Source: Algisphaera agarilytica (lineage in GTDB: Bacteria > Planctomycetota > Phycisphaerae > Phycisphaerales > Phycisphaeraceae). From it: DNA of 64,000 nucleotides. Numbering within the stretch: the first letter of the stretch is position 1; each line of letters starts with the position of its first letter. The notes under the pieces were generated by a model, which saw only the letters and a list, made by a program, of their open reading frames with translations, searched no databases and had not been told where the DNA came from. The stretch spans positions 2,424,836-2,488,835 of the forward strand of contig NZ_JACHGY010000001.1 of NCBI RefSeq assembly GCF_014207595.1, read 5' to 3'. This document shows, piece after piece, positions 1-64,000 of this stretch. The position numbers and the translations under genes were made by a program.

Positions 1-1000
1 CGGCGAGCTTGGGGTTGTCCTCGCCGTGCGCGGTGAGTTGAAGGTCCAGCCGGTGGCGGTTGCGGATGAGCTGGGTGGCGTAGTCGCGACGCTGCGCGGC
101 CTTGGCGTGCTCGGCCTTGCCGTGGGCGTGGCCGTGGACATGGTCGTGGGCCTGAATGAACCACACGCGGGCGGCACCGGGCAGGTCCTGGGAGAGCGCC
201 TGTTCGCCTCGGGCCAGGTCGATCCGTGCGAGGGCGGGCTGCAGCTCGGGGTGCTTGGGGCGGTAGTCGAGGGTGCGTAGCGTTTGGTTCTCCGCATCGT
301 CGAAGCGGCTTTCCTTGAGCGCCTGGGCACCACGGTCGAGCATATCCCTCGCCGCCGCATCGAGGGTGGGTTCGATCGCCGCGCGGGCGGGGAGAAACTG
401 CGGGTCGGTGATGACCGCTTGGCGATAATTGGCCAATGCACTGTCCCACGCCAGCTTGGCGCGGTCGGCCTGGCCTTGCCGGTACGACGCGGGCTGCTGC
501 TCGATGGGCAGGCGGAGGCTGGCCAGCGCGGCGGCTGCGTCGGGGTGATCGGGCACATGACCCAAAGCGAGTTGCAACTGCTCGCGGGCACGTCCGAGGT
601 CCGAGTCGTCGGCGGCCGCCAGGGCACGCTTGTGGTATTGATCCGCCGCGTCGGCGTGTGCCTGATCGAGGCCTTCCAGCGCGGGCAGCCAATCGGCGTG
701 GTGTTCGAGTGCTTGGGTAAAGCACTCGATGGCGTCCAACGGGCGGTGCTGACGCAGCGCTTGTTGGCCCTCGACCACGGCGGCGTCGCGCCGCGCGACC
801 CGGAAGTTCTCGGCAAACTCGGCCTTACGCATCAGCTTGGGATCGTGTTCGAGCGCGCGTGCAAAATGGTGTCGGGCCTTGACCGGGTCGTTGGCGACCA
901 ACGCGGCCTCGCCGCGTTCCATATGGCGCTGGGCCGAGCAGCCGATGCCGGCCAGGGTGGTGACAAGAAGCAGAAGAACCAGTGGAAGGGATCGGCGCAT
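1..1000 (-). CDS. TPR-like lipoprotein, partial (C-terminus outside window)
   Basis: The minus strand is open from an ATG at 1000 to the window edge, about 333 codons with no stop. The N-terminus is MRRS followed by a leucine-rich segment ending in AGIGC, a signal peptide with a lipobox-like end, although -3 is Gly and not the usual Leu. The mature part is alpha-helical and Ala/Arg-rich, with repeated A..H...AL.HDP-type helices (for example residues 28-60, 70-100, 105-150) resembling degenerate tetratricopeptide repeats. Such proteins are scaffolds, but the partner is unknown. Two plus-strand open frames across the same span are antisense shadows. The lipoprotein call is moderate and the TPR assignment rests on pattern only. 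Confidence 0.6.
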   Translation of the reverse strand, partial: MRRSLPLVLLLLVTTLAGIGCSAQRHMERGEAALVANDPVKARHHFARALEHDPKLMRKAEFAENFRVARRDAAVVEGQQALRQHRPLDAIECFTQALEHHADWLPALEGLDQAHADAADQYHKRALAAADDSDLGRAREQLQLALGHVPDHPDAAAALASLRLPIEQQPASYRQGQADRAKLAWDSALANYRQAVITDPQFLPARAAIEPTLDAAARDMLDRGAQALKESRFDDAENQTLRTLDYRPKHPELQPALARIDLARGEQALSQDLPGAARVWFIQAHDHVHGHAHGKAEHAKAAQRRDYATQLIRNRHRLDLQLTAHGEDNPKLA

Positions 1001-1050
1001 GAGAGGGTCTCCACCCTATGGGGCAGAATCGCCGGGTTTGGGGTTGGCCC

Positions 1051-1079
1051 ATAAAAAACCCACGCTCTGGGCGTGGGTT
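1051..1079 (-). terminator. Rho-independent terminator of the 1105-2172 gene
   Basis: Perfect 9-bp arms (AACCCACGC / GCGTGGGTT) flank a 5-nt loop. Read on the minus strand the hairpin is followed by a run of six T. It lies 25 bp past the stop codon of the oxidoreductase gene. Confidence 0.85.
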
Positions 1080-1104
1080 AGGAGGATTCAGAAGGGGGGT
1101 AAGC

Positions 1105-2172
1105 TCAGGCGTGCTTGGCTTTCATCGCCTTGCCCGCCTGGGCGCTCTTGCCCGCGAGGTCGAGGATGTGGATCGGCCGACGCGCCCATTCGGGAGTGAT
1201 CACCAGGTCGGCCTGGCCGGTCATGTACTCGGCGATGTTTTTGTAGAACAGGTCGCCGCGGCTCTTGGGGTGCTTGCCCGAGGTCTCTTTGATCTGGTGC
1301 TTGCGGTTGGCCTTTTTCAGGATCCACTGCTGCGGGTCGTCTTGCCAACCGAAGTGGTTGATGATGTAGGTGCCCTTGGTGCCGTAGAAGGTCAGCGGGG
1401 GCCGGCGGACCGGGTCGAGCTGGGTGATGCACAGGTTGGCCACGCAGCCGTTGGCGAAGCGGACGACGGCGGTGGCTTCGTCTTCGTTCATGTCGCCGAT
1501 CCACGGGAAGTTCTTGGGGGCCTGGCTTTCCCAGTAGCCGTTCTTGGCATAGCCCGAGACCTCGACGATGTCCGAGTCGACGACCTGCAGGGTGTACTCG
1601 AGCAGGTGGCAGCCCCAGTCGTAGAGCACCCCGCCGGAGACGGACTTGCTGGTGCGCCACCAGTCGCGTGGCATGCCGTAGCCGCCGAAGTGGGCTTCGA
1701 CTTTGTACACGTCGCCGATGGTTTTCTTCTCGACGATCTCGCGGACCGCGCGCATGATCCAGCCGTCCCAGTGGCGGTTGTGGTAGGTGCTCACCATGAC
1801 GTTGTGTTTGTTGGCGAGGTTGATCAGGCGGTCCGCTTCGGAGGTGGTGACGACAAACGGCTTCTCGGTCACCACGTGCTTGCCCGCCTTCACGCACTTG
1901 GCCGCGAGGGGGTAGTGAAGGTTGTGCGGGGTGATGTGCACGAGCAGGTTCACGTCCGACTGCTTGAGCATCGCGTCGAGGCTGCCGTAGGTCTCGATGC
2001 CAGGGAAGTCGTCCTCGGCCACCTTCAGACGCTCGGGGTCGATCTCGCAGACGGCGAACGGGGTCATGCCCGCCTTCTTCATCTGCTGGAGGTGCTGCTG
2101 GCCCATGTTGAAGGCGCCGCCGTAGCCGACGACACCGACCTTGATGTCTTTGGTGGATTTGAACTTCTTCAT
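1105..2172 (-). CDS. Gfo/Idh/MocA family oxidoreductase (cytoplasmic type)
   Basis: A 355-residue NAD(P)-dependent dehydrogenase of the Gfo/Idh/MocA family, the usual length. The N-terminal Rossmann motif is VGVVGYGGAFNMG (about residues 13-25). The EKPFV motif (about residue 104) carries the family's conserved lysine, and the second half is the alpha/beta substrate domain. There is no signal peptide, unlike the two paralogues at 4115 and 5730, so it probably acts in the cytoplasm on a sugar or cyclitol derivative. It is divergent from the SDR gene at 2286 and ends in its own terminator. The substrate cannot be named from sequence. Confidence 0.88.
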   Translation of the reverse strand: MKKFKSTKDIKVGVVGYGGAFNMGQQHLQQMKKAGMTPFAVCEIDPERLKVAEDDFPGIETYGSLDAMLKQSDVNLLVHITPHNLHYPLAAKCVKAGKHVVTEKPFVVTTSEADRLINLANKHNVMVSTYHNRHWDGWIMRAVREIVEKKTIGDVYKVEAHFGGYGMPRDWWRTSKSVSGGVLYDWGCHLLEYTLQVVDSDIVEVSGYAKNGYWESQAPKNFPWIGDMNEDEATAVVRFANGCVANLCITQLDPVRRPPLTFYGTKGTYIINHFGWQDDPQQWILKKANRKHQIKETSGKHPKSRGDLFYKNIAEYMTGQADLVITPEWARRPIHILDLAGKSAQAGKAMKAKHA

Positions 2173-2285
2173 GGGCGGGACTCTATCAGAATCCGACCCG
2201 GCGAGAAACGGTTTTTAGATGGCCAAAGCGGACGGGCGGATTGTTTACAATATTGTTTTCTTCTCGTTTCATAAGGAATCCAACA

Positions 2286-2999
2286 TTGAGCAGTACCGAA
2301 GGTTCGAGCAGCGTGATGGTGACCGGGGCCGACCGCGGCATCGGCCTGGGTTTGGTGACGCACTACCTCCAGCAGAGGGGTGAGGTGATCGCCACGACAC
2401 GCCGCGAGCAAGCGGGCGAGGCGTTGGCCGCGCTGGCCGGGCAGTACCCCGAGCAGCTGAAGGTCTTGACGCTGGACGTGGGGGACGAAACCTCGATCGC
2501 CACGTTCGGCAAGCAGCTCGAATCCGACGGCGTGACGCTCGACGTGGTCATCAACAACGCCGGGGTGTCGCTCGGCGAGCCGTTCGGCGAGTGGACCGCG
2601 CAGCACTTCGCCACCCACCTTGCGGTGAACACCGTCGGCCCGGGGCTGATCGTGCAGGCGATCAAGCCCAGCCTCAAGGCGGGCAGTGTGGTGATCAACA
2701 TCACTTCCGGCATGGCGTCGGCCGAGTACAACGTGGGGGCGGAGAATCCGTTGGACGCGTATGCCGTGAGCAAGTGCGGCTTGAACATCCTGACGCGGCG
2801 CCTGTCCGAAAAGCTCCGGGCTGAGAACATCGCGCTCATCGCGATGAGCCCGGGCTGGGTGCAGACCGAGATGGGCGGCAAGGAAGCGCCCACCACCGTT
2901 GACGACGCGGTCCAACAGATGACCAGCACCATCGCCACGCTCGGCATGGACCACACCGGAACGTTCATCGGCCCCGAGGGCCAAGCGTGTGCGTGGTAA
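2286..2999 (+). CDS. Short-chain dehydrogenase/reductase (SDR)
   Basis: A classical SDR of 237 residues. It has the cofactor motif TGADRGIG, then NNAG, then the catalytic YAVSK, in the expected order. The longer frame opens at ATG 2241, but a TTG at 2286 sits 8 nt after AAGGA (2273-2277) and gives a normal SDR N-terminus (LSSTEGSSSVMVTGAD), so I place the start there. The sequence resembles the carbonyl-reductase/C-factor-like branch. A 10-bp palindrome (ACAATATTGT, 2247-2256) lies just upstream. Its stop is 26 bp before the next gene's start, so the two may be co-transcribed. Substrate unknown. Confidence 0.85.
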   Translation: MSSTEGSSSVMVTGADRGIGLGLVTHYLQQRGEVIATTRREQAGEALAALAGQYPEQLKVLTLDVGDETSIATFGKQLESDGVTLDVVINNAGVSLGEPFGEWTAQHFATHLAVNTVGPGLIVQAIKPSLKAGSVVINITSGMASAEYNVGAENPLDAYAVSKCGLNILTRRLSEKLRAENIALIAMSPGWVQTEMGGKEAPTTVDDAVQQMTSTIATLGMDHTGTFIGPEGQACAW

Positions 3000-3025
3000 T
3001 TCACTTCGACCCGCGGAGGAGCCTC

Positions 3026-3964
3026 ATGCTCAGAATGTCCTTGTTTTGCTTGGCTATTCTGCTGTGCACCGCGTGTTCGGCGGTGAGTGAAGACACCGCG
3101 GTTTCGGAACCGCCGCCGGTTGGGTCTCAAGACACCCCGGCCGCCGAGCCGCAGCCTTCCGACGCAACGCCCGAGGCCACTACCTACGGCCCCAAAGACT
3201 TCGAAGCCCACGGATGGACCATCGTTTGCCAGGCCGTCACCTTCAACGATCACACCTTCACCTCCGCGCCCGACCAGCTCGAGAAGCTCGGCATCAAGGA
3301 AGTCATGGCGTACCGCGGCCAGATCGTTGGCGGCGGCTTCGACGAAAAGTTTGAGTTCACGACGATGAGTCAGGAGGCCCGCGACTACGTCAAACAACTC
3401 ACCGCGGAGAAGGGCATCACCATCCGCCACTACGGAGTGGTGAATGCCAAGACCCCCGAAGACTGGCGCAAGTTGTTTGAGTTTGCCCAGGAGCTGGGGA
3501 TCCAGGCGATCGTCAGCGAGCCGGAGTACGACGAGCTGGAGATGGTCGATGCGCTGGCACAGGAATTCGACATCCGTGTGGGCATCCACAACCACCCGCT
3601 GCCGACCAAGTACTGGCACCCCGATATCGTGATCCACCACATCAAGGACCTCAGCGATCACATGGGCATCAGCGGTGACACCGGCAACTGGGCCCGCTCC
3701 GGCCTCGATCCGCTGGAGTGCATCAAGAAGCTCGAACCCCTCGACGGCCGAATCGTAGAGATACAGATCAAAGACATGACCCACGGCTACAACGTCCCCC
3801 TCGGCACCGGCCAGAGCGACGTGGCGGCCATGCTGCGGGAGCTCAAAAGCCAGAACTACCAAGGCCCGTTCGTGATCGAATACTTCACCAAACGCGACAC
3901 CAAGCTGAACGAGATCCGCGAATCCCTGGACCACCTCTACCGCGTGGCCGCCTGGATCGAGTAG
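3026..3964 (+). CDS. Secreted sugar phosphate isomerase/epimerase-like protein (xylose isomerase-like TIM barrel)
   Basis: 312 residues from ATG 3026, which follows GGAGG (3015-3019) at 6 nt. The N-terminus MLRMSLFCLAILLCTACS is a signal peptide with a lipoprotein-like Cys, followed by a Pro/Ala/Glu linker of about 40 residues. The rest is an AP endonuclease 2 / sugar isomerase TIM barrel. Acid and His residues typical of the metal site are visible (SEPEYDE, GIHNHPLP, GDTGNWARSG, EIQIKDM, FVIEYF). Relatives act as epimerases or 3-keto-sugar isomerases beside Gfo/Idh/MocA enzymes, as here. Extracytoplasmic location is inferred from the signal peptide. Confidence 0.85.
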   Translation: MLRMSLFCLAILLCTACSAVSEDTAVSEPPPVGSQDTPAAEPQPSDATPEATTYGPKDFEAHGWTIVCQAVTFNDHTFTSAPDQLEKLGIKEVMAYRGQIVGGGFDEKFEFTTMSQEARDYVKQLTAEKGITIRHYGVVNAKTPEDWRKLFEFAQELGIQAIVSEPEYDELEMVDALAQEFDIRVGIHNHPLPTKYWHPDIVIHHIKDLSDHMGISGDTGNWARSGLDPLECIKKLEPLDGRIVEIQIKDMTHGYNVPLGTGQSDVAAMLRELKSQNYQGPFVIEYFTKRDTKLNEIRESLDHLYRVAAWIE

Positions 3965-4114
3965 CCCCGGATCGCCACCCCTGCGGGTGCTTGGATCGTC
4001 CACCAAATCGGCAATATCGTGCTATCGGCGGGCGGGGTGGCCGCCTATATTGTTAGGGATTCGGCTTTCTGTATCAGCCGGTCTGATTCTCATCTCTCTC
4101 GGAGTGTCACCGTT

Positions 4115-5524
4115 TTGAAAACTACCCTGAACCGTCGGACCTTCCTCAAAGCCTCTGCCGCCACCGCGGTGGGAACCGGTGTGGTGCCCACGTTTTCGAT
4201 CGGCCAGCCGGGCCCCTCGCCCAACAGCAAGCTCAACATCGCCATGATCGGCGCGGGCAACATCGCCGCCATGGCCTACGGCCCGTGCAACCGTGAGAAC
4301 ATCGTCGCCCTGGCGGACACCGACGAGAACATGTTCCTCCAGCACGCCGAGAAGTTCCCCCAGCTCAACGACGCGAAAAAGTACAAAGACTTCCGCGTCA
4401 TGCTCGACGAGATGGACAGCGAGATTGACGCGGTCTGCATCAACACGCCCGACCACACCCACTTCGTCGCCACGATCGCCGCCATGGAACGCGGCAAGCA
4501 CGTCATCACCCAGAAGCCGCTGACCCACAACATCTGGGAAGCCCAGACGCTCAAGAAAGCTAAGGACAAGTACGGCGTCGTCACCAACATGGCGGTGCAG
4601 GGCCACACCTTCGACGGCATTCGTCAGATGCGCGAATGGTACGAAGCCGGCGTGCTCGGCGAAGTCACCGAAGCCCACAGCTGGATGAGCGGCCCGTGGT
4701 GGACCAAGCCCGGTGCCGAGAAGCCCAACCCCTATTGGCAGAAGCCCGAGGTCCTGCCCCCCGCGGCCATGGACGCCCCGGACAACCTCGACTGGGACCT
4801 GTGGCTCGGCCCCGTCGCGGCGGACGTTGCGTACAACAGCGTCTACCACCCCAAGACCTGGCGCGGCTACCACGCCTTCGGCAACGGCCTCATCGGCGAC
4901 TGGATGCCCCACATCTCCGACGCCCCGATCTCCATCCTCGATCTCTACGACCCCGTCTCGGTTGAACTCGAGGAAGTCGAAGGCGGCGACGACATCGTCG
5001 TGCCCAACGGCAACCGCGTCCGCTGGGACTTCGAACGCCGCGGCGACAAAGCGCCCTGTACCTTCTACTGGCACAACGGTGCACCCGGCAAGTTCGCTCC
5101 CGCGAAGCCCGAAGCTTGGACCTGGAGTGAAAAGTTGCCCAACGCCGGCTCGCTGTTCATCGGCGATAAATCCGTCGGCTACACCGACAACCGCTCCAAC
5201 AAGCCCCGCCTCGCCAACAAAGACGAAGCCCGCGCCTTCAAAGAAGCCGGCTACCCCGAAGAGGTCTACCCCCGCATCAAGGGCGGCCCGTTCGGCGAGT
5301 GGATCCGCGCGATCAAGGGCGACGGCCCCGAGCCCGGTGCCAACTTCGACTTCGCCGCTCCGTTCACCGTCACCCAACTCCTGGGCGCCCTGGCCATCCG
5401 CCACGGCGGCAAGATCGAATGGGACGGCGCGAAGGGCGAGATCACCAACCGCCCCGAACTCAACGCTTTTGTCAAGCCCCGCGTCCGACCCGGCTGGGAG
5501 TACGGCGAAGACCTCTGGACGTGA
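4115..5524 (+). CDS. Tat-exported Gfo/Idh/MocA family oxidoreductase, paralogue 1
   Basis: The frame is open from 4019, but the Tat signal [13 protein letters not shown] starts right after a TTG at 4115 with GGAG at 4101-4104, giving 469 residues. After the twin-arginine signal comes the Rossmann motif AMIGAGNIA, then NTPDHTHF and TQKPLTHN with the conserved Lys, then the C-terminal domain. Tat export means the protein is folded with its dinucleotide cofactor before translocation, as in glucose-fructose oxidoreductase. It is a close tandem paralogue of the gene at 5730: the first 200 residues after the signal are nearly the same. Likely role is periplasmic oxidation of a glycoside at C3; substrate not determined. 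Confidence 0.88.
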
Positions 5525-5729
5525 TCGGCCCGCGACGGATCGTTCCGATTAATTCCCTCGATATGCCCTCGGTGTCCTGAACATCACCGGCGAGCAAGGT
5601 CCCCAACCCACGCATGAAAGTGTCGTCGGTCGGGGATCCAACAAGCAATCGGTAAAAGTACTTTAACAGTCGGTTTTTCGTGTTTCGCTTTGCATGATTT
5701 CTGTGTTCGAATTGATGGAGTGCCCACGT

Positions 5730-7145
5730 ATGTCCCGTTCGATGAATCGCCGTACCTTCCTGAAAGCCACCGCCGCCACCGCCGCAGGGGCGGGTGCCAT
5801 CCCCAGCTTCTCAATCGGGCAACCCGGGCCCTCGGCCAATAGCAAGCTCAACATTGCCATGATTGGCGCCGGCAACATCGCGGGCATGGCGTATTGGGGC
5901 TGCAACAACGAAAACATCGTTGCCCTGGCGGACGTCGACGAGAACATGTTTCTGCAGAAGGCCGAGGAGTTTCCTCAGCTGGAAAAAGCACGCAAGTTCA
6001 AAGACTTCCGCGTGATGCTCGACGAGATGGAAAACGAGATCGATGCGGTGTGCATCAACACGCCCGACCACACCCACTTCGTCGCCACGATCGCCGCCAT
6101 GGAGCGCGGGATGCACGTCATCACGCAGAAGCCGCTGACCCACAACATCTGGGAAGCGCAGACGCTCCAGAAGGCCAAGCACAAGTACGGCGTCGTCACC
6201 AACATGGCGGTGCAGGGCCACACCTACGACGGCATCCGTCAGATGCGAGAGTGGTACGAGGCCGACGTCTTCGGTCAGATCACCGAGGTGCGTTCGTTCT
6301 TCGGCGGCCCGGGTTGGCGCGAGTTCGATGGCGACCCCAACAACAACCACTACTTCATGCGCCCGGATGTCTTGCCCCCGGTGGAGCAGCCGGTCCCGTC
6401 GCACCTCGATTGGGATTTGTGGAAGGGCCCGTCGACCACCGACCTGCCTTACCACGGCGTATACCACCCCAAGGGCTGGCGCGGCTACTACCCCTTCGGC
6501 AACGGCCTGATCGGCGACTGGCTGGCGCACGTGTCTGATGCCCCGGTCTGGATCCTCGACCTCTACGACCCCGTCTCGGTCGAGCTCGAGATGGTACTCA
6601 ACGGCAGCGACGTCATCGTGCCCGACGCCAACGTGGTCCGCTGGGACTTCGAACGCCGCGGCGACAAGGCCCCCTGCACGTTCTACTGGCACAATGGCTG
6701 GGGCAAGTACATGCCCGACAAGCCCGAGGAATGGACCTGGGGTGAGCCGGACGAAAAGATGCCGGCCGGGACCCTCTACTTCGGTGAGAAACAGATCGGC
6801 TTCACCGACAACCGTTCGAACAAACCTCGCCTAGCCAACCAAGAAGCGATGCGCGAGTTCAAAGCGGCCGGCTACCCCGAAGAGGTCTACCCCCGCGTCA
6901 AGGGCGGCCCGTTTGCCGAGTGGCTCCGCGCGATCAAGGGCGAAGGCCCCGAGCCCGGTGCGAACTTCGACTTTGCCTCGCCGTTCACGGTGATGGCCCT
7001 GCTCGGCGCACTGGTCATGCGGCACGGCGGCAAGATCGACTGGGACGCCAAGACCGGCCAGATCACCAACCGCCCCGAACTCAACGCCTTCGTCAAGCCC
7101 GAGGTCCGCCCGGGCTGGGAGTACGGCGAAGTCCTGTGGGTCTGA
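5730..7145 (+). CDS. Tat-exported Gfo/Idh/MocA family oxidoreductase, paralogue 2
   Basis: 471 residues from ATG 5730, preceded by GGAG (5717-5720). The Tat signal is [13 protein letters not shown], and the Rossmann motif [19 protein letters not shown] and TQKPLTHN match paralogue 1. The two genes diverge most around residues 195-240 ([10 protein letters not shown] here, [10 protein letters not shown] in the other), a region likely to line the substrate pocket, which suggests duplication followed by substrate divergence. About 200 bp separate the two genes, so each may have its own promoter. It precedes the DUF1080 lipoprotein gene. Confidence 0.88.
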
Positions 7146-7251
7146 ATCGATCACGCATCGGACATACAAACACCGCCACCCCGTTAGCCGCGGGGCTTGT
7201 CCCCGCGCTCGCGCACTCACCACCCACCCCGTCCTCTCATATCATGACAGG

Positions 7252-8097
7252 ATGAAACGATCTATCTGCGTGCTGGCTCTGGCGATCGGGCTCACGGGTT
7301 GTGCCGCGACCCCGCCCAGCCCCGAATCCCCCGTCTACGAACCGATCTTCGACGGCGAAACCCTCGACGGCTGGCACATCATGCAGGTGCCCGAGAACCA
7401 CAACTACCACGGCCAGCCGGAGAACTTCTTCGTCGAAGACGGCGCGATCCACGGCGTCCAACTTCCCAACAAGAACGGCGCCCTACTGCTCACCGACCGC
7501 AAGTTCGCCGACTTCGAACTCGAACTCGAGTTCCTGGTCGACTGGGGCTGCGACTCGGGCGTCTTCATCCGCTGCACCGAAGACGGCAAGGCCATCCAGA
7601 TCCTCGTCGACTACATCAGCTGGGGCACCGTCGGCTACGTCTACGGCTCGGGCATCGGCGGCTTCATGTGCCGACCGCTTCTGCTCTACGAAGAAGACGG
7701 CCAAATCCTCGCCCGGGACAACTACGACGGCGTCGAGATCGACAAGCTCACCTACTCGATGGACGCCGAGACGTGGAACGCCACCTTCAAGCCCGGCGAG
7801 TGGAACACCCTCAAGATCCGCTGCGTCGGCACCGCGCCCCACGTCACCACTTGGATCAACGGCGAGATGGTGATGGACCTCGACGGCAACACCTTCGCCG
7901 CCCGCCACATGCGCGACAACAACAAAAAAGATTGGGACCAGCCCACCACCTGGAGCAGCGAAGTCACCCAAGAAGTTACCGGCAACCGCGGCTCGATCGG
8001 CCTGCAGGTCCACCCCTCGGGCAAATGGACCCGCTGGAAACCCGACGGCGCCGCCCGCTACCGCAACATCCGCATCCTTGATTTGGGTTCCGAGTAA
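7252..8097 (+). CDS. DUF1080 (3-keto-disaccharide hydrolase domain) lipoprotein
   Basis: 281 residues. The signal peptide MKRSICVLALAIGLTGC ends in a clean LTGC lipobox. The mature protein is one DUF1080 (PF06439) domain, a concanavalin-like jelly roll starting at PIFDGETLDGWHI and ending in RYRNIRILDLG, as in the family. Members cleave 3-keto-glycosides or serve as carbohydrate-binding hydrolases in planctomycetes and Bacteroidetes. Its position after two exported Gfo/Idh/MocA genes and a sugar isomerase fits a complete oxidise-cleave-isomerise route on the cell surface. Confidence 0.88.
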   Translation: MKRSICVLALAIGLTGCAATPPSPESPVYEPIFDGETLDGWHIMQVPENHNYHGQPENFFVEDGAIHGVQLPNKNGALLLTDRKFADFELELEFLVDWGCDSGVFIRCTEDGKAIQILVDYISWGTVGYVYGSGIGGFMCRPLLLYEEDGQILARDNYDGVEIDKLTYSMDAETWNATFKPGEWNTLKIRCVGTAPHVTTWINGEMVMDLDGNTFAARHMRDNNKKDWDQPTTWSSEVTQEVTGNRGSIGLQVHPSGKWTRWKPDGAARYRNIRILDLGSE

Positions 8098-8102
8098 GCG
8101 TT

Positions 8103-8130
8103 GCCGTAGGTCAGGCATGACTGCCTGACG
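8103..8130. repeat. Intergenic palindrome, copy 1 (degenerate)
   Basis: A degenerate copy of the GTAGGTCAGGC / GCCTGACCTAC palindrome that is perfect at 10193-10216. It begins a few bases after the DUF1080 stop codon. Confidence 0.7.
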
Positions 8131-8167
8131 CGATTTGTCGAGTAGCTTTTTGCGGAAGGATGGCGCA

Positions 8168-8401
8168 ATGGCGGAAGTCGAAGAAGATGACTGTGAGCGA
8201 TGCGGCCGCCATGCCTCGGGCAAGCGGCGCTGGATGTTCTACAGGCCTCTTGAACGCTTTCCCCAGCCGCCGATGGTGCGGCAGTTCTTCTGCGACCGCT
8301 GCTTGAGACTCATGTGGGTCTATGCCGTGATCGGATTCGGTCTGGTGTGGCTCTTGGTGGGTTCGCTCGTGGGTGTCACGATCTGGCTGACGCAGTTTTA
8401 A
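8168..8401 (+). CDS. Small CxxC zinc-ribbon-like membrane protein
   Basis: 77 residues from ATG 8168, which follows GGAAGGA (8154-8160) at 7 nt; the frame is open from 8135 but that start has no Shine-Dalgarno. Two CxxC pairs (CERCG near residue 9 and CDRC near residue 43) probably bind one zinc. The C-terminus (about residues 50-75) is a single hydrophobic helix. No enzyme family recognised. Codon use is GC-rich like the housekeeping genes, unlike the next gene. Confidence 0.6.
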   Translation: MAEVEEDDCERCGRHASGKRRWMFYRPLERFPQPPMVRQFFCDRCLRLMWVYAVIGFGLVWLLVGSLVGVTIWLTQF

Positions 8402-8420
8402 TAAACCTTGCTTTCTTGTG

Positions 8421-8498
8421 TTTAAGATGCGACGCGAACCGTCCCGCGCGTGGTAATCTCAACTGATCCAGTTCCGGGATATTCTGCCTCAGCTACTC
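8421..8498 (+). repeat. Composite intergenic repeat, decayed copy
   Basis: Aligns along its length with the block at 9000-9077: a GACGCG..CGTCCCGCG hairpin, GTGGTAA-CTCAA, then TTCCGGG..TTCTGCC. Several substitutions show it is older. It lies directly upstream of the AT-rich lipoprotein gene at 8519. Confidence 0.65.
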
Positions 8499-8518
8499 TT
8501 GTAAATAAAACGCTTGGT

Positions 8519-8893
8519 ATGGTAAATAAACAGATATTTCAATTGATGATTGCTTTATGCTTCTTGATTCCATCATGTGGAGATGGGGGCCAGCCAGGCA
8601 ATACGTATTCGGTTCAAGGCCGTTATGTGGGGAACTATTCAAATGGTCAAGAAGTAATCGTGCTGAATCAGGATAATACGTTTACACAGACGTTCTCACG
8701 CAATGGGGTGACGCAACATTCATTAGACGGGACATGGGAGTTGCGTAATGAATCGATTGTTTTTAGCCCTTTTATAGTAGTCGATAGTTCACCTCCAAAA
8801 CAGTATGGTCATGTGGAAGGGAGCCTTCACAAAAAAGGCGAAGTGATTTCTTTTAATCCAGATACAGACTATTTTATTAGAAAATCTCCGTGA
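8519..8893 (+). CDS. Hypothetical small lipoprotein, AT-rich
   Basis: 124 residues from ATG 8519. The frame is open from 8450, but that part runs through a repeat. The signal peptide MVNKQIFQLMIALCFLIPSC ends in a lipobox-like IPSC, and the mature part is short and beta-rich (YVGNYSNGQEVIVL, TFTQTFSR, DGTWELRNESIVF), like a small lipocalin-type or META-like barrel. No family recognised. The gene is clearly AT-richer than its surroundings and sits between two direct copies of an intergenic repeat, which suggests acquisition. Confidence 0.55.
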   Translation: MVNKQIFQLMIALCFLIPSCGDGGQPGNTYSVQGRYVGNYSNGQEVIVLNQDNTFTQTFSRNGVTQHSLDGTWELRNESIVFSPFIVVDSSPPKQYGHVEGSLHKKGEVISFNPDTDYFIRKSP

Positions 8894-8950
8894 ATTTTGT
8901 ATCTATCTTAATGAGGGGGCACGGTGTTTGTAGTACATGACGGTTTATTA

Positions 8951-8987
8951 GTTGCCGTAACTCAGGCAAGCATGCCTGACCTACGGG
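8951..8987. repeat. Intergenic palindrome, copy 2
   Basis: Imperfect copy of the CAGGCATGCCTGACCTAC palindrome with a short insertion in the left arm. Copies 1 and 3 are at 8103 and 10193. Confidence 0.75.
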
Positions 8988-8999
8988 ATGCAGGATTTC

Positions 9000-9077
9000 G
9001 TTTAGCGGGCGACGCGGAGCGTCCCGCGTGGTAACCTCAAACCGACTTATTCCGGGGCATTATGCCCCGGCCACCCC
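9000..9077 (+). repeat. Composite intergenic repeat, intact copy
   Basis: Two hairpins in series: a TAGCGGGCGACGCGG/CGTCCCGCG stem, then GTGGTAACCTCAA, then TTCCGGGGCATTATGCCCCGG. The first half recurs at 43203-43236. The second half matches the ends of the long inverted element at 30893 and 31982. Confidence 0.75.
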
Positions 9078-9100
9078 ACACCCGATGGGAAGGAGCCGTG

Positions 9101-9463
9101 ATGATCAAGTTTGTGATGATTTGCTACCGCAAGCCCGGCACGACGCGGGCCGAGTTTCAGGACTACTGGCTGAACCAGCACGCCCCGTTGTTCGGCAAGT
9201 TCGCCGATGTGTTCGGGACCAAGCGTTACGTGCAGTGCCACACGCTGGACTCGCCGATGAACGACGCGATCCGCGCATCACGCGGCATGGCCGGGGCCTG
9301 CGACGGCGTCGCCGAGGTGTGGTTCGAATCCGAAGAACAACTTATGGCCGCGATGAGTTCCCCCGAAGGCCAGGAGGTCGGGGCGACCCTCACCGCCGAC
9401 GAAAACAACTTTATTGACCACGCCCGCTCCAGCGCGTTCATCGCGGTGGAGCATGAGTTGTGA
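9101..9463 (+). CDS. EthD domain protein
   Basis: 120 residues from ATG 9101, preceded by GGAAGGAG. The sequence opens MIKFVMICYRKPGTT and continues EFQDYWLNQHAPLF, the typical EthD (PF07110) dimeric alpha/beta-barrel opening with its conserved W..HAP. A second conserved stretch is EVWFESEEQLMAAMSSPEG. EthD proteins are small ferredoxin-like dimers, some needed for ether degradation, most of unknown substrate. It is GC-rich like the core genome and stands alone between repeats. Confidence 0.8.
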   Translation: MIKFVMICYRKPGTTRAEFQDYWLNQHAPLFGKFADVFGTKRYVQCHTLDSPMNDAIRASRGMAGACDGVAEVWFESEEQLMAAMSSPEGQEVGATLTADENNFIDHARSSAFIAVEHEL

Positions 9464-9555
9464 AATTGAACTAGGTAGTGCATTTTAGTAGCGAATATTC
9501 TCAAACGTTGGTCTGGATAGATGAGTTGGCCATTATTGATTGAACGTGCTGTGTA

Positions 9556-10098
9556 ATGAAGCGGAAAATATTCATCGTCTTCTCGTTTCCCTTATTGATC
9601 CTGCTTGTCTTGCTCGTATGGAATTTTGACGACATTCAAAGAGCATATCTGATTAGCGGCGACATCAATTTTTACGGAAAAATAATTGACGAAAGTGGTA
9701 AGCCAATTGTTGGGCATCAAGTGGAGTTCTCGATTTCGGAACCTAATTTTTTCTGGCACTGGATTGGTTACAGGAAAGCCCGACGTCGTATGGAATATGC
9801 CGAGACAGATGCAAAAGGTCTGTTTGCGCTTGAAGGCGAGCGAGGGATATGGATGGACGTTACGATTCGAAATACAGAAACACTCATTTTTAATCCTGAA
9901 TCCATCGATCGAGTGAAAAAATACCCTGAGCAATTTAGAGAGAAGTATTTTAACGAGGTTATAAATGATGGCGGTGTGAGTAATAACTTCAACTTTAGTG
10001 GTTTCTCCGAAGCGCCCAAAGCCGGTTCGGGATCGAGTCCAGGTGAGCCGCTGATTTATACCGGGTACTTTTTGGAGAATATTGATCCGAGGCGTTAA
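9556..10098 (+). CDS. Hypothetical exported protein with carboxypeptidase-regulatory-like fold, AT-rich
   Basis: 180 residues. Residues 1-24 form a hydrophobic signal or anchor (MKRKIFIVFSFPLLILLVLL). From about residue 36 the pattern INFYGKIIDESGKPIVGHQVEFSI is typical of a carboxypeptidase-regulatory-like Ig-type domain, followed by the ETDAKGLFALEGERG turn these domains share. No catalytic motif seen. Strongly AT-rich against its neighbours, so probably acquired. Function unknown. Confidence 0.6.
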   Translation: MKRKIFIVFSFPLLILLVLLVWNFDDIQRAYLISGDINFYGKIIDESGKPIVGHQVEFSISEPNFFWHWIGYRKARRRMEYAETDAKGLFALEGERGIWMDVTIRNTETLIFNPESIDRVKKYPEQFREKYFNEVINDGGVSNNFNFSGFSEAPKAGSGSSPGEPLIYTGYFLENIDPRR

Positions 10099-10192
10099 AT
10101 CGCCTGTGCAGGCACTTTATTCGAAGTGTGAAGAGGGCGCGGGCCAACTACATTAGTATCAGATCAATCGCGATTGTTTTATAGCGCAGGAT

Positions 10193-10216
10193 GTAGGTCA
10201 GGCATGCCTGACCTAC
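10193..10216. repeat. Intergenic palindrome, copy 3 (perfect)
   Basis: A perfect 24-bp palindrome with 12-bp arms (GTAGGTCAGGCA and its complement). Related to copies at 8103 and 8951, all within 2.1 kb. Confidence 0.85.
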
Positions 10217-10245
10217 TGAGCCGATTTACGTTAGGTGGTAAAGCT

Positions 10246-10536
10246 GTGGTGTTTACGTGTATCACCGAATCCAATGGTATATTTCATCTAAGTCAACATA
10301 CCTCCTCAACACCGGATGCAGCGTTGCGTGAACATGTTGCTGTCTTGCCAGTGGATGATGGCGTGGATCCCTTTGATGCGGAATTGGATTGGCTGCTCAA
10401 AGTGAGCGATGGGGCGACTGAGTTAGAATTAATTCCTGTTTCCGATTGTCCCGGTACATGGCTCTGGATAGACGGAGCGCGTCACCAACCACAATACAGC
10501 ACCTACATCGTCCGCACGGATGTACGGGTCACCTAA
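10246..10536 (+). CDS. Hypothetical protein
   Basis: About 96 residues if started at GTG 10246, 7 nt after AGGTGG. The frame is open from 10174, but that extension would translate the palindromic repeat, so I exclude it. The product (VVFTCITESNGIFH...) is acidic with no signal peptide, membrane helix or known motif. Short acidic orphans of this kind are often immunity-like or decayed genes; nothing here decides which. Coding status itself is uncertain. Confidence 0.4.
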   Translation: MVFTCITESNGIFHLSQHTSSTPDAALREHVAVLPVDDGVDPFDAELDWLLKVSDGATELELIPVSDCPGTWLWIDGARHQPQYSTYIVRTDVRVT

Positions 10537-10614
10537 CCACTGGCTGGCAGTTGACCGGCGACGCCTGCGAGGGCTGCTCATAGGTGTGGCTAGACTACAT
10601 CGCCATGGGATAGC

Positions 10615-10740
10615 TCAAGCTGTTTTCAGTGTGCTAGGATCAAGCGCATACCCGCACTCATCCGCGAGTTCTTTGAACTCGGCGATCTCGGCTTCAGTGA
10701 AGAGCAGGCCGCCGGCCTTTTCGCTTTCGAGCGAGGCGTG
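10615..10740 (-). pseudogene. 3' fragment of an Ldh-family dehydrogenase gene
   Basis: Encodes the last ~40 residues of a dehydrogenase like that at 12555-13664: ASLESEKAGGLLFTEAEI and onward to a TGA at 10615. Over 10652-10738 it differs from 12592-12678 at 4 of 87 positions by my count; beyond that the tail has diverged (DPSTLKTA against DPKILKNA). No start codon or catalytic region remains. It lies just beyond the GH9 stop codon, on the same strand. Confidence 0.8.
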
Positions 10741-10772
10741 TTCTAAAGCGACCAGAGTCTTCGTGCGGCGTG

Positions 10773-12515
10773 CTACTCGGAGCGATACGCTTCCAGCCGC
10801 GCGAGTGCCGCGAGGTAGGGGAGGCTGTGGGCGATGTAGGCTTCGTCGTCGAAATGGATGGGCAGGTCGGTGGCGGGGGTGATCGGCTTGATCTTGAACT
10901 GGCGGCTTGCGGAGAAGCCGTTGCAGACCGAGCCGGGGATCTTGGTCCAGCTGCCGCGTGAGCGTTGGCCGACGCCGTAGACCATGCTGACGGGGAGGTA
11001 GGCCGCGGGGCCTTCGCCTTCGCCGCCGCCTTCGAGCTTGCCCACGTTCAGGCCCGCGATCCATTGCACGTTGGCCACGGCGATCTCGCGGAACTGCGGG
11101 TCGTCGAACAACTCGCCGAGTTCGAGAGCCAGGGAAGCGGTGAAGGCGTAAATGTTGTTGTGGCCGTGGTACCAACTCCCGAAATGCACCAGGCTGTGCT
11201 CGCGGTCGACCCCGGCGGGGAGGATGAGGAACGGACTGCTTCGGCAGGCGGGCAAGAGGTAGCCGTGGGCGAATCGGTGGAGGGTCTGTTTCCACCGCTC
11301 GGCATCGGGGTGGTCGGGCCACTCCCGGGTCATGTCGATCAGCGGCAGCAGGTAGTGGGGGTAGTGGCCGCCTTTGTTGTACAGCCGGCCTTCCTTGCTC
11401 CACGCCCCGCAGTGGATGTTGGCTTTCTCGGTGAAGCGGATGCCGTCGAATGAGTCGAAGTGGTCGTAGGTGTAGAAGTGGCCGAAGTACCCGTGCTCGG
11501 CTTCATCTTCGGGGACCTGACGTTGCATGAGCAGGTCGGCGTACGCCACGGCGCGGTCTTGGTAGTCGGCTTCTCCCGCACGGCACAACTCGAACGCGGC
11601 CCGGGTCATGGTGACCAGGTCACGCGTCATCCACTGCCCATCGGGAGGGGCCGAGCCTTTGGGCGCTCCGTGGACGGCGGCGAAAAAGTCTTGTTCGCCC
11701 ACCGGGTCGACCGGGCCGTGGTCTTCGAGCCAGTCAAACGCGAGTTTGGCGCGTTCGAGGTACTCGGCGCTCTTCTCGGGGTTATGGGTTTGGATCAGCC
11801 GTGACACGCGGGCGAACACCGCGGCGGCTTTGGCGATGTTGCCGGTGACGACGTCGCGGTCCCGGTCTTCGTGGATGACCACGCCGCGCCCCAACCCCTC
11901 GACCTCGGCCTTGTCTTGCAGGCGGGCCATGTAGTCGCAGCCGCGGATGAGTTGGTCTTGGAGGAAGACGAGTTGATCTTCCGGCCCCTTGTGAGCGATC
12001 AGTTTGATCACATCAGCGATGCCGTCGACGCAGACCGCGTGGCTGCTGAACTCTTGCAGGTCGCTGCCACAGTCGCGCCAGCCCACGCCGGTGCGGGCCT
12101 GCTGCGAACGGGTCTTGAGGTAGTCCGACCCGATGACGGGGTAGCTGGCTTCCCAGAGCAGTTGTTCGCCGATGTCGATCGGATTGCTTTCGGCGATCAC
12201 TTCGTCGCCATCGTGAATGTGTAGGGTGTATCGGCCCGGAGTAAGCACCGACGAGAAATCCGCCTCCCACCAATGCGCGGCCCACCGCTCGCCGTGCGCG
12301 ACGAGTTGGCCTTGGTGTGCAAGGTCCGATGAATCGTCGTGAAGTGTAAAGGTCGCTTCGGTAGACAGGCGGTCCGGTTGATCGGAGCGGACCATCGCGA
12401 CTTTATTGTCGGACTGGTCGTAGCCGATCTGGGAAGACATCACCCAGACCTCAGCGGTCAGAGTTGGAGATGTCATGAGCGATACCAGAGCCAGGCAGAT
12501 AGTGATCCAGCGCAT
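10773..12515 (-). CDS. Glycoside hydrolase family 9-like protein, secreted
   Basis: 580 residues with a signal peptide (MRWITICLALVSLMTSPTLTA). Residues ~22-120 match the Ig-like N-terminal cellulase domain (VMSSQIGYDQSDNKVAMV). From ~140 comes an alpha/alpha-barrel in which the GH9 nucleophile region reads GWRDCGSD instead of the usual YDAGD. The C-terminal motif is DDEAYIAHSLPYLAALARL, where GH9 enzymes carry the acid Glu. Such enzymes hydrolyse beta-glucans or related glycans; the altered motif makes the substrate uncertain. It lies 39 bp downstream of the dehydrogenase gene and is probably co-transcribed. Confidence 0.78.
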   Translation of the reverse strand: MRWITICLALVSLMTSPTLTAEVWVMSSQIGYDQSDNKVAMVRSDQPDRLSTEATFTLHDDSSDLAHQGQLVAHGERWAAHWWEADFSSVLTPGRYTLHIHDGDEVIAESNPIDIGEQLLWEASYPVIGSDYLKTRSQQARTGVGWRDCGSDLQEFSSHAVCVDGIADVIKLIAHKGPEDQLVFLQDQLIRGCDYMARLQDKAEVEGLGRGVVIHEDRDRDVVTGNIAKAAAVFARVSRLIQTHNPEKSAEYLERAKLAFDWLEDHGPVDPVGEQDFFAAVHGAPKGSAPPDGQWMTRDLVTMTRAAFELCRAGEADYQDRAVAYADLLMQRQVPEDEAEHGYFGHFYTYDHFDSFDGIRFTEKANIHCGAWSKEGRLYNKGGHYPHYLLPLIDMTREWPDHPDAERWKQTLHRFAHGYLLPACRSSPFLILPAGVDREHSLVHFGSWYHGHNNIYAFTASLALELGELFDDPQFREIAVANVQWIAGLNVGKLEGGGEGEGPAAYLPVSMVYGVGQRSRGSWTKIPGSVCNGFSASRQFKIKPITPATDLPIHFDDEAYIAHSLPYLAALARLEAYRSE

Positions 12516-12536
12516 AAGTGGATCGCATTTATAGCA

Positions 12537-12553
12537 AAACGCGATCCGCGTTT
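12537..12553 (-). terminator. Weak hairpin between dehydrogenase and GH9 genes
   Basis: AAACGCG / CGCGTTT arms with a 3-nt loop and only a short T run on the minus strand. It could attenuate readthrough between the two genes. Confidence 0.35.
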
Positions 12554-12554
12554 A

Positions 12555-13664
12555 CTAGGCGTTTTTTAGTATTTTCGGGTCGAAATCGTGACCGCACTCG
12601 TCGGCGAGTTCTTTGAACTCGGCGATCTCGGCTTCGGTGAAGAGCAGGCCGCCGGCCTTTTCGCTTTCGAGTGAGGCGCGGTATTCGAGTTCGCCGGGGA
12701 GGATGGTGCCGTTGTCGACGTTGCCGTGGCCGACGACATCTTCGATGACGGCCTTGACGTTGGCGGCCTGGTCACGGCCGCAGGCGAACGCTCCGCCGCT
12801 GACCGCATCCGGGTGGATGACCTGGAAGTAGAACGACGGGGTGGTCTTTTCGCCTTCGGTCCCCGCGGGGATGTCTTCGGGGCGTGAGCGGAGGGTGGGG
12901 AGGCTGCCGCCGATGAAGCCGCCGACGAGTTCGTTGATGAGCGACAGGCCGTAGCCCTTGTGTCGGCCGAAGGGCTGGAGGGCGTGGACCTGGTTGGGGT
13001 CTTGCGTGGGGTTGCCGTCCTTGTCGACCGCGGAGTCGGGGGGCAGGGTGAGCCCTTCACGTTTAAATTGTTGGACGCGTCCCATGGCGACGGTGGAGGT
13101 GGCCCAGTCGATGACGATGGGGTAGCCGATGGCGTCTTGGGTGGGGAAGCCCCAGGAGTGGGGGTTGGTGCCGAGGGTGGGGTGCTTGCCCATGAAGGGG
13201 ACGACTTCGGCGAGGGCGGCGGTGCAGTTGGTGTAGGCGATGTAGCCGCGTTTGGCCGAATCCATGACGTAGCCGCCGCCCCAGAGGTAATGGAAGGCGT
13301 AGTCGACGGACACGATGCCGACGCCGTACTGGTCGGCCATCTTCTCGGCGGCCTCGATGGCTTCAAAAGCCACGGCCTGGCCGAGCTTGCGGTTGGCGTT
13401 CCACTGCTCGGCGGCGGCAAACCTGCTGGGGAGCTTTTCGATCTCCGCGCCGGGCACGCAGCCGGGGTTGGTCTCGTTGCCGCTGCCGAAGAGGTGGTCG
13501 AGGTGCAGGGCCTTGAGGGCGTTGTGCGTCTTGATGCCGTACCACGCGGTGAGCTGGCTGAAGCGGGCGGCCTGCTGGGCCTCGTCGGCGGTGTAGCCGC
13601 GGTGCTGGTAGGCGGCGGCGACGAGGGCGTTGTGAGATTCGATAGGGAAGATCAGATTCGACAT
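12555..13664 (-). CDS. Malate/L-lactate dehydrogenase family (Ldh_2) oxidoreductase
   Basis: 369 residues, full length for the Ldh_2 family (malate, L-lactate, ureidoglycolate and 2,3-diketogulonate dehydrogenases), which uses an NAD(P) fold unrelated to classical LDH. Typical segments are seen: AFEAIEAAEKMADQYGVGIVSV near residue 100, PFMGKHPTLGTNPHSWGFPT near 160, and GRHKGYGLSLINELVGGFIGG near 230, the conserved His-Lys-Gly-Tyr loop. The last 40 residues are duplicated at 10615-10740. It may act on a 2-oxo or 2-hydroxy acid from sugar acid catabolism; substrate not determinable. Confidence 0.88.
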   Translation of the reverse strand: MSNLIFPIESHNALVAAAYQHRGYTADEAQQAARFSQLTAWYGIKTHNALKALHLDHLFGSGNETNPGCVPGAEIEKLPSRFAAAEQWNANRKLGQAVAFEAIEAAEKMADQYGVGIVSVDYAFHYLWGGGYVMDSAKRGYIAYTNCTAALAEVVPFMGKHPTLGTNPHSWGFPTQDAIGYPIVIDWATSTVAMGRVQQFKREGLTLPPDSAVDKDGNPTQDPNQVHALQPFGRHKGYGLSLINELVGGFIGGSLPTLRSRPEDIPAGTEGEKTTPSFYFQVIHPDAVSGGAFACGRDQAANVKAVIEDVVGHGNVDNGTILPGELEYRASLESEKAGGLLFTEAEIAEFKELADECGHDFDPKILKNA

Positions 13665-13894
13665 GCGGGGAATGGTAGCAAAACCCGGGCGGGGCGGAGT
13701 TGCCGATTAAGGACTTTAAGACGGGGCCTCGGGCGGATTTGCCCGGCCGCGTCGGGCGGTTTGCGGCGGCCGCGGGGCCTTGGGTTTTGGGGCTGAAAGC
13801 CTCGCCTGCTGGATATCCGGTGGTACACTGAAAAGGTGTGAACTGGATCATGAAGCGGCTCGGGCATCGGTCGGGCCGAGCGAGGGAGATTGAG

Positions 13895-14458
13895 ATGCGT
13901 TACCCCAGGATGCGGTTGGGCCTTGTTTTGGTCGCGGGTCTGATTGCGCTGCAGTCCGCCGTGGCGGGGGCGACGCCGACCGTTTGGAGCGGGCTGGACT
14001 TTGCCTTCACCAAGGCGAACGGGGCGGACCACACCGACCCCGCGAACCAGGACGCCATCACGTCGCAGGTCGAGTTGACCCGCGCGGCAACGCAGGGCTT
14101 GTTCAACATCGCCGCAGAATCCGGTTACAAGGCCACGTCCCCCGCGGGCACCGAATGGGCGTTCCTCCAAAACAACCCCGGCCAGTCCGAGCAAGACCTG
14201 GTCAGCACCAACTGGTCCCTGCTCAACTTCGCCGACTGGACCACCGCGCTGGGCGGCCGGGGCGTGCTGGCCGGGGCGATCCTCAACGGCCCCGGGGTGC
14301 TGCACCTCATCGACGAAGACATCTACCTCGATATCCAATTCACCGCGTGGGGTTTGCGGGGCAACGGCGGGTTTTCGTATCTGCGTTCGGTCCCCGAGCC
14401 TGGCGCCGGTCTGCTGGTGGGGCTGGCGGGCTTCGCCGCTCTCTCGCGACGACGTTGA
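13895..14458 (+). CDS. PEP-CTERM sorting domain protein
   Basis: 187 residues from ATG 13895, which follows AGGGAG; the frame is open from 13838 without a good ribosome site. An N-terminal signal peptide (LGLVLVAGLIALQSAVAGA) and a C-terminal VPEPGAGLLVGLAGFAALSRRR-type tail (PEP motif, hydrophobic helix, basic end) mark it for exosortase-dependent processing. The mature middle (~120 residues, beta-rich) has no family I recognise. It is divergent from the dehydrogenase gene. No exosortase gene is in the window. Confidence 0.8.
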   Translation: MRYPRMRLGLVLVAGLIALQSAVAGATPTVWSGLDFAFTKANGADHTDPANQDAITSQVELTRAATQGLFNIAAESGYKATSPAGTEWAFLQNNPGQSEQDLVSTNWSLLNFADWTTALGGRGVLAGAILNGPGVLHLIDEDIYLDIQFTAWGLRGNGGFSYLRSVPEPGAGLLVGLAGFAALSRRR

Positions 14459-14482
14459 ACGCATCAACTTTTCGGTTCGGCG

Positions 14483-15538
14483 TTATCCCGCTTCGGGGTT
14501 CGCGTGGCGGTCGACCATCTGGCTCAGCGCTTTCCAACCCTCTAACTCTTGGGCGGTCAGCGAGGCCCGGCCCTGGGTCTTCAGCCGGTGTTCCACGGCC
14601 CGCAGCCATCGGCGTTTCTCGCGGGGTAGGTTCACCCGGTCGTTGACCACCAGCCCAGTGACGCGTTGCTGCTGGTGTCGTCTGACGACGCGGAGCTTGC
14701 CGCGGGTGTGGACGGTGTAGCCGTGGCGTTTGGCGGTGCGGCGGACGTGTTGGATCGTGCCGCGGACGTACTTCGGCCAGTCCTCGGGGTAGCTGACGGT
14801 GATGTCGTCGGCGTAGCGGGTGTAGGTGCCGTGGTGCGCCTCGACGTAGCGCAAGATCTGGGCGTCCATCACGTGGTTGATCAGGTTGCTCAGGCGCGGG
14901 CTGGTCGGGGCACCCTGGGGGAGCCCGCCTTCGTGGGTGCAGAGTTCGGTGAGCAGGGCGGCGGACTCGGCGTCCCAGCCGATGCGGCGGAAGTAGTGCT
15001 CGACACGCTCGGCCGTGGTGTTCGGGAAGAAGTCCTTGAGGTCGAGCTTGATCACCACCGCCTGCCCGGCGTGGAACGCGGCGTTGTGCGCGATCGACAC
15101 GCCCGGCTCAAACCCGGTCGCGCACCAATGCACCTGGAGCTTGCGGAGCAGCCTGCGGTGGATCAGCCGTTGCAGGTGTTTGAGCTCGGGGTTGGGCGCG
15201 TGGAGCACGCGTGTGCCGCCGCGTTTCTTGGCGGTGGTGAAGCGGTGGTACCTGCGGTTGGCGGTTTGCAGTTTCTGCGCGGAAGTATCCAGACGCCGGG
15301 CGAGTTCGGCGAGGTCTTTGCCCCTACCCAGCCGGGTGCGACGGCGGTCTGTGCGGTGCGTTTCGTGGGGCTTGGGCAGCAGCGCGAGGCGTTGCAGCCA
15401 CAGCACGATCGCGACGCAGATCACGACGACCGTCAGCACCGCGAAGATGATTGCGAAGAGCCACAAAAAGCCTTTCGCCGGGTTACCGGGGATCGGCCCG
15501 CCTTGCTCAGCATGGGCAAAGACGTGTCTTTGCATCAT
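14483..15538 (-). CDS. Retron-type reverse transcriptase with N-terminal membrane helix
   Basis: 351 residues. Residues ~23-48 are one strongly hydrophobic helix. The RT domain runs from ~105 to 300: KLDLKDFF (catalytic D166), LPQGAPTSP (206-214) and RYADD (catalytic D244 and D245), so all three metal ligands are present. Retron marks also occur: an NAxxH motif (NAAFH, 152-156) and a VTG triplet (293-295). There is no maturase, endonuclease or integrase domain, so a group II intron origin is unlikely. The 120 nt upstream hold several hairpins and could be an msr-msd, though I could not define one. No effector gene is adjacent. It may be a defence retron or a conserved planctomycete RT. Confidence 0.85.
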   Translation of the reverse strand: MMQRHVFAHAEQGGPIPGNPAKGFLWLFAIIFAVLTVVVICVAIVLWLQRLALLPKPHETHRTDRRRTRLGRGKDLAELARRLDTSAQKLQTANRRYHRFTTAKKRGGTRVLHAPNPELKHLQRLIHRRLLRKLQVHWCATGFEPGVSIAHNAAFHAGQAVVIKLDLKDFFPNTTAERVEHYFRRIGWDAESAALLTELCTHEGGLPQGAPTSPRLSNLINHVMDAQILRYVEAHHGTYTRYADDITVSYPEDWPKYVRGTIQHVRRTAKRHGYTVHTRGKLRVVRRHQQQRVTGLVVNDRVNLPREKRRWLRAVEHRLKTQGRASLTAQELEGWKALSQMVDRHANPEAG

Positions 15539-15539
15539 G

Positions 15540-15658
15540 CAGACTACCGAGTCTCGGAGGCCGCGACGCGACCCGGGCGACGAAACATCGCCCTACGCTC
15601 TACAGAGCTTCGCCAAGGCAGCCTGAATTGTACGGGATCGAATCGTTGCATAAATGCA
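15540..15658 (-). other. Structured leader upstream of the RT (possible retron ncRNA, or intergenic repeat)
   Basis: Read on the minus strand this gene-free gap holds in order GCTCT/AGAGC (15597-15608), GGGCGA/TCGCCC with a 7-nt loop (15575-15593) and AGACT/AGTCT with a 4-nt loop close to the RT start. Retron ncRNAs lie in this position, but I found no convincing a1/a2 inverted pair flanking the whole, and the first hairpin resembles common intergenic repeats. Treat as a candidate only. Confidence 0.3.
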
Positions 15659-15913
15659 TCAATGCCCGCTGCACATCCCGCCGCAGCAACCGCCGCCCGC
15701 CGGTGGGCCGGTGCAGTCGGCGGGGTCGGGCTTCTTGGACAGCACCATGCCGGTGCCCAGCAGCTTCTCGACCGGCGTATCGGCGGGGGTCTTGCCCAGA
15801 TCAGTTTCGGCGAGTTCACAGAGCTCGCCCCAGGTCTCGACGGTCGCGGACATGCCGTGCATCACTTCGAGGGTCTGGTGGTTGTCGGTGCAGTAGTATT
15901 GGTAGGTCGGCAT
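15659..15913 (-). CDS. FmdB-like small zinc-ribbon protein
   Basis: 84 residues. The opening MPTYQYYCTDNHQTLEV matches FmdB family regulatory proteins (normally MPTYDYRCxxCG), but the second Cys of the first CxxC is replaced. A Cys/Gly-rich tail (GGGCCGGMCSGH) supplies four more possible ligands. FmdB proteins are small zinc ribbons of unclear regulatory role. It is 120 bp upstream of the RT gene on the same strand and divergent from the nucleotidyltransferase gene. Confidence 0.7.
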   Translation of the reverse strand: MPTYQYYCTDNHQTLEVMHGMSATVETWGELCELAETDLGKTPADTPVEKLLGTGMVLSKKPDPADCTGPPAGGGCCGGMCSGH

Positions 15914-15968
15914 GGCGGTCGCTCGGGCGGCGTGTTGGTGTTTCGATTCACAGCTCCGGAGTCCTTCA

Positions 15969-16754
15969 TTGTACAAGCACCACCAGGCATCGATCGACAA
16001 CGTCCGCCAGCACTTCGCCGACGACCCGGAGGTGACGGGCGTTCTGCTCGGCGGATCGATCGCCCACGGCAGCGCGACCGAGGCGTCGGACATCGACATC
16101 ATGTTGGTGGTCGCCGACGAACGGTACGAACAGCGCAAGGCCGAGGGGGCGATCCATTTTTTCAGCAACGAGCTCGCGCCCTATGAAGGCGGGTACGTGG
16201 ACGGCAAGTACACCAGCCGGGCGTACATGCAACGCGTCGCGCAGGACGGCAGCGAGCCCAGCCGATACGCCTTCCTCGACACGCAGGTGCTGCTCGACCG
16301 CGACGGCGGTTTGGACGCCCTCGCCCAACAGGCCTCGGCCTATCCCGACCAAGGCGTCGACGAACGCATCGCCGTGTTCTACGCCCAGCTCGAAGGCTGG
16401 CGGTGGTACTGCGGCGAAGCGCTGCGCCACGGCAACCCCCACCTGCTGAACTGGTCGGTAGGCCGACTGGTCCTCTTCGGCGGGCGGATGCTGCTGGCCC
16501 ACAACCGCCTGCTGTTCCCGTACCACAAGTGGTTCCTGCGCGTGCTCGACGGGGCGACGGAGAAGCCCGACGGCATCGGGTCGCAGATCGACACGCTCTA
16601 CCGCGAGCCGACCCAAGAACACATCGAGACGTTTTTCGAGTCGGTCCGAGACTTCCGCGATTGGCCCAAGCCCGCGACCGGCTGGCCCGCCCGGTTCATG
16701 GCCGACTCAGAACTCGCCTGGCTCAGCGGCCCGGTGGGCGTGGACGACTGGTGA
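15969..16754 (+). CDS. Nucleotidyltransferase domain protein (MNT/DNA-pol-beta fold)
   Basis: About 261 residues from TTG 15969, 7 nt after GGAG; the frame is open from ATG 15912, which would overlap the divergent FmdB-like gene. The motif GGSIAHGSATEASDIDIMLV (near residue 30) is the GSx..DxD nucleotidyltransferase signature with both catalytic Asp. The C-terminal ~150 residues are helical, as in aminoglycoside-type or standalone family members that modify proteins or small molecules. No HEPN partner gene is adjacent, so this is not an obvious MNT-HEPN toxin pair. Target unknown. Confidence 0.75.
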   Translation: MYKHHQASIDNVRQHFADDPEVTGVLLGGSIAHGSATEASDIDIMLVVADERYEQRKAEGAIHFFSNELAPYEGGYVDGKYTSRAYMQRVAQDGSEPSRYAFLDTQVLLDRDGGLDALAQQASAYPDQGVDERIAVFYAQLEGWRWYCGEALRHGNPHLLNWSVGRLVLFGGRMLLAHNRLLFPYHKWFLRVLDGATEKPDGIGSQIDTLYREPTQEHIETFFESVRDFRDWPKPATGWPARFMADSELAWLSGPVGVDDW

Positions 16755-16861
16755 TTTGGGGCGACGATGCCGATCGGGTGTGGGGCGGATTGTCTTGAGG
16801 TAAAGTACTTCACCCGCTCGGCGTCCCGCCGATCTCAGCATCCGTTTCTCAGGAGTTTTCC

Positions 16862-19738
16862 GTGCAACACGACCCGTCCCAACTGCCCGTCGGGGTCACG
16901 CCCACCGACCGTCGAAAGTTCTGCCTCAACGCCGACTGGCGGTTCGTGCTCGGCGGCGAACAGGACGGCGCCGCGTTGTCCAAGCCGGGTGTCGACGTGG
17001 CGAACTGGGAACCCGTCAGCATTCCCCACGGGCTCAAGCTCACCTCGCTTGAGCTTGACGGCTGCACCGACGGCAAAACCCAGCCGACGTTCCTCCGCGA
17101 GGTCGGCTGGTACCGCCGGGAGTTCACGGTCGATACGACGGGCGGCTCGCGCGTCTTCCTCGAGTTCGAGGGCGTCCACCAAGTCACCACCGTCTGGGTC
17201 AACGGCACCGAGGTTGGGCTTCACGATCTGGGCGGCTACACGCCGTTTCATTTCGATGTCACCGACTACATTGATCGCGACGGGACGAACGTCGTCGTGG
17301 TGAAAGCCGACAACACCCAGCGGCCCGATGTCCCGCCGGACCCGGGGCCGTTCGACTACATCAAGTTTGCCGGGCTGTACCGCGATGTGTATCTCGTGCA
17401 AACGCATGATGTGCACGTCGGTTTTGCGTGGGACAAGAAGCTGGCGGGCGTGAGCGTGACGACGCCGACGGTGAAGAAAGACTCCGCCACGGTGAGCGTG
17501 CGCACCACGCTGACCAATGCCGGGGATGCACCCGCCGAGGCGACGCTGCTCACGCGCATCGTTGATGCGGACGGCATCGTCGTCGCCCGTTTTGAAGAAT
17601 CCGCCACGGTGCTGGGCCAAGGCGATCACACGTTCTTCCAGACCGGCGCGATCACCGAGAACCTGCGCAAGTGGTCGTGTGACGATCCCTACCTCTACCG
17701 CGTGCACACGCTCGTCAGCGTGGACGGTAAGGCGGTGGACACCTGCGAGACGCCGCTGGGCGTGCGCACCATCGAGCTACGTGAAGGCGTGGGCTGCCTC
17801 ATCAACGGCGAACCCACCATGCTCATCGGCGTGAACCGACACCAGCACTTCGCCTATGTCGGCGACGCCATGCCCAACAGCCTCCACGTGCAGGACGCGA
17901 TCCAGCTCAAGGCCCGCGGGTTCAACATCATCCGCCTCGCCCACTACCCGCACGACGATGCGTTTCTGCAAGCATGCGACGAACTGGGCATGCTGGTGTA
18001 CGAAGAGGGGCCGAGCTGGATCCAACTGGAAGATCAGCCGTGGCGTGACAAGCTCGAGCTCGTCACCCGCCGGGCGATCCGCAACCACCGCAACCACCCC
18101 TGCGTCGCCTTCTGGGGCGCGGGCATCAACCACCGCGGTACGATCGAACAGCTCCACACCGCGTGCAAGGAAGAAGACCCCACCCGCCTCACCGGCTCGA
18201 ACCACGCGCCGTGGACCGGGCTGCAGAGTGCGGGCGTAGCGGACTTCTTCACCACGATGGACTACCACAACGACCCCGAGCCGGATGAGCTCACCTTCGC
18301 CAACGAGCACATGTCCACCTGGACCGGCGAGCCCAACCAGGAACTCATCTCCCGCTACCGCGCCTCGGCCAACCGCTTCGCGATGGCGGCGTGGACGGCC
18401 CATGCGTACTACACCTTCCACGACCCGCCGATCGAGTCGCGCGCCCGCACCCGCGGCGGCATGATGGACATCTTCCGCATGCCGTTCCCGGTGATGGACT
18501 GGTGCCAGAGCGAACTGACGACCGAGCCGATGATCGCGCTGGGCGAGCACTGGCTGCCGGGGCTGACCAAGTTGCGCGTGTTCAGCAACGCGGCCGAGGT
18601 AGAGCTGCGCGTGAACGGCAAGCTGATCGCACGGCGAACCCCGGATCGCGACGAGTTGTTTGCGAACCTCGTCTCGCCGCCGTTCACGTTCCCCGTGGTG
18701 TACGAAGACGGCGAGATCGAAGCGAAGGCGTTTGATGCCGAAGGCAACGAAGTCGCCTCGGTCTCGGCACGCACGCCCGGCCAACCCGCGGCGATCCGCC
18801 TCGTGGCCGACGACGAAGGCCGCACGCTCGTGGCCGACGGCAGCGACTTCGTGACCTGCTTCGCCGAGGTGGTCGATAGCCACGGCCAACGCGTCTACGA
18901 CGCCGACGGCCTGGTGACCTTCGACGTGCAGGGCCCCGGCGAAGTCATGGGCGACGAATCGATCGACGCCAACCCGATGGCCCCGTGGCAGGGCGTCGCC
19001 GCGTGTCTGCTCCGCTCCGGCAGCGAGCCGGGCACGATCACACTCACCGCGACCGCCGACGGCCTGACCTCCGCACAGATCACGCTCGACACCGTGGCTT
19101 GGCAGCCCGATGAACTCCTCGCCCACGCCAAGCCGATCTACGACCACCCCGTCGTCAAGGTCGACCTCGGCGGCCCCGGCCAACACATCCAGCCCGAGGG
19201 CTGGCAGGGTTGGACCGACGACACCGAGCAGGGCCCGAGCTCCTACGACCTGGGCGACGGCGTCACCGCCATCGTCGAAGCCATCAGCGCCACCGGCACC
19301 GCCAAGCTGCACTGGCGTGGCGAAGCCAACACCACCGGCCCCCTGGGCTTCGTCGCCGAGGACGGCGTCTCGCCCATCGGTGCATCGGATGCGGGCCTGC
19401 GTTTCACCCTCGCTGGACTCAAGCCCGGCCGCTACCAACTCGGCACCCTCCACCACGCCCCGGCCCACAACAGCGACGTCATGGACATCGCCGACCGCGA
19501 AGAGGGCGACAGCATGGGTGCTCCCGCCGAGGTGTTGCACCTCACCGATCCCGATGGCGGAGTGGCCGCGGTCATTCAGACCCAGGGCGGCCGAGTGCCG
19601 CGTCAGGGTGCAGGCCGTGGTGTGACCACGTTCGACGTGACCGCCGCGGATGCAGTGTCCACGTTCGAACTCCGCGCTGTCGAGCCCGGCCAATCGCTTT
19701 GGCTCAACGGGTTCATGCTGCGGCAGTTGCCGGGTTGA
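16862..19738 (+). CDS. Glycoside hydrolase family 2 protein
   Basis: 958 residues from GTG 16862, 6 nt after AGGAG. Domain order: sugar-binding jelly roll (~15-190), Ig-like (~190-300), TIM barrel (~300-570, beginning LINGEPTMLIGVNRHQHF), then Ig-like and C-terminal beta domains. This is the beta-galactosidase / beta-glucuronidase architecture. The acid/base motif, usually W-x-x-G-N-E, reads FWGAGIN (417-423), with Asn where the catalytic Glu is expected. A Glu is available at WTGEP where the nucleophile region lies. No signal peptide, so cytoplasmic unless exported another way. Confidence 0.85.
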   Translation: MQHDPSQLPVGVTPTDRRKFCLNADWRFVLGGEQDGAALSKPGVDVANWEPVSIPHGLKLTSLELDGCTDGKTQPTFLREVGWYRREFTVDTTGGSRVFLEFEGVHQVTTVWVNGTEVGLHDLGGYTPFHFDVTDYIDRDGTNVVVVKADNTQRPDVPPDPGPFDYIKFAGLYRDVYLVQTHDVHVGFAWDKKLAGVSVTTPTVKKDSATVSVRTTLTNAGDAPAEATLLTRIVDADGIVVARFEESATVLGQGDHTFFQTGAITENLRKWSCDDPYLYRVHTLVSVDGKAVDTCETPLGVRTIELREGVGCLINGEPTMLIGVNRHQHFAYVGDAMPNSLHVQDAIQLKARGFNIIRLAHYPHDDAFLQACDELGMLVYEEGPSWIQLEDQPWRDKLELVTRRAIRNHRNHPCVAFWGAGINHRGTIEQLHTACKEEDPTRLTGSNHAPWTGLQSAGVADFFTTMDYHNDPEPDELTFANEHMSTWTGEPNQELISRYRASANRFAMAAWTAHAYYTFHDPPIESRARTRGGMMDIFRMPFPVMDWCQSELTTEPMIALGEHWLPGLTKLRVFSNAAEVELRVNGKLIARRTPDRDELFANLVSPPFTFPVVYEDGEIEAKAFDAEGNEVASVSARTPGQPAAIRLVADDEGRTLVADGSDFVTCFAEVVDSHGQRVYDADGLVTFDVQGPGEVMGDESIDANPMAPWQGVAACLLRSGSEPGTITLTATADGLTSAQITLDTVAWQPDELLAHAKPIYDHPVVKVDLGGPGQHIQPEGWQGWTDDTEQGPSSYDLGDGVTAIVEAISATGTAKLHWRGEANTTGPLGFVAEDGVSPIGASDAGLRFTLAGLKPGRYQLGTLHHAPAHNSDVMDIADREEGDSMGAPAEVLHLTDPDGGVAAVIQTQGGRVPRQGAGRGVTTFDVTAADAVSTFELRAVEPGQSLWLNGFMLRQLPG

Positions 19739-19950
19739 GATTGAGGCTGAGGCGTACCGGCGTTCTAAACGCGAGGGGATTGTGCACTGGCCCATGCCAA
19801 TCCTTGCCAACGGCATCACCGCCATCTTGTCTATTTTGACAATCAGGTGTTTTACTTAGAAAACACTTGCTGTGCTGTCTTGGTGGGCGTTTATGGTGTC
19901 GGGGATCGCGGTTTGCTCGACGCCTGTCTCATATCAGCTCAGGGAAAAAG

Positions 19951-21006
19951 ATGCCCCATCGCCACCTGCTCGTTGCCTTGCTCGTTGCTGTGTCCACGCC
20001 GGTATGTTTGCAGGCTCAGGTCCAATTATCCAACACCGCACGCTTCGGCATTCTCAACGATCCGAACAATCCCTTTGATACCGAGCCCGACCCCAATGCG
20101 CAATCGGCCCTCTACACCGAGCGCTTTCTGCTGAACTTTCCTGAGTTGCGACCGTTCAATCTGGTCGAGGAGCTTGAACGTGAGCTGAATGCCAACACAC
20201 CCCAGCCGCCCGCATTCGAAGCCTACCGTCAACAGTCGCGGTTGGTTTCTAACAGTTTGTTCGAGGCAAGCATCGGCAACGTCAACGGCGACCTCGACGC
20301 CATCCCCGACGACTTTCGCGAAGACCGCATCTACGGCACCGGCCCGGGCGATCCGAATTCGTTTGATGAAGCGGGTGGTTCGGTCGGCGGGTTCGCGGGC
20401 AAATTAGTCTCGGGTATCCGCACGCCGGCGGGCTCGGTGAGTAGCAACGATCAAGAAGTGCGGACACGTATCAAAGTCCAAAACACCGGCCCGACCGAGT
20501 CTTCCAGCGCACTGGCGCTCGATCTGAGGTTGAAATCACTTTTTGAAGCCCAGCCCAATGTGTGGGCGAACGAAGCAGTCAGCATCAACCTTTTCGATGT
20601 CGATGAAGGCGAGGGTTTGCTGCCCGGTTCACAGCGATCTAGCGAGCTCTACGACACGGTCCCCGGAGGGTTTGGTTCGCCCAGCTTCGGCACGCTGTTC
20701 AGTGAAGATGAATTCAGCTTCCCCGAATCCAATGAAGTCAGCCGCACCGCGTCGGGTGAATTCGGGATTGATTTCACGCTTGAGCCGGGCCAGGAAAAAA
20801 CGCTCGAATTTGTGCTGACCTTCTACACCCAGGTCAGTAACGGCTCGGAGTTCCCCGCCCAGCTGGACAACACCCAATCGCTGGACTTCGCGCTCAACAT
20901 CTTCGGCGACGGTATCGAGGTCGAATATCTCCCCGCCCCCGAGCCCGCTTCGCTGGCGCTGCTCGTCTTGGGCACCACGCTGGTCGTGCGTCGTCGGCGA
21001 GCCTAA
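19951..21006 (+). CDS. PEP-CTERM sorting domain protein
   Basis: 351 residues from ATG 19951, just after AGGGAAAAAG; the upstream open frame from 19867 lacks a signal peptide. The signal peptide is MPHRHLLVALLVAVSTPVCLQA. The C-terminus LPAPEPASLALLVLGTTLVVRRRRA is a typical PEP motif, hydrophobic helix and Arg tail. The body contains LVSGIRTPAGSV and ALDLRLKSLFEAQPN and a long beta-rich segment with no family I recognise. Probably displayed on the cell surface or in exopolysaccharide after exosortase cleavage. Confidence 0.82.
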   Translation: MPHRHLLVALLVAVSTPVCLQAQVQLSNTARFGILNDPNNPFDTEPDPNAQSALYTERFLLNFPELRPFNLVEELERELNANTPQPPAFEAYRQQSRLVSNSLFEASIGNVNGDLDAIPDDFREDRIYGTGPGDPNSFDEAGGSVGGFAGKLVSGIRTPAGSVSSNDQEVRTRIKVQNTGPTESSSALALDLRLKSLFEAQPNVWANEAVSINLFDVDEGEGLLPGSQRSSELYDTVPGGFGSPSFGTLFSEDEFSFPESNEVSRTASGEFGIDFTLEPGQEKTLEFVLTFYTQVSNGSEFPAQLDNTQSLDFALNIFGDGIEVEYLPAPEPASLALLVLGTTLVVRRRRA

Positions 21007-21043
21007 GCAGAACTCTAGTTCTCACACAGACCGAACAACGAAA

Positions 21044-21077
21044 AAGCCCGCACATGATCGAAGTCATGTGCGGGCTT
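21044..21077. terminator. Bidirectional rho-independent terminator
   Basis: 14-bp perfect arms (AAGCCCGCACATGA and complement) around a 6-nt loop, T-rich on both sides (five T on the minus strand). Placed between the convergent PEP-CTERM gene and gnd, it serves both. Confidence 0.9.
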
Positions 21078-21144
21078 ATTGTTTCGAGACGGTGCGAAGG
21101 TTTCTTCGCCCTCACGCCAGCCGTAGGCCGCGGAGCGGAACGCC

Positions 21145-22692
21145 TTACGCCTTGAGCTGCGGGCGATCGGGCTCGGGCCAATCGACGTGGAACTTCTGGC
21201 CGCGGGGCTTGTCGACGCGCTCGTAGGTGTGGGCGCCGAAGTAGTCACGCTGGGCTTGCAGCAGGTTGGCCGGGACGACCGCCGAGCGGTAGCCGTCGAA
21301 GTAGGCCAGCGCCGAGCTGAAGGCCGGGGTCGGCACGCCGTTGAGCACGGCCAGGCTGACGACCTTCCGCCAGTTCTCCTGGCAGCGGTGCAGTTCCTTC
21401 TTGAAGAACGGGTCGAGCATGAGGTTTTGCAGCTTCGGGTCCTTGGCGTAGGCCTCGGTGATCTTCTGCAGGAAGCGGGCGCGGATGATGCAGCCGCCGC
21501 GGAAGATCTTGGCGATCTCGCCAAAGTTCAGCTTCCAGCCGTACTCGTTTTGCGCTTCGGCCATGAGCTGGAAGCCCTGGGCGTAGGCGCAGATCTTCGA
21601 GCTGTAGAGGGCGTCGTGGATCGCTTCGATGAGGGCCTTCTTGCCGCGGACGGGCTTGGTGTTCTTGGGGCCCTTGAGCTTCTTGGACGCGGCGACGCGC
21701 TCTTCCTTGATGGCACTGAGGCAGCGGGCGAACACGGCCTCGGCGATCGCGTTGGCGGGGATGCCCATGTCCAGGGCGCTGGTGCTGGTCCACTTACCGG
21801 TACCCTTTTGGCCGGCCGCATCGAGGACGATGTCGACGAACCACTTGCGCTTGTTGGTCGGGTCTTTCTGCTGGAGGATGTCGGTGGTGATTTCGATCAG
21901 GAAGCTGTCGAGCAGGCCTTCGTTCCACTGGCCGAACACTTTGGACATCTCGTCGGGCTTCATGCCCAGGAGGTCCTTCATGAGCTGATAGGCTTCGCAG
22001 ATCAGCTGCATGTCGATGTATTCGATGCCGTTGTGGACCATCTTGACGTAGTGGCCCGCGCCGTCGGCGCCGATGTGGGTGGTGCAGGTCTCACCTTCGG
22101 TGATCGGCACGCCCTTCTTGTAGTCTTCGTAGGGCTTGCCGGTCTTGGGGTCGACCTTGGCGGCGATGGCTTCCCAGATGGGCTTGAGCGACTTCCAGGC
22201 TTTCTTCGAGCCGCCGGGCATGAGCGAAGGCCCGAAGCGTGCGCCGAGCTCACCGCCGGAGACGCCCGAGCCGATGAACTCGTAGCCGGCCTTGGTCAGC
22301 TCTTCTTCACGGCGGATGGTGGCGTTCCAGTTGGAGTTGCCGCCGTCGATGATGATGTCGCCCTTATCGATCAGGGGAAGCAGCCCGGCGATGGTCGCGT
22401 CCACCGCGTCGCGGTCGTGGGGCAGCACGGCGGTCGACTGCACGAGCAGCACTATCTTGCGGGGCTTGGCGATGGACTTGACGAAGTCCTTGAGCTCGGC
22501 GAAGCCGACGACGCGCTCGGCCGAGGGCTCGTTTTCTTCGCAGTCCTTGATGAAGGCTTCCATCTTGGAGGTGGTGCGGTTGTAGACGCTGACCTTGTAG
22601 CCGTGGTCGGCCATGTTCAGGACGAGGTTCTGGCCCATGACGGCCAGGCCGATGAGGCCGATGTCGGATTGGTTGGATTTCTTCTTAGCCAT
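21145..22692 (-). CDS. gnd: 6-phosphogluconate dehydrogenase, decarboxylating
   Basis: 515 residues. The N-terminal NADP-binding motif [21 protein letters not shown] starts near residue 12, followed by NRTTSK. The catalytic region [21 protein letters not shown] with SGGE and the KMVHNGIEY motif are intact, and the helical C-terminal domain is full length. It oxidises 6-phosphogluconate to ribulose 5-phosphate and CO2 in the pentose phosphate pathway, in the cytoplasm. It is slightly longer than the usual ~470-480 residues. Its promoter lies next to a long hairpin repeat at 22725. Confidence 0.95.
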
Positions 22693-22724
22693 GTGAAAGT
22701 GTGCTCGGGTTAAAAAAGGCTTTT

Positions 22725-22811
22725 ACGCCAAGACGCCAAGTTGCCAAGACGCCAAGAAGAGAACTCTTCCTGGGGTTCGCCTTGGCGTCTTGGCGCCTTG
22801 GCGTCCTGGCG
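22725..22811. repeat. Phrase-built inverted repeat A (CGCCAAGA type)
   Basis: Left arm 22726-22756 is made of copies of a CGCCAAGA/TTGCCAAG phrase; right arm 22779-22811 is the inverse. The loop contains AAGAG/CTCTT. Followed on the minus strand by a T run, it may also terminate the 22847 gene. Same architecture as elements at 27034, 28781, 34917, 61679 and 63281. Confidence 0.85.
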
Positions 22812-22846
22812 GGTTACATCGTCGTTGATGTGGAATATACGGGACT

Positions 22847-23821
22847 TTAGAACTTGTTGGCCTGGATAAAGTCGTCATTTCCAGACAAGAAGTTTACAAG
22901 ATTCAGCGTCGCCCGCATGGCCTGCCGGCCGACGGACTCCAGGGTCCGGCTGCCGATGTGGGGGGTCAGCATGATGTTGTCGACGCCCTGGTAGGGGTGG
23001 GGCGTCTGCATCGGCTCGACGTTGACCACGTCCGTGCCGTAGCCGCCGAGCTTGCCCGCTTTGCAGGCCTCGGCGATGTCCGATTCGTTGACCAGGCCGC
23101 CGCGGGCGGTGTTGATCAGGATGGCGGTGTCTTTCATCTGCTCGATCAGGGCGGTGTTGATGAACCCGCGGTTTTCTTCAGTCAGGTTCATGTGGAGGCT
23201 GATCACGTCGGCGGTGGTGAGGACTTCCTCGGCCGAGTCGCATTTCTTGACGCCGTACTCGTTGGCGAAATCTTCGTCCCAATACAGGTCGTAGGCCATC
23301 GCGGGCATGCCGAAGGCGGCGCCGCGTTTGATGACTTCCTTGCCGATCCGGCCCATGCCGATGATGCCCAGGGTCTTGCCCGCCAGTTCGCTGCCGGTCT
23401 GACGTTTCCAGTTGCCCGCCTCGACCTCGCGGAGGTGCATCTTGAAGTGTTTGGACAGGCCGATCATCAGGCCGAAGGCGTGCTCGGCGACGGTGGTGTG
23501 GTTCACGCCGGGGGTGAAGAGCACGGGGATCTTCTTTTCGGTGGCGTGGGGGACGTTGATCGAGTCGAGCCCGATGCCGTATTTGGCGATGACCTTGAGC
23601 GGGGTGGGGGCGGCGAGCGCGGCGTCGATGACGTTGGCGGTGATCTCGTCGTCGCCGTTGAGCAGGCCGTCGAAGCCGCCGTGCTTCTCGACGAGTTCGA
23701 GCATCTCGGCCTCGTGGAGCGGGCCGCGGGCACGGACGATCTCGAAGCCCGAGGATTCGAGCTTGGCGTGGTGATCGCCGGGGGTGTCCTGATAGCTGGT
23801 GGTGGTGAGGAGGATTCGCAT
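22847..23821 (-). CDS. D-isomer specific 2-hydroxyacid dehydrogenase (phosphoglycerate dehydrogenase-like)
   Basis: 324 residues from ATG 23821; the frame opens further up at 23890, but MRILLTTTSY is a natural N-terminus. The NAD motif GKTLGIIGMGRIGKEV is near residue 145. The catalytic Arg (NTARGG), Glu region (NVEP) and His (LTPHIGS) follow in order. Such enzymes reduce 2-oxo acids or oxidise D-2-hydroxyacids. The absence of a C-terminal ACT or ASB domain shows it is the short form, so a serA role is possible but not certain. It may share a role with serC at 44360 in serine synthesis. Confidence 0.87.
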   Translation of the reverse strand: MRILLTTTSYQDTPGDHHAKLESSGFEIVRARGPLHEAEMLELVEKHGGFDGLLNGDDEITANVIDAALAAPTPLKVIAKYGIGLDSINVPHATEKKIPVLFTPGVNHTTVAEHAFGLMIGLSKHFKMHLREVEAGNWKRQTGSELAGKTLGIIGMGRIGKEVIKRGAAFGMPAMAYDLYWDEDFANEYGVKKCDSAEEVLTTADVISLHMNLTEENRGFINTALIEQMKDTAILINTARGGLVNESDIAEACKAGKLGGYGTDVVNVEPMQTPHPYQGVDNIMLTPHIGSRTLESVGRQAMRATLNLVNFLSGNDDFIQANKF

Positions 23822-24034
23822 GGCAGGCCTTTCGTCAGGGAGCGTCGTGTCGGGCATTCGAGCCGGACGGGTCCGCTCGTTGATGCGCACGTCCCTCCAG
23901 ACACCTGCCTCTGAGCGATTCCTGAGATGAAGCGGAAAACGCGGGGAATCAGAGGGGGCCGACGACCTCCGTGCGGGAGATAGAGCCCAAGAAAATACGC
24001 CCGGAGCCCGCCAGCGTCAAAATCGGGGGCAAGG

Positions 24035-24070
24035 AAAACCCCCCGTCAGCGGAAAGCCGAGCGGGGGGCT
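24035..24070 (-). terminator. Rho-independent terminator of the Cys-repeat gene
   Basis: CCCCCCG / CGGGGGG stem with a small inner CGG/CCG stem, followed by TTTT on the minus strand, about 50 bp past the 24118 stop. The rest of 23822-24117 shows nothing else. Confidence 0.75.
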
Positions 24071-24117
24071 GTTCGTTATCAAATTGATGGGGTGGTTGCG
24101 GGGCCGTAGCCTCGGCC

Positions 24118-24501
24118 TTACTCCGTGGCGGTGTCGCCGCCCTCGGCCTTGTCACCCTTCTTGCCCTTGCACTCGCCATCTTTCTTGCACAGCTCGATTT
24201 GCGACTCGGCGGGCTTTTCGACTTCTTCTTTCTTCTTCTTGCCCTTGTCGCAGAACTCAACCTGCGATTCGGCGGGCTTCTCGACGTCGCCCTTCTTGCC
24301 CTTGCACTCGCCGTCTTTCTTGCACAGCTCGAGCTGGGACTCGGCGGGTTTTTCAACCTCTTTCTTCTTCTTGTCGCCCTTGTCGCAGAACTCCACGGCC
24401 AGCACGTCGTCGCCGGTAGAAGGGATCACCAGGCCGCTGGCCGGGTTCACAAGGCCCAACAGGGCAACACAAGTCACGATCGAGGCAAGAAATTTAAGCA
24501 T
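24118..24501 (-). CDS. Small secreted Cys-repeat protein
   Basis: 127 residues from ATG 24501, 5 nt after GGAG. Signal peptide MLKFLASIVTCVALLGLVNPASG. The mature part is four alternating modules: EFCDKG-K-rich, then ELCKKDGECKGKKG, each pair joined by VEKPAESQ, and the pair is repeated once (~45-residue tandem duplication). Six Cys in fixed spacing and many Lys/Glu suggest a metal-binding or disulfide-linked, highly soluble protein. No known family. A terminator follows at 24035. Confidence 0.65.
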   Translation of the reverse strand: MLKFLASIVTCVALLGLVNPASGLVIPSTGDDVLAVEFCDKGDKKKKEVEKPAESQLELCKKDGECKGKKGDVEKPAESQVEFCDKGKKKKEEVEKPAESQIELCKKDGECKGKKGDKAEGGDTATE

Positions 24502-24659
24502 CACAACTCCTGGTAAATTTAGTGGGGGTCACCCAATCCTTGAGAAAAGCTAAACAATTGAACCTAGAGACCTTAGGCGGTGTCTAACTGAGGTTCAACG
24601 TCCCGTGTAGACATTTATTGCGGCGGGGTGGAAAAATATTTCCCAAACCGCCCAGCCCC

Positions 24660-25355
24660 TCAATCCGGGGGCAGGTCCGCCGCCAAACGCCCGTTGACCA
24701 GCGTGACCACCCGGTCGGCGGCCTCCGCCACCTTGTCGTCGTGGGTGACCAGGACCATGGTCTGGCCCTCGGCGTGCAGCTCGTGGAACAGTTCCAGGAT
24801 CGACCGGCCGGTGTCCGCGTCGAGGTTGCCCGTCGGTTCGTCGGCCAGCAGCACGTCCGGCTCATTGATCAACGCCCGGGCGATCGCCACCCGCTGACGC
24901 TCCCCGCCCGACAGCTTCGCGGGGCGGTGTTTCATCCGGTCCTTCAGCCCGACTCGCTCCAGCAGCGACTCGGCCCGCTGCTTGATCGCGCTCTTCGTCC
25001 GGCCATCCTCCGCGATGAGCCCGCCGATCAGGACGTTCTCCACCGCGTTCAGCTCCGGCAGCAGGTGATAAAACTGAAACACCAGGCCGACGTGCGTCCG
25101 GCGGTAGGCGTCGATTTCCTTTTCGGGCAGTTCGTGCAGGCTGGTCCCGCGGTAGAGGATCTGCCCCTCGGTCGGGGTGTCGAGGCCGCCGATGAGGTGC
25201 AGCAGGGTCGACTTGCCCGAACCCGATCGGCCAAGGATGGCCAGCTTCTCGCCCACCGCGATCGACGTGTCCACCCCGTCAAGGACGCGCAGCTCGCGCC
25301 CGCCTTCGGTAAAGGTTCTGCCCAGGCCGCGGGTTTCGAGGATGGCTTCACTCAT
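24660..25355 (-). CDS. lolD: ABC transporter ATP-binding protein, LolD-like
   Basis: 231 residues. Walker A GRSGSGKST (near 43), Q-loop GLVFQFYHLLPELNAVEN, signature LSGGERQRVAIARAL and Walker B DVLLADEPTGNLD are intact; the LLPELNAVEN and EPTGNLD wording is typical of the MacB/LolD branch. It powers release of lipoproteins from the inner membrane with the permease encoded immediately upstream, whose stop overlaps this start by 8 bp. The many lipoproteins in the window are its presumed clients. Confidence 0.9.
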   Translation of the reverse strand: MSEAILETRGLGRTFTEGGRELRVLDGVDTSIAVGEKLAILGRSGSGKSTLLHLIGGLDTPTEGQILYRGTSLHELPEKEIDAYRRTHVGLVFQFYHLLPELNAVENVLIGGLIAEDGRTKSAIKQRAESLLERVGLKDRMKHRPAKLSGGERQRVAIARALINEPDVLLADEPTGNLDADTGRSILELFHELHAEGQTMVLVTHDDKVAEAADRVVTLVNGRLAADLPPD

Positions 25356-27018
25356 AACGCAGCGTCTCCACGGGTTCGAGTGACGACGCGATCAGGGCCG
25401 GGATCAACGACCCGATGACACAGCTCACGATCATCCCCACCGAGACCAGCGTGATCTCCAGTGGGTCGATCCGGTCCGGGATCCGATCGAAGAAGTAGGT
25501 CTGGGGGTCCCACATCACAAAGCGGATGTTCTCGTTCAGCCACGCGTAGACCTGGCTCATCGAAAGCACGACCACCAGGCTGGGGAGAAACAGCAGCAGC
25601 GCACCGAGGGCGGGGATGCGTTTGATCCAGAACACCATCCGCCGCTGCCGGAACCCGATGAGGATGGCCAGGATCAGGCCCAGCACCGCGCCGAGGACGG
25701 CGCTGCCGATCAGCAGCGACGTCACGCCCAGGTAATGGCCCAGGAAGTGTTGCACGAGGTTCAGCGCCCGGACCACGCCGACGCCCAGCGCCGCGCCGCC
25801 GACCGCGCCGATCACCCCGATCGCCAGACCGTAGCCGACGAACAGCCCGAGGATGCCTTTGCGGGTGGCGCCGATCGCCCGGAGGATGCCGATGTCGCGG
25901 GTCTTGTCCTGGATCAGGGTGTAGAACGTGGTGGCGACCATGAAGATCGCGACCAGGCTGATCACCCCGAAGAGGAAGCTGACCAGGTTCTTTTCGTTTT
26001 TGACCGCCCCGATGATCTGCCCGTGCACATCTTCCCAGGTCAGCGCCCGGGGGCGGGCCAGCAGCAGGTTGTCCTGTGCATCGTAGAAATCGGCGATCGT
26101 CTTCTGCACGCGGTTGCGGGCATCGAGCACCTCGACGCCCGGGGCGACCTTCAGCACCAGCCGATTCGCCCGGCCGGGGATGACGATCTCCTTGCCACCC
26201 AGCCCGGTCTCGGGGTCGAAGCCCTCGGTGTCGAACCCTTTGCGCTGGTCCATCGCCAGCATCTTCTGCAGCGTGTCGAACGGCACGAACACGTACTGCC
26301 CGTCGATATCAAACAACCCGCTCTTGAATTCGTTGACGACGACAAACTCCCGCCGTTCCTGCTCCAGCGAGGCCGTGCCGCCCGAAGTCAACGGCACCAC
26401 GGTCAGCGCCATCGGCGCCCGCGCCCAGGTGCTGTCGATGTTGTAGTTGCCCAGCTCGTCGCGGTAGTGGTACGGGTTCACCTCGATGCCGATCAGCGCC
26501 TCAGGCAGGCCCTGGCGTTGCCCTTCTTCGTCTCGGCCCGGGTCGATCGGGTGCTCACGGGTGATCTGCTCTTTGATCTGTTGGTAACGCTTGCTGTCTT
26601 CACCCAGGATTTCTTTGGGCAGTTCGAGCAGTTCGTCGGGCGTCCACATCAGCGTGTGTTTGTAGCCGACGATCTCTTCGAGCTTGGCCATGTCCACGCC
26701 CTGCACGCGGACGGGCTTGGCGTTGTCGCGGAAGTTGATCAGTCCGTAGGTCTCGATGAGCGGCGTGCCGTTCTGGATCTCGGGCAGTTCGAGGATCGCT
26801 GCGAGCAGTTCTTCGTATTGCTCGAAGCCCTGCAGCGAGCCCTCGACGATGACGTCGCCGGTGAGGTTGCGGGCCGACTCACGGAACTGGTCGAGGAACC
26901 CGCCCATCACGCTCATGACGATGATCACCATCGCCGTGCAAAGCATCACCGCCACCGCCGCGAACAGCGGCGCGAGCTTCCGGCGGAGGTACTTCAGGAT
27001 GAGCAGGAGCTTGTACAT
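25348..27018 (-). CDS. Lipoprotein-releasing system permease (LolC/E family, FtsX domain)
   Basis: 556 residues from ATG 27018 (MYKLLLILKYLRRK); the frame opens at 27069 in repeat sequence. TM1 at ~15-35, a long periplasmic domain (~40-330), then the FtsX core (SFLFGVISLVAIFMVATTFYTLI, LRAIGATRKGILGLFVGYGL). At ~556 it is longer than E. coli LolC/E (~400), with an apparent extra hydrophobic segment (ALGALLLFLPSLVVVLSMSQVY) and a DP-rich loop before the last helix. One gene replaces the LolC-LolE pair, so it presumably works as a homodimer with LolD. Confidence 0.87.
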   Translation of the reverse strand: MYKLLLILKYLRRKLAPLFAAVAVMLCTAMVIIVMSVMGGFLDQFRESARNLTGDVIVEGSLQGFEQYEELLAAILELPEIQNGTPLIETYGLINFRDNAKPVRVQGVDMAKLEEIVGYKHTLMWTPDELLELPKEILGEDSKRYQQIKEQITREHPIDPGRDEEGQRQGLPEALIGIEVNPYHYRDELGNYNIDSTWARAPMALTVVPLTSGGTASLEQERREFVVVNEFKSGLFDIDGQYVFVPFDTLQKMLAMDQRKGFDTEGFDPETGLGGKEIVIPGRANRLVLKVAPGVEVLDARNRVQKTIADFYDAQDNLLLARPRALTWEDVHGQIIGAVKNEKNLVSFLFGVISLVAIFMVATTFYTLIQDKTRDIGILRAIGATRKGILGLFVGYGLAIGVIGAVGGAALGVGVVRALNLVQHFLGHYLGVTSLLIGSAVLGAVLGLILAILIGFRQRRMVFWIKRIPALGALLLFLPSLVVVLSMSQVYAWLNENIRFVMWDPQTYFFDRIPDRIDPLEITLVSVGMIVSCVIGSLIPALIASSLEPVETLRYE

Positions 27019-27033
27019 GGAGGTAGGAAGTTT

Positions 27034-27174
27034 AACCGCGAAGGCGCGAAGAGCGCGAAGGCTAGTCAATCCTCCCCATCTAGACGACAGAACTTACGGG
27101 TTCGTTCATTGCAGTAGCCCCGGTAGCTACATAATGATTTGCCTTAGCTTCGCGTCCTTCGCGCCTTCGCGGTT
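27034..27174. repeat. Phrase-built inverted repeat B (CGCGAAGG type)
   Basis: Left arm 27034-27060 repeats AACCGCGAAGGCGCGAAGAG; right arm 27148-27174 is its inverse and touches the lysS stop codon. About 85 bp of unremarkable sequence separate the arms. Same architecture as repeat A. Confidence 0.85.
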
Positions 27175-28748
27175 CAATCACCTTGCGGCTTCATCAGCGG
27201 GAACAGGATCACGTCGCGGATGGACTCGGCTCCGGTCAGCATCATCACGAGCCGGTCGATGCCCAGGCCCAGGCCGCCCGCGGGGGGCATGCCGACGCGC
27301 AGGGCTTCGAGGAAGTCCTCATCAATCTGTTGCTTCTCGTCTTCATCGCCGACCTGTTCGCGGAAGTTCGCTTCCTGGACTGCGGGGTCGTTGAGCTCGG
27401 TGTAGCCCGGGCTGATCTCGACGCCGTTGATCGCCAGTTCGTAGACGTCGGCGAAGTACGGGTCGTTCACGTTTTTCTTCGCCAGCGGGATAATCACGCT
27501 CGGCACCTGCGTGACAAAGCACGGGTCGATCAGCGTGTGCTCGATCAGCTTCTCGAAGACCTCGGTGAGTTGCTCGGCCGGGGTGCCGTCGAACTTCAGG
27601 TCTTTGCCGGGGTTCTGCTCGCGGAGGCGGTCGATCTCCTCGGGCGTGGCGGGTTCCTTGGTGAACTTCCAGCCGGTGCGTTCTTCGACGAGCTCGGCCA
27701 TGGGCACGCGGCGCCACGGGCGCGACAGGTCGATCGTTTTGGTGACTTCGCCCTCGGCGTTCTTGTGCTCGATCTTCAGCGTGCCGAAGATTTTTTCTGC
27801 AACGGTGCAGGTCATGTCTTCGACCAGCTCGGCCATGGTCTCCCAGTTGCCGTAGGCCTCGTAGGCCTCGAGCATGGTGAACTCGGGGTTGTGGCGGGGG
27901 CTGATGCCTTCGTTGCGGAAGTTGCGGTTGATCTCGAAGACCTTGGGCAGCCCGCCGACGAGCAGCCGCTTGAGGTAGAGCTCCGGCGCGATGCGGAGGG
28001 TGAGCGGGATGTCCAGCGCGTTGTGGTGGGTGTGGAACGGCCGGGCCGCGGCGCCGCCGTGGATGCTCTGGAGCATCGGGGTCTCGACTTCCATGTAGCC
28101 CTTGCCACGCAGGTAGTCGCGGATGGCGTCGATGATGCGGATGCGCAGCTGCATCGTCTGCATGACCTCGGGGTTGGAGTAGAGGTCGACGTAGCGCTTG
28201 CGGTAGCGGGTCTCGGGGTCGGTCAGGCCGTGGTGCTTGCCGGGGGGCAGGGCGAGAGATTTGGTGGTGATGCGGTAGGCGGGGCTGTCTTGGGTGACGT
28301 CGAAGCCTTCGCCCGCCCAGACGGAGACTTCGCCGGTCTTGGTGGTGCCCAGCGCGCCGCGGGCGGTGACCAGGTCGCCGTAGTCGGTCATCTTGGCGAG
28401 GCCGAAGTCGGGTTGGCCGACGGTCTTCTTCGAGACGGCGATCTGCACGTCGCCCGAGTGGTCACGCAGCGACAGGAAGATCAGGTTGCCCATGACGCGG
28501 TGCTGCACCACCCGCCCGGCCACCGCGACCACGGCCCGGGTGTCTTCCACGGCGGCGGGGTCCTCGGCGTCTTTGTAGGCCTCGTCCGCCGCGGCGTCGT
28601 ATCGGCTGCGGGCGTCGGCGATGGTGATCAGCCCCTCGGTGCGTTGGCCGTAGGGGTCCAGCCCGAATTCATCGCGGAGCCGCTTGAGCTTGTTGCGGCG
28701 GTCGCCGAGGAGCTGGTTGTCGGATTTTTCGGGCTTTGGGTCGCTCAT
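27174..28748 (-). CDS. lysS: Lysyl-tRNA synthetase, class II
   Basis: 524 residues. The N-terminal OB-fold is seen at ~60-155 (AVAGRVVQHRVMGNLIFLSLRD). Class II motif 2 (FRNEGISPRHNPEFTMLEAYEAY) and motif 3 (GLGLGIDRLVMMLTG) are intact. It attaches lysine to tRNA-Lys in the cytoplasm. The gene lies between the lol genes and rplS and is set off from rplS by a strong terminator at 28871, so it probably has its own promoter. Confidence 0.96.
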   Translation of the reverse strand: MSDPKPEKSDNQLLGDRRNKLKRLRDEFGLDPYGQRTEGLITIADARSRYDAAADEAYKDAEDPAAVEDTRAVVAVAGRVVQHRVMGNLIFLSLRDHSGDVQIAVSKKTVGQPDFGLAKMTDYGDLVTARGALGTTKTGEVSVWAGEGFDVTQDSPAYRITTKSLALPPGKHHGLTDPETRYRKRYVDLYSNPEVMQTMQLRIRIIDAIRDYLRGKGYMEVETPMLQSIHGGAAARPFHTHHNALDIPLTLRIAPELYLKRLLVGGLPKVFEINRNFRNEGISPRHNPEFTMLEAYEAYGNWETMAELVEDMTCTVAEKIFGTLKIEHKNAEGEVTKTIDLSRPWRRVPMAELVEERTGWKFTKEPATPEEIDRLREQNPGKDLKFDGTPAEQLTEVFEKLIEHTLIDPCFVTQVPSVIIPLAKKNVNDPYFADVYELAINGVEISPGYTELNDPAVQEANFREQVGDEDEKQQIDEDFLEALRVGMPPAGGLGLGIDRLVMMLTGAESIRDVILFPLMKPQGD

Positions 28749-28780
28749 GGGTTGCAGATCGTATCAGGATTAAGGAGTTT

Positions 28781-28872
28781 GGAACCGCAGATGAACGCTG
28801 ATGGAAAAGCTATGATCAAAGCTTGATGTTTTGAAAACGAATCCGCGTTCATCCGCGTGTATCTGCGGTTCC
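28781..28872. repeat. Phrase-built inverted repeat C (CCGCAGATGAACGC type)
   Basis: Left arm 28781-28802, right arm 28841-28872 (ATCCGCGTTCATCCGCGTGT then ATCTGCGGTTCC), loop ~38 nt. Sits between lysS and the rplS terminator. Confidence 0.82.
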
Positions 28873-28908
28873 AAAGAAAAAACCTCGCCACGATCACGCG
28901 GCGAGGTT
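28871..28908 (-). terminator. Rho-independent terminator of the ribosomal operon
   Basis: AACCTCGCC (28881-28889) pairs with GGCGAGGTT (28900-28908); a T run follows on the minus strand. It lies 35 bp past the rplS stop and separates rplS from lysS. Confidence 0.85.
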
Positions 28909-28942
28909 CTTGTTTTTGACGCATGCGAAACCGGCCGCGGGT

Positions 28943-29401
28943 TTACGCTTCGGCGGTTTCTTCTTGTTTGGACTCGGCGGCAGCAGCGGCTTCCGCGGCG
29001 GCGTTGGCCGAGGCGGTGGCGGCTTCTTCCTGCTTGACCAGGGTCTCCAGGCCACGGCGGCGGTCGCGGAGGCGACGCTTCTTGCCCACGCGGTCACGCA
29101 GGTAGTACAGCTTCGCCCGGCGGGCGTCGCCACGACGCACGACTTCGATCTTCGCGATCCGGGGGGAGTGGATCGGGAAGGTCCGCTCGACGCCTTCGTT
29201 GGCGACGATGCGGCGGACGGTGATCGTGGTTTCCAGACCACCGTTTTGCTGCTTGATCACGACGCCTTGGAACACCTGGATACGCTCCTTGGCGCCCTCG
29301 ATGATGCGGACGTGGACGTCGACGGTGTCGCCGACGTGGACCACGGGCAGGTCGTTCTTGAGTTGCTTGGATTGGACGGCGGCGATAATGGCGTCGCTCA
29401 T
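28943..29401 (-). CDS. rplS: 50S ribosomal protein L19
   Basis: 152 residues against the usual ~115. The conserved core reads [27 protein letters not shown] near residue 25 and [36 protein letters not shown] near 90. The extra ~35 residues are an Ala/Glu-rich tail ([20 protein letters not shown]), low complexity and presumably disordered. L19 lies at the 30S-50S interface. Last gene of the rearranged rpsP-trmD-rplS operon. Confidence 0.95.
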
Positions 29402-29521
29402 GGCTGAATTCCAGGGCCAGGGGTTTTGGGTGGGTGGGCATCGATCGCCCGTTCGCCCTTGGGCGAGCCGAACAGTGTAGCAATTTGGGCAACGGGTGTC
29501 GAGGGGGATGTTCCAGCCCGG

Positions 29522-30826
29522 TCAGTGGGCCAGATTGTTGAACGCCGGGGCATAACTCACCCGGCCGGCCGGGGCGGGGCGGTCGGGCCGAAACTGGATC
29601 ACCTGGAAGGCATCGCCCGCGTCGAATTCGCTGGTAAGCCCTTGTTCAGAAGCCGGTTGGAATCCCATGGGCCCGTAGTAGCCCGGCTCGCCCAGGACGA
29701 ACAGGGCGGTCACACGGTTGGCCTTGCACTGCCGGATCGCCTCACGGACCAGGGCCTTGCCGATGCCTCGGCCCTGGAAGTCGGGGTGAACCGCGATCGG
29801 CGCGAGGCCCACCAGGCCGCGGACGCTGCCGCCGTCTTCGTGGGTCATGCCGGTGAGCAGGGCGTGGCCGACGATCCGGCCGTCGCACTCGGCGGCGATG
29901 GAAAACAAGACGTCGTATCCATCAAGCAACTCGGCGACGAGCTTCGCCTCGGCGTCGGTCGGGAAGGCGGCGGCGTGGACCGCGATTAGGTCCTTGGCGT
30001 CGGCCTCGTCCGCGTCGCGGAGGGTGACGAGGTCGGTGCGGGGGGACGCGGCTGCGTCGCTGCCATCGTCCAGGCCCAGCAGATCGGGGCGGCGCTGGCG
30101 GGTCAATTCACGGGAGCGCTCTTTCCGCCACGCCGCGATCTTGGCGTGATCCCCGCTCAGCAGCACCTCCGGCACGTCACGTCCCTCCCACTCCGGCGGC
30201 CGCGTGTAGGGCGGGTGGTCGAGCAGGCGATCGACGCCCTCCGAAAAGCTGTCCTCGTGGGCCGAGTCGGCGTGGCCCAGCGCCCCCGGAAGCAGACGAA
30301 CCACCGAATCGATGATCGTCATCGCCGGGAGCTCGCCGCCGGAGAGCACGTAGTCGCCGAGGCTGATCTCCAACAACCCGCCACCGTCCTCATCTTCGCG
30401 CAGCCGATCGATCACCCGCTGGTCCAGCCCCTCGTAGTGCCCGGCGATCACCATCAGCCGTTCTTCCTGCGCGAGCTCTTCACACAACGTCTGCGTCAGC
30501 CGCTGCCCCTTCGGGGTCGTCAAGATGCGACGCGGCTTCGCCGCGTGCTCCTCAGTAATCGCTTCCACCGCGTCCCACACCGGCTGACACTGGATCACCA
30601 TCCCCGGCCCACCCCCGTACGGGGGGCTGTCCACCTTCGCGTGCTTCTCATCCCCGGACCAGTTCCGCAGGTTGTGCACGTGGTACGACGCCACCGCCTT
30701 GCGCACCCGCGCCGGATCGTCGGGCGCCGCCGGGTCCGGCACATCCATCGCCGCACGCTTGAGGATGCTCGATTCGAGCACACCCGCAAACATCTCGGGA
30801 AACAAGGTCAACACGTCGATTCGCAT
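29522..30826 (-). CDS. trmD: TrmD tRNA (guanine37-N1)-methyltransferase fused to a GNAT acetyltransferase
   Basis: 434 residues in one frame with no internal stop. Residues 1-~245 are TrmD: MRIDVLTLFPEMF, PPYGGGPGMV, LSGGELPAMTIIDSVVRLLPG and HPPYTRPPEWEGRDVPEVLLSGDH are all intact, including the trefoil-knot SAM region. After a ~20-residue linker, residues ~267-415 form a GNAT domain (RDADEADAKDLIAVHAAAFP, AVHPDFQGRGIGKALVREAI, YYGPMGF), YhbS-like. TrmD protects reading frame by methylating G37; the acetyl acceptor is unknown. The fusion is unusual. Confidence 0.93.
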   Translation of the reverse strand: MRIDVLTLFPEMFAGVLESSILKRAAMDVPDPAAPDDPARVRKAVASYHVHNLRNWSGDEKHAKVDSPPYGGGPGMVIQCQPVWDAVEAITEEHAAKPRRILTTPKGQRLTQTLCEELAQEERLMVIAGHYEGLDQRVIDRLREDEDGGGLLEISLGDYVLSGGELPAMTIIDSVVRLLPGALGHADSAHEDSFSEGVDRLLDHPPYTRPPEWEGRDVPEVLLSGDHAKIAAWRKERSRELTRQRRPDLLGLDDGSDAAASPRTDLVTLRDADEADAKDLIAVHAAAFPTDAEAKLVAELLDGYDVLFSIAAECDGRIVGHALLTGMTHEDGGSVRGLVGLAPIAVHPDFQGRGIGKALVREAIRQCKANRVTALFVLGEPGYYGPMGFQPASEQGLTSEFDAGDAFQVIQFRPDRPAPAGRVSYAPAFNNLAH

Positions 30827-30892
30827 GGCGACATCCTACGTTTAAACCCAGGGCCCTACCCATCATGATGCGAAACGAAGCATAGCTGCATT

Positions 30893-30994
30893 GGGGGGGC
30901 CGGGGCATAGCGGAGCGGTGCCCCGGAAGCGTGGGCATGAATCTCGCCGTGGTTAGTGATTCCGGGGCATCGAAGACTCTGCCCCGGCCACCCG
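30893..30994 (-). repeat. Long intergenic element, copy 1
   Basis: About 100 bp. Its reverse complement aligns along its length with 31982-32083, with high identity at both ends (GGCCGGGGCA.., GCCCCGGCCACCC) and in CAGAGTCTTCGATGCCCCGGAA; the centre is more diverged. It lies between trmD and the ICMT-like gene. Confidence 0.8.
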
Positions 30995-31014
30995 GTACAC
31001 AATCGATGACGTAA

Positions 31015-31518
31015 TCACACCCAGCGACGCACCCGCCTGCGATAGTCGGCAAAGTCGTCACCGAACCGCTGCGTAAGCATCTGCTCTTCCAGGCGGATGA
31101 GGGTTCGATCCACCACCCAGGCAAACGCGGGCGGGACGATCCACACCGTGGCCGAGCCGCCGATCAGGCAGACGCCCACCAGGATGATCACCATGCCCAG
31201 GTACATGGGGTTGCGGGTCAGCGCGAACACGCCGGTGGTCACCAGCACACGGCTCTCCCGGCGGGGCATGATCGTGGTCCGTCGTTGGGCGAAGTGGCCC
31301 GCTCCCGCCACACACAGCAGCGAGCCCAGCACGATCGGCCCCCAGCCCAGCATCTTCCAGGGCATGGTGAACCAGATCGCCCCGGGGTAATGCTTGTCCA
31401 ACACGTGGATCGCCACGAACGCGAGGGTCAGGAACAACGGCGCAGTGAAAGCCCGCCACGCGGTGTTGCCGCGGGCGGGTTGAAGGGTCGTTGGGTGGTT
31501 GGCGGGGGCCTGACTCAT
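31015..31518 (-). CDS. Isoprenylcysteine carboxyl methyltransferase-like membrane protein
   Basis: 167 residues with about four membrane helices. The C-terminal half carries the ICMT/PEMT family marks: LTRNPMYLGM near residue 110 and EEQMLTQRFGDDFADYRRRVRRW at the end, the SAM-binding and catalytic region. Family members methylate membrane-embedded acceptors; in bacteria the substrate is usually unknown. It occupies the position where rimM is usually found, between rpsP and trmD, 22 bp after rpsP. Confidence 0.82.
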   Translation of the reverse strand: MSQAPANHPTTLQPARGNTAWRAFTAPLFLTLAFVAIHVLDKHYPGAIWFTMPWKMLGWGPIVLGSLLCVAGAGHFAQRRTTIMPRRESRVLVTTGVFALTRNPMYLGMVIILVGVCLIGGSATVWIVPPAFAWVVDRTLIRLEEQMLTQRFGDDFADYRRRVRRWV

Positions 31519-31540
31519 AACTAGTCAAGCATAGGCCGAG

Positions 31541-31819
31541 TTACTCGGCAGCGGTCGCTTTACCGGTCTTCTTGTCGAGGATGCCGGCCTTGGCGAGGAT
31601 GTCGGTGACGGTTTCCGAGGGCTGAGCGCCGACGCCGAGCCAGTAGCGGATGCGGTCTTCCTTGAGGTTGACCTGCTTCGACTCGTCCTTGTTGCAGGGG
31701 TCGAAGAAGCCGAGCTCTTCGATCGGCTTGCCGTCGCGGGGCGAGCGTTGATCGATGGCGTTGAGGCGGTAGAAGGGGCTGTGGGTGCGGCCGAAGCGCT
31801 TGAGACGAAGACGAACCAT
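31541..31819 (-). CDS. rpsP: 30S ribosomal protein S16
   Basis: 92 residues from ATG 31819, after GGAG. The S16 opening MVRLRLKRFGRTHSPFYRL and the RDGKPIEELGFFDP motif are intact, and the tail has the usual DILAKAGILDKKTGK end. An upstream open frame to 31903 has no family similarity. First gene of the operon that continues with the ICMT-like gene, trmD-GNAT and rplS. Confidence 0.95.
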   Translation of the reverse strand: MVRLRLKRFGRTHSPFYRLNAIDQRSPRDGKPIEELGFFDPCNKDESKQVNLKEDRIRYWLGVGAQPSETVTDILAKAGILDKKTGKATAAE

Positions 31820-31981
31820 GGTGTAGATCTCCGGGGGGCCCGCTGGGGGCGTGACCGTGAACAGGGTGCCGGGGCGGAACATCCGCTGGGGCGAGCCGGG
31901 CATTATAACGAGATCCGCGATCCTGCCAAGCTGGCCAGGTCAACAGGGCGGGAGCTGGGGTGGCCAAAGGAGCAAAACCTC

Positions 31982-32083
31982 GGGTGGGCGGGGCAGAGTC
32001 TTCGATGCCCCGGAACGACCGACAACGGTGAGATCAATGCGCACGCTTCCGGGGCACCGCTTTGCTCTGCCCCGGCCACCCCG
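31982..32083 (+). repeat. Long intergenic element, copy 2 (inverted relative to copy 1)
   Basis: Reverse-complement partner of 30893-30994, so the pair brackets the ICMT-like gene and rpsP. Its end sequence (GCCCCGGCCACCCC) also matches 9063-9077. Only this element is visible in the 288-bp gap 31820-32107. Confidence 0.8.
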
Positions 32084-32107
32084 GTGTGGTGCAACATCCC
32101 AGCAGAC

Positions 32108-33142
32108 TCAGGCGTCAACGCTCGGCGACACGAAGTGGCCCGGTTCGCCGTCGACGGGGACCAGGTCCGGGCGGTGGAGCAGGCTGTGGCGGGTGATGTA
32201 TTCCACGCCGGGCTGGCGCTCGGCGTCGAGCTCGGCTTGCTCTTCGGGGGTGATGCCCGTGTCCGCCTTGCCGTCGTCCTTGAACAGCCGGATCGGCGAA
32301 GGCACATCGCCCAGCAGCATGATCCGGCGTTTCTCCGCGTCGGGGTCGGGCATCGGAGCCGCGCTGAGCAGCGCTTTGGTGTACGGGTGCAGCGGATTGC
32401 GGTACAGCGTGTCGCGGTCGGCGAGCTCGACGATCCGCCCCAGGTACATCACCGCCACGCGGTCGCAGAAATGTTCGACCACCGCGAGGTTGTGGGCGAT
32501 GAACAGGTACGACAGGCCGAACTCGTCCTGCAGGTCGTTGAGCAGGTTGAGCACCTGCGACTGCACCGACACGTCGAGGGCCGACACCGGTTCGTCGCAG
32601 ACGATGAACTTCGGCGAGAGCGCCAGGGCTCGGGCGATGCCGATGCGTTGGCGTTGGCCGCCGGAGAACTCGTGGGGGTAGCGGGCGGCGTGGTCTTTGC
32701 GGAGGCCGACCTTCACGAGCAGGTCCGCGACGCGGTCGGGGATTTCTTCCTTGGGGCAGACGCGGTGCACCGCCATGGGTTCGCCGATGATCTTGCCCAC
32801 CGCCATCCGCGGGTTCAGGCTGCCCACGGGGTCCTGGAAGATGATCTGCATCTCGCGGCGGAGCTGCTTCATCCGGCCCGACGGTGCGGCCAGCACGTCT
32901 TCGCCGTTGTAGTGCACGCTGCCCGAGGTCGTGGGGATCAACCGCAGGATCGATCGGCCGACGGTCGACTTGCCGCAGCCCGACTCGCCGACGAGGCCGA
33001 GCGTTTCGTTGGGGGCGATGTCGAACGACACGTCGTCCACCGCGCGGACATCCCCGACGTGGGACTTGAGTAGCCCACGCTTCACGGGGAAGTAGGTCTT
33101 GAGGTTCTTGACGCTCAGCAGTGGTGGATCGGGGGCGATCAT
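32108..33142 (-). CDS. Oligopeptide/dipeptide ABC transporter ATP-binding protein (DppF/OppF type)
   Basis: About 344 residues from ATG 33142; longer starts up to 33187 are possible. Walker [10 protein letters not shown], signature [15 protein letters not shown] and Walker [13 protein letters not shown] are intact. The C-terminal oligo/dipeptide domain ([20 protein letters not shown]) is present, so it is a peptide-type importer subunit. No permease, partner ATPase or binding protein lies nearby, so it must work with components encoded elsewhere or be a remnant of an operon. Confidence 0.9.
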
Positions 33143-33185
33143 GCTTGGGTACATCATACTCAGACTAAAGCCCGGAGATGTCTTC

Positions 33186-33317
33186 ACTCCCTCTCCCGCC
33201 GGGAGAGGGTTGGGGGAGGGCGGGTGGTGTTGTGATGCGCCCGGAAACTTGTCCCAAACTCAAGTTCCCCCTCCGACGGGCTGCGCCGCCACCTCCCCCG
33301 GCGGGGGAGGGGTTGAA
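33186..33317. repeat. CTCTCCC-type intergenic repeats, two copies
   Basis: 33186-33221 reads CCTCTCCCGCCGGGAGAGG then TTGGGGGAGGG; a second related palindrome (CCCCCTCC..CACCTCCCCCGGCGGGGGAGG) is at 33266-33317, ending 5 bp from the protease stop. A third is at 35967. Confidence 0.75.
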
Positions 33318-33321
33318 ACAA

Positions 33322-34881
33322 TCAATCCGGCTCGACTTCGAGCAGGGCGAACCGGCTGATCATCTCGCCCAGGTTCGCGTCCCACGACAGCACGGTGAAA
33401 CGCAGCGGCAGCGACTCGGGGTAGAGCTCCATCGCTTCGAGCAGTTCGCTGGTGGTGGTGACCGGGGCGTCGCCGACGTGGGTGATGACCGACTGGGGGA
33501 AGACGCGTTGCCGGGCGGCGATCGAGCCCATCCGTGCATCGACCACGATCACCCCGGCGAACGGCTCGAGGTTGTTGTCGCGGGCGTCGTCGAGGGTGAA
33601 GTCGGCGATGCGCCCGATGCCCAGTTCACGCAGCCGGTCGTCCTGCACGGTGATCGCCGGGCTGTGGCGGAGGCGGCGGGGCAGGTCGGTGACGACGGCC
33701 TGGTTCTCGAGGTCGTCCAGGGTGACGGTGACGTTGATCTCTTGCCCGCCGCGGACGGTGGTGACCTTGATCGAAGCGCCCGGGGCGAAGCCCGCGACGG
33801 TGTAACGCAGGTCGTCCACGTCGCCCACGGCCATGTCCTGGATGTGGGTGATGATGTCGCCGGGCAGAAGCCCCGCCTCGTCGGCCGGCCCGTCGCCGAT
33901 GGGGTGTTCGATCAGCACGCCCTTGCCGGTGTAGCCGAACGACTCAGCCAGAGCGGGCTCGAGGTCGCGGATCAAGACGCCGAGGTACCCGCGACGCACA
34001 TCGCCTTCTTCGATGATGCGGGTCGCCACGTCCACGGCCATCTGCACGGGGATGGCAAAGCCCAGGCCCATGAACCCGCCGGGGTCGTTGGCGTTGGTCC
34101 GGCTGGAGGCGATGGCGGTGTTCATGCCGACCACCCGGCCGTAGATGTCGGTGAGTGGCCCGCCGGAGTTGCCGGGGTTGATCGCGGCGTCGGTCTGTAT
34201 GAAGTCTTCGTACTTGCCGGAGTTGCCGATGTCGAGCTGTCGGCCGCTCGCCGAGACGATGCCCTGGCTCACCGAGAAGTCGAAGCGGAACGGGCTGCCG
34301 AAGGCAAACACGATCTGACCCTTCTTCACCGGCTCGGGGCTGATCGCCGCGGGGTGGAGGAACTCATCCGGCACTTCGAGCACGGCCACGTCCGTGAGTT
34401 CATCGGAGTTCACCAGCCGGGCGGTGTGTTCGCTGCCGTCGGCGAAACGGACACTGATGCGCGTCGCCGAGGCGACGACGTGGTGGTTGGTCAGGATGTA
34501 GTTCTTGGTTTCGCCGGTGTCGCGGTCGGTGTGGGCGTAGACCCACCCCGAGCCGTTACCCAAGGGGTCGAGCGGGTCGAATCGGCTGAAGAACCCGCCG
34601 CCGGATCGGGCCGAGGGCGCGAAGGTCTGGACGTGGACGACGCTGGGTTCGACGACGGTCGAGACCTTGCTGAACGATTCGGACAGGGTGATCAGGCTGG
34701 GGCTTTCGAGCAGCTCCTGCCGGACCTGTTGGATGTTGGCTTCGGAGTGGTTCCAGGCGATGGAGCGGGCGATACCGGGACCCATGAGCATCACCGTGAC
34801 GACGGTGACGAGCAGGATCAGGGATGGGCCGTACCAGCGGATGGGCAAAACAGGGCTCCGGGGTGGCGGAAGTGCCTTCAA
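33322..34881 (-). CDS. HtrA/DegP-family serine protease with PDZ domains
   Basis: 519 residues. N-terminal membrane anchor at ~17-35 (no cleavage site), so the protease faces the periplasm. Catalytic triad complete: H134 (TNHHVV), D164 (ELTDVAVLEV), S239 (NPGNSGGPL). PDZ1 follows (~290-385, VRRGYLGVLIRDLEPALAESFGYTG) and a second PDZ-like domain to the end (~390-519, HSPAITVQDDRLRELGIGRI). It degrades or refolds damaged envelope proteins. It is monocistronic with repeats on both sides. Confidence 0.92.
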   Translation of the reverse strand: MKALPPPRSPVLPIRWYGPSLILLVTVVTVMLMGPGIARSIAWNHSEANIQQVRQELLESPSLITLSESFSKVSTVVEPSVVHVQTFAPSARSGGGFFSRFDPLDPLGNGSGWVYAHTDRDTGETKNYILTNHHVVASATRISVRFADGSEHTARLVNSDELTDVAVLEVPDEFLHPAAISPEPVKKGQIVFAFGSPFRFDFSVSQGIVSASGRQLDIGNSGKYEDFIQTDAAINPGNSGGPLTDIYGRVVGMNTAIASSRTNANDPGGFMGLGFAIPVQMAVDVATRIIEEGDVRRGYLGVLIRDLEPALAESFGYTGKGVLIEHPIGDGPADEAGLLPGDIITHIQDMAVGDVDDLRYTVAGFAPGASIKVTTVRGGQEINVTVTLDDLENQAVVTDLPRRLRHSPAITVQDDRLRELGIGRIADFTLDDARDNNLEPFAGVIVVDARMGSIAARQRVFPQSVITHVGDAPVTTTSELLEAMELYPESLPLRFTVLSWDANLGEMISRFALLEVEPD

Positions 34882-34916
34882 CTATACGCTGAGGGTCGAA
34901 GCGGGTTCTAGAACTA

Positions 34917-35009
34917 ATTTCGGATTTGGGATTTCGGAAAAAGGCAATAGCAGCTAGCGCGCCGTCGCTTGCGTCTTCTCCGAAATCCGAAACCCCCGTT
35001 CCGAAATCC
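34917..35009. repeat. Phrase-built inverted repeat D (GGATTTCGG type)
   Basis: Left arm 34917-34937 (ATTTCGGATTTGGGATTTCGG broken by one G), right arm 34980-35009 (CCGAAATCCGAAA, CCGAAATCC), loop ~42 nt. Right end meets the panB stop. Same architecture as A-C, E and F. Confidence 0.82.
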
Positions 35010-35011
35010 AA

Positions 35012-35869
35012 TCATCCTTCCTTCATCTCGTACGGCCCGCCGTCCTTCAGATAGTTGCCGCTCTTCACGAGCTCGACCCACCGCTCGCCCATGTCTTGCA
35101 GGGCCTTGCCGCCGTTGGCGGCGGGGGGGGCGAAGCTGGGTTGCCAGTCGGTCATGCCCAGCCAGTCGTGGAGGACGACGACATGGCCGTGGCAGTCGGG
35201 CCCGGCCCCGCAGCCGATGACGGGGATGTTCACCGCGTCGATCACCGCCCGGGCGGCCTCGGCGGTGGACTGCTCGATCAGCAGCATCACGGCCCCGGCG
35301 TCCTCGAGCTTCTTGGCGAGCTTGACCATCTTCTTGATCTTGTCCTGGGTTCGGCCGGCCACGATGGGCACGCCCGTGGTCGGGGTCCGCTGCGGACGCC
35401 AGCCGATGTGGGCCACCACGGGGATCGACGCCCGATCGAGCTTCTCGATCAGCCCGACGAAACGCTCGTCCACCTCGACCTTCACCGCGTCGGCCATGCC
35501 CTCGGTCATGAACCGCCCGGCGTTCTTCACCGCTTCCCACTCGTCGGCCTGGTAGCTCATGAACGGCATATCGCCCATCACAAACGCGTTGGGCGCGCCA
35601 CGCTTCACCGCGGCGGTGATCGTGAGCATGAACTGGAGCGGGGCGTGGATCGTGTCCTCGAAGCCCAGCACCATGCTGCCCGCGGTGTCGCCCACGAGCA
35701 TGACATCCACGCCGCCTCGGTACAGCCACCTGGCCGTGGTCGCGTCGTAGCAGGTCAGCATCGCGAACTTTTCTTTGGCCTTCACCCGACGGCGCAGGTC
35801 CCGCATGGTGACGGGACGCGGGGCGGACTGGTGCGAAGCAGACGCGGTGGGGGGCGTGAAGCGGCTCAT
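35012..35869 (-). CDS. panB: 3-methyl-2-oxobutanoate hydroxymethyltransferase
   Basis: 285 residues. Conserved PanB segments are present: [31 protein letters not shown] near the N-terminus, [28 protein letters not shown] and [39 protein letters not shown], including the metal Asp pair and catalytic Glu. It transfers a one-carbon unit from methylene-THF to 2-oxoisovalerate in pantothenate synthesis. No panC or panD in the window. Confidence 0.94.
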
Positions 35870-36172
35870 GCGGACATTGTATCCGGGGGGTGGGCAGTAG
35901 GAAGTGGGGTGTGGGCAGTGGGGAGATGGCGGTGGTCAGTGGGCAGTGGAGGCGGTTTGCCTTTGCCCCCTCTCCTGCCGGGAGAGGGTTGGGGTGAGGG
36001 CACTCGACGGGTGACACGCCAAGCAACTCTTTGTGAACTTCCCATCCCTCTCCGGCCCGCCCTTGCGATTGACCCCGCCCGGCCTTGGGGATACGTTTGT
36101 CCGCTGACTATCCCGGCCCGGGCCTGCTTGAGCCAACGCCCGACCCGCGAACCTCCCCCACACGGAACACCC
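35870..36172. other. Gene-free stretch with GGGCAGTGG and CTCTCC repeats
   Basis: Contains at 35884-35955 several copies of a TGGGCAGTRGG phrase in one orientation, with no inverted partner seen, and at 35967-36002 another CTCTCCTGCCGGGAGAGG palindrome. Nothing else recognised apart from the presumed promoter of the SulP gene. Confidence 0.6.
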
Positions 36173-38071
36173 ATGACCTCCGCTCCCCCGGAAGCGAACG
36201 CTGCTTCACCATCCGCATCGGCCCCCAGCCCCCAACAGCCGACGCTGCGTTTCGGCCTGCGTTCCATGCTGCCCCAGTCGCCCAAGGCCGACCTCTTGTC
36301 GGGCCTGACCGTCGCGCTGGCGCTGGTGCCCGAGGCCGTGGCCTTCGCGTTCGTCGCCGGGGTCGACCCGATGATCGGGCTGTACTCGGCGTTCTTCATG
36401 GGCCTGATCACCGCGGTCCTCGGCGGCCGGCCGGGCATGATCTCCGGGGCGACCGGGGCGATGGCCGTGGTCGTCGTCGCGCTCGTGGCGATCCACGGCG
36501 TGGAATACCTCTTCCCCGCGGTCATCCTCTGCGGACTCATCCAGATCACCATCGGCCTGCTCCGCCTGGGCAAACTCATCCGCATGGTGCCCCACCCGGT
36601 CATGCTCGGGTTCGTCAACGGCCTGGCCATCGTCATCGGCATGGCCCAGTTCGGCAGCTTCAAAGAGATCAACCCCGACGGCGTCATGCAGCTGCTCGAC
36701 GGGCCCCGCCTCGCGCTCATGCTCGGCCTCGTCGCCCTGACCATGGCGATCATCTACTTCCTGCCCAAGCTGACCAAAGCCGTGCCCTCGTCGCTCGCGG
36801 CGATCGTCACCGTCAGCCTCCTCGCCGCGGGCATCAACGCGGCGTTCCCCGGTGACGACGGCAAGGTCATGGTGCCCACCGTCCAGAACATGCTCGCCGA
36901 CGGCAAGCAGGCCGCCGCCGTGACCAGCGCCGCCAAGGCCGAGATCAAAGACACCGCCGAGAAGTCCAACGCGCTGCTCGTCGAGGCCGGGCTCTTGTCC
37001 GCCGAGGCCGCGGAGAACGCCAGCGTCGAGATGGACAAGAAGGCCATTAAAGACGCTACAGATTCTCTTTCGGACGAAGCCGTCGCCGCCGCGCTCGCCA
37101 CCGTCGACCCCGAAAAGGTCACCATGTCCGGCGGCCTGCCCAAGCTCTTTTTCCTCGACGATCAATACAAAGACAGCGAGACCGGCAACAGCCTCCTCCC
37201 GCCGCTGAACCTCGCGACCCTCTGGATCATCCTCCCGTTCGCCCTCGTGCTGGCGGGCGTCGGCCTCATCGAATCGCTCATGACCATGACCCTGATCGAC
37301 GAGATCACCGAGACCCGCGGCCGGGGCAACCGCGAGTGCGTCGGCCAGGGCACGGCCAACATCCTCTCGGGCCTCTTCGGCGGCATGGGCGGATGCGCCA
37401 TGATCGGCCAGTCGCTCATCAACGTGAAGTCCGGCGGCAAGGGCCGACTCTCCGGCATCACCGCCGCGGTCTGCCTGCTGCTGTTCATCCTCCTGCTCGC
37501 CCCGTGGATCGAGATGGTCCCCATGGCCGCCCTCGTCGGCGTCATGTTCATGGTCGTCGTCGGCACCTTCGAATGGACCACCCTCAAGACCTGGCACAAG
37601 GTCCCCATGTCCGACGTGCTCATCATGATCTTCGTCGCCGCCTACACCGTCTTCATGCACGACCTCGCCTCGGCGGTCATCCTCGGCGTCGTCCTCGCCG
37701 CCCTCGTCTACGCCTGGAAACAGTCCACCCACATCATCGCCGACACCAAGCTCAACGAGCAGGGCAGCAAGATCTACCAGCTCCACGGCCCGCTCTTCTT
37801 CGCCTCCGATGAAGAATTCAAAAAGCTCTTCACCCCCGCCAAAGACCCGGATGACGTCGTCATCGACTTCTACTTCACCCGCGTCTACGACCAGTCCGGC
37901 CTCGAGGCCATCAACGCCATTACCGAGAAATACTCAAACCTCGGCAAACGCGTCCACCTCACCCACCTCAGCGAAGAATGCCAAAAACTCCTGGGCAAAG
38001 CAGGCGACCTCGTCGAACCAAACATCAGCGAAGACCCGCACTATCACGTGATGACAGATCGTTTGGCGTGA
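36173..38071 (+). CDS. SulP family anion transporter with STAS domain
   Basis: 632 residues from ATG 36173; the frame is open far upstream only because it runs antisense to panB. About 10-12 membrane helices, the SulP marks [22 protein letters not shown] and [20 protein letters not shown], and a C-terminal STAS domain (~525-632). A helical, Ala/Glu/Lys-rich insertion of about 95 residues (~226-320) interrupts the membrane domain, making it longer than typical short SulP proteins. The substrate could be sulfate or bicarbonate; sequence alone does not decide. Confidence 0.88.
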
Positions 38072-38095
38072 TACATTTCAAATCGGGGAACAGAG

Positions 38096-38512
38096 ATGGC
38101 ACACTCGTACGAAGAGTTATGCGAGAAGTTGGAAGAGATTGATTGGCAGATACCTAGTGATCTGAAATCAAGCATATTGCAACAACTGGAAGAACTTGTT
38201 GCGACGGGTCACGCCGAAGCAGCAGAAACCTTGGCTGAAGTGTTAGCCTCCGATGGGGAAGGCTCGAAATCTTGTTTGCAAGAGGCATATAGGTGGTATT
38301 ACATCAGTTTCTATCTGCAGGGATATAGCATGGCATGGCGGGATGAGAATCACACTCCTCCTTATTACAGCGGGCCTGTTGGGGATTTTAGGAATGAGGC
38401 TCAAGTAAGCGATTTGCTGCTTGAATTAGGTTGGGAAACTGTAAAGCAACTTGAAGTTGAGGCTTCAGAGTGGATATCGAAGCATAATCTTCAGCCATCA
38501 GATGAGGGGTAA
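38096..38512 (+). CDS. Hypothetical helical protein, AT-rich
   Basis: 138 residues starting MAHSYEELCEKLEE after a GGGGAACAG ribosome site. The middle (GHAEAAETLAEVLASDGEG..CLQEAYRWYYIS) resembles a Sel1-like helical repeat, and the end is Glu-rich. No signal or membrane segment. AT-richer than its neighbours, like other small orphans here, so it may be recently acquired. Its start is 25 bp after the SulP stop. Confidence 0.55.
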   Translation: MAHSYEELCEKLEEIDWQIPSDLKSSILQQLEELVATGHAEAAETLAEVLASDGEGSKSCLQEAYRWYYISFYLQGYSMAWRDENHTPPYYSGPVGDFRNEAQVSDLLLELGWETVKQLEVEASEWISKHNLQPSDEG

Positions 38513-38540
38513 TCTGAACTCTAGGTTTGCCGTGTATCAC

Positions 38541-39083
38541 TCAACACAGACTCAAACTGTCTAAGGCTACTTCCACCGAGTCGGTGACCCGATACATCTC
38601 CCGGTACACGTCCTTCGCCATCCCCGTCTCGATGAAGTGCTCGAACAGCCCCAGCAGGTGGTCGTAGAACCCGTCGGGGTTCAGGATCACGATCGGTTTG
38701 TCGTGGAACTTGAGGTAGCGGTGGGTGATGACCTCGGACAGCTCTTCGAGCGTGCCGAAGCCGCCCGGCAGAATCAAGAACGCGTCGGCCCGCTCGTCCA
38801 TCTCGTGCTTGCGCTCGCGCATCGTCTTGGTCTCGATGAGCTCGTCGGAATCGAGGTAGGCGATCTCGACGGACTTCATCGATTCGGGGATCACGCCGAT
38901 GACGTGTCCGCCGTGGGCGTGGACGCCGCGGGCGACCCGGCCCATCAGCCCCGTGCTGCCCCCGCCGTACACCAGGGTGTGCCCGGCCTGGGCGAGCCGC
39001 ATCCCCACTTCATCAGCGACCTCGCCAAAGGCGGGTTCGACGCGGGTACTGGACGAGCAATAAACGCAGATATTCAACGGCAA
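38541..39083 (-). CDS. LOG family protein (cytokinin riboside 5'-monophosphate phosphoribohydrolase-like)
   Basis: About 180 residues from a TTG at 39083 with GGAG 7 nt upstream; the ATG frame at 39122 has no ribosome site. Conserved marks VYGGGSTGLMG and PGGFGTLEELSEVITHRYL (the PGGxGTxxE motif) are intact. It cleaves nucleotide 5'-monophosphates at the N-glycosidic bond. TIGR00730-type; true role in bacteria often unknown. Confidence 0.88.
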   Translation of the reverse strand: MPLNICVYCSSSTRVEPAFGEVADEVGMRLAQAGHTLVYGGGSTGLMGRVARGVHAHGGHVIGVIPESMKSVEIAYLDSDELIETKTMRERKHEMDERADAFLILPGGFGTLEELSEVITHRYLKFHDKPIVILNPDGFYDHLLGLFEHFIETGMAKDVYREMYRVTDSVEVALDSLSLC

Positions 39084-39253
39084 CACAGTGCTCCAGGCTA
39101 GCCTTGACCCTAGCGGTGACACGGGACGGTGCGGGGAATTTCGATAAGTATTCTAAGTTTAGCGGACTTGGGGGTTGTCGGCAGAGATTCAGGGGCTATG
39201 TTGGGATTCACGTCTGAAGGGATCCGGCGAGCCCTGTTTTTTCTCGCCCCGGA

Positions 39254-41278
39254 ATGTTTTTGGTGTCTGCCCGTTTCGATTCTTCGCATGCTTCGTCGTC
39301 TTCGCCGACCGCATCCAACCGCGCCGACACCAATCAATCCCCAGCCCAACCCCCGCCACCCGATCCGAAAAACCCCCACGCCGCGATGGGGGAGAACGCC
39401 GACGGCCCGTCCAACGGCGAGCTCATCAAACGCATGCTCGGCCTGGCGTGGGAGTACCGCGCGGGCTCGATCAAAGCGATCATCCTGCAGTTCGTCCTGC
39501 TCGCCATGGCGTTGTCGGGCCTGGGCTTGCTGGGCCTGGGCATCGACGTCATCGGGCACGGCTTCAACCCCTTCGACGCCGAGACCAACCCCAACGGCGC
39601 GAAAGCCCCGCCCTGGCCGTTCGGCATCCAGCCGCCCGAGTCGTGGGACACGCTCGACCGCGTCAGCCTGGTCAGCCTCCTGATCGTTGCGATCGGTGCG
39701 GCGCGATTCGGGCTCGACCGCTGGAGCGTCGTCACCGTGGCGGAGTTGGTGCAGGACATCATCGTGGATCTGCGCGGCCGGGTGTACGACAAGCTCCAAC
39801 GCCTCTCGTTCCGCTTCTACGACGCGAACGAGTCCGGCTCGATCATCAACCGCGTCACCGGCGACGTGCAGATGGTGCGCATGTTCGTCGACCAGGTGTT
39901 GATCCAGGTGTTGATGCTGCTGATCTCGCTGGTGTTCTTCGCGGCGTTCATGTTCAGCCTGCACGTGAAGCTGACGCTGGTGTGTCTCGCGACGACGCCG
40001 GTGATCTGGCTGCTGACCGGATGGTTCAGCAAGGTGGTTCGGCCCGCCTACCGGGAGAACCGTCGGCTGTTCGACGGCGCGGTGCGGGTGCTGTCCGAAA
40101 ACACCCAGGGCGTGCACGTGGTCAAGGGCTTCGCTCGCCAGGACCTGGAGCAGAAGAAGTTCAACAAGGCCAGCGACGCGGTCGCCGAGCAGAAGAACTG
40201 GATATTCAACCGCGTCTCGGTCTTTATCCCGCTGATCGTGGGCGTGTCCCAGCTCAACATCCTGCTGCTGCTCTTGGTCGGCGGCTACGTCTACATCCAC
40301 GACCCGAGCTTCACCTTCGGCATGCTCGTCGTCTTCTCCGGCCTGCTCCAACAGTTCTCAGCACAGATCGGCAACATCGCGCAGATCGCCAACGCGGTGC
40401 AGGCCTCGCTCACCGGGGCGCAGCGCGTGTTCGAGGTGCTCGACACCCCGTTGGAGATCGCCTCTTCCGAGGTGCCCCGCAGGCTCGATCGGGCCAAGGG
40501 CCGCATCGCCTTCGAGAGCGTGTCGTTCGGCTACGGTGCCAACGATCGGCAGGATGCGCTGTCGGACGTGACCTTCACCGCCGAGCCGGGACAAACTATC
40601 GCGATCCTCGGCGCGACCGGCGCGGGCAAAAGCACGCTGCTGTCGCTCATCCCCCGGTTCTACGACCCCACGGCCGGGCGGGTCACGCTCGACGGCATCG
40701 ACCTGCGCGACTTCGATCTCGACGCGGTGCGCCGCAACATCGGGCTGGTGTTCCAGGAGAGCTTCCTGTTCTCCAACACCGTCGCCGAGAACATCGCCTT
40801 CGGCCACCCCGACGCGACCCCCGACCAGATCGAGCGGGCCGCCACCATCGCCGCGGCGCACGACTTCATCACCAACGACCTGTCCGACGGCTACAACACG
40901 CTGCTCACCGAAGGCGGCGAGAACCTCTCAGGCGGTCAACGCCAACGCATCGCGATCGCCCGGGCGCTCCTGCTCGACCCGCCGATCCTGCTGATGGACG
41001 ACCCGACCGCAGCGATCGACCCCGAGACCGAACACGAAATCCTCGACGCGATGTCCCGGGCGATGGCGGGCCGGACCACGTTTGTCGTGGCCCACCGCCT
41101 CAGCACGCTGCGACGAGCGGATCGGATCCTGGTGCTGGAAAAAGGCCGGCTGGTGGAGATGGGTTCGCACGAACAGCTGATGGACGGCCAAGGCCACTAC
41201 CAACGGGCGGCGCAACTCCAGTCGGCCGACGAAGAGTCGCGCCGATTGCTGGGCATGCCGACGGAAGGGGACGACTGA
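39254..41278 (+). CDS. ABC exporter half-transporter 1 (degenerate catalytic site)
   Basis: 674 residues from ATG 39254; MGENADG at 39386 is an alternative start. Six membrane helices, then an NBD with Walker A GATGAGKST, signature [15 protein letters not shown] and Walker B PPILLMDDPTAAID: the catalytic Glu after Walker B is Asp. Together with partner 2, whose signature is LSLGQ, this is the asymmetric pattern of heterodimeric exporters such as TM287/288. The gap to partner 2 is 2 bp. Substrate (lipid, drug or peptide) unknown. Confidence 0.9.
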   Translation: MFLVSARFDSSHASSSSPTASNRADTNQSPAQPPPPDPKNPHAAMGENADGPSNGELIKRMLGLAWEYRAGSIKAIILQFVLLAMALSGLGLLGLGIDVIGHGFNPFDAETNPNGAKAPPWPFGIQPPESWDTLDRVSLVSLLIVAIGAARFGLDRWSVVTVAELVQDIIVDLRGRVYDKLQRLSFRFYDANESGSIINRVTGDVQMVRMFVDQVLIQVLMLLISLVFFAAFMFSLHVKLTLVCLATTPVIWLLTGWFSKVVRPAYRENRRLFDGAVRVLSENTQGVHVVKGFARQDLEQKKFNKASDAVAEQKNWIFNRVSVFIPLIVGVSQLNILLLLLVGGYVYIHDPSFTFGMLVVFSGLLQQFSAQIGNIAQIANAVQASLTGAQRVFEVLDTPLEIASSEVPRRLDRAKGRIAFESVSFGYGANDRQDALSDVTFTAEPGQTIAILGATGAGKSTLLSLIPRFYDPTAGRVTLDGIDLRDFDLDAVRRNIGLVFQESFLFSNTVAENIAFGHPDATPDQIERAATIAAAHDFITNDLSDGYNTLLTEGGENLSGGQRQRIAIARALLLDPPILLMDDPTAAIDPETEHEILDAMSRAMAGRTTFVVAHRLSTLRRADRILVLEKGRLVEMGSHEQLMDGQGHYQRAAQLQSADEESRRLLGMPTEGDD

Positions 41279-41280
41279 CC

Positions 41281-43161
41281 ATGGCCGAGACGACCCCGCC
41301 CAACACCAACGCCGCCCCCGAGTCCGCGACGCGCAAACACGCCACGCGCATCACCGCGGTCAACCGCAAGGGAGAAAGCGAAGCCAAGCAGCGGCCGCTC
41401 GATTGGCGACTGATCAAGCGGTTGTGGAACTACGCCCGGCCGCACGCTTTCAAGCGCAATCTACTTTTGGTGATCGTGGTCATGCGGGCGGTGCAGATGC
41501 CGCTGATGGCGTGGTGGATCGCGACCGTGATCAACGGGCCGATCTTCAACCGCGACTGGCCGGGCGTTGTGCGCGGCACGCTGATCTTTGGGGCGTTGGC
41601 GGTGTTTACCGAAGTTACCCACCACTACCGCTCGAAGCTCGCGCTGCAGCTCGGCGAGGCGGTGGTGCAGGACCTGCGACGCGACATCTTCGCGCACCTG
41701 CAGAAGATGGGGATGAGTTTCTACGACCGCACAAAGCTCGGCCGGATCATCAGCCGGATGACCTCCGACGCCGAGGCGATGCGCATGGGCATCCAGGACG
41801 TGTTGTTCATCGGCATGGTGCAGGGCGGGGGCATGGTGATCGCCGCGGGCGTGATGCTGTGGTACGACCCGCCGTTGTTCGGCTTCGTGTTGGCGATGAC
41901 GCCGATCATCATCATGCTCAACCGCTACTTCACGAAGCGGCTCACGAAGCAGGCGCGTCTGATCCAAGAGAGCTTTAGCCGGGTGACCGCGACGATCGCC
42001 GAGTCGGTCAACGGCGTGCGGGTCACGCAGGGTTTCGTGCGACAAGAGGTCAACGCCGAGCTGTTCCGCGAGCTGGTGAAAGACCACTCCAACTACAACC
42101 TCGCCCAGGCTAGGTTGGCGGGCACGCAACTCCCGTTGCTGGAGTTCAAGACCCAGTTCATTATCGCGGGGCTGACGGTGCTCGCGGGGTACCAGGTGTT
42201 GGAGGGCGGGTTCACGATTGGCGATCCGCCGCCGGAGAAAACGTTTGCGGCGTTGGTGGTGTTCTGGTTCATGATCCCGCTATTCTTCAACCCGATACGC
42301 GTGATGGCGCGGCAGTTCAACACCGCGCTCACCGCGATGGCGGGCGCCGAGCGTGTATTTGGTTTGCTCGACATCGAGCCAGAGAAACTCGAGGCCGACG
42401 ACGCGGTGTCGCCCGAAGAACTCACCGGCCGGGTCGAGTTCCAGGACGTGCGCTTCGGTTACGACCCCGACCACCCGGTGCTGCACGGCATCAGCTTCAC
42501 CGCCGAGCCCGGACAGACCGTCGCCCTCGTCGGCCACACCGGCAGCGGCAAGTCCACGGTCATCAAACTCATCTGCAAGTTCTACCTGCCCACGCAGGGC
42601 AAGCTGCTCATCGACGGCATCGATGCGTTCAAGCTATCGACCGACGCGCTGATGGCCCAGGTCGGCATCGTGCTGCAATCCAACTTCCTCTTCACTGGCA
42701 CCGTGATGGACAACATCCGCATGGGTAAACCCGACGCGACCGACGAGCAGGTCATCGACGCGGCGCGGCGGTTGGATTGCTTGGACTTATTTGAAGCGCT
42801 CCCCGAAGGCCTGCTCACCGAAGTCGGCGAAAAGGGCGGCAACCTCTCGTTGGGTCAACGCCAGCTTGTGTGCTTCGCCCGGGCTATGCTCGCCGACCCG
42901 CGCATCCTGATTCTTGATGAAGCCACGTCGAGTGTGGACACGATGACCGAAGCCCGGATCCAGAAGGCGCTCGAAGTACTCTTGCAGGGGCGGACGAGTT
43001 TCGTCGTCGCGCACCGCCTGAGCACCATCCGCCACGCGAGCACCGTGCTGGTGCTCGACCACGGCAAGATCGTCGAGGAAGGCCCGCACACGAAACTGCT
43101 GGCGGAGGATGGCATCTACGCCAACCTCTACCGCCAATTCATCCACGCGACCGAGTCGTGA
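41281..43161 (+). CDS. ABC exporter half-transporter 2 (canonical catalytic site)
   Basis: 626 residues from ATG 41281; the frame is open much further upstream only as a shadow of partner 1. After an Ala/Pro-rich leader, six membrane helices (FKRNLLLVIVVMRAVQMPLM...). NBD: Walker A GHTGSGKST, signature NLSLGQRQLVCFARAM, Walker B RILILDEATSSVD with the catalytic Glu present, and H-loop VAHRLST. The signature deviates (SLGQ not SGGQ), as expected for the partner that completes the non-hydrolytic site. Confidence 0.9.
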   Translation: MAETTPPNTNAAPESATRKHATRITAVNRKGESEAKQRPLDWRLIKRLWNYARPHAFKRNLLLVIVVMRAVQMPLMAWWIATVINGPIFNRDWPGVVRGTLIFGALAVFTEVTHHYRSKLALQLGEAVVQDLRRDIFAHLQKMGMSFYDRTKLGRIISRMTSDAEAMRMGIQDVLFIGMVQGGGMVIAAGVMLWYDPPLFGFVLAMTPIIIMLNRYFTKRLTKQARLIQESFSRVTATIAESVNGVRVTQGFVRQEVNAELFRELVKDHSNYNLAQARLAGTQLPLLEFKTQFIIAGLTVLAGYQVLEGGFTIGDPPPEKTFAALVVFWFMIPLFFNPIRVMARQFNTALTAMAGAERVFGLLDIEPEKLEADDAVSPEELTGRVEFQDVRFGYDPDHPVLHGISFTAEPGQTVALVGHTGSGKSTVIKLICKFYLPTQGKLLIDGIDAFKLSTDALMAQVGIVLQSNFLFTGTVMDNIRMGKPDATDEQVIDAARRLDCLDLFEALPEGLLTEVGEKGGNLSLGQRQLVCFARAMLADPRILILDEATSSVDTMTEARIQKALEVLLQGRTSFVVAHRLSTIRHASTVLVLDHGKIVEEGPHTKLLAEDGIYANLYRQFIHATES

Positions 43162-43202
43162 ACCAACCAATCACTCAACGATGTGTGTCGTATGGCCAGT
43201 GA

Positions 43203-43236
43203 TCCGTTTAGCGGGCGGCACGAAGTGCCCCGCGTT
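43203..43236. repeat. GTTTAGCGGGCGG hairpin, member of the 9000 repeat family
   Basis: GTTTAGCGGGCGGCAC-GAA-GTGCCCCGC, matching the left half of 9000-9077 with compensating changes in both stem arms. Runs up to the stop of the 43236 gene. Confidence 0.65.
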
Positions 43237-44159
43237 CAGGAGTTCGGCGCGATGCGCAGCGCCATGATCTTGCCGTCTTTTTCCAGCAGCACCATGCCGT
43301 CGCGGACCTGGATGAGTCGATAGCCCGCGACGGATTGGCCGGGGGTGACGATCTGGCCGCCGATGACGGCCGAGCCGCGAAGGCCGTGGGCCTTGCCGCT
43401 GGCGGTGGGTGGGATGGTGGCTTCCAGACGCAGCTTCGTGGGCTCGGCGGGGGCTTGCTCGTCTACGTTCTTGGCGAGGGTCTGGACGGGAATCATGTCC
43501 AGGTCTTCCATGCCTTCGAGTTGATTCAGGTAGTCGTCCAACGGCTCGGTGACGTCGAAGGCGGCTTCGACTTCGACCGGCGCGGGCGCGATCATCGCCA
43601 TGACTTGTTGAGCGCCGCCGCCTTGGATGACGGTGAGGTAGGCCAACCCGCAGATCACGCCGAGGATGAGCAGCACCGCGATGCTGCCGACGGAGGTGTT
43701 GGATTCGGGCTGACGCGCGGTCGCGGGCTGCGCGGTGTGCGCGGTGAGCGGGTGTTGCGGGACGTGGCCGGGCGGCGGCGGGGGCGTGGGGGCGGTGGGG
43801 TGCCCGGTTTCGGGGGCCTGGCCGGTGGCGGGGTCGATGTAAGCGGGGTGTTGATTGAATCGGTCGTGCGGATCGCTGCGGGCCATCTGCACCGCCGCCG
43901 CGCCAGCGAGGGGGTGCAACGGCTTGAACTCGTGCACGGTGATGCCCATACGCAGCGCGGTTTCCTGCGCATCATCCTCGCTGCGGGCTTCGATGACCGT
44001 GCTCACGTTCTGACCCGTCTGGTGATCCAGCCCGACGATCGCAAAATGCGCCATCGGCTGCCTCTGCGCCGCGGGGGCGCCGGGGCGGCGCTGGGCGCCC
44101 TCCGACGGGGTGGCCGGTTGGTGGGGCGGGATCTGAGGTTGTCGTGAAAAGTTTGCCAT
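43236..44159 (-). CDS. Hypothetical single-pass membrane protein with GspC/PilP-like C-terminus
   Basis: 307 residues from ATG 44159. Basic, Gln/Pro-rich N-terminus; residues ~36-80 form a small domain (MAHFAIVGLDHQTGQNVSTVIEARSEDDAQETALRMGI); a Pro/Gln-rich linker; one membrane helix (VGSIAVLLILGVICGLAYLTVIQ, ~170); and a C-terminal beta domain ending GSAVIGGQIVTPGQSVAGYRLIQVRDGMVLLEKDGK, which resembles the GspC/PilP periplasmic domain. It could belong to a type II/IV-like assembly, but no such genes are in the window. Confidence 0.55.
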   Translation of the reverse strand: MANFSRQPQIPPHQPATPSEGAQRRPGAPAAQRQPMAHFAIVGLDHQTGQNVSTVIEARSEDDAQETALRMGITVHEFKPLHPLAGAAAVQMARSDPHDRFNQHPAYIDPATGQAPETGHPTAPTPPPPPGHVPQHPLTAHTAQPATARQPESNTSVGSIAVLLILGVICGLAYLTVIQGGGAQQVMAMIAPAPVEVEAAFDVTEPLDDYLNQLEGMEDLDMIPVQTLAKNVDEQAPAEPTKLRLEATIPPTASGKAHGLRGSAVIGGQIVTPGQSVAGYRLIQVRDGMVLLEKDGKIMALRIAPNS

Positions 44160-44359
44160 ACGCCGAGACTCCACCGATTTATCGGGCGCATGCCCCCCGG
44201 GGTTGAGCCGTGATGTCCCGGAAAACCACGCAAGCTTGTTCGCCTTTGCGGGTTAATCCGTTTGTGGAGGATTCCAGCCGTTCAGCGGGCGAGGCAGATC
44301 GCCGTGTGCCTACTCATGCGGGTGCCTTCTCACAGAAGCCGTGGGCAGCCCGAGCCGGC

Positions 44360-45490
44360 TCACCCGTTCTTCTGCGCGAACTCACGCATGAAGTCCGCCA
44401 GCGCCTGGGCACCTTCCAACGGCATCGCGTTGTAGATCGACGCCCGGCAGCCGCCGACGCTGCGGTGGCCCTTGAGCCCGTCCATCCCCTGGGCCGCGGC
44501 CTCAGCAATGAACTTCGCCTCGAGCTCTTCACTCGGCAGGCGGAACACGACGTTCATGGTGGACCGGTACGCCGCATCAACCGGGCAGCTGTAGTACCCG
44601 CCGCCGCCCGCCTCGGCGATCGCGTCGTACAGCAACCCGCTGCGCTTCTCGGCCATCTCCGAAGCCCACGCCAGGCCGCCCTTGCCCTTCAGCCACTCCA
44701 GCACCAGACCCACCATGTAGATCTGGAACACCGGCGGGGTGTTGAGCATCGAGCCACCCTTCACGTGGTTCGCATAATTCATGTAGTTGATCTGCTCGCC
44801 GTTGCACTGCTCGAGCACGTCGTCGCGGATGATCACGACACACACGCCCGCCGGGCCGATGTTCTTCTGCGCCCCGGCGTAGATCAGCCCGAACGGCGAG
44901 ACATCGAACGGCTTGCTCAAAAAGTCGCTGCTCATGTCCGCGACGATCGGCGCGTCGCAGCTCGGCATGGCCTTCCACTGCACGCCGCCGATGGTCTCGT
45001 TGGTCGTGAGGTGGAGGTATCGGCTGCCCTCGGTGGACTGGACGGTCGCCGGGTCGGGCAGGGTGGTGTAGCTGTTGTCGGTGCCGTCGTACACGAGGTT
45101 GACGTCCGCACCGACCGCCTTGGCGTCGGCGATGGCTTTCTTGGCCCACGCGCCGGAGTGGGTGTAGTCGACCCGCTGCCCGTTGGCCGCGAGGCTGCTG
45201 GGGATCATGCCAAACTGGAACGTCGCCCCGCCGCCGAGGAACAGCACCTGGTAGTTGTCGGGCAGCTCGAGGATTTCGCGCAGCGACGCCAACGCCGCTT
45301 CGTGCACCGCGACGACGGGCTTGCTGCGGTGACTCATCTCCATCACGCCCATACCCAGGCCTTTGCCCCCGGAAGCCGAGCCAAAGTCCACCAAGTCTGC
45401 CTGGGCCTGCTGCATCACTTCCAGCGGAAGCGTGCACGGGCCGGCGGAGAAGTTGTAGATGCGGTGGACGGCGGTCGTTTCGGTGGTCAT
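44360..45490 (-). CDS. serC: Phosphoserine aminotransferase
   Basis: 376 residues from ATG 45490 (MTTETTAVHRIYNFSAGPC), the natural SerC N-terminus. The MEMSHRS motif, GGGATFQFGMIPSS loop, ADMSSDFLS and the PLP lysine in GAQKNIGPAG are all present, and GHRSVGGCRASIYNAM closes the enzyme. It converts 3-phosphohydroxypyruvate to phosphoserine. The reading frame continues upstream without a stop to a GntR-type helix-turn-helix, so either the two are fused or they share a frame by chance. Candidate operator at 45668-45721. Confidence 0.92.
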   Translation of the reverse strand: MTTETTAVHRIYNFSAGPCTLPLEVMQQAQADLVDFGSASGGKGLGMGVMEMSHRSKPVVAVHEAALASLREILELPDNYQVLFLGGGATFQFGMIPSSLAANGQRVDYTHSGAWAKKAIADAKAVGADVNLVYDGTDNSYTTLPDPATVQSTEGSRYLHLTTNETIGGVQWKAMPSCDAPIVADMSSDFLSKPFDVSPFGLIYAGAQKNIGPAGVCVVIIRDDVLEQCNGEQINYMNYANHVKGGSMLNTPPVFQIYMVGLVLEWLKGKGGLAWASEMAEKRSGLLYDAIAEAGGGGYYSCPVDAAYRSTMNVVFRLPSEELEAKFIAEAAAQGMDGLKGHRSVGGCRASIYNAMPLEGAQALADFMREFAQKNG

Positions 45491-46006
45491 GGCGGGCAAG
45501 GGGGGTAGGGGGAACAGCGGGGAGACGCCCGGCCCCGCGATCGTCGCGGCGGGCACCAATCCCTGAGGAGCCGCACACGATACCACCCCCGCCCCTCCCC
45601 GTGGGTCGGCCGAGCCTTTCCGTTTGTTCCGTCCCCGCCGACGACGTTTGCGCCGCCCCGATCCGCCGGACTGGTCCGGTTCTGGTCTGATTTTGGTGGA
45701 CTGGTCTGGTTCCAGACCAGTGTGGCCGACCGCTTTTGTCCCCGAGTCGGGCCTAGCGCGACGAATGCGGGTCGGAGCCTGCCCGTTAACCCCCGCCGCT
45801 GGCGATGTTTTCGGCATCGGGGCGATCCGCCGTTTCCTCCCCGACCGGCTGACCTCGATCAGCCCCGCCCGCTCGAGTTGCCCCCACGCCGCCCGCACGG
45901 TTTCCCGCGACACTCCGACCTGGGCCGCCACCCGCCGTTCCCCCGGCAGCTCATCTCCCGGCCGAAACACCCCGCTCTCCACCTGCTCCCGCACCCACCG
46001 CAACAC
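45491..46006 (-). CDS. GntR-type HTH segment in frame with serC
   Basis: From GTG 46006: VLRWVREQVESGVFRPGDELPGERRVAAQVGVSRETVRAAWGQLERAGLIEV, a clear GntR winged-helix domain (~60 residues) missing its first helix, followed by a ~110-residue basic and Pro-rich linker with no effector domain. The strand stays open into serC. Just upstream is a run of eight G (minus strand); removing one G would join this frame to a GTG at 46061 and restore a normal GntR N-terminus. So it is a fusion, a short independent regulator, or a frameshifted gene. Coordinates mark the open segment, not a proven gene. Confidence 0.5.
45668..45721. promoter_or_regulatory. Candidate GntR-type operator pair upstream of serC
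   Basis: Two tandem sites 30 bp apart: 45668-45690 and 45698-45720. The second is a palindrome with 10-bp perfect arms (ACTGGTCTGG / CCAGACCAGT) around 2 nt, like GGTC-GACC GntR operators. The same bases would encode a repeated EPDQS if the frame is translated. Confidence 0.45.
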
Positions 46007-46067
46007 CCGCCCCCCCCGCGTCTCGAACCCCCAGCACCGGAATCGTTTTCTGTTCGATCACGCCTAT

Positions 46068-46096
46068 ATGATAGGTTTTTGTTTGGATTTATTCAA
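46068..46096 (-). promoter_or_regulatory. Sigma70-like promoter for the GntR segment
   Basis: On the minus strand TTGAAT (46096-46091), 17-nt spacer, TATCAT (46073-46068). A GTG at 46061 lies about 7 nt beyond the -10, so a transcript could be nearly leaderless. Confidence 0.5.
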
Positions 46097-46158
46097 GCCC
46101 TGATTTCCCAGCCTTGTGACAGTGCGTCCGGGGCCGAGGCGATCTGATTAAATGTACT

Positions 46159-46190
46159 TATCCCCTTTTCTCTCCTATCCCCTTTTCTCT
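46159..46190. repeat. Two direct copies of TATCCCCTTTTCTCT
   Basis: Exact 15-bp copies at 46159 and 46176, with a partial third after 46190. Between the GntR-like start and the amidase stop. Confidence 0.7.
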
Positions 46191-46212
46191 GCCTTTTCTC
46201 TCTCCAATGCGC

Positions 46213-47325
46213 CTACTTCTTAGGCGTGACATCAATGATCTCATCGACCGGCTCGTTCATGGGCGTACGTGAGATTTCATCCAGCGTGTCGAAGTCGATC
46301 TGATTCAGATCGGCCATATGCACCGCCCGGTCGAATTGGGTGTGGTAGTAGAACTTCATGTTCTTGATGTCGGCGGCGGTGGTCCACTGCGTGGCGCTGT
46401 AGAGCAGGTCCGGTGCTTCCACGTCGTCATCGTCGCCCTCGGCAGCGCCGAGCGGGATGTTGAAATTGTCGAGGATGCGGAAGGCTTCACGCACGGTGTC
46501 GTAGTCGCCCACGGTGGGGCGGGCGGATTGGGAGAAGGCGACCGCGCGGACGAAGCGTGACGGCGGCGTGAAGTCACCGGGCAGGCCGATCATCCCGCTG
46601 CCGGCACCCAGGGGTCCGAACGTGACGCCGCCCACTTCGCGCTCGGGGATGGAGATCGCCGAGAGGTTGATGTAGTTGTTCAGGTTGGTCATGTGCCAGT
46701 CGTAGGTCGGCGAGTTGGTGATGGTGCCCAGGTCCGCCTCGAAGACGGTGGCTTTCCCGTCGATGTATTCGACGACGATACGCCCGCCCCGGGCGTCGGC
46801 AACCAGCATGTGCAGCGGGAAGGGAAAGCCCAGCTTCGGATCATCGACCGCGACCACGCGGACATCCTTGAGCCCCTCGCGGACCTCATCAACCGTCTCG
46901 AACATCGACAGCACATAGCCCGCGAGGTGGATCCCCGCGATGGAGCGGTCCGCGTCTTCGGGCTTGTATTCTTCGTAAGTGGTGAAGCCCGGCAGGTAGA
47001 ACAGCCCGGCGGTCAGCCCCACCTCATTCATGCCGTCGCCCGGCGTGGCGTGCCCGAGCATGGCGGTCCCGACGACGCCGTATTTGCCCTTCCATTTCAT
47101 ACCGTTCTTGCCGTCGGGCATTTCCCCGGCGTCGTACTCGTACCCGCGTGGCACCACATCCAGGGTGGGCTGCAGATCGAACGGCCCCCACTCCACGGTG
47201 CGGGCCCGAACAATCGTGCCGTCTTCACCGACGAGCATGATGCCCGTGCAGGCTTCGGCCGGCCGGAAACCCAGCGGGATAAGCATCATGGCGGCGAGGG
47301 TCAGGAGAATTCGTTTCGTACCCAT
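46213..47325 (-). CDS. Choloylglycine hydrolase family linear amide C-N hydrolase
   Basis: 370 residues. Signal peptide MGTKRILLTLAAMMLIPLGF; after PAEA the mature chain begins with Cys26 (ACTGIML), the N-terminal nucleophile of the Ntn fold. R-x-x-D region RARTVEWG and the Asn sites in GMNEVGLTAG and TNSPTYDWH follow in family order. Relatives hydrolyse bile salts, penicillin V or N-acyl homoserine lactones; a marine planctomycete is more likely to use it on acyl amides, but the substrate is not known. Good ribosome site AGGAG before ATG. Confidence 0.88.
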   Translation of the reverse strand: MGTKRILLTLAAMMLIPLGFRPAEACTGIMLVGEDGTIVRARTVEWGPFDLQPTLDVVPRGYEYDAGEMPDGKNGMKWKGKYGVVGTAMLGHATPGDGMNEVGLTAGLFYLPGFTTYEEYKPEDADRSIAGIHLAGYVLSMFETVDEVREGLKDVRVVAVDDPKLGFPFPLHMLVADARGGRIVVEYIDGKATVFEADLGTITNSPTYDWHMTNLNNYINLSAISIPEREVGGVTFGPLGAGSGMIGLPGDFTPPSRFVRAVAFSQSARPTVGDYDTVREAFRILDNFNIPLGAAEGDDDDVEAPDLLYSATQWTTAADIKNMKFYYHTQFDRAVHMADLNQIDFDTLDEISRTPMNEPVDEIIDVTPKK

Positions 47326-47444
47326 GGGATGCTCCTAGGAATTGGCTTGATGGAAGTGATTTCTTTGCCAGATTATCTCACTTGGTTTAGTTCAAACAAT
47401 CTTTTTCTTGAGAAGAAGAGGGTAATGGTGCTTGTTTCCCTGTT

Positions 47445-48047
47445 CTACGCCTCCTGATCCACCGAGCCCCCTTCCCGCAGCAGCCGTTCGCGGAACGCTT
47501 GGAGTTCCTGGCGTTGGGGCAGGAGGCGTTTGCGTGTCGGCCAGTGGGTGCTCATCCACATCGCGGTGAGGGCGAAGAGGCAGAGGGGCCAGATCCAGGC
47601 GGGTTTGCCGTGGTGGGTGTAGGCGAAGCCGATGGTCATGGCGAGGGCCATGGGGACGATCAGCCAGAACACGCCGTAGGTGAAGTGGTGGATCTGTCGG
47701 CCTAGCTGGGCGATTGCCAGGTCGAGGTCTTCCAGGAGCGTGTTGCCCCGACGCACCTCGTCTCGGCGACGCTGGTCGATCGAAAACAAGAAGTAGCCCG
47801 CGCCCAGGAGATAGAGGACCGACCCCGGGATCTGATGGAAGTCGTGGCCCTCGAAGATGGGCTCGGCGACGTTGGCCGCGGCGAGGAACAGCAGGGTGAC
47901 GCTCCAGCCCGTGTCGACGATGTTCATTTCTTTGGCGGATTGTCGGCCGCGCGATTTCACCTTCTGGCGCAGCGACGATTCGTCCACGGCAAACACAGGG
48001 CGATCGGCCTGCGTGTTCCAAGCGATCTGCAAGTCATCGAAATTCAT
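47445..48047 (-). CDS. Membrane protein coupled to ECF sigma factor
   Basis: 200 residues. Start ATG 48047 sits 6 nt after AAGGAGG and overlaps the sigma stop (ATGA). A cytoplasmic N-terminus (MNFDDLQIAWNTQADRPVF) is followed by about four membrane helices (VTLLFLAAANVAEPIF, IPGSVLYLLGAGYFLF, YGVFWLIVPMALAMTIGF, WPLCLFALTAMWMS). No zinc anti-sigma motif is visible. Co-translation with the sigma factor suggests it controls it, but it could simply be part of the stimulon. Confidence 0.65.
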   Translation of the reverse strand: MNFDDLQIAWNTQADRPVFAVDESSLRQKVKSRGRQSAKEMNIVDTGWSVTLLFLAAANVAEPIFEGHDFHQIPGSVLYLLGAGYFLFSIDQRRRDEVRRGNTLLEDLDLAIAQLGRQIHHFTYGVFWLIVPMALAMTIGFAYTHHGKPAWIWPLCLFALTAMWMSTHWPTRKRLLPQRQELQAFRERLLREGGSVDQEA

Positions 48048-48553
48048 GAGATACCTCCTTCTTCGGCGGCGCGGGTGAGGCGTTGCTTGATGCGGTGGAC
48101 CTTGACGCCGACGTTGCTTTCGGAAATGCCCAGGGCCTCGGCGATCTCGGCGTAGGGGATGCCATCGAACATCATGAGGGTGACCGAGCGGTCGACTTCG
48201 TTGAGCTTGGCGATCTGCTGGTAGAGCCAAGCCAAGCGCTGGTCGTCCGGCTGATCGAGCGGGGTCAGCACCGGCTCGTGCCCGGCCAGCGGTTGGCTGC
48301 GGTGTTTCTTCTGCGTCTTAGACCAACGCATCGCGGTGTAGAGCGAGACGCGGTAGATCCACGTTGTTTCCGACGAGGCGTGTTGAAACTTGGGCACCGA
48401 CCGCCAGAGCTGGGCGCAGATTTCCTGATACAGGTCGTCCTGGTCGTGGATCGTGAAGGCGTAGGCCCGCACGACCTTGAACAGGATGCCGCGGTGCTCG
48501 GCGAGCCAGCGATCGAATGTCTGGGCCTGCGCCTTTTGCTCACGGGGTGTCAT
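48044..48553 (-). CDS. ECF-type RNA polymerase sigma factor
   Basis: 169 residues. Region 2 (AYAFTIHDQDDLYQEICAQLWRSVPKF) and region 4 (FDGIPYAEIAEALGISESNVGVKVHRIKQRL) are clear; there is no region 1 or 3. It directs transcription of a specific regulon, target promoters unknown. Stop codon overlaps the start of the membrane protein gene downstream, the pattern of a sigma/anti-sigma pair. Start at ATG 48553. Confidence 0.9.
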   Translation of the reverse strand: MTPREQKAQAQTFDRWLAEHRGILFKVVRAYAFTIHDQDDLYQEICAQLWRSVPKFQHASSETTWIYRVSLYTAMRWSKTQKKHRSQPLAGHEPVLTPLDQPDDQRLAWLYQQIAKLNEVDRSVTLMMFDGIPYAEIAEALGISESNVGVKVHRIKQRLTRAAEEGGIS

Positions 48554-48670
48554 TCAGGTCCCTGTGTGGATGAAGGCCGCGACGGCCTGGGGGATTTAGG
48601 CGGATGCGGTGAACGTCACCGCACCCTTGCCCTCACTAGTGACCGAATCGCCCGCATCTTTGCAGGTCTG

Positions 48671-48691
48671 TCGCAAAACGCTTGTTTGCGA
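48671..48691. promoter_or_regulatory. Inverted repeat upstream of the MerC-like gene
   Basis: TCGCAAA / TTTGCGA, 7-bp perfect arms with a 7-nt spacer, about 75 bp before the gene. Possible regulator site. Confidence 0.35.
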
Positions 48692-48718
48692 AACGCAGTT
48701 GGGTAGTTTGATCGTTCG

Positions 48719-48734
48719 TGATAAGCCGATATCA
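48719..48734. promoter_or_regulatory. TGATA-N6-TATCA palindrome upstream of the MerC-like gene
   Basis: Perfect 5-bp arms with 6-nt spacer, 30 bp before the first possible start. Its shape is compatible with a Zur- or Fur-type metal box, but no such box is established here. Confidence 0.35.
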
Positions 48735-48763
48735 TTTGCGGTTGGGCTTGCTCCGTACCCGCC

Positions 48764-49423
48764 TTGAGTGATCAGACTATGAATGTTTGCAAACCAGCAA
48801 TGTCCGCGTCGGCTCCCCTCTCGGAGGGGGGGCGTGAGTTGTGGTGGGATAGGCTGGGGATCTTCGCATCGGTGGCGTGCGTGGTGCATTGCCTGGCGGC
48901 GCCGTTGTTGCTGCTGTTTTTGCCGGTGCTGGGGGCGTGGTGGTCGCACCCGGCGGCGCACTGGGCGTTGGCGGCGTTGGTGCTGCCTTTGGCGGGTTTT
49001 GTGGTGATGCGGGGGTACCGCAAGCACCGTCGGCGGATCGCGGTGGTGGCGCTCGTGTTGGGGTGCGTGTTCATCGTGGCGGGGCTGGTCTTGCCTCACG
49101 TTGAGGGGGCGAGCGGGCTGTCGTTCGGGCTGTCTTCGGCTGAGGCGCAGGCGGTGGACCCCGGGCTTGACGAGTTGCTCGTGCTGGCTGGCGACGCTTC
49201 GGCCGATGCGGCGGATGAAGAGTGCAGCGACACCTGCTGCCCGTCGTTGGCGGTGGATGCCGAGACGGGGAAGGCGAGCTTCAACTTCCCGCCCGGCAGC
49301 GTCGCGACTTTCTTGGGCAGTGTGTTCCTGGTGCTGGCCCACGGGGTCAACCTGCACGGCTGCCTGTGCCTGCGTCGCTCGGCTCAGGCCTCGGCGGACG
49401 GCTGCGGGTGTGTCGACGCGTAG
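48764..49423 (+). CDS. MerC-like membrane protein
   Basis: About 219 residues from TTG 48764, or 214 from ATG 48779. Four hydrophobic helices; the first carries CVVHCLAAPLLLLFLP, the Cys-His-Cys of the MerC family. A ~50-residue hydrophilic loop has a CCPS site (ECSDTCCPSL), and the C-terminal helix LGSVFLVLAHGVNLHGC-LCLRR has further Cys and His. Known MerC transports mercuric ions; many homologues are of unknown metal specificity. There are no mer genes around. Two inverted repeats upstream may mark metal regulation. Confidence 0.72.
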   Translation: MSDQTMNVCKPAMSASAPLSEGGRELWWDRLGIFASVACVVHCLAAPLLLLFLPVLGAWWSHPAAHWALAALVLPLAGFVVMRGYRKHRRRIAVVALVLGCVFIVAGLVLPHVEGASGLSFGLSSAEAQAVDPGLDELLVLAGDASADAADEECSDTCCPSLAVDAETGKASFNFPPGSVATFLGSVFLVLAHGVNLHGCLCLRRSAQASADGCGCVDA

Positions 49424-49674
49424 ACGATGCCTGCGACGCTGACATCGAGCGGGTAAATGTATGAGTCTTTCTGGAGATTTAACTTGGTCATGCTGCGCCT
49501 CCAAACTCGGTGGATGATTTTTCTACCTAATTATGAGATAAAAAATTGAGAGTTTTAGGAGGCCGCCTGCGATCTCGGATTATGATTGAATCTTGTTGTT
49601 GAAACTTCGGATAAAGTTCTTAAGATTTAGCTGGTCTGCTTGAAAAAAGATACCTGTTCAATTCGGGGGTAATT

Positions 49675-50166
49675 ATGCCTAGTGTTGATGAAGAGCCTTC
49701 TGATCTCGGGAAGCTCGCAAAAATATTTAAAAAAAGTAAACAAGGTGGTATATACGCAACGGCACTTGCCCTGGCGGCATGGGCGGGTCAGGAAATGCCA
49801 TCCGTTAATTCAATCACCGGTCGGAACAGCGGGAGCTATAGTTCGAGTGTTGAAATAGATCTGGGGGCAGCAATATTTGTGCGTTTCGACAAGCCTGCGT
49901 CGGACGACGAGAAGGCCGTAAAACAGCAGAAATCTTTTGAAACATGGCTGGTTGATCAGTACGGGGGATTTAGTCGATATGAAGTTCGTACATCGACTTA
50001 TCCAATAAGCACGGAGCGAGATTGCTTGCTTTATACGATCGCAATCGAGTCGCGCTTGCTAAATGATTTTGGATCGCCGAAAACGAGAAGTGTGGTGCGT
50101 ACTATAGATTTGAATTTAAAGAAACACTTCACAAGGCTCGAAAGCCCCTTGGTGGTTGGGCATTAG
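49675..50166 (+). CDS. Hypothetical protein, AT-rich
   Basis: 163 residues, start ATG 49675 close after GGGGG. Two Lys-rich patches, one GGIYATALALAAWAG segment that is too short to be a confident membrane helix, and a beta-rich second half (SYSSSVEIDLGAAIFVRFD). No recognised family. Flanks 49424-49674 and 50167-50290 are likewise AT-rich and hold no other gene. Likely horizontally acquired. Confidence 0.5.
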   Translation: MPSVDEEPSDLGKLAKIFKKSKQGGIYATALALAAWAGQEMPSVNSITGRNSGSYSSSVEIDLGAAIFVRFDKPASDDEKAVKQQKSFETWLVDQYGGFSRYEVRTSTYPISTERDCLLYTIAIESRLLNDFGSPKTRSVVRTIDLNLKKHFTRLESPLVVGH

Positions 50167-50290
50167 TTGACGGCGGGGTTACTGGCTTGGGCCTATGACT
50201 TTTTGCGGTGTTCAAAACACTTGTGGGCCTGATTTGTCTTTTAGCAACAAGATGATTGATAGGGTGGTGAGAAGAGGCAAGGCGGGTAGT

Positions 50291-50908
50291 TCATGAGGGA
50301 TTCAGGCCGGCAATTTGGCTGCCAACTTCGGCCATGAGTTTGCGTTGGGTGGCGATGGGGAAGAGGTCGAACTCGCGCGCGATGTTGGAGAACGTCGCCA
50401 AGGCGATGAGCGACCACGCGGCGAGGTTGGGCTGGGCGGCGTGGTCGGGCAGGGGGGTGTCGCGGGCCTTGGCGTAGCGTTTGAGCACGTCGGCGATGAA
50501 CTTGTGGAAGCGTTGGTACATCGCGGTGAGGGCGGCGGAGATCTCGGGGTCGTCGGATTCGGAGAGGCCGGCGAAGATGATGCGGTGCAGGCCGGTCTCG
50601 CCGCGGCTCTTGCCCTCTTCGTCGAGGATGCGTCGGGCGGTCTTGCCGGGGTCGGCCGCGTCGGGCTTGGGGTCGGCGGCGAGCTGCTCTTCCCACCAAC
50701 GGGTCTCGAGCTCGTAGAGGTAGTCCAGCGTCGCTAGGAACATCGCTTTTTTGCTCGGCCAGAGCCGGTAGAGCTGGTTCTCCCGCAGCCCGCACGCCTC
50801 GGCGAGGGCGGCGGTGGTGGCGCTTCGGTAGCCCAGGTCGGCAAAGGCTTTAGCGAGCACGGGGGTGAGTTCGGTCTTGCGCTGGTCGCTGCGGTTGGGG
50901 CGGGCCAT
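50291..50908 (-). CDS. TetR-family transcriptional regulator
   Basis: 205 residues. The N-terminal HTH reads AKAFADLGYRSATTAALAEACGLRENQLYRLWPSKKAMFLATLDYL, the classical TetR_N pattern, and the rest is a helical ligand domain of unspecified family. It is divergent from the 51063-53953 gene run, and two 16-bp palindromes in the intergenic region probably bind it. Effector ligand unknown. Confidence 0.87.
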   Translation of the reverse strand: MARPNRSDQRKTELTPVLAKAFADLGYRSATTAALAEACGLRENQLYRLWPSKKAMFLATLDYLYELETRWWEEQLAADPKPDAADPGKTARRILDEEGKSRGETGLHRIIFAGLSESDDPEISAALTAMYQRFHKFIADVLKRYAKARDTPLPDHAAQPNLAAWSLIALATFSNIAREFDLFPIATQRKLMAEVGSQIAGLNPS

Positions 50909-50963
50909 GGGGTTTCCGGGAGGTGGTGGGCGGAAAAACTTACGTAAATCGTAACGCGAACGC

Positions 50964-50992
50964 TTGACACCGCGTAGACGTAAGTGGATACT
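50964..50992 (+). promoter_or_regulatory. Putative promoter of the 51063 operon
   Basis: TTGACA at 50964-50969 and GATACT at 50987-50992, 17-nt spacer. The first operator palindrome overlaps the -10, which would let TetR block polymerase. Confidence 0.5.
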
Positions 50993-50995
50993 TAC
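50980..50995. promoter_or_regulatory. TetR operator 1
   Basis: GTAAGT-N4-ACTTAC, perfect 6-bp arms, centre 24 bp from operator 2. Confidence 0.65.
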
Positions 50996-51003
50996 ATAAT
51001 AAC

Positions 51004-51019
51004 GTAAGTAAACGCTTAC
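51004..51019. promoter_or_regulatory. TetR operator 2
   Basis: GTAAGT-N4-GCTTAC, one mismatch in the right arm. A further TTACGTAA at 50940-50947 may be a third weak site toward the TetR start. Confidence 0.6.
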
Positions 51020-51062
51020 TTTATTCCCGATCCCGAAATAATTTCCCTACGAGGAGCCCGTG

Positions 51063-51446
51063 ATGTCCGAAACCGCCGACCTGAATGAGACGACCGACCG
51101 CATCAAGCCCGAGATTCAAAAACAAGGATCAAGGGTTGAAGAATGGGACCGCAAACGCCCCGTTCGTTCGGAATGGAACCAGCGACCGCGTCGGCCCCGC
51201 CGGTTGGGCGTGCTGCCGACCAAGGCGGTGCGGACCGCGGCGTTCGGCATCATCTCGTTGTCGATCTTTGCCTGCGGGGCGTTGTGCCTGCTGGCCGTGT
51301 GGGACTACGCCAACGAGGGCGTGCCCTGGCGGGCGCTGTCGAGCCTGGGCATCGTGGCCGCGACGATGGGGGCGTTTGCTTTCGTCAACGAACTCTTCGG
51401 CGAAGCGGAGAAGACCGACGCCACCATCATGGGCGGTGCGGCGTGA
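51063..51446 (+). CDS. Small membrane protein, first gene of TetR-controlled run
   Basis: 127 residues from ATG 51063 after GAGGAG. A charged N-terminus of ~55 residues rich in Arg (RPRRPRRLG) is followed by two helices (TAAFGIISLSIFACGALCLLAVW and ALSSLGIVAATMGAFAFVNEL). No known family. Its stop (TGA) overlaps the GTG start of the next gene, so the two are translationally coupled. Confidence 0.6.
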   Translation: MSETADLNETTDRIKPEIQKQGSRVEEWDRKRPVRSEWNQRPRRPRRLGVLPTKAVRTAAFGIISLSIFACGALCLLAVWDYANEGVPWRALSSLGIVAATMGAFAFVNELFGEAEKTDATIMGGAA

Positions 51447-52117
51447 AACAGGCCGGATTCAAAGAGCGAGCGAACCGTTTCGGCTGGCTGGTTGTGCTGG
51501 GTGCTTGCCTGTTGGCGGGGCTGCCGGGCTGCTTTTTCAGCTCCGCGGTGATGTCGCCTCCCCGGAAGGCTGGGGTGTTGGGGTCGCCGGAAGGTCTTTA
51601 CCTCGGGGCGGACCGGTCGATCACGGTGCTGGCGGAACTGGACGACCACACCACGCGGGAGAACGTGGGTGTTTACTTGTCGGGTGAGTCGGTCGAACGT
51701 TTGATGCAGAAGCAGCACGCCGAGGCCGATTCCGAACTGCAGGTCAGCCTCTATGCCGTCAGCTTTTCGAATCCGAGTTATCCATTACGGGTGATACGTT
51801 CGGGAGATGATGGAACGCCGATCCGATCGACGATCGAGCGTGAGGTTGGCTCGGGGCAGTGGCTGGAATACGTCGCCGCGCCAAACGAGTCGGGCTATGT
51901 GCTGGAGTCCTCGGCTCGGTTGGGCGGCGAGCCCATCGACCTGACGATCGCAGTCGACCCCGGCAAGCATGTTTGGCGTCATCCGGTGAGCGATGCGATC
52001 CGCGTGGTGTTGTTGCCCGGTGCGATCGTTTTGGATGTGATTTCTGCCCCGGTGGTGATTCCGTACGTCGTGTGGGCGCTGTCGTACCCCGCAGGACGGC
52101 CGAGTAGTGGTGATTGA
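51443..52117 (+). CDS. Lipoprotein, YceK-like membrane end
   Basis: 224 residues from GTG 51443, overlapping the previous stop; the frame's longer upstream extension is a shadow. Signal peptide LVVLGACLLAGLPGC ends in LPGC. Middle is beta-rich and unassigned; the C-terminal segment HPVSDAIRVVLLPGAIVLDVISAPVVIPYVVW resembles the YceK-like PxxxxDxxxxPxxxPYVV end of small planctomycete and enterobacterial lipoproteins. Function unknown. Confidence 0.6.
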   Translation: MKQAGFKERANRFGWLVVLGACLLAGLPGCFFSSAVMSPPRKAGVLGSPEGLYLGADRSITVLAELDDHTTRENVGVYLSGESVERLMQKQHAEADSELQVSLYAVSFSNPSYPLRVIRSGDDGTPIRSTIEREVGSGQWLEYVAAPNESGYVLESSARLGGEPIDLTIAVDPGKHVWRHPVSDAIRVVLLPGAIVLDVISAPVVIPYVVWALSYPAGRPSSGD

Positions 52118-52146
52118 TGATAATGCGTTGATGGAGACGAACTGCC

Positions 52147-52548
52147 ATGACACTGGGTTTGCTGACATTTGCTTGGGTGTGGTTCTGCCTGGGGATCGTT
52201 TCCGGGGCGGTCTTAGGGCTGGTCTTTCACCGCGAAGACGGGTGGGGGGGCTACGGCTCGTGGCGTCGGCGCCTCGCTCGGCTCGGGCACATCGCGTTCT
52301 TCGGGACGGGGGTGCTGGTGCTGGCGATGGCGTTGACGGCCCGGGCGTTACCCGAGGTGCAGGCGGTGGCGGACGCGCTGCGTTGGGCCGGGCCGATGGC
52401 GGTGGTGGGGGCGGTGACGATGCCGTTGGTGTGTGGGTTGTCGGCGTGGCGCAAGCCGTGGCGGGTGTGGTTTCCGGTGCCGGTGACGGCGTTGGGCTTG
52501 AGTGTGTTGGGGTTCACCGCGGCGTTGATACGTGGGGTGTTGGCGTAG
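52147..52548 (+). CDS. Hypothetical membrane protein
   Basis: 133 residues, about four hydrophobic helices (LLTFAWVWFCLGIVSGAVLGL, IAFFGTGVLVLAMALTARAL, MAVVGAVTMPLVCGLSAW, VPVTALGLSVLGFTAALI). No conserved motif. The stop codon lies within the 52545-52607 palindrome. Third gene after the TetR operators. Confidence 0.6.
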   Translation: MTLGLLTFAWVWFCLGIVSGAVLGLVFHREDGWGGYGSWRRRLARLGHIAFFGTGVLVLAMALTARALPEVQAVADALRWAGPMAVVGAVTMPLVCGLSAWRKPWRVWFPVPVTALGLSVLGFTAALIRGVLA

Positions 52549-52607
52549 GGTGGGCATCGCCCACCGCGGGTAACCGGGTGTGTTTCGGTGGGCGGTGCCC
52601 ACCCTAC
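52545..52607. repeat. GTAGGGTGGGC palindromic intergenic repeat
   Basis: GTAGGGTGGGCATCGCCCACC and its inverse flank a ~20-nt loop. It provides the stop codon of the 52147 gene and ends 15 bp before the radical SAM start. Confidence 0.8.
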
Positions 52608-52621
52608 GAAAGGTGGTTGTC

Positions 52622-53953
52622 ATGAGGATTGGTTTCATTGCGATGAGTGGTGTGCGGGCGTGTGACCAGGAGTTGCTGCGCCTCGGGTTGACCTTGCCGG
52701 GCTTTGTGGAGCGGAGCAAGACGATCGCGTCGCTGCCGAGCCTGGGGTTGTTGACGCTGGCGGGGATGACGCCGCCGCGGCATGGCGTGGTGTACCGCGA
52801 CATCGAACAGATCGAGGACCTGTCGCTGGGCGACAACTTCGACCTCGTGGCGATCTCGACGTTTAGCGCCCAGGCCCCCGAGGCGTATCGCGTGGCGGAC
52901 GTGCTGCGGGCGGCCGGGGCGAAGGTGGTCATGGGCGGGCTGCACGTGACGACGCTGCCCGAAGAAGCGCTCCAACACTGCGACGCGGTGATGGTGGGCG
53001 AGGGCGAGCTGTGTTGGCCGCAGATCCTGGAGGACGCCGAGGCGGACAACCTGCAGCCGATCTACCGGAGTCAGCCGCAGGAATTCGACCTGCGCGAGTC
53101 GCCGATGCCCGCGTACCACCTGCTGGACATGGACCGCTACAACCGGATCACGGTGCAGACGACGCGTGGGTGCCCGCTGCGGTGTGAGTTCTGTGCGAGT
53201 TCGATCTTGCTGACGAACAAGTACAAGACCAAGCCGATCGATCGCGTGTTGGCGGAGGTGGATGCGATTTGCGGGCGTTGGCCCCGGCCGTTCCTGGAGT
53301 TCGCGGACGACAACAGCTTCATCAACCGCAGGCATTGGAAGCAGCTCCTGCCCGAACTCGCCAAACGCCGGGTGCGTTGGTTCACCGAGACCGATCTATC
53401 GATCGCCGAGGACGACGAGCTGCTGGCGATGATGCGGGCATCCGGCTGTGCACAGGTGCTCATCGGCCTGGAGTCGCCCATCGAAACCGGCCTGCACCAT
53501 CTGGAGCTCCGCAGCGACTGGAAACGCAAACGTCTGCCGTCCTACCGCGACGCGATCCAACGCATCCAGTCCCACGGCATCCGCGTCAACGGCTGCTTCG
53601 TGCTCGGCCTCGACGGCCACACCACCGACATCTTCGACCGCGTGTTCGACGCCGCGGTCGACTACGAACTGCACGACGTGCAGATCACCCTGCAGACCCC
53701 GTTCCCCGGCACGCCGCTGCATCAACGCCTCAAAGCCCAGGGCCGACTCACCCATGACGGCCAGTGGGAACGCTGCACGCTGTTCGATCTGAACTACGAG
53801 CCCATCGGCATGACAGCCGACGAACTCACCCAAGGCTTCCGCGACCTCGCGGTAAGAATCTACAGCGACGACCAGATGGCGTGGCGGCGCGAGACTTTCG
53901 CGAAGAAGTATGCGCGGCGGACGAGGCCGATACCTGCGCGATTGATCGCCTGA
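52622..53953 (+). CDS. B12-binding domain radical SAM protein
   Basis: 443 residues from ATG 52622, after AGGTGG. Residues ~1-140 form a cobalamin-binding-like Rossmann domain (VVMGGLHVTTLPEEA, VGEGELCWPQIL). The radical SAM cluster motif is C184-x3-C188-x2-C191 (GCPLRCEFC), followed by FADDNSFINRR and the TIM-barrel half. It resembles enzymes that methylate or rearrange unactivated carbon, such as the hopanoid C-methylase group, but the substrate is not assignable. Fourth gene of the TetR-controlled run. Confidence 0.87.
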   Translation: MRIGFIAMSGVRACDQELLRLGLTLPGFVERSKTIASLPSLGLLTLAGMTPPRHGVVYRDIEQIEDLSLGDNFDLVAISTFSAQAPEAYRVADVLRAAGAKVVMGGLHVTTLPEEALQHCDAVMVGEGELCWPQILEDAEADNLQPIYRSQPQEFDLRESPMPAYHLLDMDRYNRITVQTTRGCPLRCEFCASSILLTNKYKTKPIDRVLAEVDAICGRWPRPFLEFADDNSFINRRHWKQLLPELAKRRVRWFTETDLSIAEDDELLAMMRASGCAQVLIGLESPIETGLHHLELRSDWKRKRLPSYRDAIQRIQSHGIRVNGCFVLGLDGHTTDIFDRVFDAAVDYELHDVQITLQTPFPGTPLHQRLKAQGRLTHDGQWERCTLFDLNYEPIGMTADELTQGFRDLAVRIYSDDQMAWRRETFAKKYARRTRPIPARLIA

Positions 53954-53968
53954 TGGTTGCAGGATGAG

Positions 53969-55156
53969 CTAGCTTGCGGTTGGCGTATAAACCGGCAAAG
54001 TCAACGTAAACGTCGCCCCGCGGTCGGGGTGGGCTTGGGCGGTGAGGCCGCCGCCGTGGGCCATGGCTATGGATTCGCTGATGGCCAGGCCCATGCCCAT
54101 GCCTTTTTCTTTGGTGGTGTAGAAGGGGTCGAAGACCGAGTCGAGCTGGTCCTGCGTCAGGCGTTTGCCGTGGTCGCGGACGGCGACGGCGACCTGCTTC
54201 TCGCCCGCTGGGCGGGTGGTCAGCTCGATGCGTCGCTCGGCGGGCGGGGTTTCGTCCATGGCGTCGATGGCGTTGCGGATGAAGTTCATGATGATCTGTT
54301 CGATCTGGATCGGGTCGACCTTCACCGGGCTCGCCTCGGATTCGAGGTGGAGCTCGACCACGACGCGGTGCTCCATGAGCTGTTGGTTGCACAGGTCCAG
54401 GACGTTCTTGGCCAAGGTGTTGAGCGTGACCGTCTCGGCCTTGGTCGGGCGTTTGGCGATCATGCTCCGCAGGCGTTTGATCATCTCGCCTCCGCGCTGG
54501 GCCTGCTCGTTGATGCGCCCGAGCGTGTCGCGGATGAGCTCGGGGTCCGGCCGGCGGTTTTCCATCCGCTTGGTGAGGCCGGCGGCGTAGTTGGCGATCG
54601 CGCTGAGGGGCTGGTTAAGTTCGTGGGCGAGGCCCGACGCCATCTCGCCGAGCATGTTCAGGCGGGTGACGTGGGCGAGTTCTTCCTGGTGGCGTTGTAC
54701 CTCGGACTGGGCTTCGGTGAGTTCGGTCAGGTCGTTGAAGCCGGTGATGAGCAGTTCGACGCCGTCGCACAGGACGCGCTGCGAGGAGAGGATGATCCGC
54801 ACGGGCGAGCCGTCTTTGCGTCGGCTCCACAGCTCGCGGTCCTGGACCGCGCCCTTCTCGCGGATAAGCTTGACGATGGCCCGCCGGTCCTCGGGGTTGT
54901 AGTAGAGGTTGGGTGAGATCTCGCCGGTCAGTTCCTTGGCGGGGTAGCCGAGGATGGATTCCATCTGGTGGTTGGCGCTGACCACCCGGCCGCTCTCGAT
55001 TTCCGAGAGGATCATGGGCACCGGAGACGCCTGGACCAGCCGGACCATTAAGTCCGTGGACGGGCCCGCGCCGAACGAGGGGCTTCCGTTGCCCGGGTCA
55101 GAATCGGAAGGGGGTTGCGAACGGCCTTGGCGGGTTTCGTCGGCGTCGTGCGACAT
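53969..55156 (-). CDS. PAS domain sensor histidine kinase
   Basis: 395 residues from ATG 55156; an upstream open frame to 55333 is low complexity. PAS domain at ~36-145, then HisKA with H178 in GLAHELNQPL, then HATPase: N box NFIRNAIDAM, F box FDPFYTTK, G2 GMGMGLAIS. The G1 box reads RDHGKRL, lacking the usual second Gly. No membrane helices, so it senses a cytoplasmic signal. NtrB/FixL-type. No response regulator is adjacent. Confidence 0.88.
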   Translation of the reverse strand: MSHDADETRQGRSQPPSDSDPGNGSPSFGAGPSTDLMVRLVQASPVPMILSEIESGRVVSANHQMESILGYPAKELTGEISPNLYYNPEDRRAIVKLIREKGAVQDRELWSRRKDGSPVRIILSSQRVLCDGVELLITGFNDLTELTEAQSEVQRHQEELAHVTRLNMLGEMASGLAHELNQPLSAIANYAAGLTKRMENRRPDPELIRDTLGRINEQAQRGGEMIKRLRSMIAKRPTKAETVTLNTLAKNVLDLCNQQLMEHRVVVELHLESEASPVKVDPIQIEQIIMNFIRNAIDAMDETPPAERRIELTTRPAGEKQVAVAVRDHGKRLTQDQLDSVFDPFYTTKEKGMGMGLAISESIAMAHGGGLTAQAHPDRGATFTLTLPVYTPTAS

Positions 55157-55229
55157 GCGTTCCCAGTGTAATCCATGGGCGGCGGTTGGCCGTAACGCTG
55201 GCGGGGCCGTGCGGTCGTAGTGCGGGACC

Positions 55230-56768
55230 TCAGGCGTTGTCGCGGGGTTGTTGCCAGTAGGCGGGTTGGTAGCCGTGGCGGACGGGTTTGCCCTCGAACG
55301 GCTGGTTGAACGTCGCGTCCACCCCCGCCTCAACCGTGCGCTGGTATTCGTCTTGGGTCATCGCAAAGACGATGGGCATCTCGTCGGCGTAGGCGGGGTG
55401 CTTGTCCGCGAGGCCGCGCTGCTGATCCCAGACCAGGTCGTGCGCTTCGATGCCGACGCCCTTGGCCAGGATCATGTAGTCGACGGTGTGCTGCAGCATC
55501 TCGCGCACCACCTCGGCATACGCGGGGTTGTCCGCGAGGTTGTTGGTCATCTCCGGGTCCTCGGCGGGCTCGTAGAGATAGATATCCTTGGAGAACGGGA
55601 TGTAGCCGAAGCGGAACCGGTCGTTCTCGACGATCTTGAGTGAATCGCAGAACTCGCTGAAGTTGGTGGTGCGGGGCGGCGCGTTGCAGGCTCCCAGCGG
55701 GCCGAGCAGGCTGCGAGCGGCGCCGAAGGCGCGGGTGTCGCCGGCGATGTCGAGGGCGGTGGCGCCCAGGTCGATGTTGCCCACCAGGGTCTGGCTGCGC
55801 GAGCCGGCGTCGAGGCCGGGGTGGTTCGAGAGGATCAGCGGGATCTCGAGGTGTTGGCGGTAGGGGTAGGGGCCTTTTTCCTGGATGCCGTGGTCGCCGA
55901 GCATGTCGCCGTGGTCGGTGGAGAACAGGATCGTGGTCTTCTCGAGTTGGCCCGCGGCGTCGAGGGCGTCGTGCACCCGCCCGATCTGCTGGTCGATGAA
56001 TACGATCATCTCGGCATACGCGATGCGCAGCTGGTCGAGCGCCGGTTTGTCCTTGAACACCGGCAGCACCCGGGCGCTGCGTGTCTCAAGCGAGCTATGG
56101 GGGAACGACTCGGGCGCAAAGTTCACCACCGGCGGCAGCTTCTCGGGGTCGCACGCACCCACGACCGTCGACGGCGGGTCGTACGGCTGGTGTGGCCCCT
56201 GGAACGAGACCCAGGCGAACATCGGGGCTTCGTCCTGGGCGTGTTGGTCGATGAAATCGATCGTGCGTGACGCGATCCAGTGTTCGTAGTACTCCTCGGG
56301 CTCGAAGGCGAACTGCCCGTTTTCGATGTTCCAAACGCCGGTGATCTCGGGGCGGCGGGCTTTGAGCCATTGGAAGTAGTGGTCTTGGTCCCCGAGTCGG
56401 CCCTCTTCGAAGAGCTGGCCGATGTGGAAGCCCTTGGTGTCGAGGCCGGGGGTGTGGTGGAGCTTGCCGAACGCGCCGGTGGTGTAGCCGTTGTTGGCCA
56501 TGCGCTGGGGCAGGTATTCGAGGCCCGGGCGTTCGGGCAGGTCGTTGGCCCAGACGCCGTGGTCGGAGACGAATCGCCCGGTCATCATGCTGGCGCGTCC
56601 GGGCCCGCACACGGGCGACTGCGCGATCGCGCGGTCGAACACGACGCCGTTCGCCGCAAGGCGGTCGAGGTTGGGCGTGGGCACGCCCGCGCAGCCGTAG
56701 CAGCTCAGGAAGTCGCTGCGGAGCTGGTCACAGAGAAACACGAAGACGTTGCGGCGGGGTTGATGCAT
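55230..56768 (-). CDS. Sulfatase (type I, Cys-type)
   Basis: 512 residues from ATG 56768. Metal ligands VFLCDQLRSDFLSCYG; the formylglycine motif C54-x-P56-x-R58 (SPVCGPGRASMMTGR) is intact; FSTDHGDMLGDHG contributes the second Asp/His set. It hydrolyses sulfate esters once Cys54 is oxidised. No signal peptide, so cytoplasmic, as in planctomycete degradation of imported sulfated sugars. Substrate not known. Confidence 0.9.
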   Translation of the reverse strand: MHQPRRNVFVFLCDQLRSDFLSCYGCAGVPTPNLDRLAANGVVFDRAIAQSPVCGPGRASMMTGRFVSDHGVWANDLPERPGLEYLPQRMANNGYTTGAFGKLHHTPGLDTKGFHIGQLFEEGRLGDQDHYFQWLKARRPEITGVWNIENGQFAFEPEEYYEHWIASRTIDFIDQHAQDEAPMFAWVSFQGPHQPYDPPSTVVGACDPEKLPPVVNFAPESFPHSSLETRSARVLPVFKDKPALDQLRIAYAEMIVFIDQQIGRVHDALDAAGQLEKTTILFSTDHGDMLGDHGIQEKGPYPYRQHLEIPLILSNHPGLDAGSRSQTLVGNIDLGATALDIAGDTRAFGAARSLLGPLGACNAPPRTTNFSEFCDSLKIVENDRFRFGYIPFSKDIYLYEPAEDPEMTNNLADNPAYAEVVREMLQHTVDYMILAKGVGIEAHDLVWDQQRGLADKHPAYADEMPIVFAMTQDEYQRTVEAGVDATFNQPFEGKPVRHGYQPAYWQQPRDNA

Positions 56769-56961
56769 AACGGGATTCGGTTGGCCAGAATAGAGAAAGA
56801 ACGCCCGGAATCCATGCGTGCCTCGGACTTTGGTCGATGACGTCAACCGCGCATTTCTGCGTGAAGAAGACATCCTGGCCGAATCGGCTTCAGCGATGAA
56901 TGGGCGAGCATCCTAAACGGAGTGCGCTCACTTAGATAGTTGCCGCGGTTTGGCCGAAGGT

Positions 56962-59055
56962 TTACCGAGAGGCAGATTGCGAACCCGCTTCGCCGGGGTT
57001 GGGGCTTGGCCCGGGGGCGCGGTTGAGCAGGTCGAAATAGAGGAAGGGTTGGCTGAGACCGTGGAAGTCTCGGATAGGCCAGCCTTCGGGTCCGCTCAGC
57101 ACACGGTCCCCGCCGCAGAGGGTCACAAAGCTGTGTCGGCGGAAGGTGGTCGTATGGTTGACGTGTCGGCTCAGCCGGTGGAGGCGCGGCTGTGGCTCGG
57201 CGTCCAGCACTTCGCCCAAGGCGTAAGCGGCGGCCCAAGCCCGGTCGGCGTCTTCGTCTTCGAGCTGGAGCAGAAGGGGGGCAACGTCGAACACCGCCCC
57301 GGTTTCGGCGGCGGCTCGGACGACCGCGAGCTGCACCCACATCGGCCGGTCGGGCAACGCCCCGGCCTTCTGGATGGCATCGGTGTGGCCGGCGAAGGCC
57401 AGGGCCTGTGCGGCGGCTCGTTGACCCAGCAACGTCGAGAAATCGTTACGGCTTGACGACAAGAGCTGCTCGGCCAGTGCCACCCCTTGGCGATCGCCAG
57501 CGATCGCAAGGCCTAACGCGACGTACCCGCCCAGCAGTCTGTCGTCAGAACTAAGCTCAAACGATTGGCTACGCAACGCCTCGATGGCTTGGGGCCGGCC
57601 TGTGATCCCCAGCCCCATCGCGGCAGCGCTACGCAGCAGTGGCGGCTCGTTACCACGCTTCATGAGCTTGGCCAATTCACGAACGATCTCGCGCTGATCG
57701 GAACCCGATAGTGCCCGGCGGCCGGTGACCGGTGTTCCCAGGGCCCAGTCGGCCGTCGCTTCGTTTCGCCGGCTGAGTATGCCAAGGCCGAGCGCTGCGG
57801 AGCCCCGCACCAACGCCTCGGGAAGCTGCTGCTCCAAGGCCTTGCCGCCGCCGACCTGGGTGCCGCGTGTCTCGCCTTTGAGCAGGCTCAGCAGGAGGCG
57901 CAGCTCTTCTTCCGATTCATCGGTCTGCATCGCCAGCGCCAGCGTCGCCTGGCCCCGCAGCATGTGCAGTTGATTGAGTTCTTCGAACTTCGAGGCATCG
58001 TTCTGCTTGCGGCGACCCGGAGTGAGATTGATCGGCTCGGTTGTTCCTTGCCGGGCCAAACGCCGGGTCACGCGTTGGAACGTGCGTATATCCGAGATCT
58101 CGGTTTGTGCGGCCAAGCTGGCGAGCGCAGCGGTTTGCAATTCCATTCCGACCCGAGCGGTGGTCGATCCGTGGACGACCAAATCGCCCATCTCTTCTAG
58201 CGCCCGGAAAGCGGTGATCGATTCGCCTCGGCGTCGTCGTTCAGCGACTTCCAGACGCCAGCCGTCATTGTTTAGCCGTTGATGTGCCGAGGCGTAGGCG
58301 AGGGCTTGCGCCGACAGCGTCGGGTTTCGCGACTCTTGGACGACGGCAGCGATCAGGCGGTCCGCCTCGGGTGCGTCGTGTTGGGCCAGCGCCCAAATCG
58401 CCATGCGTCGGACTTCATCGGTCGACCCGTTTTTGACCGCGTGGGCGAGTTCAGCCAGTTCGCTGCGCTCCGCGGTCGGGAGCAGGCCCAGGCCCACCAT
58501 ACGTCCGATCGCGTCGATCTCGCTGCGTTCGTCACGCGACCGTTCGATCAGGGCTTCGCGGCTGCGGGCGTTGGCGGTCAGCCCCAGCGCAGCCCATGCC
58601 GCTTCGCGGACCAACGCTTCGGGGTCGTCGATCAGCCCGAGATCGCGGGGCGTGTTTTCCTCGGCCCGTGGCGGGACCTCTCCCAACACCAAGACGGTCA
58701 CATCGGGGTGTTGCATCCGAGCCAGAGCGAGCAGCGCACCGTAACGGACCTGTGCCGAGTCGTGATCCAGGGCTTCGATAAGTTTTTCGCTGGCCTTTTT
58801 GATATCGGTCGGGGCAAGGGGGGCGGCGGGGGCGAACGAAGCGGAGCGTGTTTGGTCAAGGATGGATGGCCAATGGGCTTCCCACCAATGCAGCCAGCGA
58901 TACCGGGCGTCGATATCGGTGGCGTTTTGACCGGGATGGTGGAGATTAAGTTCTTCTTCGAGGCGTTCGCCCGCCGTGGCAGGCGCAGTGGAAAACAGAG
59001 TTAATCCCATGCAAAAGACGATGAACCAACAGCAAGCCAGGGCGTGGTGCCTCAT
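56962..59055 (-). CDS. Secreted HEAT-repeat protein
   Basis: 697 residues from ATG 59055, after GGAG. Signal peptide MRHHALACCWFIVFCMGLTLFSTAPATA. Several Ala/Leu-rich two-helix units with VRYGALLALARMQHPD, LVREAAWAALGLTANA and RRMAIWALAQHDAPEAD show HEAT/PBS-lyase repeats along most of the length. Probably a periplasmic scaffold; no catalytic residues seen. Confidence 0.75.
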   Translation of the reverse strand: MRHHALACCWFIVFCMGLTLFSTAPATAGERLEEELNLHHPGQNATDIDARYRWLHWWEAHWPSILDQTRSASFAPAAPLAPTDIKKASEKLIEALDHDSAQVRYGALLALARMQHPDVTVLVLGEVPPRAEENTPRDLGLIDDPEALVREAAWAALGLTANARSREALIERSRDERSEIDAIGRMVGLGLLPTAERSELAELAHAVKNGSTDEVRRMAIWALAQHDAPEADRLIAAVVQESRNPTLSAQALAYASAHQRLNNDGWRLEVAERRRRGESITAFRALEEMGDLVVHGSTTARVGMELQTAALASLAAQTEISDIRTFQRVTRRLARQGTTEPINLTPGRRKQNDASKFEELNQLHMLRGQATLALAMQTDESEEELRLLLSLLKGETRGTQVGGGKALEQQLPEALVRGSAALGLGILSRRNEATADWALGTPVTGRRALSGSDQREIVRELAKLMKRGNEPPLLRSAAAMGLGITGRPQAIEALRSQSFELSSDDRLLGGYVALGLAIAGDRQGVALAEQLLSSSRNDFSTLLGQRAAAQALAFAGHTDAIQKAGALPDRPMWVQLAVVRAAAETGAVFDVAPLLLQLEDEDADRAWAAAYALGEVLDAEPQPRLHRLSRHVNHTTTFRRHSFVTLCGGDRVLSGPEGWPIRDFHGLSQPFLYFDLLNRAPGPSPNPGEAGSQSASR

Positions 59056-59216
59056 ATCCGAGTCTCCGAAATGTGAGTTAAACGAAACGAGCAAGGATCG
59101 ACGCGTGGCCCAAAACGTCTGATTTCGAGCTTCAACATATCCTTTAAAGACGAGCCGCCCTAGGGTTTTTGCCGAAAAAATCCTGAATCTGAGGCGTTTT
59201 TATTCGTCTAAAAGGA

Positions 59217-59660
59217 TTAGATCCCGATGTCTTCGTTCCAGAGGTCGGGCTTTTCTTCGACGAACTTCTTCATCAGCGCGATGCACTGCGGGTCGTTCAT
59301 GAGGATGAACTCGACGCCGCGTTCTCTGAAGAGGTCTTCAGCGCCCAGGAAGTTCTGGTTCTCGCCGACGAGCACGCGGGGGATGCGGTAGAGCAGGCTG
59401 GTGCCGGTGCACATGATGCAGGGGCTGAGGGTGGAGACGAGGGTGAGCTGGGGCCAGTCGCGGCGTCGGCCGGCGTTGCGGATGCAGACGACCTCGGCGT
59501 GGGCGGTGGGGTCGCCCTTCTGCACGCGCTCGTTGTGGCCGCGGGCGACGATGGCGTCGTCGTCGGGGGAGTACAGCACGCTGCCGATGGGCAGGCCGCC
59601 TTCGTTGTAGCTTTTGAGTGCCTGCTGGTAGGCGGCGTCCATCAATTCTTGATCGGTCAT
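59217..59660 (-). CDS. Nucleoside/cytosine deaminase family protein
   Basis: 147 residues from ATG 59660; upstream frame to 59975 is antisense to the hydrolase gene. Zinc site THAEVV and SPCIMC, with the catalytic Glu in HAE, all present. Sequence around NEGGLPIGSVL and RNAGRR is closest to yeast-type cytosine deaminase (Fcy1). Acts in the cytoplasm in pyrimidine salvage. Divergent from the hydrolase. Confidence 0.86.
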   Translation of the reverse strand: MTDQELMDAAYQQALKSYNEGGLPIGSVLYSPDDDAIVARGHNERVQKGDPTAHAEVVCIRNAGRRRDWPQLTLVSTLSPCIMCTGTSLLYRIPRVLVGENQNFLGAEDLFRERGVEFILMNDPQCIALMKKFVEEKPDLWNEDIGI

Positions 59661-59742
59661 GGGGCTTCCATGGACACGCCGAGGGGAGAAGTGCGGCGTT
59701 GAGGTCGGGGTGTAGCAGGATTCGCGGTATCTTAACGCGGCA

Positions 59743-60663
59743 GTGCTCGGTTTACTCGTTCTATTTTCGGTTGCGTTTGCTTTGCTGATGGCCCTCGGCG
59801 CGGGGGCGATCCTGTGGCAGATGAACAAGCCGCGCCGCAAGACGCTGGGCGTCGTGCTCGCGATGGGCGGGGCGGTGGAGCCGGCCGACCTGGAGCTCGA
59901 AGGCGAAGAGGTCACGTTCAACCTGTCCGACGGCTCGGCGAGCCCGGGCTGGATCGTGACCGGTGACGTGGCCAACGGGCCCGCCGCCGTCGTGGTACAC
60001 GGCCACCGCGACAGCCGATTCGGCTCGCTCTACCGCGCCCAGATGCTGCGGCCCTACTGCAGCCACATCGCGGTGTTCGATCTGCCCGGCCACGGCGATG
60101 CCCAGGCCAAGCGTTGCCTCATGGGCGACCGCGAGGCGGAGGACATCCACGCGGTGGTCGACGGCCTGCCCGAGGGCATGGTCGGCGAGGCCGGGCTGGT
60201 CCTGCTGGGCTACTCGATGGGGGCGACGTTTGTGCTCAAGGCCGCGGCGCTCTGGCCCGAGCTGGTGGAGCGGGGCGGGGTGATCGCGTGTGCGCCGTAC
60301 CGCTGGTGGGACGAGGGGCTGCGGGGGCAGATGAAGCGGCGGGCGTTGCCGACCTGGCCGATGGTGCCGCTGGTGGCGGGGGTGCTGCACGCCGCGTCGC
60401 GGATGAACCTGTCGCTCGGCGAGCGCCCGGGGTTCGACCGCGCAGACGACGCCGCGGCGCTGCAGAGCCCGCTGCTGGTGCTGCACGGCGACGAAGACAC
60501 GATCTGCCCGTTGAGTGCCGGCCAGGCGATCGCCGAGGCTGCGCCGCGGGGCGAGCTGGCGGTGATCGAAGGCGGGACCCACAACCAATTGCTCGGGGCC
60601 GACTACGACGCGGTCCATACGGCGTTATCCGGCTTCTTCAAAAAGCTGGGCAAGCAGCCGTGA
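59743..60663 (+). CDS. Alpha/beta hydrolase, membrane-anchored
   Basis: 306 residues from GTG 59743. N-terminal helix (LGLLVLFSVAFALLMALGAGAILW). HGHRDSR oxyanion region, nucleophile elbow GYSMGA, acid in LHGDEDTICP and His in GTHNQLLG are in order, so the catalytic triad is intact. Resembles BEM46/YqkD-type membrane-associated hydrolases. Substrate unknown. Confidence 0.86.
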   Translation: MLGLLVLFSVAFALLMALGAGAILWQMNKPRRKTLGVVLAMGGAVEPADLELEGEEVTFNLSDGSASPGWIVTGDVANGPAAVVVHGHRDSRFGSLYRAQMLRPYCSHIAVFDLPGHGDAQAKRCLMGDREAEDIHAVVDGLPEGMVGEAGLVLLGYSMGATFVLKAAALWPELVERGGVIACAPYRWWDEGLRGQMKRRALPTWPMVPLVAGVLHAASRMNLSLGERPGFDRADDAAALQSPLLVLHGDEDTICPLSAGQAIAEAAPRGELAVIEGGTHNQLLGADYDAVHTALSGFFKKLGKQP

Positions 60664-60747
60664 CGGGGTATGATGAGTGGTTGGGTCCTGCCGTGGCTGC
60701 GCGATGAGTGCGTGGCCCGAAGCACGGACCCGGATTGGAGTTCGACG

Positions 60748-61668
60748 TTGTCCACCTCGACCGCATCCCCCTCGCTGCCCGACCTCTCGCAGAGCCCGAC
60801 CATCGACCAGGTCGGCGTCCACGAACGCGTCGCGCGGTTCCAGACCCGCAGCATCAAAAAGTCCGCCAAGATGGACGCGCTGAAGATGGCGCTGAGCATG
60901 ATCGACCTGACCACGCTCTCGGGCATGGACAGCCCCGGCAAGGTCCGCCAGCTCTGCAACAAGGCCAAGCACCTGCACGACGTGGTTGAAGGCTTGCCGA
61001 ACGTCGCGGCGGTGTGCGTGTATCCCACGATGGTGGCGATCGCCAAGGAAGAACTCGAGGGCAGCGGGATTCACCTGGCGTCGGTCGCGACGGGCTTCCC
61101 CGCCGGGCAGGTGCCGTTGTCCGCCAAGCTGGACGACACGAAAAAAGCGGTTGATGCCGGCGCGGACGAGATCGACATGGTGATCAGCCGCGGCGAGTTT
61201 CTCCGGGGCAACTACAGCTTCGTCTTCGATGAGATCGTGAAGGTGAAAGAAGCCTGCGGCGAAGCGCACCTCAAGGTCATCCTCGAGACCGGCGAGCTGT
61301 CGACCTACGACAACGTACGCAAGGCCAGCGACCTGGCGATGCACGCCGGGGCCGACTTCATCAAGACCAGCACCGGCACGATCAGCCCCGCGGCGACGCT
61401 CCCCGTTACGCTGGTCATGCTCGAAGCCATCCGCGACTTCTACTACGACACCGGCAAGATGATCGGCATGAAGCCCGCCGGCGGCATCAAGAACGCCAAG
61501 CTCGCCCTGCAATACCTCGTCATGGTCCGCGAAACGCTCGGCCAGGCCTGGCTCAGCCCCGACTGGTTCCGCTTCGGCGCGTCCAGCCTCGCCAACGACG
61601 TACTCATGCAGATCGTCAAACAGCAAACCGGGGCGTATCAGTCGGCGGATTACTTCTCTTTGGATTAA
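60748..61668 (+). CDS. deoC: Deoxyribose-phosphate aldolase
   Basis: 306 residues from TTG 60748, 6 nt after GGAG. The DeoC core includes VCVYPTMV, VATGFPAGQ, DEIDMVISRGEFL and the Schiff base Lys in DFIKTSTGT, then KPAGGIK. The N-terminal ~70 residues are extended. It splits 2-deoxyribose-5-phosphate to acetaldehyde and glyceraldehyde-3-phosphate. Next to two aldehyde dehydrogenases, which would oxidise the acetaldehyde. This pairing also occurs in fucose/rhamnose-type loci. Confidence 0.93.
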   Translation: MSTSTASPSLPDLSQSPTIDQVGVHERVARFQTRSIKKSAKMDALKMALSMIDLTTLSGMDSPGKVRQLCNKAKHLHDVVEGLPNVAAVCVYPTMVAIAKEELEGSGIHLASVATGFPAGQVPLSAKLDDTKKAVDAGADEIDMVISRGEFLRGNYSFVFDEIVKVKEACGEAHLKVILETGELSTYDNVRKASDLAMHAGADFIKTSTGTISPAATLPVTLVMLEAIRDFYYDTGKMIGMKPAGGIKNAKLALQYLVMVRETLGQAWLSPDWFRFGASSLANDVLMQIVKQQTGAYQSADYFSLD

Positions 61669-61678
61669 GGCAGGTGTT

Positions 61679-61758
61679 GCCGCAGATTGCGCAGACGACT
61701 GCAGATTAATATCAAAATGTTTTGTCTTTAATCGGCGAATATCTGTGAAATCTGCGGC
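61679..61758. repeat. Phrase-built inverted repeat E (CCGCAGATT type)
   Basis: Left arm 61679-61710 (GCCGCAGATT.., CTGCAGATTAAT), right arm 61731-61758 (ATATCTGTGAAATCTGCGGC), ~20-nt loop. Lies between deoC and the first ALDH gene. Phrase close to element C. Confidence 0.8.
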
Positions 61759-61797
61759 GAATAAACAACACAGGCAAAAGCTACGAAAGCAAAATCG

Positions 61798-63270
61798 ATG
61801 ACCGCATCACCCACCCTCAACTTCGACACCGACTGGTCCTACGACCCCGCGCCCGAATCGACCAGCCACGCGCAGATCGACGAGCAGTACGGCCTGTTCA
61901 TCGGCGGCCAATTCGTCGCGCCTCAGTCCGGCAAATACTTCGACACGCTCAGCCCCAGCAGCGAACAGAAGCTCGCGTCCGTCGCCGAGGCGGGGCAGGC
62001 GGATGTCGACGCGGCGGTGGCGGCGGCCCGCCAAGCCTACGACAACGTGTGGTCCAAGATGCCCGCGGCGGACCGCGGCAAGTACCTCTACCGCATCGCA
62101 CGCATCCTGCAGGAGCGGGCCCGCGAGTTCGCGGTCATCGAATCGATGGACGGCGGCAAGCCCATCCGCGAGTCGCGCGACATCGATATCCCGCTCGCTG
62201 CGGCCCACTTCTTCTACTACGCCGGCTGGGCGGACAAACTCGACTACACCTTCCCCGGCTCGAAGAAGCCCCAGCCCGTCGGCGTCGCGGGGCAGGTCAT
62301 CCCTTGGAACTTCCCGCTGCTGATGGCGGCGTGGAAACTCGCCCCCGCCCTGGCGTGCGGCAACACGGTCGTGCTCAAGCCCGCCGAGACCACGCCGCTG
62401 ACCGCGCTCAAGCTCGCGGAAGTCATCCGTGATGCCGAGCTGCCCGAGGGTGTGGTCAACATCGTCACCGGCGCGGGCGCGACGGGCGCGGCGCTGGTCG
62501 AACACCCCGGCGTGGACAAGGTCGCCTTCACCGGCAGCACCGCGGTGGGTAAACGCATCATGCAGGCCCTGGCTGGCACAAAGAAAAAGTACACGCTCGA
62601 GCTCGGCGGCAAAGCGGCGAACATCGTGTTCGACGATGCCCCGATCGATCAGGCGGTGGAAGGCATCGTCAACGGCATTTTCTTCAACCAGGGACACGTC
62701 TGCTGCGCCGGCTCGCGTCTGCTGGTGCAGGAGTCCATCGCCGACCGTTTGATCCGCAAGCTGCAGGACCGCATGCAGACGCTGATCGTCGGAGATCCGC
62801 TGGACAAGAACACCGACATCGGCGCGATCAACTCCAGCATGCAGCTGGAAAAGATCAACGGCTACCTCGCGCTGGGCAGCGACGACGGGGCCGAGCTCTG
62901 GCAGCCCGAGTGTGCGTTGCCTTCGGGGCAGGGCTACTGGTGCAAGCCGTCGCTGTTCCTGGGCGCCTCGCAGTCCAGCCGGGTGGTGCAGGAGGAGATC
63001 TTCGGCCCGGTGCTGGCGGTACAGACCTTCCGCACGGTCGAAGAAGCTGTGACCAAAGCCAACAACACGCCCTACGGCTTGTCGGGCGGCGTGTGGACCG
63101 ACAAGGGTTCGAAGATTTTCAAAGTCACCAGCGCGATCAACGCGGGGGTGGTCTGGGCCAACACCTTCAACAAGTTCGACCCCGGCTCGCCGTTCGGCGG
63201 CGTGAAGGAATCGGGCGTCGGACGCGAGGGCGGGCTGCAGGGGCTAAAAGAGTATTGCGTGTTGAACTAA
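61798..63270 (+). CDS. Aldehyde dehydrogenase family protein
   Basis: 490 residues, full length. GxTxxG NAD motif FTGSTAVGK; catalytic Glu in LELGGKAANIVF; catalytic Cys in GHVCCAGSR; and C-terminal FGGVKESGVGREGGLQGL. It oxidises an aldehyde with NAD(P). Placed after deoC, acetaldehyde is the likely substrate; a second ALDH follows at 63734. Ribosome site not obvious. Confidence 0.92.
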   Translation: MTASPTLNFDTDWSYDPAPESTSHAQIDEQYGLFIGGQFVAPQSGKYFDTLSPSSEQKLASVAEAGQADVDAAVAAARQAYDNVWSKMPAADRGKYLYRIARILQERAREFAVIESMDGGKPIRESRDIDIPLAAAHFFYYAGWADKLDYTFPGSKKPQPVGVAGQVIPWNFPLLMAAWKLAPALACGNTVVLKPAETTPLTALKLAEVIRDAELPEGVVNIVTGAGATGAALVEHPGVDKVAFTGSTAVGKRIMQALAGTKKKYTLELGGKAANIVFDDAPIDQAVEGIVNGIFFNQGHVCCAGSRLLVQESIADRLIRKLQDRMQTLIVGDPLDKNTDIGAINSSMQLEKINGYLALGSDDGAELWQPECALPSGQGYWCKPSLFLGASQSSRVVQEEIFGPVLAVQTFRTVEEAVTKANNTPYGLSGGVWTDKGSKIFKVTSAINAGVVWANTFNKFDPGSPFGGVKESGVGREGGLQGLKEYCVLN

Positions 63271-63280
63271 ACGCTGTTTT

Positions 63281-63716
63281 GCTCGGATGGATCGGATGAT
63301 TTCGGATCAAGGCAAACTTGTTTTGGATACCGATGCGTTGACGCATTCCATCATCGGCTGCGCGTTTCGTGTGGCGAACGAGTTAGGCAGCGGTTTTCTG
63401 GAGAAGGTCTACGAGAACGCGTTGCGCATCGAGTTGGAGGCGGCGGGCCACGAGGTCAAACAGCAAACACCGTTGGTGGTGCGTTACCACGGCGAGACGG
63501 TCGGCGAATATGTGGCGGACTTGTTGGTGGACGGCCAGGTTTTAATCGAACTCAAATCTGTTCAATCCATCAGCCCCGCCCACTATGCTCAATGCAAGAA
63601 TTACCTGGCCGCGACAGAGCTGGATGTATGCCTGTTGCTTAATTTTGGCCCGACCAAACTCGAGCACAAACGCATCCTGCGGAACTCATTATCCGATTAA
63701 ATCCGATTCATCCGAG
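63281..63716. repeat. Phrase-built inverted repeat F, carrying the GxxExxY gene
   Basis: Left arm 63281-63307 (CTCGGATGGATCGGATGATT..), right arm 63689-63716 (ATCCGATTAAATCCGATTCA..), inverted copies of an ATCGGAT phrase with a few mismatches. The gene between them starts in the left arm and stops in the right arm. Related in architecture to A-E, none of which contains a gene. Confidence 0.82.
63287..63700 (+). CDS. GxxExxY family protein (nuclease-like, function unknown)
   Basis: 137 residues. Family signature G36-x2-E39-x2-Y42 (GFLEKVYENAL), then a PD-(D/E)xK-like core: D78 in YVADLLVDG and E88-x-K90 in VLIELKSV, the arrangement of RecB-type nucleases. TIGR04256-type proteins have no established function. 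Both ends are encoded by the inverted repeat arms: MDRMISD by the left and SLSD-stop by the right. It separates two aldehyde dehydrogenase genes and is likely an inserted element. Confidence 0.8.
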   Translation: MDRMISDQGKLVLDTDALTHSIIGCAFRVANELGSGFLEKVYENALRIELEAAGHEVKQQTPLVVRYHGETVGEYVADLLVDGQVLIELKSVQSISPAHYAQCKNYLAATELDVCLLLNFGPTKLEHKRILRNSLSD

Positions 63717-63733
63717 CTAAAATCTAATCAATC

Positions 63734-64000
63734 ATGAAACCCACTGAAGAAACCATTGTGGACACCCCCGAAAGCACTGAAGCGCAGCAGCCAGGTTCGC
63801 CGCGGCTGAACGTGCTCAAGACGTACAAGCTGTACATCGGCGGCAAGTTCCCGCGCACCGAGTCGGGCCGGTACTACAAGCTCGAGAGCAACGGCGAGAC
63901 GCTGGCGAACATGTGCCTGTCGTCGCGCAAGGACTTCCGCAACGCGGTGGTCGCGGCGCGGGCGGCGCAGGGCGGCTGGGCCAAGTCGTCGGCGTTTCTG
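63734..64000 (+). CDS. Aldehyde dehydrogenase, second paralogue (partial, cut by window end)
   Basis: 89 codons seen from ATG 63734. After a ~28-residue Thr/Glu/Pro-rich leader comes TYKLYIGGKFPRTESGRYYKL and RKDFRNAVVAARAAQGGWAK, the N-terminal ALDH fold. It is distinct from the ALDH at 61798. The catalytic part lies outside the window. Both probably work with deoC. Confidence 0.85.
   Translation, partial: MKPTEETIVDTPESTEAQQPGSPRLNVLKTYKLYIGGKFPRTESGRYYKLESNGETLANMCLSSRKDFRNAVVAARAAQGGWAKSSAFL

Follow-up and report, generated by a model that had tools for sequence, protein, structure and literature searches.

The locus lies on the minus strand of a 64,000-nt stretch of the Algisphaera agarilytica genome (contig NZ_JACHGY010000001.1, positions 2,424,836–2,488,835; hereafter the window). 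Read along this strand, it opens with two conserved upstream neighbors recognized by comparison with relatives, the genes for a 2-hydroxyacid dehydrogenase (22847..23890) and a 6-phosphogluconate dehydrogenase (6PGD; 21145..22692), and continues through further genes to an Ldh_2 dehydrogenase gene, a GH9-like glycoside hydrolase gene, and an orphan dehydrogenase 3' end, the last three all in the same orientation. The dehydrogenase gene (12555..13664) is intact and encodes a 369-aa protein of the malate/L-lactate type (Ldh_2, PF02615; Pfam 193 bits) that shares 78% amino acid identity with the product of the corresponding gene in a congener, G001. Matches to this protein were obtained in 28 of 51 family genomes, its own included (E ≤ 1e-30), and more distant Ldh_2 paralogs (28–34% identity) occur in some family genomes.

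The GH9-like gene (10773..12515, minus strand) begins 39 bp behind the dehydrogenase, lies between the two dehydrogenase ends, and encodes 580 residues with CelD_N and Glyco_hydro_9 domains. Its Pfam scores pass the cut-offs for both Glyco_hydro_9 (28.9 bits; cut-off 27.7) and CelD_N (38.3 bits; cut-off 24.6), identifying it as a divergent predicted member of GH9; no PDB sequence matched it (phmmer, 0.001). Within the family, matches were confined to three of 51 genomes (E ≤ 1e-10), namely its own, G001, and G056, and the same three were recovered among 400 genomes of the order (E ≤ 1e-20). The G056 gene is distant (39% identity) and located elsewhere in that genome. The possibility that the gene is private to its own genome was rejected, as G001 carries a broken ortholog in the same order. 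Weak matches were also seen in G010 and G027 (27–38% identity, E about 1e-4 to 1e-5).

A 35-nt spacer (10738..10772, minus strand) separates the GH9 stop from the second dehydrogenase end. This fragment aligns with the intact gene in a gapless codon match of 40 codons plus the stop, comprising positions 10615–10737 in the rear copy and 12555–12677 in the front copy, both on the minus strand; in the repeat search the pair appeared as a direct repeat of 116 nt (10623–10738 and 12563–12678), 85% identical at a spacing of 1940. The first-pass annotation had described two 87-bp stretches (10652–10738 and 12592–12678) with 4 differences, which proved exact on re-examination, and had placed the GH9 gene between an intact dehydrogenase and a second dehydrogenase end, an arrangement borne out by the coordinates, the codon alignment, and Pfam. 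The fragment is a dehydrogenase end and does not belong to an unrelated conserved gene, the finding by which that annotation would have been overturned. When the organism's own 4.17-Mb genome was queried with 161 nt around the fragment, the search returned the fragment itself and the dehydrogenase copy (87 nt, 95% identity, E = 4.8e-34), so a chance repeat is ruled out and the repeat consists of two copies. No further copy was present in this genome beyond one weak match (74%, E = 3e-4), in a gene that we take, by eye, for S-adenosylhomocysteinase (ahcY); at this level of similarity it was set aside as a third copy. Assignment of the fragment to a 262-aa open reading frame (10615–11403) was rejected as well, since that frame overlaps GH9.

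The similarity between the two ends is unevenly distributed. A near-identical part of 24 codons (12606..12677 in the front copy, 10666..10737 in the orphan end, both minus strand) contains 2 differences in 72 nt, and is followed by 17 diverged codons, stop included, which in the intact gene (12555..12605, minus strand) end in HDFDPKILKNA and in the orphan end (10615..10665, minus strand) in YALDPSTLKTA. Third positions accordingly mismatch in 2 of the first 24 codons and then in 13 of the last 17, and no residue differs among the first 29, compared with 6 of the last 11 (40 residues in total). The best divergence break within the fragment was significant by permutation (p = 0.00025), whereas the same test applied to the intact gene and its counterpart in the congener gave none (p = 0.82). 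Thus, of the earlier description of a copy of the last 40 codons, the in-frame similarity over 40 codons and the stop stands, but the fragment is a mosaic with a diverged end and not simply a decayed copy. All 4 differences within the 87 bp are synonymous (5 when codon 29 is counted), an outcome with a probability of 0.00035–0.0056 under random substitution, depending on the count and the bias assumed, and similarity falls sharply over the last 17 codons; the first 24 codons alone hold two differences, a number insufficient to demonstrate selection. When the congener serves as outgroup, the 4 changes map to the fragment side, a polarization that is weak because codon ends recur.

Turning to the origin of the diverged end, we compared both ends with the C-termini of 26 family genomes, those among the 27 other matching genomes whose contig holds the gene end. 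The orphan end attained a mean BLOSUM score of 14.0 and the intact end 6.8; the orphan end scored higher against 22 of the 26 relatives and lower against 4, a comparison over a short stretch and among relatives that are not independent. The intact end is not abnormal, its score falling inside the range that family members span in leave-one-out comparison (−0.6 to 17.9), and both ends outscored shuffled versions of themselves (orphan, p = 0.0002; intact, p = 0.0014). A decaying copy of the neighboring gene should score lower than its source, and the higher score of the orphan end therefore argues against such a copy; when neutral decay was simulated by introducing 15 random changes into 33 nt of the intact end, the orphan score was reached in 4 of 20,000 stop-free outcomes. 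Together, the mosaic divergence, the better fit to the family C-termini, and the neutral simulation give the fragment the look of a different allele's end. From these sequence comparisons, it is best read as the end of another dehydrogenase allele or paralog that was probably functional for most of its divergence. The end of the G001 gene differs from the intact end at 7 of 12 third positions and 6 residues and from the orphan end at 10 of 12 and 7, so that it lies only marginally nearer the intact one.

Directly behind the orphan end lies an A+T-rich patch (8300..10600), mostly 41–55% GC compared with about 64% around it, which in the composition profile is interrupted by an EthD gene of normal GC. 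The patch had no blastn match among 101 relative loci, its sole tblastx match was weak and fell within the EthD gene (L132), and an open reading frame inside it (10174–10536) matched in one of 51 family genomes, its own. No matching downstream flank for the DNA behind the orphan end was present among the relatives' loci compared. REP-like palindromes were seen in the patch, and a link between them and the orphan end was set aside, there being no causal evidence. Farther downstream are sugar-related genes, a Gfo/Idh/MocA gene (1105..2172, minus strand), and others, so that the interval from the dehydrogenase to a gene encoding 94 aa holds all of these together with GH9, the orphan end, and the A+T-rich patch. 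The 94-aa gene and the genes that we take to be RmuC and NusG lie about 16–22 kb downstream of the orphan end.

In congener G001, a 78% complete MAG, the corresponding order is CobN, Ldh (78%), a broken GH9, the 94-aa gene, RmuC, and NusG. Its GH9 is interrupted by a TAG and by shifts of frame, and it lacks segments, chiefly at about residues 261–456. The orphan dehydrogenase end is absent from this locus despite the same dehydrogenase–GH9 order, which implies either that the tail was lost there or that tail and GH9 were acquired in separate events. CobN was not found in roughly 83 kb of the window's genome (the window together with L177). In a second congener, G002, homologs of the 2-hydroxyacid dehydrogenase (81%), 6PGD (87%), and Gfo/Idh (70%) are consecutive, without Ldh and GH9, and the 94-aa gene, RmuC, and NusG sit on another contig. 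The first-pass annotation had proposed that an alignment with relatives might reveal a form with two full dehydrogenase genes or with none: G002 supplies the latter, and none of the 51 family genomes contains two full genes of this kind (E ≤ 1e-30), although closer relatives may differ. The two dehydrogenase matches in G042 correspond to different parts of the query and lie on two contigs.

Uninserted forms are found in G017, where Gfo/Idh (split in two frames) follows Ldh after 69 bp, and in G024, where the 94-aa gene follows after 111 bp; both are separated from the window's genome at the level of genera rather than of strains. In G056, the Gfo/Idh homolog lies 0.94 kb beyond the dehydrogenase. 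The 94-aa gene is downstream of Ldh in 7 of the 22 loci compared for gene order, at distances of 0.1 kb (G024), 1.2 kb (G001), 2.8 kb (G007), 3.3 kb (G060), 7.5 kb (G016), 8.6 kb (G009), and 18 kb (the window), making this interval strongly variable. A search for second tails took in 109 dehydrogenase loci with 99 distinct sequences, including that of the window and three partial genes (L046–L048); 81 distinct sequences had at least 2 kb downstream (80 of the 98 others) and 68 at least 5 kb. Within the stretches compared, no second dehydrogenase tail lies beside any of the 98 other distinct sequences, leaving the window as the only case. Short matches at L055, L062, L098, L104, L105, L107, and L123 (32–72% identity, E 7e-5 to 0.007) were judged to be chance.

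Two diverged ends are thus joined to a near-identical core, and GH9 and the second tail are both absent from other forms of the locus. This arrangement is most likely the scar of recombination between two versions of the dehydrogenase. More specifically, with confidence somewhat better than even, we propose that the orphan end marks the recombination of GH9-carrying DNA at the 3' end of the dehydrogenase, with different alleles involved. The incoming DNA would have carried the GH9 gene behind a dehydrogenase 3' end, and a crossover with the resident dehydrogenase would have occurred inside the conserved stretch coding for the C-terminal region, with the reading frame kept. The intact gene would thereby have had its last 17 or so codons replaced and GH9 placed behind them, and the end of the other allele would have been displaced 1.94 kb downstream, beside the old flank. 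The near-identical core would represent the tract around the crossover, and the spacer, only loosely alignable to the dehydrogenase, is a presumed illegitimate junction. The route could have been a single crossover with a circle on which the gene was incomplete; alternatively, one end could have been joined by homologous recombination and the other illegitimately. Which end is native, in which direction the DNA moved, and by what exact route it recombined are matters of inference here. One-ended homologous insertion accounts for most of the observations with one event; as a counterpoint, the near-identical core has to be explained by a crossover tract or by later gene conversion.

The first-pass annotation had offered a duplication with deletion, or an insertion. 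Insertion is favored by the mosaic, the C-terminus fit, and the uninserted relatives, and duplication is less favored, with no relative carrying two full genes. If the dehydrogenase, alone or together with GH9, had been duplicated in tandem long ago, two diverged, functional-looking ends would nevertheless also be expected as those of paralogs, the second gene having diverged while functional, been deleted to its last 40 codons, and been kept partly alike by gene conversion, to which tandem repeats are prone. This history calls for three steps (duplication, deletion, and conversion); none of the 28 matching genomes among the 51 of the family preserves both genes at the threshold given above, and the DNA behind the orphan stop is unlike the Ldh–GH9 intergenic region or the start of GH9, contrary to a duplicated block. 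We consider it unlikely, while according it real weight. A more recent origin, in which template switching or slippage made a short copy of the neighbor's last codons that has since decayed neutrally, would suit the small size of the fragment, its adjacency, and the lack of a copy elsewhere in the genome; it is hard to reconcile with the sharp change of divergence inside the fragment, with a conserved part whose differences are all synonymous, and with an end closer to the family C-termini than that of the gene from which it would have been copied, and we give it very little credence.

The dehydrogenase 3' end could instead have served as the attachment site of a site-specific integrative element that resupplied the gene end, carried GH9 as cargo, and has since lost its integrase. 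The anatomy of e14 in icd is alike in having a new end on the intact gene, the old end on the far side, and mostly synonymous exchanges (PMC11148124). At this locus, GH9 fills nearly all of the stretch between the two ends, no integrase or transposase was detected by Pfam among 16 open reading frames between the dehydrogenase and the 94-aa gene (a scan that did not extend to every small frame), and the site was not reused, as judged from the lack of second tails at the other dehydrogenase loci examined; such an element is accordingly improbable. Least credible is retention of the fragment for a function behind GH9, for instance as a peptide-coding stretch or at the level of RNA or DNA. Its frame and stop are intact, and a 7-bp inverted repeat around AAA can be read from the sequence of the near-identical core, but this repeat falls in codons and is not conserved in the dehydrogenase of G001, the spacer behind GH9 contains no in-frame ATG, GTG, or TTG, the open frame extends back into GH9 in another frame, and the fragment has no Pfam match.

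If insertion by recombination between alleles is the correct reading, the locus records, in a still legible scar, the arrival of a carbohydrate-degrading gene downstream of a conserved metabolic gene of a planctomycete genus; it also illustrates that a short repeated gene end can belong to another allele and need not be a plain copy. A broader generalization, which we regard as improbable, is that the dehydrogenase 3' end is a natural landing site for a small cassette, made up of a replacement gene end and one carbohydrate gene without a recombinase of its own, and that the region behind it is a family-wide place of gene gain where arrivals can leave orphan ends. Nothing fundamental is changed by this worked example of a gene acquired through recombination within a conserved one; scars of this kind are already known from other bacteria, and the present one would be a well-preserved example of an ordinary kind, of modest interest. 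Among the papers listed on homology-facilitated illegitimate recombination or on Algisphaera, none concerns this locus by its title or the beginning of its abstract, which does not imply the absence of the locus from print.

Among comparable systems, the e14 prophage uses an attachment site. In E. coli K-12 MG1655, it is inserted in icd behind codon 362, and the displaced 165-bp duplicate (icdC) differs from the icd end by 12 exchanges, two of them changing residues (PMC11148124). As in that case, the dehydrogenase here receives a new 3' end with the insertion and the other end survives on the far side; unlike the prophage, the inserted DNA amounts to a single GH9 gene, no integrase was found, and the divergence between the two ends over their last 17 codons is much greater. 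A conjugation test in E. coli provides a mechanistic parallel (PMC3240628). Of its 60 clones, 56 yielded a PCR product diagnostic for a partially duplicated gene end; 14 were sequenced, with duplications of 109–950 bp, which the authors attributed to single crossovers with circles in which the homologous segment was incomplete. Only 4 of the 60 were consistent with true homology-facilitated illegitimate recombination, a process that commonly entails a deletion, and by this analogy a single crossover would be the better precedent. The shared features are an insertion at the 3' part of a gene and a duplicated remnant, 123 bp in our case; the test employed a laboratory plasmid with homology cloned from the same gene, whereas the alleles here are diverged and the event is deduced from sequence. 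Finally, in the T6SS effector genes of Vibrio cholerae, a new module shifts an older 3' end downstream, a shift for which the authors of that work propose a mechanism akin to homology-facilitated illegitimate recombination (PMC5361080). There, as here, a conserved part anchors the new module and the 3' end of the older gene is pushed downstream; the Vibrio loci involve effector–immunity modules and repeated events in many strains, whereas the present locus is a single case that pairs a metabolic dehydrogenase with a glycosidase.

The interval between the intact Ldh_2 dehydrogenase gene and the conserved 94-aa gene, which lies outside the window (12751-13035 of L177, a further stretch of the same genome), runs leftwards from position 12555 and appears to be a site of gene gain in this family. 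The distance between the two genes ranges from 0.1 to 18 kb among seven family genomes. In the congener G001, the GH9 gene (L032 6255-7176, contig C69) carries an internal TAG, frame changes and missing parts, and is a decaying pseudogene, while the frame of the dehydrogenase in front of it is open.

The A+T-rich patch behind the orphan dehydrogenase end contains REP-like dispersed repeats at 10193-10216 and at about 8962-9076. The former is a 24-base palindrome, found at 22 sites with at most three mismatches in a search of the organism's own genome. Compared with that genome, the patch as a whole gave 49 matches, itself included, the majority of which arise from the short stretches 8962-8990, 8996-9032 and 9047-9076. 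An EthD-domain gene of normal GC (9062-9463, plus strand) sits within this otherwise A+T-rich patch.

Further left, two adjacent plus-strand Gfo/Idh/MocA genes (4019-5524 and 5694-7145), each encoding a TAT signal, look like tandem paralogues; a 3-keto-disaccharide hydrolase gene follows the pair.

On its other side, the dehydrogenase adjoins a reverse transcriptase gene (14483-15538, minus strand), a homologue of which (64-67%) occupies the same neighbourhood in another family genome, G056. Its PADLOC matches are to defence and retron reverse transcriptase models, the top match being RT_XIII (253 bits).
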